Source: Planctomycetota bacterium (GTDB lineage: Bacteria > Planctomycetota > Planctomycetia > Planctomycetales > Planctomycetaceae). From it: a DNA stretch of 34,589 nucleotides. The position numbers were made by a program, and so were the translations under genes. The stretch covers positions 1 to 34,589 of the forward strand of contig JAHZKX010000070.1 in NCBI GenBank assembly GCA_022600195.1, written 5' to 3'. Positions within the stretch are counted from its first letter, which is position 1. The number at the start of each line of letters is the position of its first letter. Of the stretch, positions 1 to 34,589 are shown piece by piece. The notes under the pieces are model-generated. The model saw nothing but the letters and a program-made list of their open reading frames with translations. It did no database searches and was not told where the DNA came from.

Positions 1-140
1 TTCGTTGGGGTATGTGGCCCCAGCAGAGTTTGCGAGTCGCTGTGCAGTTTCCAATCGGGCTGCGCCCTCACTACAACTGCACAGCGAAATTACCTAAACC
101 AACCTTCATAAGGGCTGGTACAACTTTTTAATGCAGGTCA
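1..140 (+). mobile_element. 3' end of an IS3-family insertion sequence
   Basis: The first 97 bases encode the tail of an IS3-type transposase. They are followed by a short non-coding end whose last bases read GGCTGGTACAAC (114-125) and then TGCAGGTCA up to 140. Read on the other strand the end starts TGACCTGCA and later GTACCAGCC, the style of terminal inverted repeat seen in IS3-family elements. Immediately after 140 a PilZ-domain reading frame resumes in mid-domain, which sets the element boundary. The other end of the element lies outside the window, so its completeness and target-site duplication cannot be judged. Confidence 0.72.
2..97 (+). CDS. IS3-family transposase OrfB, C-terminal end only (partial)
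   Basis: A reading frame is open from the window edge to a TAA at 95-97. It gives a 31-residue tail beginning SLGYVAPAEFASRC and ending LQLHSEIT. The pattern 'SLG-Y-x-x-PAEFA-x-RC' is characteristic of the C-terminus of IS3-family OrfB integrase-type (DDE) transposases, just after the catalytic core. The DDE residues and the OrfA partner are outside the window. It belongs to the mobile element that ends at 140. Confidence 0.7.
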   Translation, partial: SLGYVAPAEFASRCAVSNRAAPSLQLHSEIT

Positions 141-359
141 ATACCGCTTTCGATCGGAGAATCACTTCTGGTAGAAGTCCATAACGATGGCGAACACCTA
201 TTCAATTCCACTGCAAAAGTGATCTGGCAAGAACAGGACAGTTCTGGAAAATATTCCACCGGATGTGAACTCTGTGTTTTGCTGACCGAAAAGCAGGAAA
301 ATATATTGAACGAGATTCTCAATCGCACATTAAATTCTAATGATTTCGCGCGAAATTAA
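141..359 (+). pseudogene. C-terminal fragment of a PilZ-domain protein, cut by the IS
   Basis: The frame from 141 to the TAA at 357-359 encodes about 72 residues starting IPLSIGESLLVEV and containing AKVIWQ and YSTGCEL. These match the second half of a PilZ beta-barrel: the 'G-x-x-L-x-V-x-V', 'A-x-V-x-W' and 'G-x-x-x-G-C-E-L' strands. The N-terminal RxxxR and (D/N)xSxxG c-di-GMP-binding motifs are absent. In this frame a stop (129-131) lies just upstream inside the IS end, so there is no local start. The simplest reading is a PilZ gene interrupted by the IS. A second, intact PilZ gene lies at 8419-9021. Confidence 0.68.
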
Positions 360-464
360 ATCAAACCAAGTCTGCCCTGAATTCTATTGGAAGATGAAGA
401 CCGCACAAAGTCTTTACGAAGAACAGATGATGAACCAAAACCAGGACTCACATCTCCATCTCAG

Positions 465-1217
465 TCAGCCGACCGTGTAACCACCATCGACTACAATTTC
501 CTGACCATAAATATTATGGGCAGCATCTGATGCCAGAAAGACAGCCACTTCTGCAATGTTTTCCGGTTTCCCAAACGCTTGAGGAATTAACCTGTTGGTG
601 ACATTCTCAGTCACTTTAGCGTGTTGCTCTGCACTCAGTCCTGCACTCTCCCACAGTGGTGTCGTGATCGGCCCGGGGGCAATCGAATTCACGCGAATGC
701 CACGAGGTCCCAGTTCTGCCGCCAGAGTTTGCGATAATGATTTTAAAGCAGCCTTTGATGCAGAATAGGCTGCCAATCCTGGGAACCCGACTTGAGTTAG
801 AAATGTGGTAATAAAAATGACGGCAGAACCTTCATTCAAATGAGGCAAAAAAGTACGAACGGTTTGCATTGCTCCATGAAAATTCACATCAAACGTTTCG
901 TTAACGGCTTCGCGCGATGATTCTTCAAAAGAAATTACACGTGCCATGCCAGCATTCGGAACTAAAATATCCACGCGTCCAAATCGACGCTGAGTTACTT
1001 CAACAAGTCTCCTCAGATCTGCAGCATCAGTTACATCACCATCAACAATCAAAGTGCGCGCAGGAAAACGAGTTTCCAACTCTTCCAGTGGGTCACTCCT
1101 CCGGGAAAAAGCAACCACTTTCGCACCTTCATTCAAATAAAACTCAGCGATGGAACGACCAATGCCGCTGCTGGCACCGGTGATGACAGCTATTTTATTG
1201 AACAGACGATCGGCCAT
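465..1217 (-). CDS. short-chain dehydrogenase/reductase (SDR), catalytic Ser replaced by Thr
   Basis: This is a 250-residue classical SDR with a Rossmann fold. The cofactor motif TGASSGIG is at 13-20, NAG at 88-90, and the catalytic YSASK has Tyr151 and Lys155. Arg39/Arg40 at the end of the second strand suggest NADP(H) preference. The residue 13 before the Tyr, normally the catalytic Ser of the SDR triad, is Thr138 (segment FITTFLTQ). The C-terminus has the usual GQEIVVDGGYT. The start is supported by an AGAGGA ribosome-binding site about six bases upstream. The substrate cannot be told from sequence. It is probably its own transcription unit, downstream of the 1340-3490 gene on the same strand. 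Confidence 0.85.
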   Translation of the reverse strand: MADRLFNKIAVITGASSGIGRSIAEFYLNEGAKVVAFSRRSDPLEELETRFPARTLIVDGDVTDAADLRRLVEVTQRRFGRVDILVPNAGMARVISFEESSREAVNETFDVNFHGAMQTVRTFLPHLNEGSAVIFITTFLTQVGFPGLAAYSASKAALKSLSQTLAAELGPRGIRVNSIAPGPITTPLWESAGLSAEQHAKVTENVTNRLIPQAFGKPENIAEVAVFLASDAAHNIYGQEIVVDGGYTVG

Positions 1218-1339
1218 CGAATTCCTCTGCGAAACGTGCTATTGGAGAAACAGTCTATTATGTTTACCTATAGCTATTTGCTGTAGAATTCGCAAGCAGC
1301 GAAAGAATACTTCCAGGGTCGAATTAGACCAATTGACCA

Positions 1340-3490
1340 TTAGTGAATTAGAATGAATTCATTGGAATTGAGATAAGCCCAATAGACATCCTGGTAGCTT
1401 TGTTGAATTGCCGTCTGGGGCGGGACGTTGCGGGCAATCAGATACTTAGTTCGGTCTTTAATCAGGCGTTTCAGTTCAGATAACTCCCGAGAAGAAGGAT
1501 GTCGCGTCAAGGCGGCCAGGCTCAGTTTTTTAATTCTGTTATCAGGGCTACGTTCTTTCAGCGCCTGTGCCAGAATAGTCTGCTCCTGTTTGTAATCAAG
1601 ACAATGTTTAATCAATGGGCCATTCATCATCAGCAATGCCTGGGTGATCGTACCATCAAACGTAGTCGTTTCGTCATTCTCTTCATTATCGAGCGTATAG
1701 ACAAACTGCTGTAACCATCGATCTCGTTTCTGCATTTTATTCCATGCCGTAGAATAATCAGTAATGATCTGAGCCGGATTTGCAGTGACCAGCAAGGAGT
1801 CGTAAAGTTGTTCAGCTGTCATTTGCTTCACATACATGCGACTGAAATTAGGAGTACTGCCATCATCAGGATTATCTGAAACATTCTCATCCATGAAACG
1901 ACTACTAAGCCGATAGGCATCAGACAAACAAATCCACTGGATCAGTTGTTTGATGTCATATTTACTGTCAATGAATTGACTTGCTAGCTGATCCAGTAAT
2001 TCAGGATGTGTGGGTGAATTATGATAACCCATATCGTCAATCGGTCGAGTAAACCCATAACCAAAGAAATGAGCCCACATACGATTCACCATGGCTCGAG
2101 CCAACTGATTATTCTTACCTGACGTCATTAATCGTGCCAGCTGCTGACGTCGGTTTACACCAGCTTCAGAAGATACTTTAACTCCGGCAAATTTAGGATA
2201 GGCTGGCTGAACAAGGCCTTGTCGTGTTTCGTAGAAAGTCGTCCCTCCGTTAGAAACCGAAACCAACTCCAACTTCGGTGACTGCTTTCCCACAACGTCC
2301 ATTTTCTTGCTACGAACAACTTTTGTCTGCTTGAAGAAACTATTGATTTCCCAAAATTGACTTTGTGTTGCATCATTAAAAGGATGGTTATGACATTGAG
2401 TGCATTGAATTTGTGTCCCCAGAAAAAGGCGCGTCGTAATCGCGGTCGCGGGAACGGCTTCGTTATTCAAGTGTGCCAGGAGAAAATTAGTTGCGCCATT
2501 GGTTTCTGAATCGCCTTCTGCCGACACCAAATCATAAACCATCTCACTCCAGGGACGGTTTGCTGCAAAACTTTCAACCAGAAAATCCTGTAAAGCCTGC
2601 CGGTTGATCTCGCGAGAAGTCGAACGTCCAATTAACAATCGTGTCCAGATCGTCGACCAGTTAGTAACATAAGTAGGATCTTCGGTCAGATATTCTACCA
2701 ACCGTTGATGCTTATCAGTCTGCTTCGATGTCAAAAACTGTTTTGCTTCATCTGGGGTAGGAATACGACCTATAACATCAAGATACACACGCCGGACCCA
2801 CTCTTCATCGGTAGCAAAAGAGGAAGGCGCGATATTAGCTGCTTCCCACCCATCCTGTATCCGATGATTGATAAACGTAATGATTGCTTCATCTGAAGCG
2901 TCTGATGGTAGTTTCTCAGCTGGCGCTAACTGCTTTGGTCTGACAGCAATCAAAGGGCGCTCATCGTTTAACGCGACAGCATCCCCATTCTGAGATTGCA
3001 GCATCGGATGTTTTGCGGGCTCTATCTTAATTGATCTTGTGTGAGTCGATGGAACGGAAACCGGATTCTCGGAAATATGTCGGGGACCATTGGGTATCTT
3101 ATTCCGATCGATCGGAGTTTCGACCAGATTTGGGACATCATTCTGTTTCGTAAATGAATTGAATGCAACAACAAACAGCACCAACAAGCAGGTTGTTGCC
3201 AACCCCAGATTCAATTGTTTTCTTCGACTGATTGCAGGCTTCTGAATTGGTTTCGGTAATTCCGCTTCAGGAACAGGTATCGTAACCGGAATCATCGCAT
3301 CGGAGCCCAATCCCTGATCCCAGTAAAGTGTTCCATGTAGATGTGAATAATTCAAGTAGAATTGCATAGCATCAGGATCTGAAAGTACGATCTCTTCCAG
3401 ACGCATCTTATCCACGGTAGAGAGACGTTCTTCGCACAATGCTTCCATCAGCAAAGAAAGTTCGGCAAATTCCAGTTCTTTCTTACTCAT
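1340..3490 (-). CDS. membrane anti-sigma-like protein fused to a DUF1549/DUF1553 planctomycete-cytochrome-type ectodomain
   Basis: The protein has 716 residues. Residues 1-60 resemble the cytoplasmic anti-sigma/FecR-like N-terminus common in planctomycetes (LMEALCEERLS, then a DP-A-x-x-x-Y-L-x-Y-x-x-LHG-LYW pattern). A single membrane helix follows at about 94-112, then a low-complexity linker to about 200. A DUF1549 region comes next with a CTQCHNHP motif at 363-370, which is haem-c-like CxxCH, and DUF1553 runs from about 447 to the end (NRMWAHFFGYGFTRP). The start overlaps the end of the upstream ECF sigma gene by eight bases (ATGAGTAA), implying translational coupling. The inferred role is a membrane regulator that holds the sigma factor and senses through the extracytoplasmic domain. 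Haem binding is unproven, because a single CxxCH could be structural or bind another metal. Confidence 0.82.
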   Translation of the reverse strand: MSKKELEFAELSLLMEALCEERLSTVDKMRLEEIVLSDPDAMQFYLNYSHLHGTLYWDQGLGSDAMIPVTIPVPEAELPKPIQKPAISRRKQLNLGLATTCLLVLFVVAFNSFTKQNDVPNLVETPIDRNKIPNGPRHISENPVSVPSTHTRSIKIEPAKHPMLQSQNGDAVALNDERPLIAVRPKQLAPAEKLPSDASDEAIITFINHRIQDGWEAANIAPSSFATDEEWVRRVYLDVIGRIPTPDEAKQFLTSKQTDKHQRLVEYLTEDPTYVTNWSTIWTRLLIGRSTSREINRQALQDFLVESFAANRPWSEMVYDLVSAEGDSETNGATNFLLAHLNNEAVPATAITTRLFLGTQIQCTQCHNHPFNDATQSQFWEINSFFKQTKVVRSKKMDVVGKQSPKLELVSVSNGGTTFYETRQGLVQPAYPKFAGVKVSSEAGVNRRQQLARLMTSGKNNQLARAMVNRMWAHFFGYGFTRPIDDMGYHNSPTHPELLDQLASQFIDSKYDIKQLIQWICLSDAYRLSSRFMDENVSDNPDDGSTPNFSRMYVKQMTAEQLYDSLLVTANPAQIITDYSTAWNKMQKRDRWLQQFVYTLDNEENDETTTFDGTITQALLMMNGPLIKHCLDYKQEQTILAQALKERSPDNRIKKLSLAALTRHPSSRELSELKRLIKDRTKYLIARNVPPQTAIQQSYQDVYWAYLNSNEFILIH

Positions 3491-4049
3491 GACTCAAGGA
3501 CTCTGCTGCTATATAACGGTTAATACACTCATATAATGTACGTCTTACACGACCAAGAGATTGATAAACAGAATTTGCGGGACGCCCCAAATCCTCGGCC
3601 ACTTCCTTGCCTTGATGACTTCCCTGATAGCGTCTCTGGATTAACTCTCGATCTTTCTTTCGCAATTTGCCAAGACAGAAAGTTAACGCGTTGCGACGTA
3701 ATTCATAAATGTCCTGATTCTCTTTTACAGCTTCTGCTACCTGAGTAACGAATTCATCGCTGAATTGAAGCTTGTCACGGCTTCGTTTTTTCCGAAACTT
3801 TAAAACTTCGTAATGTGAAATTTGACAAGCCCAGGCAAAAAAATTAGTGCCAGCTTCAAACTGTTGTGCTTTTTTCCAGATGACCAAATTTGTATTTTGC
3901 AAAATCTCTTCTGCTTCTAATGGATGAGGAACCATCGAGAGAATATACAAATAAATGCGTCTCTGAGATTTGGTAAACAACGTGATAAATTCACGCCCTT
4001 GCTCAGATTCGGTATCAGGGAAAACAGGTTGGTCAGTCGAACTTGTCAA
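3483..4049 (-). CDS. ECF-type RNA polymerase sigma factor (Rhodopirellula/Verrucomicrobium type)
   Basis: This 188-residue sigma-70 family protein has only regions 2 and 4. Region 2 is at about 20-90 (AEEILQNTNLVIWKK, then NFFAWACQISHYEVLKFRKK). Region 4 is at about 120-180 (RELIQRRY, then a helix-turn-helix KEVAEDLGRPANSVYQSLGRVRRTL). No region 3 is present, as expected for ECF factors. The apparent start is a TTG with GGAA just upstream; an in-frame stop lies further upstream and no earlier ATG exists, so this start is likely but not certain. It overlaps the membrane anti-sigma-like gene. It probably has its own promoter in 4050-4111, after the terminator at 4112-4150. Its target promoters are unknown. 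Confidence 0.88.
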   Translation of the reverse strand: MTSSTDQPVFPDTESEQGREFITLFTKSQRRIYLYILSMVPHPLEAEEILQNTNLVIWKKAQQFEAGTNFFAWACQISHYEVLKFRKKRSRDKLQFSDEFVTQVAEAVKENQDIYELRRNALTFCLGKLRKKDRELIQRRYQGSHQGKEVAEDLGRPANSVYQSLGRVRRTLYECINRYIAAESLSHE

Positions 4050-4111
4050 AAGAATTCCAATTTCGTTACATCAATTTTTGTTTGCTCAGACTAATTTTTT
4101 GAATCGACATT

Positions 4112-4150
4112 AAAACAGCGGAAGCACCCTCGGCGAGCGTCCGCTGTTTT
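4112..4150 (-). terminator. strong hairpin terminator after the DUF1501 gene
   Basis: A perfect 11-base inverted repeat (AAAACAGCGGA at 4112-4122 and TCCGCTGTTTT at 4140-4150) encloses a 17-base loop. The A-run and T-run flanking the GC core make it a Rho-independent terminator readable on either strand. It lies 34 bases past the stop of the minus-strand DUF1501 gene and upstream of the ECF sigma gene. It therefore probably separates the DUF1549/DUF1501 unit from the sigma/anti-sigma unit. Confidence 0.8.
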
Positions 4151-4183
4151 ATGGCTTCATTGATCTCAATGACTGTTTCTAAA

Positions 4184-5458
4184 TCAGCCAATCAACTCCT
4201 TGATTGGAGTTCCACCATTGGCCAATTTCATGGGACGACCGCGTTTTGATGTATGTACGATATCCAATGGAATTCCCAACGCATGAGAAACCGTTGCCCA
4301 GAGGTCCCCTGGGAGATAACTCTTGCCTTCGATACCAATTCCATCACTGTCGGTTTTACCAACAGCCTGACCATTCTTGAGTCCACCACCACCAACCATG
4401 GCAGTCCAACTGGCAGCCCAGTGGTCACGGCCAACATTCTGGTTAATACGCGGAGTTCGACCAAATTCGCCCATACAGACAATCGTCACATCGTCCAACA
4501 TCGCACGCTGCTTCAAGTCGGTTACCAGTGCTGAAATTCCCTTATCCAACTGAGGCAGGTTATTATTCTTCAATGAGTCGAAGACACCCTGGTGCAGGTC
4601 CCAACTCCCAACGGAAGCAGATACTTCGATAAATGGTACTCCGACCTCTACCAGACGGCGAGCCAGTAATAAGCCTTTACCAAAGTTGCCGGTTCCATAG
4701 GCTTCTTTTAAAGCCGCTGGTTCCTGATCGACCTTGAATGCTTCCATTTGCTTGGAAGTCATCAAGTTAACTGCTTTCTTATAAATGTCCTTATGAGAAT
4801 TGGCAGATTCACCCCGCTTGGACTTAATGAATCCAGACTCCAAAACCTCCAGCATGTTGAGCCGTTGCCCTAATCGCTGTTGCTCCGTCATGTTGATTTC
4901 TGCATTTTGAATGGTTCCATCGCTGGAAACAACAAAGGGAGAATGAGCCATCCCCAAGAATCCGGCGCTCCCCCGACTACCACCAACCGAGATGAAAGAA
5001 GGGATATCCAGTTCTTTACGGCGAGAGCCTAATTCGTAACTGACGACCGAACCAAATGTCGGATGAACCACAGTCGGATTAGGAACATAAGCAGAGTGCA
5101 TGTAATAAGTCCCGCGGGCGTGATCCGCTTCACGCGTACTCATCGATCGAATCAGTGAAAGATCGCCCATGACTTGAGCGGTCTGGGGCATATGCTCAGA
5201 AATCTGCATGTCACCTTTCGTACTGATTGGCTTGAACTCTCCCCCGTTCTTTGAACCAGGTTTGAGGTCCCAGATATCAATTGTAGGTGGTCCGCCCGGC
5301 ATCCAAATCAGGATACATGCCTTTTGCTGTTTTTTAACCTGGCTGGCATTTGCTTCCAGATGAGACAGGAAGTGCATCGTGGGAATCGTTGTCGCAGCAC
5401 CCGCGACATGATTCAAAAAGTGCCGACGCGTCATTCCATATGGGTTGAGAATAGTCAT
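4184..5458 (-). CDS. DUF1501 protein with twin-arginine signal
   Basis: This is a 424-residue DUF1501 protein, an alkaline-phosphatase/sulfatase-like fold family. The N-terminus [15 protein letters not shown], with Arg11-Arg12, is a Tat-type signal, so export in folded form is expected. Family landmarks include [19 protein letters not shown], the [13 protein letters not shown] region and [10 protein letters not shown] near the C-terminus. An AGAAGG ribosome-binding site precedes the ATG by eight bases. DUF1501 genes almost always sit next to DUF1549/DUF1553 genes in planctomycetes, and the partner here is the gene at 5535-7181, 76 bases upstream in the same operon. The biochemical role of the pair is not established; a link to polysaccharide or extracellular substrate use is often suggested. 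Confidence 0.9.
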
Positions 5459-5534
5459 AACAAATGCCTTCTTTTGATTCTATTGTGGTGAAAATGTGTT
5501 TGTTTAAATTTTAATGCAGAACGCGATTTCGATT

Positions 5535-7181
5535 TTAATGATTGAAGATAAACTCATTTGAGTTCAACAGTGCCCAGTAAAGGTCCTGATAGGCGGATAA
5601 TTTATTCTTCGAACTTCCAACCAGTCTCTGGGCGCCTTTTATTTCACGACGATCCGGGTAACGGCTCAAAGTAGACAGAAACATTTTACGAATTTTTACC
5701 TGATCACTGCTCTTATCTAATAATAACTGATTCAGATAACTCCCTTTTTCGGCACTGATGGCATTTTTTGTGAGGTCGCCATTCATCATCATTAATGCCT
5801 GGGGAATGGTTCCGTTAAAAGTCGTGGAATCATCGCCTGAATCGCCATCAAAGGCGACCATAAACTGGCCCATCCATCGGCGACGTTGCGTTTCAGCCCG
5901 TTCCCAGTTGGACTGACCCGATTTGTGAGCACCAGTGGCTACGATTAACGAATCGTAGAGTTGCTCAGCCGTCATGTTCTTGACATACATATGAGAGAAA
6001 AGTGGAGATTCTCCTTTCTCAGGGCTGTCAATTTCATTCTTGCGACCAAACTGGCTGGTCAAATTGTATGCTTCACTATTACAGATCCAGCGTGCCAGTT
6101 GCTTGAGGTCATATTTTTTCTTGACCAGTTCTTCGGTCATCCTGGATAATAATTCTGGATGGGAGGCAGGGTTATGTGGTCCCATATCGTCAACGGGACG
6201 CGTAAACCCATAGCCTATGAAATAACCCCACATTCGGTTTACGATTGCTGAAGCGATTAATGGTTTCTCGCCTTTAACAATCAATTTGGAGAATTCCTTA
6301 CGGCGTTCGATACCCGCTTGCGGATCGACTTTTATGTTCTCAAAAATCGGATAGGCAACCTGCATCAACCCAGAACGTTTTTCATAATAAACAGGGCCAT
6401 TAAAGCCAGTGGAGACAACTTCGGAGTAATCGTCAACCTGACGTCCTGTTTTGGGATCAGTCTTACGGTGATTGATACGTCGCATCTGGCGGAAGAAGCT
6501 GTTGTATTCCCAGAATTGATTCTGTTTCCAGTCATTAAACGGATGGTTATGACATTGAGTACATTGTACCTGTATGCCTAAGAATAAACGTGTTGTTGCT
6601 GCTGTAACCTGGACCCCTTCATCATTGTTCTGCATCTGTGCCAACAAATAATTGACAGCACCATTTTCTTCAAAATGTCCTTCCGCAGTGACCAGATCCT
6701 GGACCACTTCGTTCCAGGGACGATTTTTAGCAAATGCCTCACGCAAAAACTTCTGCATCCCGCTACGACTTACGCGGCGAGGAGTACGGCGACCGATGAG
6801 CAAATTCGTCCACACATTCGTGAAGTTCTGCACATAAGCAGGATCGTCCAATAATTGATCGATTACTTTTGATCGTTTCGCGGTATCACGATCTTTGGCG
6901 AATTTTTCGACAGCTTCTGCGGAAGGAATTTGACCGATTAAATCCAGGTGAACACGTCGCAGCCATTCTGCATCAGTGGCAACTGGAGAAGGCTCTACTT
7001 CATTATCTTCCCAACCCTGACGAATTTGACTGTTGATATAGTCAATAAAAGGGTCAAATGATCCGGTAGAAAATGCCTTCGCCCTGCTTGCCGGCGGAGC
7101 AGCATCCGCAAGAGACACCAATGAACCGGCACAGATCGCAAAAGCAAAAACAACACATAGTTGTTTAGAAAAACGATGCAT
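5535..7181 (-). CDS. secreted DUF1549/DUF1553 (planctomycete-cytochrome-type) protein
   Basis: This protein has 548 residues. Residues 1-27 are a Sec signal peptide (hydrophobic CVVFAFAICAGSLVSL, cleavage near ADA). DUF1549 follows at about 45-230 and contains CTQCHNHPFND, with the CxxCH at 207-211. DUF1553 occupies about 290 to the end (NRMWGYFIGYGFTRPVDDMG). It is a clear paralogue of the ectodomain of the 1340-3490 protein, sharing long near-identical stretches such as QCTQCHNHPFND and the MTAEQLYDSL region. It lacks the anti-sigma segment and membrane anchor. The start has a GGAG site about nine bases upstream. It is first in an operon with the DUF1501 gene. The CxxCH may bind haem c, but this is not proven for the family. 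Confidence 0.9.
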   Translation of the reverse strand: MHRFSKQLCVVFAFAICAGSLVSLADAAPPASRAKAFSTGSFDPFIDYINSQIRQGWEDNEVEPSPVATDAEWLRRVHLDLIGQIPSAEAVEKFAKDRDTAKRSKVIDQLLDDPAYVQNFTNVWTNLLIGRRTPRRVSRSGMQKFLREAFAKNRPWNEVVQDLVTAEGHFEENGAVNYLLAQMQNNDEGVQVTAATTRLFLGIQVQCTQCHNHPFNDWKQNQFWEYNSFFRQMRRINHRKTDPKTGRQVDDYSEVVSTGFNGPVYYEKRSGLMQVAYPIFENIKVDPQAGIERRKEFSKLIVKGEKPLIASAIVNRMWGYFIGYGFTRPVDDMGPHNPASHPELLSRMTEELVKKKYDLKQLARWICNSEAYNLTSQFGRKNEIDSPEKGESPLFSHMYVKNMTAEQLYDSLIVATGAHKSGQSNWERAETQRRRWMGQFMVAFDGDSGDDSTTFNGTIPQALMMMNGDLTKNAISAEKGSYLNQLLLDKSSDQVKIRKMFLSTLSRYPDRREIKGAQRLVGSSKNKLSAYQDLYWALLNSNEFIFNH

Positions 7182-7617
7182 TTTCTAATTCTCCACTGTT
7201 TCGAAAAAAGACAGGTTTGAAAAAAGACAGGATAAAACCTGTATAGAACGACAGCAGCCACTTTGAAAAGACAATTTGCGAAAAGAAGACCGCCTCGCTA
7301 ATGTATTAACATCCTCAAAGTTCAAAACGTTCGAACCGAGTCTGAATAATATCTGTATTTTATACTAATTAGCTTTTTATAGAATACTCGCTTTTACACA
7401 ATTTCCAATGATAATTTCCATCATTTCTAATGGAATCCTTGGATTTTTTAGCCCAACGTAATTTACATAAACCATTTTAATAATATACCTTACATCAATT
7501 ATACAGCATCAGAGTGCTCACAAAACAGGTGAATAGTCCGCTTGATGAATGTCAGGCCCCAAGAAAGAGGACACAAGAACACTAATTTTGTGCTTTTTTT
7601 AATCAGAATCTGGAACC
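7182..7617. other. AT-rich divergent intergenic region
   Basis: These 436 bases separate two divergent genes (5535-7181 minus, 7618-8412 plus). No convincing reading frame is present. The stretch of roughly 7330-7500 is very AT-rich and presumably holds both promoters, although no clear -35/-10 pair could be assigned. Close to the minus-strand start there is a direct repeat (separate entry). A small inverted repeat, AGCA-TCAGAG-TGCT, lies around 7507-7520. Confidence 0.5.
7203..7242. repeat. tandem 13-base direct repeat with an overlapping inverted repeat
   Basis: The 13-mer GAAAAAAGACAGG occurs at 7203-7215 and again at 7219-7231, a 16-base period. ACAGGTTT (7211-7218) is also the inverse of AAACCTGT (7235-7242). 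The array sits 22-61 bases upstream of the minus-strand start codon at 7181, so in the untranslated leader or promoter of the DUF1549/DUF1501 operon. It could be a regulator binding site or a slippage-derived duplication. Confidence 0.6.
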
Positions 7618-8412
7618 ATGACAAACAGCTACCATTTTCAGGATCAAGTCGCCATTATCACCGGTGGTAGTAATGGGATCGGTCGTGCGACTGCCATTAT
7701 GATGGCGGAAGCCGGTGCCCATGTCTTTGCGGGCGACATCAAACATCTCTCTGAAAACAGAGAATCGTTCTCCCGATTGAATATCGAGGAAGTGACTTGC
7801 GATGTACGCCAAGAATCCCAGGTCCAGGCGTTGATCGAACAGGCGACCAACAAGTATGGAAGAATTGACATCCTGGTAAACAATGCTGGCATTGGTTTAG
7901 TGAAGCCGATTCACCAGGTAACCGAAGCCGAATGGGACGCATGCATTGATACGAATCTCAAAGGAACTTTTTTTGGCTGTAAGCATGCGATCAAATACAT
8001 GCTGGCAACTGGAGGAGGAGCCATCGTGAATACGGCCAGCAATGCCGGTTTACTCCCCCGTGTGCACGATCCTGTTTATTCGATTAGTAAACACGCTGTG
8101 GTGGCACTCACCGAGAGCCTGGGTCTTTGTCATGGAAAAAATAACATCCGGATCAATTGTGTCTGCCCCGGACCGGTAGGGGAAACCGGAATGATGAATG
8201 ATGACATTATGAACGCTGCTGACCCGGAAGGTCTGACACAATCAATGATTCGTGCCAGTCCGATCGCCGCTGCCAACAGAAGAATGATCAAACCGGAGGA
8301 AGTTGCCTCTGCAATTTGTTATCTGGCAAGTAAAGACGCTTTAATGGTTACGGGTACTGCCCTTCGCATAGACGGCGGTAAGTCACTTGGCGTTCCACCG
8401 CAGGGCACCTAA
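7618..8412 (+). CDS. short-chain dehydrogenase/reductase, NAD-type
   Basis: This 264-residue classical SDR has TGGSNGIG at 15-22, NNAG at 88-91, catalytic Ser141, Tyr154 and Lys158 (YSISK), and a C-terminal TALRIDGGKSLG. Asp40 at the end of the second beta strand (FAGDIK) suggests NAD(H) rather than NADP(H). The proline-rich CPGPVGETGMM loop after the catalytic Tyr is typical of the family. The ribosome-binding site is weak (CTGGAA just before the ATG). It is divergent from the DUF1549 operon and convergent with the PilZ gene. The substrate is unknown; it is most like the 3-hydroxyacyl/sugar-alcohol dehydrogenase group but could be several things. Confidence 0.87.
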   Translation: MTNSYHFQDQVAIITGGSNGIGRATAIMMAEAGAHVFAGDIKHLSENRESFSRLNIEEVTCDVRQESQVQALIEQATNKYGRIDILVNNAGIGLVKPIHQVTEAEWDACIDTNLKGTFFGCKHAIKYMLATGGGAIVNTASNAGLLPRVHDPVYSISKHAVVALTESLGLCHGKNNIRINCVCPGPVGETGMMNDDIMNAADPEGLTQSMIRASPIAAANRRMIKPEEVASAICYLASKDALMVTGTALRIDGGKSLGVPPQGT

Positions 8413-8452
8413 AACATCTTATCCAGCATAACAGGATGAGGCGTGTTCTTTT
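8413..8452. terminator. candidate shared terminator between convergent genes
   Basis: An imperfect hairpin combines AACA/TGTT outer arms (8413-8416 and 8444-8447) with CTTATCC/GGATGAG inner arms (8418-8424 and 8434-8440, one T-G wobble). It is followed by TTCTTTT. It begins at the stop of the plus-strand SDR and overlaps the last codons of the minus-strand PilZ gene. The pairing is moderate and the call is tentative. Confidence 0.4.
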
Positions 8453-9021
8453 AACTTTATAATCTGCTGATCGTTTAGCGGACTCAACAGTTTACAATCA
8501 GTACGCCAGAACTGATCGTCAAGCGGGGTAGCACGAACGACAGACACAGTCACATCCAGAGTTAATTTCACGAGCTGATCTTCTAAATGTAACGGCAACT
8601 CATCACGCAATTGGAATTGGGTTCGAGATGCAAATGAAATTCCATTCCGACTGACGTTGATTACATATCCCTTTTCTCTTAGCGGGTCCCTTTTAATGGA
8701 ATGATTTTGTCCCGCATTATCCAAGGCAAGGACGATCGCTTCACTGGCATGACGAGGAAATTCACGACGCTCGTATGAATTTTTTTCCTTCTGTTTCACG
8801 GGAGCCTCCGTTATTTGTTCCGATTTGTCGAGTACTTTCGAAAGAACTTGATTCCAGGAAGAGTCAAAACGACTTCTCTGAACTTTTAGCAATCGATCAG
8901 ATTTACGAAAACACTGACGGAATGAGATTGGTTCTACCGGTTTCGATTGAGATGAAGAAACCACTTTCGGAGAATCCTGTTTAGATTCAATTTTTTGCTC
9001 GGCATCCAGTAATATATTCAT
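8419..9021 (-). CDS. PilZ-domain protein (probable c-di-GMP receptor)
   Basis: This is a 200-residue cytoplasmic protein. Residues 1-80 are a polar, lysine- and glutamine-rich N-terminal region with no recognised domain. The PilZ domain occupies about 82-195. Both ligand motifs are present: the RxxxR motif as Arg86 to Arg90 (RREFPR) and the (D/N)xSxxG motif as Asn122-x-Ser124-x-x-Gly127 (NVSRNG). Cyclic-di-GMP binding is therefore expected. There is no membrane segment or output domain, so it probably acts by partner binding. It stands alone, convergent with the SDR gene. A second PilZ gene at the start of the window is broken by an IS. Confidence 0.85.
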   Translation of the reverse strand: MNILLDAEQKIESKQDSPKVVSSSQSKPVEPISFRQCFRKSDRLLKVQRSRFDSSWNQVLSKVLDKSEQITEAPVKQKEKNSYERREFPRHASEAIVLALDNAGQNHSIKRDPLREKGYVINVSRNGISFASRTQFQLRDELPLHLEDQLVKLTLDVTVSVVRATPLDDQFWRTDCKLLSPLNDQQIIKLKEHASSCYAG

Positions 9022-9556
9022 TTGCTTAAACCTGCTTAATCAATAAAACGCGATAAATCGTAGAGACACCAGCCACAAACAGCCGGCAATTTCATTTACT
9101 TAAATTTAGTTCACTAAAGCATTATGGTCAAAAAAGTTAGAGTCTTTATTCAAAAATAGATAAAACCACCGCTTCTCATTGCATGCAGTCAGAGTCGTTT
9201 TCAAAGAAGACGAGGTTACCATTCATAAAACCAGATTAATCGGCATGAATACCCAAACACATAAGGCTTTAAACAATAGACACTTACAACACTGAATCAC
9301 GAAAGGTTAAATTTTCATAGGATTTCAGGATTGTCTAATGAGCGCCTAGCTTGAGAAACAGGTAACAGGGAATTATACTGCCACGTTTCCAGTGACTCTT
9401 AAGAATCGAATGTATTTGGGTCGGTTCGATTATCAATAGAGGTTTCTATATTTAAGCCGGTTTGACAATCACTGTGAATTGAGTGAGTCTCATCAGCAGG
9501 CATACATCTGCTCTCCCGGTTTACCCTTCCCTTACAGGTAGCGAGACAATACAGAC
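9022..9556. other. long divergent intergenic region upstream of the fatty-acid cluster
   Basis: These 535 bases lie between the minus-strand PilZ gene and the first FabZ-like gene, with no supported coding frame. A spaced inverted repeat, AATCGAA (9404-9410) and TTCGATT (9425-9431), lies about 130-150 bases before the FabZ start and could be an operator. A TTGACA at 9462-9467 has no matching -10 box at normal spacing. Promoters for both directions must lie here. Confidence 0.45.
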
Positions 9557-10045
9557 ATGCGATTTTCGCTCGTCGATCAAATTTTGGAATTAGAGAAAGG
9601 CAAGTCGATCAAGGCGATCAAGAACCTTTCTCTGGCAGAAGAATACTTACAGGACCATTTCCCAGGTTTCGCTGTGATGCCGGGTGTATTAATGGTGGAA
9701 TCCATCGTGCAAGCTGGTGCCTGGCTGATGCGTTATACAAATGATTTTGAGTACAGCACCGTCCTGCTGAAACAAACAAAGGGTATTCGTTTTAATAGTT
9801 TTGTGACTCCGGGTAAACAACTCCAAGTCTCTTTGAACGTTCATAAGTGGGAAGAAAACCTGTGCACACTTAAGGTCACCAGTGAAGTTGAAGGTGAAAC
9901 AGCTGTCAGTGGTCGCATTGTATTGGAACAATTTAACTTGCGGGACAAAAACCCATCGATGGCGGAAAACGATGCCGAACGTATTAAAGATCTGCAGACA
10001 CAGTTTAAACAACTTTGGAAACCAAGCCAGCAAATGACTTCCTGA
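9557..10045 (+). CDS. fabZ: FabZ-like 3-hydroxyacyl-ACP dehydratase (first copy)
   Basis: This 162-residue single hot-dog-fold protein carries the dehydratase active-site block DHFPGFAVMPGVLMVESIVQ. His34 and Glu48 fit the FabZ catalytic His/Glu pair. FabZ removes water from 3-hydroxyacyl-ACP during fatty-acid elongation. Residues 135-162 form a charged C-terminal tail absent from minimal FabZ. It is first in a same-strand series FabZ-FabG-ACP-FabZ-FabF. A second FabZ-like protein of identical length with the same active-site positions is encoded at 11608-12096, so the two may act on different chain lengths or substrates. Confidence 0.85.
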   Translation: MRFSLVDQILELEKGKSIKAIKNLSLAEEYLQDHFPGFAVMPGVLMVESIVQAGAWLMRYTNDFEYSTVLLKQTKGIRFNSFVTPGKQLQVSLNVHKWEENLCTLKVTSEVEGETAVSGRIVLEQFNLRDKNPSMAENDAERIKDLQTQFKQLWKPSQQMTS

Positions 10046-10119
10046 ACTCTGATCCGTCTGCATAGTCTGTATCTTTTAAAGAAATCAAGATAAACTTAAA
10101 TAACTAGATTGGGAAAAGT

Positions 10120-10872
10120 ATGAAACTGGATGGAAAAATAGCGTTGGTAACCGGTGGTAGCCGCGGTATTGGAAAAGCCGCTGTGCAGGCCCTGGCCCGG
10201 GAAGGGGCAAAGGTTGCTTTTGTGTACCATTCCAGTGCGGAAGCAGCAGAGCAAATTGTGAAAGAGCTCGCAGAACAAAATTGTGAGGCGATTGCGATTC
10301 AAGCAGATGTCGCTGATAAAGCAGCAGCAGATGCGGTCGTCAATCAGGTCATTGAAAAGTGGGAAAAAATCGATATCTTGGTCAATAATGCAGGTATTAT
10401 TCGAGATGGCCTTCTGGCTACCATGTCATCAGAAGACTGGCAGGCTGTGATCGATACCAACCTGACCAGTGTATTTAACTTCTGCCAGGCGGTCACTCGT
10501 CCCATGATGTCAAAGCGGTACGGACGCATCATCAATATGTCGAGTGTGGCTGCTCACTTTGGAAACTCGGGACAATCCAACTATGCTGCCAGTAAAGGGG
10601 GAATTATTGGATTTACCCGCTGCTTGGCAACAGAACTGGCAAAACGAGGGATCACCGTTAATGCGGTTGCTCCCGGTTTTATTGAAACGGATATGACAGT
10701 CGACGTGCGGAACGCGGCCGGCGACCAAATCAAGAAACATATCCCCGCTCGACGCCTGGGTCTTCCGGATGACATTGCCAATGCGGTACTGTTTTTCGCT
10801 AGTAACGAGTCATCCTATGTAACCGGTCAAACACTGGCCGTCGACGGCGGACTCACTTTGGGTGGAATTTAA
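10120..10872 (+). CDS. fabG: 3-oxoacyl-ACP reductase FabG
   Basis: This 250-residue SDR closely fits FabG: TGGSRGIG at 11-18, NNAG at 89-92, catalytic Ser142, Tyr155 and Lys159 (YAASK), and the FabG-type segment PGFIETDMT followed by a C-terminal GQTLAVDGGLTLGG. No acidic residue follows the second strand (VYHSSA), consistent with NADPH use. FabG reduces 3-oxoacyl-ACP to the (R)-3-hydroxyacyl form in the cytoplasm. A GGGAAAAG ribosome-binding site lies just before the ATG. It sits 74 bases after the first FabZ-like gene and 195 before the acyl carrier protein. Confidence 0.92.
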   Translation: MKLDGKIALVTGGSRGIGKAAVQALAREGAKVAFVYHSSAEAAEQIVKELAEQNCEAIAIQADVADKAAADAVVNQVIEKWEKIDILVNNAGIIRDGLLATMSSEDWQAVIDTNLTSVFNFCQAVTRPMMSKRYGRIINMSSVAAHFGNSGQSNYAASKGGIIGFTRCLATELAKRGITVNAVAPGFIETDMTVDVRNAAGDQIKKHIPARRLGLPDDIANAVLFFASNESSYVTGQTLAVDGGLTLGGI

Positions 10873-11052
10873 TTCAGGTCAATCCGAAGCAGCTTGTTGC
10901 CGTTTTCGGAAGAAATATTTTGTGTTATTGGTATCACTCGAATTGGGTCAATTCAACTTATCGATAACGAAAACCGTCAAGACTATTCTTCTCGCCAAAT
11001 AGTTTTTTTATCAGGCTGGGTCGGCGAGACCAAGCGACCATCAGGTCGAACC

Positions 11053-11058
11053 AAGGAG
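11053..11058 (+). promoter_or_regulatory. strong Shine-Dalgarno of the acyl carrier protein
   Basis: AAGGAG lies nine bases before the ATG at 11068. It is the best ribosome-binding site in this cluster and suits a highly translated carrier protein. Confidence 0.7.
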
Positions 11059-11067
11059 TAATTACAG

Positions 11068-11454
11068 ATGCCAACTAGAGATGAAATTTTCGATTCCGTG
11101 CGTGAAACACTTGTGGATGCTCTGGGACTGGATGATGACGAAGTCGTGCCTGAGGCCACTCTCATGGGTGACCTCGGAGCAGAATCTATTGACTTTCTTG
11201 ACATCGCATTCCGTCTGGAAAAAGCATTCGATATCAAAATCCCCCGGGGTGAACTGTTCCCGGAGAATATTGCTTCTTCAGATTCTGGCTTTGTCAAAGA
11301 CGGTGTCTTTACTGAAACAGGCATTGCAGAACTACGTGAAAAGATGCCACACGCAAACCTGGATACATTTGTAGAAGATCCCAAAGTAGAAAAAATGCAG
11401 GATCTGTTTACTGTTGATATGCTGGTCAACTTCCTTGAAGCACGTCTTGCCTAA
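11068..11454 (+). CDS. acyl carrier protein, unusually long
   Basis: This acidic 128-residue protein has an ACP fold at both ends. Helix 1 is at about 4-20, the phosphopantetheine site is at GAESIDFLD with Ser40, and a final helix (LFTVDMLVNFLEARLA) is at 113-128. The usual DSL around the modified Ser is ESI here. Typical bacterial AcpP is about 78 residues; the extra ~50 residues (about 60-110, starting PRGELFPEN) lie between the helix after the Ser and the last helix. It carries growing acyl chains as thioesters for the neighbouring FabZ, FabG and FabF. The length and altered motif suggest a dedicated carrier rather than the housekeeping AcpP, which is an inference. Confidence 0.85.
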   Translation: MPTRDEIFDSVRETLVDALGLDDDEVVPEATLMGDLGAESIDFLDIAFRLEKAFDIKIPRGELFPENIASSDSGFVKDGVFTETGIAELREKMPHANLDTFVEDPKVEKMQDLFTVDMLVNFLEARLA

Positions 11455-11477
11455 TCGAAAAAAATGGGGCAAGCTGA

Positions 11478-11521
11478 CTAACGGGCACAGCTCGCGGTTG
11501 CGAGCTGTACGCCTCCGTTAG
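11478..11521 (+). promoter_or_regulatory. two-tier hairpin between the ACP and the second FabZ gene
   Basis: An outer 7-base stem, CTAACGG (11478-11484) with CCGTTAG (11515-11521), flanks an inner perfect 9-base stem, ACAGCTCGC (11487-11495) with GCGAGCTGT (11500-11508), with a GGTT loop. It starts 24 bases after the ACP stop. There is no T-run, so it may be a partial attenuator, a 3'-end stabiliser or an RNA-processing site rather than a full terminator. Confidence 0.65.
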
Positions 11522-11607
11522 AATTTCATTGATTTCAAAACAGCATTCAGTCACTGATTCGCTGAATTTACATGTGCTGCAACCCAGCAACTTAAAGGTT
11601 CATCAAA

Positions 11608-12096
11608 ATGCGATGGTTCTGGATAGATCGCTTTATTGAATTCGAACGTGGTGATTCTGCAAAAAGTGTGAAAAACGTCACACTTGCTGAAGAACATCTG
11701 CACGACCACTTTCCCGGTTTCCCAGTGATGCCCGGATCTCTGATGATCGAAGGTATGGCACAAACCGGAGGGATTCTACTGGGCGAAATCAATGATTTTG
11801 AACATATTGTGATTCTGGCCAAAGTACCACAGATGACCTTTCACAGCTGGGCTTGCCCGGGAGATCAACTGATTTATTCGGCTAAAATCACAAACGCAGG
11901 GGACGAAGGTGGTGCCGTTGACGTCACCGCCATGGTAGGAGATCGTCTGGTTGCAGAAGGCAGCATCATTTTTGTTCACCTCGACCAGAGTGATTCTGAA
12001 TTTGGCGCGATTGATCAGAAAAACTTTGTGTTTTCAATGAATCTGCTGGGAATTCTTGATGTCGGCAAAGCAGGAAACGGCCAAGATCAGGCCTGA
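11608..12096 (+). CDS. FabZ-like 3-hydroxyacyl-ACP dehydratase (second copy)
   Basis: This is a 162-residue hot-dog-fold protein with DHFPGFPVMPGSLMIEGMAQ; His34 and Glu48 are in the FabZ catalytic positions. It is the same length as the first FabZ-like protein but clearly diverged outside the active site (for example MRWFWIDRFIEFERG against MRFSLVDQILELEKG). Its tail after about residue 130 is unrelated to that of the first copy. The duplication within one cluster suggests distinct substrate ranges, or a heteromeric dehydratase. It lies between the ACP and FabF genes, in gaps that contain hairpins. Confidence 0.83.
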   Translation: MRWFWIDRFIEFERGDSAKSVKNVTLAEEHLHDHFPGFPVMPGSLMIEGMAQTGGILLGEINDFEHIVILAKVPQMTFHSWACPGDQLIYSAKITNAGDEGGAVDVTAMVGDRLVAEGSIIFVHLDQSDSEFGAIDQKNFVFSMNLLGILDVGKAGNGQDQA

Positions 12097-12106
12097 GTCA
12101 GCTATT

Positions 12107-12236
12107 TTTAGAACCTTGGTATGGAGGCCTTGATTCTAAATGGACTACAATAATAATTCCACTATATGAAAACCAGATAAAATATCTGGCAGCAAATCAC
12201 TTCAGGCTGGGTCTAACAATCTTGTGATTTGTCTGC
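12107..12236 (+). promoter_or_regulatory. structured leader upstream of fabF (three inverted repeats)
   Basis: The 179-base gap before fabF contains three elements. TTTAGAA (12107-12113) pairs with TTCTAAA (12134-12140). A tight palindrome CCAGATA-AAA-TATCTGG occupies 12173-12189. A 12-pair stem joins GCAGCAAATCAC (12189-12200) to GTGATTTG-t-CTGC (12224-12236) with a one-base bulge. The first may end the upstream message. The second could be an operator or a small hairpin, and the third could shape the fabF leader. None matches a riboswitch class I can name. Confidence 0.5.
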
Positions 12237-12275
12237 TGCAACAAAATTCAATTTATAAAACTAGAATTCGAAGCT

Positions 12276-13559
12276 ATGAACCGCCGCGTTGTCATTACAG
12301 GAATTGGCGCTATTACTCCCTTGGGAAAAACTGTGGAAGACACCTGGAAAGCACTCCAGGAGTCCCAATGCGGAGTTTCCAATATCACTCATTTTGACGC
12401 CTCAAATTTTCCAACTCGATTTGCTGCAGAAGTGCATGACTTCCATCTGGAAGACTATGTAGACAACGTGGATCGCTTTGAGCATTCCGGTCGCAACATT
12501 CGTTATGCTATCGGTGCAGCAACACAAGCAGTCAATGATTCTGGTATCCTGGATGATGATTTTGATCCTGCGACATTCGGTGTCTATCTGGGAGCTGGTG
12601 AAGGGCAACAGGATTTCTATAAGTTCATGAAGATCATCGCACAGGCGCAAAACGATGGTCAGGTTGATTTGGAAAAATTTACCAAAGTGGGACTGGAACA
12701 GCTCAATCCACTTTTCGAACTTGAGCAGGAACCCAATATGCCCGCGGGGCATCTGGCCAGCCTGTTCAATGCACAAGGACCGAATCTCAACTGTCTAACC
12801 GCTTGTGCCGCCTCCAGCCAGGCAATTGGTGAAGCTTCTGAACTTATTCGTCGGGGTGACGTAGACATCATGCTTTCTGGTGGTGCGCACAGTATGATTC
12901 ATCCTTTTGGTGTAACTGGCTTCAGCCTCCTGACAGCGCTTTCAACACACAATGATGATCCCGCTAAAGCATCGCGACCATTCGACCGAAACCGGGATGG
13001 ATTTGTGCTCGGCGAAGGTGCCGGTATGATGATTCTGGAAGATCTGGAACGAGCCCAAAAACGTGGTGCTCGTATTTATGGCGAACTGGTTGGATATGGT
13101 TCCAGCGCAGACGCTTATCGCGTTACCGACATTCACCCAGAAGGCCGTGGTGCCATCAAATGTATTAATATGGCCATGAGTCATGCGAATGCCAATCCCG
13201 AAGATATTCATTACATCAATGCACATGGAACAAGTACCGCGGTCAACGATAAAGTTGAGACCAGAGCCATCAAGGGCGCATTAGGCGAAACAGCATATAA
13301 AGTTCCGGTTTCCAGTATCAAAAGCATGATGGGGCACTTGATTGCCGCTGCGGGAAGCGTCGAAGCCATCACTTGTCTGATGGCCATTCGAGATAATGTC
13401 GTCCCTCCCACAATCAACTATGAAACCCCGGATCCGGATTGTGACCTGGATTACATTCCCAATGAAGCACGTCAAAAAGAAGTAACAACGACGCTTTCAA
13501 ACAGCTTTGGATTCGGCGGCCAGAACATCTCTTTGATCTTCTCAGAATTCAATGGCTAA
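12276..13559 (+). CDS. fabF: 3-oxoacyl-ACP synthase II (FabF-type ketosynthase)
   Basis: This 427-residue KAS I/II-type condensing enzyme has the full Cys-His-His triad: Cys177 (LTACAASSQ), His317 (NAHGTSTAVND) and His354 (MMGHLIAAAG). GFGGQN near the C-terminus is the usual glycine-rich loop. It condenses malonyl-ACP with acyl-ACP to elongate the chain. Length and motifs match FabF (about 410-430 residues). It closes the cluster. The cluster lacks FabH, FabD and an enoyl reductase here, so those functions must be encoded elsewhere. The ribosome-binding site before the ATG is weak, and the gene has its own structured leader. Confidence 0.92.
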   Translation: MNRRVVITGIGAITPLGKTVEDTWKALQESQCGVSNITHFDASNFPTRFAAEVHDFHLEDYVDNVDRFEHSGRNIRYAIGAATQAVNDSGILDDDFDPATFGVYLGAGEGQQDFYKFMKIIAQAQNDGQVDLEKFTKVGLEQLNPLFELEQEPNMPAGHLASLFNAQGPNLNCLTACAASSQAIGEASELIRRGDVDIMLSGGAHSMIHPFGVTGFSLLTALSTHNDDPAKASRPFDRNRDGFVLGEGAGMMILEDLERAQKRGARIYGELVGYGSSADAYRVTDIHPEGRGAIKCINMAMSHANANPEDIHYINAHGTSTAVNDKVETRAIKGALGETAYKVPVSSIKSMMGHLIAAAGSVEAITCLMAIRDNVVPPTINYETPDPDCDLDYIPNEARQKEVTTTLSNSFGFGGQNISLIFSEFNG

Positions 13560-13986
13560 ATCTTTTGTCTTAATCTGGTCACTTTCCAGTTAAGATAGAA
13601 TCATCAGTTCGCCCTGGTAAGAACTGCTTTCTCCGCGAAAGGGATCACAGCCGCTGATCAACTTTTCACATTTGCAAATCTTTTTGCGCGGGCTCCCTGT
13701 CCTGAAACAGGCTACTGCCTATTTGACAGCGGAATCTTCTTTTTATTGTAAAGAAACATTGCAGCGCAATTTTGAACTGCTAAATTATGTACCTGCCAGA
13801 CATAATTTAACCACTTCCCGTGTAACTACTTACAAAGAGACTTCCTTTTATATCGGGTAATGGTATCTGATTTGCTAATCTTCTCTTTGTTCTAAAGATA
13901 TTTGCATGATTTGAATTTTGGGCTAGTCTTAGCTTAAATTTCCGCGGATGTGTGGTTGGCTTCTGAATGAATTGGTGAAAGAAATC
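13560..13986. other. intergenic region between fabF and the receiver gene
   Basis: Apart from the hairpins after fabF nothing is recognised. A 62-codon open frame at 13672-13860 has no ribosome-binding site and no family resemblance, and I do not regard it as a gene. The receiver promoter must lie in the AT-rich part after about 13800. Confidence 0.4.
13568..13626 (+). terminator. candidate terminator after fabF
   Basis: Nine bases after the stop, TCTTAA-t-CTGG (13568-13578) pairs with CCAGTTAAGA (13586-13595) around a 7-base loop. A second small stem follows, CAGTTC (13605-13610) with GAACTG (13621-13626), then CTTTCTC. The pair of hairpins probably ends the fatty-acid transcript, although the T-run is short. 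Confidence 0.45.
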
Positions 13987-14406
13987 ATGGTGAATGCCAG
14001 GTCTCAGACCCCTTATCAATTACTGATTGCTGATGATGACGCCGGGTTTCGTAACGTACTCAAAGAGCTGTTCAATCCTTATTTCGAGCTGTTTGAAGCC
14101 GAATCTGGAGAAGAAGCCATTGAGCTTGTTGAGCAATTCCAGGTAGATCTCGTTTTGCTTGATATGCACATGGACGTTCTAACAGGCTTGGAAGCAGTCC
14201 GGATCATGAAGCAAATTAATGCCATTCTGCCCTGCATTCTCATTACCGCAGATGCAACCGATGAATTACGTCAGGATGCCAGCGCCGCTGATGCTTATGA
14301 AGTTCTGTCTAAGCCATTCAAACGACAAGAGTTAGTTTCTACAGTCTCTCACGCCTTGCTGGAAACGTACCAAGATCCGGATATCCCTTCCTGGCTGGGT
14401 AACTAG
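13987..14406 (+). CDS. stand-alone response regulator receiver protein
   Basis: This CheY-like receiver domain has no output domain. The preferred start is the ATG at 13987, giving 139 residues, because GTGAAAG precedes it; an upstream ATG at 13948 would add 13 residues but has no such site. In the 139-residue numbering, the acidic pocket is DDD at 16-18, the phosphoacceptor is Asp59 (LLDMHMD), the conserved Thr is at 87 (LITAD) and Lys109 is in LSKPF. All residues needed for phosphotransfer are present. A cognate kinase is not in the window. It may act as a single-domain regulator or in a phosphorelay. Confidence 0.85.
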   Translation: MVNARSQTPYQLLIADDDAGFRNVLKELFNPYFELFEAESGEEAIELVEQFQVDLVLLDMHMDVLTGLEAVRIMKQINAILPCILITADATDELRQDASAADAYEVLSKPFKRQELVSTVSHALLETYQDPDIPSWLGN

Positions 14407-14738
14407 TGTAGAGTCATTTTTGAATTTTGGGGTGATCGAGATCATGGGAGTGCGACAACAAAGCACGTAAACAACACTCCCAGCCCTCAATCCAAGCTTG
14501 ACCAGGCATTTGAACGACAGTTAACCAGTTCACATCACTCGCAATTTCGTTGTTTCAAAGAAACAGCAACTCTCGTTTCCGGGTACACTCCAGACATTTT
14601 TCTATGGAATCGACTTTTCATAAACTTCATAGTGAAGTACACTTCCAGTCGAAATATTAATCTCAACAGCATACCTGCATCCCGTGTCTTCATACGAATT
14701 ATCACAAATACAGGTCGTGCGGCGGAAAGGAGTCTGCC
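14407..14738. other. intergenic region upstream of the YhaO/YhaN-like pair
   Basis: These 332 bases have no supported gene. An 8-base perfect inverted repeat, TGGGAGTG (14445-14452) and CACTCCCA (14475-14482), can form a hairpin with a 22-base loop about 40 bases after the receiver stop, without a T-run. AAGGAG at 14727-14732 is the ribosome-binding site of the next gene. The promoter of the YhaO/YhaN-like operon is expected between these. Confidence 0.45.
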
Positions 14739-16049
14739 ATGCCATTTGTGCCAACCCGTTTTATCCACGCAAGTAACCTGCGCCTCGACCATCAACCTCA
14801 GGGAGTCGGTGCGGTTTCCAGAGAATCGCAAACCCATCTCGAAGACTGCACCTTGGAGACCTTCGATGGAATCATCCAAGCGTGCCTGGAATATGAAATT
14901 GATTTCCTGCTTTTGACGGGCAACAGTTTTATTGACGAAGACTACAGCATACGCGCCCGAATCGCACTGATTGATGGATTTCAGCATCTGGCGTCTAAAA
15001 ACATACAGGTCTTCGTGATTCCCGGAGAACACGATCCCTTAAGTGCCTGGGATTTACAATCCAACTGGCCAGATAACGTTACGTTTCTCTCGGCTCAGGA
15101 TTATGACAGACTCGATGTCATCCACAATGAAGAAACAGTGGCGACGCTTCAAATTCTGGATGCCTCTCACTACAAACTACATCAGCCTTTAAAATTGGAG
15201 AAACGCAATCAGCTGTTTAATCAGCATAACCAGCGTGTATTTTCGATAGGCTGTATTACAACCACTTCAACGACAGATCCGGTGAATCAGCCATCTGAGA
15301 CAAACTTAACTGTTCCGCCTGATTCGTCAGAAGAAACAAACGAAGTGCCCGTTGACTATCTTGCACTGTGTAAAGGAACTCAGCGACACACATTCGAAAT
15401 GCAGCCGGGAATTGCCCACCATCCAGGTGCAGGCCAGGGACTCAACTTCGATGAATGTAAAAGCAATGGTGTTACGTTAGTGACAATCAATCCGGAAGAA
15501 CAATGGGAACATCGTCCGTTAAACGTCGCCGTCGTTCGCTGGTTAGTGATCGATTTAACACTGAATCCGGAAACGCCTCGCAATCAGCTCAAACAACTGA
15601 TGGAAGAAGCCCTGCTCACTCGAACTCCGAAGAACCATGAAAAGTTATGGATGGTACGTTGGAAAATCAAAGGGTCTGGTGAGCTCTTCGAGACTCTGCG
15701 AAGCTTCAAAAAACAGGCTGTCTTAAGCACTGAATTGGCAAACGAAACCAAAGACCGTCTGCCGTTATTGCTTGAACAATCTTTTTATCTTCAAGAAACA
15801 GACGCACTTTCCAGCAAAGAACAGTCTGCCTTGATTCAACTCTATCAGCAACAACTTGAAGAATTTCAGACTAAAACAGAATCACCATTGAACCAGTTAC
15901 TCACACAATCTGCTCAGCTTGATCAAACCTGGCAGCGACGTCTCAGCGCGTTAACAGAACAAGTGAATGAGCAACATGTTTTCAACAAGGCTATCCAAAA
16001 CGGACATAGCTGGCTTAGCATATCGTCGGACGAGGAAGTTCACATATGA
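14739..16049 (+). CDS. YhaO/SbcD/Mre11-like protein with degenerate metallophosphoesterase site
   Basis: This 436-residue protein aligns along its length with the YhaO-type DNA-repair exonuclease family, but the metal ligands are changed. Motif I, normally H-x-x-D-L-H-L-D, reads HASNLRLD (Asn13 for Asp, Arg15 for His). Motif II, normally GD-x-F-D, reads GNSFID (Asn62 for Asp). Motif III, normally GNHD, reads GEHD (Glu97 for Asn, His98 kept). Motif V, normally DY-x-ALGHxH, reads DYLALCKGT (Lys212, Thr214). The following P-G-x-x-QG region is retained as PGAGQGLNFDE, and a capping-like C-terminal domain follows. Nuclease activity therefore looks lost. AAGGAG lies six bases before the ATG. The stop overlaps the next start by four bases (ATGA), so it is made together with the ATPase and may be a structural partner. 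Confidence 0.75.
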   Translation: MPFVPTRFIHASNLRLDHQPQGVGAVSRESQTHLEDCTLETFDGIIQACLEYEIDFLLLTGNSFIDEDYSIRARIALIDGFQHLASKNIQVFVIPGEHDPLSAWDLQSNWPDNVTFLSAQDYDRLDVIHNEETVATLQILDASHYKLHQPLKLEKRNQLFNQHNQRVFSIGCITTTSTTDPVNQPSETNLTVPPDSSEETNEVPVDYLALCKGTQRHTFEMQPGIAHHPGAGQGLNFDECKSNGVTLVTINPEEQWEHRPLNVAVVRWLVIDLTLNPETPRNQLKQLMEEALLTRTPKNHEKLWMVRWKIKGSGELFETLRSFKKQAVLSTELANETKDRLPLLLEQSFYLQETDALSSKEQSALIQLYQQQLEEFQTKTESPLNQLLTQSAQLDQTWQRRLSALTEQVNEQHVFNKAIQNGHSWLSISSDEEVHI

Positions 16050-19000
16050 AAATCACCAGAATCCACGTCGATCAATTTGGAAACTGGAAAGACCTGACTC
16101 TTGCTCCCCTGAATGCGGGGATCAATGTATTTTATGGTCCGAATGAAACCGGTAAATCAAGTTTAATGCGCATGATTCGCGGCATTCTTTATGGTTTTCA
16201 CCAGGAGAAAATTCAGGCACGTTCCCGTGTTTCCGATGCCGTTCCCTGGTCAGGCTTGTTAGATATACAACATAAAGGCCAACGTTACGAAATCCGCCGA
16301 AAGACCAACTCCAAAGTAAATGGTCATTTTTGGTTCCAGGGAGAATCGAAGGGGACTTCCAGCCAGGATCTGCTCACATCCCTGCATGCCGGCGTGAATG
16401 AAACCGTATATGAAAATATCTTTGCCATCGGCTTAAATGAATTACAGGAACTGGGGACCCTGCACGGCGATCAGGTAGCGCAACACATTTACGGCCTCTC
16501 TTTGGGGCCGGAAGGGCAGTCCATTCTTGATGCTTCTGATGAATTATGTCAATCACAACAAAAGCTGCTCAGCAACAACTTCAAAACCGGAAAATTGGTT
16601 GATCTATATCAGCGGCTTGATGATGTGAATTCCAAACTCGAAGATCTGAAACAGCAGGCAGAGCGTTTTTTCAATTTGACGGGCGAATTACAGAAATTAC
16701 GCTCTGAATCAGACAGCCTCAAAAAACGCAAAGCAGGATTACAATATCAGATCCGGGGGCATCGTTTTCTGGATCGTGTCTGGAGACCCTGGCAGGAAGT
16801 ACAAACTCTGCGTCAGAAATTAAAACAACTACCCATCATTCATAATTTTCCAGAAAATGGTGTCGCCTTACTGAATGAATACGACCAGGATTTGAAACAG
16901 CTCGAAGGTAAGCAAATAGAACTCGAAACAGAGATCCAAAGACTCAATAAAGAAATTGAGCGCTACGAGTCAGCCAATGATTTGCTCAATTTTGCTCCTG
17001 ACATTCAAAGTCTGTCTGACCAGAAAATCTGGATAGCCGATCTGGAACAGCAGCATCAGCAAGGTGAATCTCAGAGAATCGATGTAGAACAGGAATTAAA
17101 CAAGCATCTCACGCAGGATCTGACTTTGAGTGACATCAGGCAGATTCAGACAACACCCGATAATAATCAATGCCTCATTCAGGCAGCACGCGCTTATCAA
17201 CTTGCCTGCACGAAACGCAAAAATGCACATCAGCGTTATAAAAAAGTTTCCCGGAAATATCAGCAAACATTAGTCCAACTACAGGAACAATCAAGCGAGT
17301 TACTTAATGGGAATTCGATTGAACAAGAAATGCAAAGAGCCCGCGAACGAATGAAACACCTGGAACGTCTCAGCCAGTTGCGGGTTCGGGAGTCTGAAAT
17401 TCTCACTCGCCATGAAGCGATTCAAGAACAGTTGTCGCGACTACGATCTCACGCACGTATCCCCAGTTGGGCTAAAAAATCCTTATTTGGTTTTGCCCTG
17501 GCGGGAATGCTGTTGGTTGTCGCCGGCTTATGGCGTGGTGTTTCAGATGCGGTTTTCGTCGGTTTGATTTATTGTCTCTCAGGAATGTTTTTAGGTGGAA
17601 TTGCCTGGGCTCTTAAAAAACATTATGAAATTGATATCGACGATCAAGCAGAAGAATTACAGGATGAAAGCCGGACGTTAGAGGTTCACTTACGAGAAAC
17701 ACAACAGGAAATCGAACTACTGCTGGAAGACGAATTCTTTGCCCTCAAAACAATTACTGAAGGTCACTCGCTAACCAGCCATAGACAGCACAGCAATATT
17801 CCTGCCCTCAATTTCAACGAAGAAAACATTCTCCGTACAGATTTGCTGCATGAACTGGCTCTCAAAATCAGTCAACTGGAACAGTTGAAAACCGAGCAAG
17901 AACGTGCACAAAAAACACGTCAGCTACTCGTAAAACTGAGAAATCGTTCTCAGGAAATACAACGTCAATTTAGCAGCAAGCGGCACGACTGGTGTGAATG
18001 CCTCAAACAATTAGGTTTAACTGAAACGCTGAAAACCAATGAAGCATTTCAAATGTGGCATCGAGTTTCTAATGTGAATTTATATGCGAACCAGCTCGAT
18101 CAGATAAAACGTCAAATCAAACCGACAGTTGAACTAGTCAACCAGTTCAACCAGCGCGTACGTGACTTAGGGTTACGTATGGACCGCAGAAACCATGATT
18201 TCAATAAACCGTTCGATGTCATCGCAGAATGGGAACGCGAACTCAACACACTCTCCGTGCATCAAAAGGAGTGCTCTCGCCTGCGAAAAGAAGAAAAAGA
18301 ACTAAGACTGCAATCAGACTCCATCCAATTAAATATTCAGGAACTGAAGCAGAAACGGTCAAGCCTGATGATTCAGGGCAGCGCAGCAAATCGCGAAGAA
18401 TTCGTCCAACGAGCAACCTCTCTTGAAGAACGGACCCTGATTGAAAATCTCCTGGAAGATGCACAGAGTGAATTGGAACATATCAGCCGCACCGAACAGG
18501 AAATGGCCATTGTCGAAGAAGATCTGCTGAATTTCAATCTGGATGACAACACCGAGCATCTCGAAATGCTGAATCTGGAACTGGAAGACATAGAGCAAGA
18601 TCTGGTGAGAACCGCCGAAAATATGGGTCGGCTAAAACAGGAATTTCAAAACGCCAAAACCGATCGCAGCTCGGCTCATTTGCGTTTTGAACGAGAACAG
18701 ATTCTCCAACAATTAAAACAGATCAGTACAAACTGGTTCGCAAATCAACTTTCAAAAACGGGATTGAAGCAGTTACGTCTAGAATATGAACGAACCTGTC
18801 AACCAGAGACATTGGCGATTGCTTCTGAATATCTTAGCCAACTAACTAATGGGAAATACACAAATATCTGGACTCCTCTGGGTGAACAGTTCCCCAAAAT
18901 TGACGATCAACAAGGGCACACGCTCACCGTTAGTGAGCTCAGCAGTGGCACGCGGGAACAACTCTTTCTGGCAATCCGCCTGGCAATGGTAGAGCGTTTT

Positions 19001-19780
19001 CGTAATAACGGTGTAGAGCTCCCCATGATCCTGGATGACGTGCTTGTTAATTTTGACCAGGAGCGAACGATCGCCGCTATTAAAACTTTAAATGCCGTTG
19101 CTGAAAAAGGACAGCAAATACTGTTCTTCACCTGCCATCTGCATCTATCTCACCTGTTTGAAGAACATGGTGGCTCTCCCATCTTACTACAGGATACGAA
19201 GACTCAGCCCACTACAACAACTTCCTTGACGCAGTTGACTCCCGAAATTGAACGAAAAACCAAAAAAGAAGTATCCCACGAGCGACGAGCATTTCGCAGA
19301 GACAATTCGCATGATGCTTCATCCTGTCTCAGCCCGACGATCCCGCCATTTTATCTGAATCGTTCTATGCCCATAGAATCAGCCCCGTCCATTGGCGCCA
19401 AAACAGCACATCGACTGGAAAGAATTGGCATCTTTACTATTGATGATTTTCTGGAGTGTAATCCCGAATTCGTCTCCGGAAAGTTGAAGAGACGCCACAT
19501 CAACAAACAGAAAATTCGTCAATGGAAAAAGCAAGCGAAGCTGGTTTGCTGCATTCCTGGTTTACGAGGTCATGACGCACAGGTTCTGGTTGCTTGCGGC
19601 TTTATTGAGCCCAGTGCAATCGCACGATCTTCACCGGATGAATTATTCGAAAAAGTACAGGCATTTGTAAATACTTATGAAGGAGAACGACTTCTCCGAG
19701 GTGCTAAAAAGCCGGACTTCAATGAAATCACAGACTGGATCAATTGGTCTCAACAAGCCAGAGAACTACATGCCGCTTGA
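16046..19780 (+). CDS. YhaN/Rad50-like ATPase with membrane hairpin and C-terminal DUF4332-like domain
   Basis: This 1244-residue SMC/Rad50-type ABC ATPase has an N-terminal head with Walker A GPNETGKS at 31-38. Long coiled coils follow (about 170-470 and 530-900). The C-terminal head carries the signature LSSGTREQ (about 963), Walker B MILDD (about 993-997) and a switch His in FFTCHLHL. Where Rad50 has a zinc hook, residues about 479-523 form two closely spaced membrane helices, as in YhaN. After a polar linker (about 1055-1105) a 137-residue domain resembles DUF4332 helix-hairpin-helix proteins (SIGAKTAHRLERIGIFTIDDF, then CIPGLRGHDAQVLVACGF). Bacterial YhaN is typically under 1000 residues, so this tail is an addition. 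It is translationally coupled to the YhaO-like gene. The inferred role is a membrane-tethered DNA-binding or DNA-repair ATPase. Confidence 0.8.
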   Translation: MKITRIHVDQFGNWKDLTLAPLNAGINVFYGPNETGKSSLMRMIRGILYGFHQEKIQARSRVSDAVPWSGLLDIQHKGQRYEIRRKTNSKVNGHFWFQGESKGTSSQDLLTSLHAGVNETVYENIFAIGLNELQELGTLHGDQVAQHIYGLSLGPEGQSILDASDELCQSQQKLLSNNFKTGKLVDLYQRLDDVNSKLEDLKQQAERFFNLTGELQKLRSESDSLKKRKAGLQYQIRGHRFLDRVWRPWQEVQTLRQKLKQLPIIHNFPENGVALLNEYDQDLKQLEGKQIELETEIQRLNKEIERYESANDLLNFAPDIQSLSDQKIWIADLEQQHQQGESQRIDVEQELNKHLTQDLTLSDIRQIQTTPDNNQCLIQAARAYQLACTKRKNAHQRYKKVSRKYQQTLVQLQEQSSELLNGNSIEQEMQRARERMKHLERLSQLRVRESEILTRHEAIQEQLSRLRSHARIPSWAKKSLFGFALAGMLLVVAGLWRGVSDAVFVGLIYCLSGMFLGGIAWALKKHYEIDIDDQAEELQDESRTLEVHLRETQQEIELLLEDEFFALKTITEGHSLTSHRQHSNIPALNFNEENILRTDLLHELALKISQLEQLKTEQERAQKTRQLLVKLRNRSQEIQRQFSSKRHDWCECLKQLGLTETLKTNEAFQMWHRVSNVNLYANQLDQIKRQIKPTVELVNQFNQRVRDLGLRMDRRNHDFNKPFDVIAEWERELNTLSVHQKECSRLRKEEKELRLQSDSIQLNIQELKQKRSSLMIQGSAANREEFVQRATSLEERTLIENLLEDAQSELEHISRTEQEMAIVEEDLLNFNLDDNTEHLEMLNLELEDIEQDLVRTAENMGRLKQEFQNAKTDRSSAHLRFEREQILQQLKQISTNWFANQLSKTGLKQLRLEYERTCQPETLAIASEYLSQLTNGKYTNIWTPLGEQFPKIDDQQGHTLTVSELSSGTREQLFLAIRLAMVERFRNNGVELPMILDDVLVNFDQERTIAAIKTLNAVAEKGQQILFFTCHLHLSHLFEEHGGSPILLQDTKTQPTTTTSLTQLTPEIERKTKKEVSHERRAFRRDNSHDASSCLSPTIPPFYLNRSMPIESAPSIGAKTAHRLERIGIFTIDDFLECNPEFVSGKLKRRHINKQKIRQWKKQAKLVCCIPGLRGHDAQVLVACGFIEPSAIARSSPDELFEKVQAFVNTYEGERLLRGAKKPDFNEITDWINWSQQARELHAA

Positions 19781-19803
19781 TCATGATGTTTTACTGTTCC
19801 ACT

Positions 19804-21042
19804 TCAGAGGCGCGTCAGATCACTTCGTAATAAATTGAGAGCCGCTTTCGTAACGCGGCTTTTCGCAATCGCCCGGTTGACTGTTAATCCAATTTCTTCC
19901 ACTAACTCAACCCCCTCAGCAACCAGGGCAATAAAAGCCTGTGGAATATTTTTTGCATGTTGCCAGGACTGATTCACGTCCAGAACGATCGAAAGTGCAT
20001 AGTCGCTGGCATATTTTTCTCTTGTTTCTTTTGCCAGAGAAATAGCGCCAGATGCACTAAATTGATATCCGTCGTCTACCAAATTATTCTGTTGGTCGGC
20101 TGGCAATCCAGGCATTCCGGAAATGGTTCCTCCGGCATAGCAAGCAGTCGAACCTGTCACATCCGTCAACCGGTAAGACAGTAGACCTCCCGTTCCACAT
20201 TCACAAGTTGCCAGCGTTTGTCCCCGTTTGCTGAGCAGCGCTACAACCACATGTTCCAGTTCTTCATCCTCATATCCATAAATGTAATCGCCGATCCGTT
20301 CATGGATCAGGTCACAGGTTTCTGAAATTTTCTGTTCGCAGACTTCTACTGAATTGCCAGTGGCTTTAATCCGTAAAGTGATAGTCGCCTCATGTGCTGT
20401 GATTCCGACCTCGGGATCACGTCCACGGCTGGTGATGTCTCCCAGAATTTCCTCTGTTTTCGATTCACCCATCCCAAAACAATTGATGCGGGCAAACCGA
20501 ATCACGTTCGTTCCCGTGGAAAGACGGGGAAGAATTGATTGCGTAAACATCGGCTTCATTTCCGAAGGTACACCGGGCATCGCAGCGATACAGCAGTTCG
20601 CTTTCAAATCGTCACAAGGCACTTCCATCCAGATTCCAGGCGCAGTTCCATGCCTGTTTTCGATGGGCTCAGACCCTTGGGGAAACATGGCTTGAATCCG
20701 GTTTCTTTCAGGCATCTCTCGATCGCGTTGCTGGAACATGCTTTCAATAATTTGCAGCGAATTTTCATCCAGAACCAGATCTGCTCCGGTTAATTCCGCC
20801 ATTACCTGTCGCGTCAAATCATCTAATGTTGGACCCAGTCCTCCTGTAATCAATACCAGATCAGACCGTCGTGTGGAAAGTCGCAATTGTTCCACAAGCT
20901 CGTCGAGATGATCAGCAATGGTCGTATGAAAGTGTGTGGATATTCCTACGGAAGCTAATTGCGTACTTAACCATTGACTGTTGGTATCCAGTTTTTCTCC
21001 ATTCGTCAGTTCACTGCCGATCGCTATAATTTCTGCTCGCAT
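19804..21042 (-). CDS. cinA: CinA-family protein with degenerate C-terminal amidase domain
   Basis: This gives 412 residues from the ATG at 21042, preferred over an ATG 60 bases upstream because GAAAGAGA precedes it and the family start MRAEIIAIGSEL follows. The N-terminal molybdopterin-binding-like (MoCF/COG1058) domain is intact, with ITGGLGPTLDD at about 65-75. The C-terminal CinA/PncC domain normally carries ESCTGG with a catalytic Ser and a Y-x-x-x-A-K motif. Here the first reads ECGTGG (281-286, Ser to Cys) and the second aligns with GMPGLP, losing Tyr and Lys. The TGIAGP loop is also not recognisable. NMN deamidase activity is therefore doubtful, while the N-terminal pyrophosphatase-type domain may still work. 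It is last in a minus-strand run from NfeD. Confidence 0.85.
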   Translation of the reverse strand: MRAEIIAIGSELTNGEKLDTNSQWLSTQLASVGISTHFHTTIADHLDELVEQLRLSTRRSDLVLITGGLGPTLDDLTRQVMAELTGADLVLDENSLQIIESMFQQRDREMPERNRIQAMFPQGSEPIENRHGTAPGIWMEVPCDDLKANCCIAAMPGVPSEMKPMFTQSILPRLSTGTNVIRFARINCFGMGESKTEEILGDITSRGRDPEVGITAHEATITLRIKATGNSVEVCEQKISETCDLIHERIGDYIYGYEDEELEHVVVALLSKRGQTLATCECGTGGLLSYRLTDVTGSTACYAGGTISGMPGLPADQQNNLVDDGYQFSASGAISLAKETREKYASDYALSIVLDVNQSWQHAKNIPQAFIALVAEGVELVEEIGLTVNRAIAKSRVTKAALNLLRSDLTRL

Positions 21043-21117
21043 CGTCTCTTTCAGTATAGGGTATTTACAGCACGAAACCTGATATTCAAGCCAAGACATC
21101 ATTGAGTGATGATGTCT

Positions 21118-22209
21118 TCACGACGCAACATGCAAAGCCAGTTTATATTGTTCAACAGTTCTCTCAACCATCGTTTCCACACGAAATTCTTGTCTGACTA
21201 ATTCCCGTGCCGACTCACCCATCGCACGTGCTTTGAGTGGATCTTCCAATAACGTGAGGATGCTGTTGGTTAAAGCCTCACTATTTGAAGGAGGAACCAC
21301 TAATCCTGTCTCCCCATCACGGATGACCGAATAAATACCTCCCACACCTGTTGCGATGACCGGCTTTGCTAAAGACATCGCTTCCAGCATGATCGTTCCC
21401 AGCCCCTGTCTCAAAGAAGACAGACAGAAGATATCCATTGCTTCGAGCGAAATTGAGAAATCGTAAAGATTCGAGACAAAAGTCACATTCTCCGAAATTT
21501 CCAAATCACGTGCTAAATAACGAAGATTACTTTCCTCGGGACCAGCGCCTGAAATCAAAAACTGGACATTCGGATTTACTGCTAACACACGGCTTGCAGC
21601 CCCTAAAAAATAGGGGAGTCCTTTGATGGCCTCCAGCGGACCGGCTGTCCCGACAACAGGCTGATGGTCTTGTGACAATACCGGTAAAAGCTGTGAATGA
21701 TCGGGTACATGCACGCCACTGGGAATCACTAATATCAACTCCTCTGGCAAACTGGTTCGAGCTAATAAATCTTTTTTGACAGATTCACTGACGGTGATTA
21801 TCCCTCTGCACCATCGCAAATCAATGCGGAGCTTTTCATCGCTCTGCAAATAATCATTCACGGTCAGAATAAAAGGACGTTTGATTTTTCTGGCAAGCCA
21901 TTGCCCTTGTGGAAGCACATGCCTGGATTGGATATGAATCAGGTCTGGTGGTTGTTTCAATAGTTCCTGTTTTACCAGCCGTAAAACAATTTGACCCAGT
22001 AACGGTACATTCAAATTTCGGTATTCTCGCATCTCCAGATTTGATCGTATTCTGGGATCAACTTTGGCAGCATCAGGACATACCACACATGTATTGATTC
22101 CATAATTGATCGCGTGTTGTGCCAGGCGCAAGGTATAAGCCGAGGTTCCTCTGACTTCAAATGGACCTGCAAACAACAAAACATCAATCGGGGAATCTGC
22201 TTTACTCAT
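21118..22209 (-). CDS. GT4-family glycosyltransferase
   Basis: This 363-residue GT-B fold glycosyltransferase has an N-terminal acceptor domain starting LLFAGPFEVRGTSAYTLRLA. The C-terminal donor domain includes GTAGPLEAIKGLPYFL, FLISGAGPE and the segment RQGLGTIMLEAMSLAKPVIAT. The family E-x7-E motif appears as Gln268-x7-Glu276, so the first acid is replaced. NDP-sugar transfer with retention of configuration is expected for the family; donor and acceptor are unknown. No signal peptide or membrane helix is seen, so it acts in the cytoplasm. It is 63 bases from the upstream membrane-anchored protein and likely in the same transcript. Confidence 0.87.
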   Translation of the reverse strand: MSKADSPIDVLLFAGPFEVRGTSAYTLRLAQHAINYGINTCVVCPDAAKVDPRIRSNLEMREYRNLNVPLLGQIVLRLVKQELLKQPPDLIHIQSRHVLPQGQWLARKIKRPFILTVNDYLQSDEKLRIDLRWCRGIITVSESVKKDLLARTSLPEELILVIPSGVHVPDHSQLLPVLSQDHQPVVGTAGPLEAIKGLPYFLGAASRVLAVNPNVQFLISGAGPEESNLRYLARDLEISENVTFVSNLYDFSISLEAMDIFCLSSLRQGLGTIMLEAMSLAKPVIATGVGGIYSVIRDGETGLVVPPSNSEALTNSILTLLEDPLKARAMGESARELVRQEFRVETMVERTVEQYKLALHVAS

Positions 22210-22272
22210 TCGCTTTTCTTAGCATTGACCGTTTCAAACAAATTCAAAGCGAACTGCTGTGAAAGTGTATTA

Positions 22273-22974
22273 TCAGGAACGGCGGAGTGATTTGGGAGGG
22301 GAGAGAATTTCATTCAAAATTATTGCCTGACGTAATGATTGAGGATTTTTTATCAACCCTCTGATGACTTTCACTCCCTCTGATCTGGAAGCACGTTTTT
22401 CTTCATCATCATGAGCCCCAAAAGATCCTACGAGAGGCTTGTTGACTTTGCTGGTAAGATGACCGTGAATACTTGGCGAGATATGAGATTGATGCTTTTC
22501 CTTGATGCGATCGCGCAGAGTCCCTCCTGTTTGTTCCTTACGTTCTTGCGCCACAATATCTGATCGCTCCCTAAGCGTTAAATGCTGCTTGGCACTTTGA
22601 GTTTCAGTCGAACTGCGGACAGACTTTGGGCTTTGCCTTTTTTGTTGAGGACGCGAAGGCTGTGACTTTTGCTGTCGACGTCTGCGACGTTGGGGAGCTT
22701 GCTGGACCGGAGACTCCGCTTTAAAATCTTGTTCGTCAAGTTCAAAAACTTCGACGTTGCCAGGTTTTTGTTTTTTCTCCTGCTGAGGATTAATCGCATC
22801 CTGTAGAAATTTCTCTAATTCCTGCTGAAGCGCCGCCTTCTGTTTCTGCTTTCCGGGCTGGGGTTTATTTTTTTCCTTGGCAGCATTCATGATCGCACTC
22901 CCAATGCTGATCAGCACGAAGATGATGCCAAAGATAACCCCGACAATGTCGGCTGCAAAAAGTGGAATATCCAT
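22273..22974 (-). CDS. unknown membrane-anchored basic protein
   Basis: This 233-residue protein is not recognised. Residues about 6-30 form one membrane helix (IVGVIFGIIFVLISIGSAI). A long polar region follows, very rich in Lys, Gln and Arg with short QRRRRRQQKSQ-type stretches, which is probably disordered and cytoplasmic. The C-terminal 35 residues look ordered and conserved in character: VKVIRGLIKNPQSLRQAIIL followed by NEILSPPKSLRRS. It lies 69 bases after floA in the same direction, so a link to membrane organisation is possible. No enzyme motif is visible. Confidence 0.65.
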   Translation of the reverse strand: MDIPLFAADIVGVIFGIIFVLISIGSAIMNAAKEKNKPQPGKQKQKAALQQELEKFLQDAINPQQEKKQKPGNVEVFELDEQDFKAESPVQQAPQRRRRRQQKSQPSRPQQKRQSPKSVRSSTETQSAKQHLTLRERSDIVAQERKEQTGGTLRDRIKEKHQSHISPSIHGHLTSKVNKPLVGSFGAHDDEEKRASRSEGVKVIRGLIKNPQSLRQAIILNEILSPPKSLRRS

Positions 22975-23043
22975 AAACTAACCCCGGTTGATGATTCTCA
23001 TTTCTTAGTCTGGCTGCAGTCGTTATCTGCTCCTGCTCGATCT

Positions 23044-24093
23044 CTAGGTTGCAGAAGTCGATTCCCTTTCAGGCGTGGCTATTGAATCTCTCATCTTGGT
23101 GTCCGCCTGAACGTTTTTCAGCTCGTAATAATCCATCAAACCAATATTTTTTGTGCGAAACGCATCGGCAATCGCCTCAGGAACTTTCGCTTCCGCCAAC
23201 ACAACCTTCGCCCGGTTTTCCTGGGTCAATGCTACCATTTCCTGTTCTCGGGCCTTCTGATCAGCACGGCGCTGCTCTGCTTTCGCTTGAGCAACACGCA
23301 TTTCTGCTTCTGCATGATCAGCCTGCAATCGCGCACCAATGTTTTCACCCACATCTATGTCGGCAATGTCAATCGAAACAATTGTGTAAGCCGTCTGTTT
23401 CTCAAGGCCTTCATCCAGTACGATCTGTGAGATCTTATCAGGATTTTCAAGCACCTTCTTATAAGACTCGGTCGAACCGATGGCTTGCACTATTCCCTGG
23501 CCTACGCGAGCAATCACGGTTTCTTCCGTTGCACCACCTACCAACTGTTTTAAGTTCGTTCGCACGGTGACGCGGGCACGTACATTCAACTGAATTCCAT
23601 CGCCGGCCACAGCGTCCAATGTGCTGTTACTTTTTCGTGGATCCGGGCAATCAATCACTTTGGGATAAACGCTCGTTCGTACCGCATCCAGAATGTCCCG
23701 CCCCGCCAGATCGATTGCCTGAGCGGCCTGCCAGTCGAGCTCAATCTTAGCACGCTGTGCAGCAATTAATGCACGAATCACATTTGGCACATTTCCACCA
23801 GCCAGATAATGGGCTTCCAGATCCCGCGTGGAGATATCATAGTGACGAGTGACCCCTGCTTGAATCGCCATAATTTTACAGCGGACAATGATCGTCGGAT
23901 TCACTTTTTTTATTGTCATAATGACCAGATTTGGAAAGGAAATCTGAGCATTCGTCATTTTGCACTGCACCCATAAACCAGCATATCTGGCAAATACGGC
24001 GAAAAAGACCAACACACCAAGAAACACAACAATTCCGACAATCCAGGTAATTGTCGAAGTATTTTCGGCTGCCAAAAGATTCAAGGCGTTCAT
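23044..24093 (-). CDS. floA: flotillin-like protein FloA
   Basis: This 349-residue protein has an N-terminal membrane-inserting hydrophobic segment at about 15-42 ([20 protein letters not shown]), followed by an SPFH/PHB-like domain with the FloA-specific stretches [20 protein letters not shown] and [21 protein letters not shown]. An Ala/Glu-rich coiled coil follows ([20 protein letters not shown]). Length and sequence fit the FloA (UPF0365) family, which scaffolds functional membrane microdomains. The upstream NfeD gene is the usual partner of bacterial flotillins and supports the call. An AGGA site precedes the start. Confidence 0.93.
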
Positions 24094-24234
24094 ACTGGCT
24101 TTCCTATCCTAAGAAAAATGTAGATCCAAGGTTGTTCTCAGTCTGCTGAATCTGTCTATTAAAATTCATTGATGTCGACTAATTGATGATTGTAAAGAAA
24201 ATTCTTCTCATCATCCAGAGACTACTTAGAATTA

Positions 24235-24831
24235 TCAGGATTCCGGGATTTCAAAATCAAGCCTGTCATCTGTTGTAGAATCACTCAATTGAGCGGTTTC
24301 CGAATCTGATTTTGACTCTTCGGCGGGAACTTGTTTTAACACCTTCACCACCAGCCTGGCTCCTTCCACAGCAATCACTTCTACGTCCACCTGAGATTCT
24401 ATTACCATCCCCTGACTTTCACAGTGGAGTCTTTCATTATTAACGAGTACAAACCCGCTGGGGTTCAAAAGAGTTTGTGTTTTTCCAATTTTACCTAGCA
24501 GTGAACGCAGATGTTCAGATTCTTCCTTGAAACCGGTTACCTCTTCCAGTGTGGGAACCTCGTGGATAATTTTTTTCCCCCAGGTCGTGTTGGGAAAGAA
24601 TCTGACTGCAAAACCCAGTGTCGTTGGTATCAGAATCACCACACCAGCGATGTAAGACCACCAGAGGCTGGGGTTTGTATCCCACCAGGCAAACCAGGCA
24701 GCCCAGATAGCTGACCCCAGGCTTAACAAAGCCAGTACTGCAATAATCCCCCCTGAGGGAATAAAAATCTCTGCAACTAACAGGATCAATGCTACCGCTA
24801 ACGCGAGGATTGCAATCAGTGAATAATCCAT
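24235..24831 (-). CDS. NfeD-like membrane protein
   Basis: This gives 198 residues from the ATG at 24831; an in-frame ATG at 24930 would add 33 residues that look like leader. Three membrane helices at about 5-25, 28-48 and 57-78 are followed by a cytoplasmic OB-fold at about 120-170 (LLGKIGKTQTLLNPSGFVLV, then VIAVEGARLVVKVL), the NfeD architecture. The acidic, Ser-rich tail ends EIPES. It is 141 bases upstream of floA in the same direction; NfeD/flotillin pairs work together in membrane microdomains. It is not the long NfeD form with a serine protease domain. Confidence 0.87.
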   Translation of the reverse strand: MDYSLIAILALAVALILLVAEIFIPSGGIIAVLALLSLGSAIWAAWFAWWDTNPSLWWSYIAGVVILIPTTLGFAVRFFPNTTWGKKIIHEVPTLEEVTGFKEESEHLRSLLGKIGKTQTLLNPSGFVLVNNERLHCESQGMVIESQVDVEVIAVEGARLVVKVLKQVPAEESKSDSETAQLSDSTTDDRLDFEIPES

Positions 24832-25065
24832 TAGATCAATAGACTTTCCATGTGTTGTCCTTCTCCCGTTTGTCTCAAACTGGAAAAGTACAATCCTGAG
24901 AAGAAACCAAATAGAAACTTTGAAGCGCATACCTAATTACAACAGCATCTTAAGACGCTTCACACCTATTGTAACTGCTTTAAAAAGCAAGGCAAGACGC
25001 GAAAGGAAATATCCGGCTCTCGATGTGCTTCGTAAAAAAGCCGATCTGAGGCAACTCTCGGTTGC

Positions 25066-26127
25066 TCAGCGATCACAGAGAAGCGACGGGCATGGATGGC
25101 AATAAACCGGATCGGGCTGGTCGCTGAGATCAACTATCCAGATATTACGAAAACGTACCGGATTCGAGTGGTTCTGCAGTTTAATAGGAAAGAGCTCTGG
25201 CCCTTCCTGCTTTCCACCACCTGTTTTGGCAATGATCGAATAATCCTGATGAATGGGAATACCATTATGTAAAACGGTAATGAATGCATTTTTCGTCTTT
25301 TTGCCTGCTGAATCAAACCTGGGAGCCACAAATGCAATATCATATGTCTGCCAGGAAAGAGGCGGAAAACACATGTTGACGTCGGCACGTTTTTGCTTGT
25401 AAAGCCCGCCGCATTCATTTTCAACACCCTCCAGACCGAATGAATCGAGGACTTGCACTTCATAGCGACTCTGGAGATAGACCCCGCTGTTACTGCGTGC
25501 CTGTCCGGTTGCATAAGGCATATAAGGCAGACGAAATTCCAGATGCAGTCGAAAACTGCGATACTTGTTTTTGAACTCCGTCCCGACATCCAGCAGGCCT
25601 TCATCGGTAATTTTACCATCTTTAAATTGGTCTGCAGAACTACCATCAAATAGAACCGTGGCATTGACCGGTGGTTTGGCACCCAGGGTAAGACTCGTGC
25701 GTTGATATTTGGAAATCTGCCCCAGCAGATGACCAGCCAGATCGTGTACATCAACACGCCCCCCCCTTTTCACGTGGAGCAGCAGTTCCTCTCCTTTCAG
25801 AGTCAGCACATCCCCCTCACGCGTGCCGGTTAATTCACGTCTCTCAGAACGATCCCAACCATTTCCCGGAAGTCCTCCGTTATAGAGGGATGCAACAAAA
25901 TTGCCATCGCCGCGGGCAACAACCTGCAGCCCAATCGTACAAGACCCACACCAGGAACAATCAGTTCCTATCAAGCCATAATATTCGCCTTGAAAATGGA
26001 AATCTTCATCGACCTGTTTGATATCAAGAATTGCAAAGTTCTTGTCACCTTTTTTCGCCTGAGCGAATACTTCCGCTGAGAAAATACTACTGACACAGAA
26101 GAATCCCACAAGTACTAGACGATACAT
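25066..26127 (-). CDS. secreted DUF1080 (3-keto-disaccharide hydrolase-like) protein with an N-terminal Cys motif
   Basis: This gives 353 residues from an ATG at 26127; a TTG directly before it is less likely because GGAGAGGATAGGG fits the ATG. A Sec signal peptide covers about 1-23 (LVLVGFFCVSSIFSAEVFA). Residues 30-150 form a domain often found in front of DUF1080 in planctomycetes (GEYYGLIG, then GGLPGNGWD), and here it contains Cys57-x2-Cys60-x2-Cys63. The DUF1080 jelly-roll follows at about 160-345 (SNSGVYLQSRYEVQVLDSFG, ECGGLYKQK). DUF1080 proteins are concanavalin-like and are linked to carbohydrate turnover. The C-terminus adds further Cys (VYCHPCPSLLC). It is probably a single-gene unit. 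Confidence 0.87.
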   Translation of the reverse strand: MYRLVLVGFFCVSSIFSAEVFAQAKKGDKNFAILDIKQVDEDFHFQGEYYGLIGTDCSWCGSCTIGLQVVARGDGNFVASLYNGGLPGNGWDRSERRELTGTREGDVLTLKGEELLLHVKRGGRVDVHDLAGHLLGQISKYQRTSLTLGAKPPVNATVLFDGSSADQFKDGKITDEGLLDVGTEFKNKYRSFRLHLEFRLPYMPYATGQARSNSGVYLQSRYEVQVLDSFGLEGVENECGGLYKQKRADVNMCFPPLSWQTYDIAFVAPRFDSAGKKTKNAFITVLHNGIPIHQDYSIIAKTGGGKQEGPELFPIKLQNHSNPVRFRNIWIVDLSDQPDPVYCHPCPSLLCDR

Positions 26128-26561
26128 CAATTCCCTATCCTCTCCAGAAACCTTAATCGAAACAGATCGATAATTTTATGCAAGCCACCATTCTGAGGAC
26201 AGCCTACACCATTTGCAAGCCTGGATTTCCTGTTTGATCTTTTCATAAGTGCCTGATCCCCTGAACTATAAGTTTGTAAACGGAAGTTAACGCTGAAGGC
26301 TCGATTTCAGGTAGATCAGCAGGTTTATTGACACAATTCTGACCGTTACGTTGTGAGTCATCAGAAATTTTGTCACAATAGTCGACCAGTGCGAATCAGT
26401 GGAATTTCCTTGAATTCCGCTTCCCGCCAAAATCATTGCTACCACATGGTTTTTGCAAACCCACCTGTAACGACTCTGTCAACATAGTTGCGAATTGAAT
26501 TCCTGTAAGGATCGAAGACATTTATTCCTGATCAAATCGTTCGCTATAGAAAAGATGCATT
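26128..26561. other. divergent intergenic region
   Basis: These 434 bases lie between the DUF1080 gene (minus) and the symporter operon (plus). No coding frame is supported. A short inverted repeat, GGAATT (26401-26406) and AATTCC (26413-26418), and a TTGACA at 26328-26333 without a good -10 box are present. Promoters for both sides are expected here but cannot be fixed by eye. Confidence 0.4.
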
Positions 26562-26798
26562 ATGAGATACGCCATTTATGGATTGGTTGTCGTGCTGATC
26601 GTTCTTCACCAGGACAACTGGTTGTGGGATGATACAAGACTCATTTTTGGATTCATGCCCATCACTCTGCTGTATCAAGCCGGGATCTCCATTGGTGCGG
26701 CCATTGTCTGGTTTCTTGCTACAAAATTTGCCTGGCCACACCACCTTGAAGAAATTGCACAGGACTCCCCCGCTCAGGAAACAGGAGAAACAGAATAA
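26562..26798 (+). CDS. DUF3311-like small membrane protein, symporter partner
   Basis: This 78-residue protein has two membrane helices (about 4-17, and 34-55 including FGFMPITLLYQAGISIGAAI). It fits the small DUF3311-type proteins encoded directly before sodium/solute symporters. The acidic C-terminus is EEIAQDSPAQETGETE. Its stop overlaps the symporter start by one base (TAATG), so the two are translationally coupled. It probably helps assembly or stability of the transporter; that role is inferred from context. Confidence 0.75.
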   Translation: MRYAIYGLVVVLIVLHQDNWLWDDTRLIFGFMPITLLYQAGISIGAAIVWFLATKFAWPHHLEEIAQDSPAQETGETE

Positions 26799-28804
26799 TG
26801 ACCCAATTGGTAATCATCGGAATTTATTTGGGTATGCTGCTCTGCCTGGGCCTGTTTTCGAGCCGGCTGTTTAAAGGAACCAGTAAAGACTATATGCTGG
26901 CCAGCCATTCCATTGGACCTTTTCTGTTATTGATGTCCATCTTCGGCACCACAATGACAGCATTCGCTTTAGTCGGTTCCAGTGGAGAAGCATACAAAGA
27001 AGGCGTCGGCGTTTATGGCATGCTGGCATCCTCCAGTGGAATTATCCACTCACTCTGTTTCTTCCTGCTGGGAATTAAACTCTGGTCATGGGGGCATAAG
27101 CACGGTTACACCACACAGATTCAATTTTTCCGTGATCGTCTCGAAAGCGACCGTATCGGAATCATTCTGTTCCCGGTGCTTGTCGGTCTGGTAATTCCTT
27201 ACTTACTGATCGGCGTGATGGCGTCGGGTGTTGTTATCAGTAGTATTACGGAAGGGGCTTTTGAAAGTTCTTTCGCCGCTTACGACTATGGCATCCCTCC
27301 CTGGCTGGGATCTCTGGTCATCAGCATGGTCGTTCTGATCTATGTCTTTTTTGGGGGAATGCGAGGTACCGCCTGGGCAAACACCTTCCAGACTGTCGTT
27401 TTCATGATTTTGGGTGTTGTTACCTTCGTTGTGATTTCAAATAAATTAGGAGGGTTGGAAGCGGCCAGTAATGCGGTCTTGGAAAAGAACCCGTCCAAGC
27501 TGATGCGAGACGTCGCACCCGCGGATCGCGAACGATATTCAGAACGCTATACGAGCTGGGTAACGATGGCAAAATACAACTACGTCACCAAGGTCGCCAA
27601 GACCCTGACATTGACTCCCGATCAAAAGGAAGAAGCTTATCAAGCATTCAAACCACGGATGCCCAACTGGCAAACGAAGGCTCAAGCCGTCTATGCCGCT
27701 AAAAATAAGCTGTATGAATTAACAAGCGAAGAAATCAACAAAGCCATGTTGATTCAGGACGACCGAGTCATGCCTGACCCCTTTCCGGAAAAGTGGAAAA
27801 TGGGTTTGATGACTCACCATGATTTGAAGGAATATCCGCGAAAGGCGAATGCTGAAAAAGAAAAGTCGATGCTGATATTTGGAGGAAAAATTGGTCACCC
27901 AGAAAAAGACCTGGATCCGAATGACCCCTCCAAAGGAAAAAAATGGACCATCAAAAAAGCCCGCGGCGTTTACCGCGCCAGCAATTGGGCTCCGGATGCG
28001 CCACACCCCATGAGTAAGCTCGTCTTCCTGACTTACTTCTTCGTGCCTCTCTCGGTTGGCATGTTTCCACACTTATTCCAACACTGGCTGACAGCTCGCA
28101 GTGCTGCTACGTTTAAACTGCCCGTCGTCGCACATCCACTCTTTATTATGGTCGTCTGGGTACCCTGTGTTCTGGTAGGAGTCTGGGCGACTTCTGCAAC
28201 ACTGAATGGGGCGCCCATGTTTCCACCTCACTTCCCGGCAAATGCCGTGCTGGCGGCGATGGTCAAAAAAATGACGTCACCCGTACTGGCCGGTTTCTTA
28301 ACTGCCGGTATCCTGGCAGCAATCATGTCATCATTGGATAGCCAGTTCCTCTGCCTAGGCACCATGTTTACCGAAGACATCGTAGTGCATTATGGCGGAA
28401 AAGATCGATTTACAGATCAACAGGTTGTCTTGATGGCCCGCCTGTTTATTATTCTCATAGTCGCAATCACTTATGGATTCAGCTTACTGGAACCGAGGCG
28501 CGTCTTTACGCTGGGTGTCTGGTGTTTCAGTGGATTCTCCAGTCTGTTCCCGATCATTTTTGCCGCCGTCTATTGGAAAAAATTGACAAAAGCCGGTGCC
28601 TATGCGGGAATCCTGGTTGCCATTGGTTCCTGGTTGTACCTATTTAGAGAGGCCGGCTATGCCTTAAAACCAAACTACACGTTTCTGGGAATGATGCCTG
28701 TCGCAACAATGGTCGTCTGTTCTGCCGTTGCCATGATATTGGTTTCGCTCATTACAAAACCACCCAGTAAAGAAACAATGGCTCGATTCTACCCGGAAGA
28801 TTAA
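26798..28804 (+). CDS. sodium/solute symporter (SSS family) with a large hydrophilic insertion
   Basis: This 668-residue polytopic protein is longer than the usual 480-560 of the family. The N-terminal half has typical SSS features: DYMLASHSIGPFLLLMSIFG, FALVGSSGEAYKEG and GGMRGTAWANTFQTVVFMIL. After the helix ending near residue 220 there is a roughly 180-residue hydrophilic stretch (about 222-404; DRERYSERYTSWVTMAKYNY, KARGVYRASNWAPDA). The helices then resume at PHLFQHWLTARS and continue with AGILAAIMSSLDSQFL, the conserved sodium-site helix. Sodium-driven uptake is expected; the substrate is unknown. It is co-transcribed with the DUF3311-like gene. Confidence 0.87.
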   Translation: MTQLVIIGIYLGMLLCLGLFSSRLFKGTSKDYMLASHSIGPFLLLMSIFGTTMTAFALVGSSGEAYKEGVGVYGMLASSSGIIHSLCFFLLGIKLWSWGHKHGYTTQIQFFRDRLESDRIGIILFPVLVGLVIPYLLIGVMASGVVISSITEGAFESSFAAYDYGIPPWLGSLVISMVVLIYVFFGGMRGTAWANTFQTVVFMILGVVTFVVISNKLGGLEAASNAVLEKNPSKLMRDVAPADRERYSERYTSWVTMAKYNYVTKVAKTLTLTPDQKEEAYQAFKPRMPNWQTKAQAVYAAKNKLYELTSEEINKAMLIQDDRVMPDPFPEKWKMGLMTHHDLKEYPRKANAEKEKSMLIFGGKIGHPEKDLDPNDPSKGKKWTIKKARGVYRASNWAPDAPHPMSKLVFLTYFFVPLSVGMFPHLFQHWLTARSAATFKLPVVAHPLFIMVVWVPCVLVGVWATSATLNGAPMFPPHFPANAVLAAMVKKMTSPVLAGFLTAGILAAIMSSLDSQFLCLGTMFTEDIVVHYGGKDRFTDQQVVLMARLFIILIVAITYGFSLLEPRRVFTLGVWCFSGFSSLFPIIFAAVYWKKLTKAGAYAGILVAIGSWLYLFREAGYALKPNYTFLGMMPVATMVVCSAVAMILVSLITKPPSKETMARFYPED

Positions 28805-28841
28805 TTCGGCTGAGCATCTACTAATTACTTTGGAAACGCGA

Positions 28842-28871
28842 CAGGCTGTGATCATTATTTTTCGCAGCCTG
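28842..28871 (+). terminator. candidate hairpin after the symporter gene
   Basis: CAGGCTGTG (28842-28850) pairs with CGCAGCCTG (28863-28871) with one T-G wobble and a 12-base loop. It begins 38 bases after the symporter stop. No T-run follows, so it may be a weak terminator or part of the leader of the next gene. Confidence 0.38.
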
Positions 28872-28899
28872 CTGCTTACTCGCTTCATTTGAGTTTCGC

Positions 28900-29331
28900 A
28901 TGTCCTGTACTTTTAAAACAACGCGCCGTATTGAATTCCACGAGACCGACATGGCGGGCATTGTTCACTTTTCCAATTTTTATAAGTACATGGAACAGGC
29001 CGAACACGAATATTTCCGCTCGCTCGGACTGACAATTGTAGATACCCAGCCAGATGGCTCGGTCGTGGGCTGGCCAAGGGTCTCTGCCAAATGTTCGTTT
29101 GAGTCGCCCGTGTATTATGGAGATGAACTCGAAATTCGCCTCGTTGTAGAACGCATCGGTGTCAAATCGCTGACCATTGCTTACGAGTTCTGGAGAGACC
29201 AGACCAAAATTGCCAAAGGAAAAATGAAAACGGTTTGTTGTCACTTCACACGTGGTAATCCTATGACTTCCATTGAAATCCCTGAGTGGATTCAAAGCAA
29301 ACTCCAGGAATCCCAGGATCACACTGAATAG
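28900..29331 (+). CDS. YbgC/4HBT-type acyl-CoA thioesterase
   Basis: This is a 143-residue hot-dog-fold protein. The N-terminal block IEFHETDMAGIVHFSNFYKY contains Asp17, the expected catalytic acid of the 4-hydroxybenzoyl-CoA thioesterase/YbgC group. Family features continue with YMEQAEHEYFRSLGL and SPVYYGDELEIRL. It hydrolyses acyl-CoA thioesters; the natural substrate cannot be read from sequence. The ribosome-binding site is weak. It ends 19 bases before the ABC ATPase start, so it may share that transcript. Confidence 0.85.
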   Translation: MSCTFKTTRRIEFHETDMAGIVHFSNFYKYMEQAEHEYFRSLGLTIVDTQPDGSVVGWPRVSAKCSFESPVYYGDELEIRLVVERIGVKSLTIAYEFWRDQTKIAKGKMKTVCCHFTRGNPMTSIEIPEWIQSKLQESQDHTE

Positions 29332-29350
29332 TTTGTCTGACAGGGCTGAT

Positions 29351-30043
29351 ATGAATGACTCCACTGAACAATTAATGGTCCGCGAGTTAACGAAAACATT
29401 TTCGATCACCGCGGAATCGCTGCCGATTCTTTCCGGAGTGAACCTTGTTCTCAATCGCGGAGAAGCACTCGCCATTACCGGCCCCTCCGGTTCGGGAAAA
29501 AGCACCCTGCTCTATATACTTGGAGTCCTCGACCAGCCAACCAGTGGTGAAATCATCCAGTTCGGCGAAAACCCCTTCGAGTTCAACGCAACACAACAGG
29601 CCGAATATCGCAATCAAAATATAGGATTCATCTTTCAGGATCACCATCTGATGCCACAGTTTTCCGTTCTGGAAAATGTCCTGATCCCCACGATGGTCCA
29701 CCAGGGAATAACCGATGATGCCGAAGAACGTGCCCGAAACTTACTGGAACGCGTAGGCCTGCACGACCGCATGCATCATAGACCCGCCCAAATCTCAGGG
29801 GGCGAACGACAACGCGTCGCTGTCTGCAGAGCACTAATCAATAACCCCCGATTATTACTCGCCGATGAACCAACGGGAAACCTCGACCGGAGTAATACCG
29901 AATCAATCGGAAAACTCCTGCTCGAAATCAATCAGGAACAAAATACTGTTTTAATCTGTGTGACTCATAGCCGCGAACTGGCCGCCCTGTTCCCGAAACA
30001 TCAGGAATTACGTGATGGTTTACTGGTATCAGAAACCGCCTGA
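29351..30043 (+). CDS. LolD/MacB-type ABC transporter ATPase
   Basis: This gives 230 residues from the ATG at 29351, preferred because AGGG lies just upstream; an earlier in-frame ATG at 29273 would overlap the thioesterase gene. Walker A GPSGSGKS is at 44-51, the Q-loop Gln at 96 (FQDHHLMPQ), the signature ISGGERQ at 148-154, Walker B LLLADE at 168-173 and the switch His at 206. Length and motifs fit the LolD/MacB/FtsE group, which powers mechanotransmission or lipoprotein export through FtsX-type permeases. Such a permease is encoded 35 bases downstream. Confidence 0.92.
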
Positions 30044-30078
30044 TTTTCATTCATTTTTTAATCGTTAGAGTTCCTCCG

Positions 30079-33000
30079 ATGAATCAAGCACGATTTGTGA
30101 TCAACAGCCTGAAATATTACTGGCGAACAAATCTGGCCGTGCTTCTGGGGGTGATTGCCGCTACCGCTGTGATAGGTGGCGCGCTCATTGTAGGCGACTC
30201 TGTCCGTGCCAGCTTAAGACAAATGACATTTGATCGGCTCGGCGAAATTGATTACGTCGTCTCTGGCCATCGTTTCTTCCGCGAGCAACTGGCCCTTGAT
30301 CTCACCAACGCCGCTGACCTGCCTGCAGACATCAAAACCATCGCACCAGCGCTCGTACTCAGAGGCAGCCTGACTCTGAATCAGGAAGATCAGAACCGGC
30401 GCGTCGGACAGGTCAACACCTTCGGCATCGATGAACGTCTCTGGTCTCTTCTGGATCACAACAATCTGGAACCCCCCACCGGTGACCAGGCCATCCTCAA
30501 TTCACGGGTTGCCCAACAACTACAGGCCAAAGTCGGCGATGAAATTACACTCTGGATCGAACTTCCCACCGCCATCCCCCGCGACTCCCTGTTAGGCGAA
30601 AAAGAAGAACAGTCCGTAGAAATCACACTCACCGTCAAAACGATTCTCGACGAAACATCCAAAGCTGGCCGACTGGCCCTCATGCCCAATCAGCAATTGC
30701 CGTTGGACTTGTTCGTCTCATTAACTCATCTGCAGGCAGCCTTGGATCTTGATGAAATCAAAGCCTCGCGCCGCGATCCAAAATCGAGACCCGCCCGCGT
30801 GAACTCCCTGTTCTTCAGTTCCAAAAACAAAACCACAGGCAGCTCCTACCAGGCAATGCAAACCGCACAAGACCTGGAAACAGTTCTCAAAAGCACGTTG
30901 AAACTGGAAGATTTGAATCTGAAAATCGCCCCCAACGAACAATTCCAATATCTCTCGCTGGAAAGCGAGCAAATGATTCTTGACCCGCAAATCGAACAGG
31001 CGGGAATCAAAGCCGGGAAATCACTGCATCTGACGACGTCTCCCGTTATGGTTTATATCGCCAACGAAATCAGTCATACTCCCCAAAAACAACAGGACAC
31101 GAAGTCGCTTTTCTCCATGTACTCAATCGTCGCAGGAGTCGACTTTTCTGAAAAAGCCCCCTTCGGACCATTTACCTTTCAGGGTGAAAAACCAAAACAG
31201 CCACTGAAAGAAAATGAAATCGTTCTCAACGAATGGCTGGCGAAAGACCTCAATGCCAAAGTCGGCGATAAAATCCTCATGAACTACCACACGGTCGGCT
31301 CTCGAGGGGAATTGCCCGAAGTCGAAAAAACATTCACCGTTCGCGGAATTGTTTCCCTTGATGGAACTCCTGCCGCAGACCGAAAACTGACACCCGACAT
31401 GGAAGGGATCACAGACGCAGATACCTTCGGCGACTGGAAACAGCCTTTCCCCATGGAACTGGATCGCGTCACCGACCGCGACGAACTCTACTGGGAAGAC
31501 TACAAAGCCACACCCAAAGCCTTTGTCGCTTTGAAAACAGCTCAGAACTTATGGAACAGCCGCTTTGGAAATTTGACGTCTCTCCGGTTCAGCCCTTTAC
31601 CTGACCAATCTTTAAAAGCGTCTGCGAATGAATTGGGGAAAGCATTACTTCATGATATCGATGTCTTAAAAATGGGCCTGGCCATACAACCCATCAAATT
31701 TTTCGGCCTGGCCGCTGCCAGCGGAACCACTGACTTCACAGGCCTCTTCATCGGCTTCAGCTTCTTTATCATCCTGTCAGCCATCATCTTAATCCGCCTG
31801 CTGTTCAAGCTGGGAATCGACCGCCGCGTCTCTTCTATCGGTCTTCTGGCCGCCATTGGCTTTACGCCCAAACAAATCAAACAGGTCATTTTCAAAGAAG
31901 CATTCTTTGTCATTCTCATCGGAGGAGTCCTCGGAATCGGCGCAGCCATCGGCTATGCCTGGCTCATGCTGTATGGCTTAAAAACCTGGTGGATCGGCGC
32001 CATTGGAACACGTTTCCTGTTTCTCGATATCACACCTACCAGCATTATCGTGGGCATATTGATCTCAGTATTGTTCTCCTGCTTTGTGATCTGGCGCGCA
32101 ATGGCCGAACTCAAACAACTCTCAATCCGCAGCCTCCTGGCAGGCGTGAACTCACCGGAATCAGACAAAATCAAAGATGCGCGGCGGGTCAGACACATTT
32201 ATCAATTTTCATTCGGCCTCGCACTCCTTCTGGTGCTGGCAGCGGTCACTGGAATCGTCCCACAAAAAGAAGCCTTTGGCGGCTTCTCCTGGCAAACCGT
32301 TTCCTTCTTTCTCGTCGGCACTCTTTCACTCATCGCCAGCCTCTCTTTCCTGTCAAGCAGGCTCAGAATCGAATCCGCCATTCCCATAAAAGGAAACGGC
32401 AATCTGGCACTCATCAAACTGGGCATCCGCAATGCAGGCCGATTCCGACAGCGCAGTGTCTTAACAACGGCACTCATTGCTTCCGCAACGTTCGTATTGG
32501 TCTCCGTCGCAGCCGGGCACCGAAACCCTGCCGTCGAAGCACCCGATAAAAATTCCGGCAACGGCGGTTTTACGCTCATTGCGGAATCGTCTTCGCCTCT
32601 GATCTATGATTTGAATACACCCAACGGTCGCGCGAAAACGCTGGTCAACGTTCCCAATGACCCAGCAACCCAACAACTCCTGGAACAGATGAAAGTCATT
32701 CCCTTTCGCGTCAAGCCGGGAGAAAATGCAAGCTGTCTCAATATATATCAAACCACAGTTCCCACCATTCTGGGAGTTCCTCAGGAACTCATCGAACAAG
32801 GCGGCTTTAAATTTGCAGATACACCCGGCAAAAATCCGTGGGAACTGCTGAATCAAAAACAGGACGATGGCACCATTCCCGCACTGGGCGACATGAATAC
32901 CTTAATGTATAGCCTCCATAAAGGTGTGGGTAAAACCGTAGGCATCCCCTCTGATAAACGACCCGATCACAAACTGAAAATCAAAGGCATGCTTGATGGC

Positions 33001-33588
33001 AGTATCTTTCAAGGCGTGTTATTGATCTCCGAAACCAATTTTCAAAAACTCTTTCCCGAACAGTCCGGCTTTCAATATTTTCTCGTGGAAGTTCCCACTG
33101 AAAACGCCTCTCAACTGGCAGGGGTTCTCGAAACCGGGTTAACCGAATTTGGATTCGATGCCGACCTCGTTTCCAATCGACTCGCGAATTTTCTCGCGGT
33201 TCAAAATACATACCTCTCCACATTCCAAACACTGGGTGGCCTCGGCTTACTACTGGGAACTCTGGGGCTCGCAACCGTCATGTTACGCAACGTGGTAGAA
33301 CGACGCAGCGAACTGGCTCTCCTGCGAGCTATCGGCATGACGGGCTCCAATGTCGCTTTAATTGTACTCTCTGAAAATGCCTTTTTATTAATCTGGGGAC
33401 TGATCTCAGGCACCCTTTCTGCTCTCCTGGCGATGCTGCCGCACCTGTTGTCAACGGGCGCGGATCTTCCCTGGGAAAGTGGGATCTTGATCCTGGCCGC
33501 GGTTCTGGTCACCGGGATGCTCGCCGCATTTATGGCTGTCGCCGACGCAATACGTGCTCCGATTTTGAAGACGTTAAGAGCCAACTAA
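30079..33588 (+). CDS. large FtsX-type ABC permease with two FtsX domains
   Basis: This 1169-residue permease starts with a membrane helix at about 18-40 (LAVLLGVIAATAVIGGALIV), followed by a periplasmic MacB-like domain to about 540. A first FtsX unit has helices near 553-578, 611-640 and 655-675, then further helices to about 815. A second periplasmic domain spans about 820-1045, and a final FtsX unit follows (LGGLGLLLGTLGLATVML, then two more helices). This gives about ten helices, matching the 10-TM FtsX architecture (YbbP-like) rather than the four-helix LolC/LolE. It pairs with the upstream ATPase. The substrate is unknown; lipid, lipoprotein or peptide export are all possible. Confidence 0.88.
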   Translation: MNQARFVINSLKYYWRTNLAVLLGVIAATAVIGGALIVGDSVRASLRQMTFDRLGEIDYVVSGHRFFREQLALDLTNAADLPADIKTIAPALVLRGSLTLNQEDQNRRVGQVNTFGIDERLWSLLDHNNLEPPTGDQAILNSRVAQQLQAKVGDEITLWIELPTAIPRDSLLGEKEEQSVEITLTVKTILDETSKAGRLALMPNQQLPLDLFVSLTHLQAALDLDEIKASRRDPKSRPARVNSLFFSSKNKTTGSSYQAMQTAQDLETVLKSTLKLEDLNLKIAPNEQFQYLSLESEQMILDPQIEQAGIKAGKSLHLTTSPVMVYIANEISHTPQKQQDTKSLFSMYSIVAGVDFSEKAPFGPFTFQGEKPKQPLKENEIVLNEWLAKDLNAKVGDKILMNYHTVGSRGELPEVEKTFTVRGIVSLDGTPAADRKLTPDMEGITDADTFGDWKQPFPMELDRVTDRDELYWEDYKATPKAFVALKTAQNLWNSRFGNLTSLRFSPLPDQSLKASANELGKALLHDIDVLKMGLAIQPIKFFGLAAASGTTDFTGLFIGFSFFIILSAIILIRLLFKLGIDRRVSSIGLLAAIGFTPKQIKQVIFKEAFFVILIGGVLGIGAAIGYAWLMLYGLKTWWIGAIGTRFLFLDITPTSIIVGILISVLFSCFVIWRAMAELKQLSIRSLLAGVNSPESDKIKDARRVRHIYQFSFGLALLLVLAAVTGIVPQKEAFGGFSWQTVSFFLVGTLSLIASLSFLSSRLRIESAIPIKGNGNLALIKLGIRNAGRFRQRSVLTTALIASATFVLVSVAAGHRNPAVEAPDKNSGNGGFTLIAESSSPLIYDLNTPNGRAKTLVNVPNDPATQQLLEQMKVIPFRVKPGENASCLNIYQTTVPTILGVPQELIEQGGFKFADTPGKNPWELLNQKQDDGTIPALGDMNTLMYSLHKGVGKTVGIPSDKRPDHKLKIKGMLDGSIFQGVLLISETNFQKLFPEQSGFQYFLVEVPTENASQLAGVLETGLTEFGFDADLVSNRLANFLAVQNTYLSTFQTLGGLGLLLGTLGLATVMLRNVVERRSELALLRAIGMTGSNVALIVLSENAFLLIWGLISGTLSALLAMLPHLLSTGADLPWESGILILAAVLVTGMLAAFMAVADAIRAPILKTLRAN

Positions 33589-33735
33589 CAGGCTGTACAG
33601 AATCGCTTTTCTCTGATTCACATAAAATATCCTCTCTATCGGGTGCTGAGAATTCACAAAGTTACTATCATGAAGGCTCGAATTTCTCACCAAACGAAAT
33701 GATCCTCCCTCTCCAAAAATTCAGGAGCTTTAATA

Positions 33736-34281
33736 ATGTCGAAATGGGCTGTCGTGTTAATGTTTGTCATCGGCGCTGCACTTTCCTGGGGCGTTTATGT
33801 TCCGTTGGTACACGTCGCTGCCCAAAAGTTAGGGAGTAACCTCCGCGCGTTTTTGTTTGTTGGCGTTGCCTACTTTCTCGTGGCCGTTTTGATTCCCGCT
33901 GTCTTCATTTTCGTACTGGATAAAGACCCAACAGCAAAAGCCCATACCAACTTTAATATGGGCCCCATCATGTGGGGCATCGCTGCAGGAACCGCCGGTG
34001 CCATCGGTGCCCTCTGTGTTATTTTTGCGGTCACCGCTGGAGGAAAAGGAGCCGCCATTTATGTCGCCCCGCTCGTGTTTGCCGGCGCCCCCATCATCAA
34101 TACCCTCGCCACAATCACTATTTTCCACCCGACAAAAACCATGCCCGATCTGCGATTCTTTCTCGGCCTGGTTCTGGCAGCCGTCGGCGCAGGCATGGTC
34201 ATGATCTATAAACCCGTCGACAAACAAAACACCATGCCCCCTCCTGCAGCCGAAAGTCAAACAGCGACCCCCACTCAATAG
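33736..34281 (+). CDS. small multi-spanning membrane protein, DMT/EamA-like half
   Basis: This 181-residue protein has about five membrane helices: 5-25, 38-60, 75-97 (GIAAGTAGAIGALCVIFAV), 103-123 and 135-158 (RFFLGLVLAAVGAGMVMIY). The tail is Pro/Thr/Gln-rich. The helix pattern and the SWGVYVPLVH start resemble one half of a drug/metabolite-type (EamA) transporter, so it might work as a dimer. AGGAG lies eight bases before the ATG. It follows the permease by 147 bases; whether it is co-transcribed is unclear. The family assignment is tentative. Confidence 0.65.
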   Translation: MSKWAVVLMFVIGAALSWGVYVPLVHVAAQKLGSNLRAFLFVGVAYFLVAVLIPAVFIFVLDKDPTAKAHTNFNMGPIMWGIAAGTAGAIGALCVIFAVTAGGKGAAIYVAPLVFAGAPIINTLATITIFHPTKTMPDLRFFLGLVLAAVGAGMVMIYKPVDKQNTMPPPAAESQTATPTQ

Positions 34282-34589
34282 TTCCTGAAACCGGGTACCA
34301 TTCATCATCAGTGTCAAATTGCGCACTCCTGAATCCTCGTTACTTCACCTGAAACGTTCCCGCGTTCACTGCTCACTTTCGCTCTTGACTCGGTCATCGA
34401 AAATCTCAATATGCGTTATAAGCGTCGCGCGCGAGATGAGCTTTTTGCGCACTGCTTTTCGAGAACACTGAAGATCTCACTACTATAAAAGTCTCTCTGT
34501 TTTGAAAATCTTCACCTGTTAATTCCTCACCGGTTCCCGATGTCTCGTACTTGATCGACGCGTTTCGGTCACGCTTCAACGCATATAAA
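34282..34589. other. window end without a convincing gene
   Basis: No gene is supported here. On the minus strand a frame is open from the window edge (34588) down to a stop at 34406-34408, about 60 codons, containing NASIKYETSGTGEELTGEDF. It could be the tail of a gene outside the window or a translated repeat. Several GGTGAAG/GGTGAGG words recur on that strand, which hints at repeat-like material. Confidence 0.35.

Follow-up and report, generated by a model that had tools for sequence, protein, structure and literature searches.

The closest described systems to the locus analysed here are Mre11-Rad50, SbcCD and YhaO-YhaN. An excerpt of PMC6315862 ascribes to Mre11 roles that do not involve cutting: tethering is promoted when Mre11-Rad50 is closed and ATP-bound, the activation of Tel1/ATM does not depend on the nuclease activity of Mre11, and dimerisation of Mre11 is important. 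Stimulation of the Rad50 ATPase by Mre11 is described in a portion of PMC13402864, and an excerpt of PMC8824468 reports that the motif III histidine is required for both exo- and endonuclease activity (H85S). The eukaryotic DNA polymerase B-subunits have an Mre11-like fold in which all catalytic residues have been lost, leaving a scaffold (excerpt of PMC4996933). These subunits work with polymerases and have an OB domain, whereas the protein described here is linked to a bacterial SMC-type ATPase, and its origin is probably separate from theirs. A search by title and abstract opening, covering part of the literature, found no paper on a nuclease-dead bacterial Mre11/YhaO subunit.

The YhaO-like protein and its metal ligands

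The window, which is the whole 34,589-nucleotide stretch of planctomycete DNA that we analysed, encodes a YhaO-like protein directly followed by a YhaN-like ATPase (Table 1). The pair shares with Mre11-Rad50, SbcCD and YhaO-YhaN the Mre11-like fold, the SMC-type ATPase motifs and the gene adjacency, but all seven metal ligands of the Mre11-like subunit are replaced. The ribosome-binding site, full-length frame and four-base overlap described in an earlier, sequence-only reading of this DNA are all present, and the ATGA overlap recurs at 9/9 other Gimesia loci examined. Among the relatives found that have a genome record, an uncultured Gimesia is the closest (92% identity), and named relatives are found in Gimesia fumaroli, G. 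algae, G. aquarii, G. panareensis and G. chilikensis. The database names of these relatives are 'putative metallophosphoesterase YhaO' or 'exonuclease SbcCD subunit D', and we suggest that names such as the latter are misleading for the group of proteins defined below as clade A. Elsewhere in the window, on the minus strand, the gene for the flotillin-like FloA adjoins that for an NfeD-like protein (23044-24930), and a DUF1501 protein is flanked by two PSCyt2/PSD1 proteins (1340-7181).

Table 1. Features of the yhaO-yhaN gene pair, in window coordinates
Feature	Positions	Strand	Basis
Ribosome-binding site AAGGAG, 6 bases upstream of ATG	14727..14732	+	read directly
Pseudo-YhaO/Mre11 gene, 436 aa, ATG start, frame open	14739..16049	+	
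Motif I, Asp replaced by N13 and His by R15	14775..14783	+	alignment
Motif II, Asp replaced by N62	14922..14924	+	alignment; register with Thermotoga Mre11
Motif III, Asn replaced by E97, His98 retained	15027..15032	+	alignment
Motif IV, His replaced by T174, missed by the sequence-only reading	15258..15260	+	alignment; low model confidence
Motif V, GHxH replaced by C-K212-G-T214	15372..15380	+	alignment
H227, newly conserved in clade A (79/89 rows)	15417..15419	+	
Overlap ATGA (yhaO stop / yhaN ATG)	16046..16049	+	read directly
YhaN/Rad50-like SMC-type ATPase, 1244 aa	16046..19780	+	AAA_27 and AAA_23
Walker A, GPNETGKS	16136..16159	+	
Central hydrophobic hairpin, residues 481-516, putative membrane anchor at the Rad50 hook position	17486..17593	+	hydropathy scan
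ABC signature, LSSGT	18938..18952	+	
Walker B, MILDD	19025..19039	+	
C-terminal DUF4332 (helix-hairpin-helix-like) domain	19385..19747	+	Pfam, 68.6 bits

The seven ligands are those assigned in Mre11 structures; His98 of motif III is not counted among them. Active relatives read D, H, D, N, (H), H, H, H, with the catalytic histidine of motif III in parentheses, where the window protein reads N, R, N, E, (H), T, K, T, so that 0/7 ligands are present in the alignment. The substitutions N13, R15, N62, E97, K212 and T214 are all as the sequence-only reading had claimed. The extent of the loss it gave, five ligands, was too small, and with T174 added it comes to seven. T174 is the least certain of these positions because the model pLDDT around motif IV averages 60; a profile search of the PDB places motifs II, III and V in direct register with Thermotoga Mre11. 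The statement that only His98 remains is correct for the window protein but does not extend across clade A, where a histidine is found in just 33/89 rows and three sister Gimesia loci (L045, L046 and L048) have serine instead. In the predicted model the window protein has the Mre11-type phosphoesterase and capping-domain fold (VIA-align 2), and its Pfam Metallophos score of 18 bits is below the curated cut-off of 21.5.

Ancestry and distribution of the degenerate forms

The ligand loss goes beyond chance: across 188 aligned rows the number of ligands per row is strongly two-peaked, with all seven in 67, one (30) or none (64) in 94, and intermediate numbers in 27 (five or six in 10, three or four in 9, two in 8). 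In a maximum-likelihood tree of 71 rows, with the ligand columns removed, all 27 degenerate rows form one clade (support 100/99), which splits into clade A (16 rows, 100/100), to which the window protein belongs, and clade B (11 rows, 100/99). This tree excludes four canonical SbcD-type rows (named in the next sentence), the 18 P rows, near-copies, and rows that were long or hard to place, including L090, L113, L133, L142, L153 and L156. A quick tree of 123 rows requires three changes of the degenerate label, not one, because the canonical SbcD-type long-branch rows L134, L135, L137 and L138 fall beside clade B. The partner ATPases, aligned separately and including the six rows named above, gave one clade of 33 rows (SH-aLRT 95) within which the clade A partners are nested (19 rows, SH-aLRT 99); this was likewise a quick tree, with SH-aLRT support only. 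The trees argue that the ligand loss is old and was inherited as a two-gene pair.

Neither metal site 1 nor metal site 2 is intact in any of 89 clade A rows (64 proteins and 25 loci, near-copies among them). Thus the close homologues with normal ligands that the sequence-only reading had associated with sequence error or recent decay were not found in this clade. The 64 proteins were chosen without regard to their ligands, from 68 rows (67 matches and the query) after the canonical P0067 and P0068 and the fragments P0029 and P0030 were dropped; the loci were grouped by ligand number, canonical ones having at least five and the 25 of clade A at most two, and the counts for these groups are partly by construction. 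In 39 clade A rows thinned to less than 60% identity, the mean entropy of the ligand columns is 2.77 bits, and of 20000 random sets of seven columns, taken from 25 further positions that active relatives conserve, only 1 was as variable. Other positions are newly fixed in clade A, namely W308 (88 of 89 rows), T115 (81), W104 (80) and H227 (79). The variable ligand columns, together with these newly fixed positions, therefore indicate that the site has been released while other surfaces have come under new constraint.

Selection on the pseudo-YhaO is purifying. Compared with the 92% identical relative, dN/dS of yhaO is 0.27, and among sister pairs it is 0.07 (L045-L046), 0.09 (L042-L043) and, at its weakest, 0.40 (L044-L047); at greater distances the comparisons approach or reach saturation. 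The last pair indicates that yhaO is under looser constraint than yhaN.

Clade B suggests how the metal centre was lost. The ligands are grouped here into metal site 1 (D13, H15, D62 and H214) and metal site 2. A profile search (A2) gave 592 matches, the best 120 of which, minus five active proteins, form a set of 115 clade B-like proteins that stand outside the tree. Among these matches 63/115 keep the site 1 ligands, full site 2 occurs in none, N97 in one and H98 in two. The H212 column is circular, since the proteins were sorted by the absence of H212, but N97 and H98 are not. The genera listed include Rubripirellula, Novipirellula and Maioricimonas, besides unclassified Pirellulales. Full site 1 is retained in just 2/19 of the clade B loci read. 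The metal centre was apparently dismantled stepwise, leaving clade A without either site, with the order of ligand loss inferred from these forms. The clade B-like proteins P0069-P0188, with L071 and L108, may include a one-metal form that keeps site 1 without site 2 (63/115 listed). The family of the window also contains a second, more degenerate YhaO-like line (L088, L129, L141, L142, L144, L145 and L156), whose YhaN partners keep Walker A and the signature and have no central hairpin; two of those tested carry DUF4332.

A YhaN-like gene is linked to the degenerate gene in 32/32 clade A and B loci, downstream and on the same strand in 25 and on the same strand in the other seven. Within the flanks examined at these loci no other neighbour is shared beyond Gimesia, and a wider operon was rejected. 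In a class sample of 74 genomes, each of the 19 that belong to the window's family yielded a clade A gene that was read, and 4 of the 19 have an active YhaO (profile A3, more than 380 bits). In a second family (f2) an active copy accompanies the clade B copy in all nine genomes, and an active copy is present in 35/74 genomes overall. A family sample of 150 genomes, which overlaps the class sample, has the pseudo form in 120 (a non-active place to which the pseudo profile gives 199 bits or more) and an active YhaO in 63 (E 1e-60); 52 of the 120 also have an active YhaO and 68 have the pseudo form only. Among Gimesia genomes, 11/11 have the pseudo form and 1/11 an active YhaO. These absences are not proofs, since scoring was limited to the top candidates per genome and ligands were read at only some of the places. 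In the window's own genome, the best TIGR00619 match for an active SbcD scores 23.5 bits (cut-off 77.65), and the profile for active YhaO gives just the window's own gene (52.8 and 43.9 bits) and nothing at E 1e-60. The same genome encodes a small SbcCD-like pair (L170, contig C83 of G000, approximately 61110-63003, minus strand), in which a 318-aa metallophosphoesterase with motifs intact by eye adjoins a 486-aa AAA_23 protein with one CPTC.

The partner ATPase and its central hairpin

Walker A, the ABC signature and Walker B are all intact in the window's YhaN. Compared with Rad50 and SbcC, the protein has no CxxC zinc hook, a hydrophobic hairpin stands in its place, and there is an additional C-terminal DUF4332 domain. 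DUF4332 also occurs in the clade B partners L088 and L141, and is absent from L050, L061, L090, L084, L071 and L101.

The hairpin lies midway between the heads, with modest hydropathy peaks of 1.77 and 1.72. A central segment with mean hydropathy of at least 1.72 is present in 25/25 clade A partners. Partners of clade B type have it in 12/12 cases outside the window's family but in 0/7 within that family (f1). The hairpin is thus not essential to pseudo-nuclease pairs. The active planctomycete YhaO/YhaN pairs (such as L093 and L101) show full-length homology to the window's pair, have the same gene arrangement and sometimes occur in the same genome (G381 and G283). These active paralogues keep all seven ligands, and the partners in their clade of 33 rows lack the central segment: none of the 28 found reaches 1.6, the highest value being 1.54. 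Among other active YhaN proteins the segment is present in 14/15, the exception being incomplete. On the simplest reading the ancestor would already have had the hairpin, which the pseudo line retained and a single active line lost, though its link to the pseudo line amounts to few events. Judged by its hydropathy, the hairpin is a putative membrane anchor, and the YhaN partner is probably membrane-anchored.

Possible functions of the pair

We consider it probable (roughly 60%) that the locus is an ancient duplicated YhaO/YhaN pair of the Mre11-Rad50 type, whose Mre11 subunit would now be a non-cutting, structural pseudo-nuclease that bridges and gates the YhaN heads and holds DNA at the membrane. 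A pseudo-YhaO dimer would join and gate two YhaN heads without cutting, and ATP binding and hydrolysis would be coupled to the opening and closing of a clamp around DNA. The hairpin at the coiled-coil apex would sit in the membrane and place this clamp there, and the DNA so held could be ends, forks or loops. Of these, ends or forks are favoured as what the complex tethers, with cutting left to other nucleases; a role of the pseudo-YhaO as scaffold, DNA-end binder or regulator, as first proposed from the sequence, may describe its part in this. A broader proposal, which we hold only tentatively, is that planctomycetes split an ancestral, membrane-anchored cutting machine of the Mre11-Rad50 type into a soluble cutter without the hairpin and an anchored non-cutter, which lost site 2 before site 1 and became an SMC-like tether or organiser, often in genomes without an active YhaO.

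It is unlikely that the pair is instead a regulator or partner of another nuclease, which it would recruit, load or restrain. An active YhaO does accompany the pseudo form in 52/120 sampled family genomes, and the window's genome has the small SbcCD-like pair; however, the other 68 show no active YhaO, and no nuclease gene is a common neighbour of A and B loci. Still less likely, the protein would have remained an enzyme by rebuilding its metal or catalytic site in a non-canonical form, for instance around H10, D17, H227 and H228. H10 (87/89) and D17 (85/89) are well conserved in clade A, and in the loop after motif V H227 (79/89) adjoins H228 (51/89). However, H10 and D17 need not mark a new site, because they are equally conserved in active relatives (51/51 and 48/51), and the old ligand columns vary freely in clade A.

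A Lamassu-like or other anti-phage defence complex was suggested by the score of the YhaN partner with one LmuB model (66.3 bits), but this score is generic, because it is matched or exceeded by that of the active partner L101 (73.8 bits). The pseudo-YhaO has no PADLOC match and no linked effector is common to A and B loci. Defence genes are typically patchy in distribution, unlike this pair, which is present in all 19 family genomes of the class sample, and we judge a defence system very unlikely. Decay of a pseudogene or a sequence error has almost no credibility and was rejected. The relaxed ligand columns and the sister pair with dN/dS of 0.40 could be read in that way, but the frames are open in 9/9 other Gimesia, the substitutions recur in other genomes, and the deep clade has newly conserved residues. 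The sequence-only reading had likewise argued against decay, and its proposal of a conserved pseudo-nuclease subunit in an SMC-like pair is supported by the single clade, the tight linkage, the intact ATPase motifs, the purifying selection and the Mre11 fold.

The pseudo-nuclease pair represents a deep, inherited branch of bacterial Mre11-Rad50-type machines, with apparent half-site intermediates and active sisters. In this natural lineage the cutting site has been abandoned, yet the two-gene machine persists. The active sister pairs, the half-site forms of clade B and the full-loss forms provide a ready comparison series, and what Mre11 contributes to a Rad50-type motor without its nuclease becomes directly testable.
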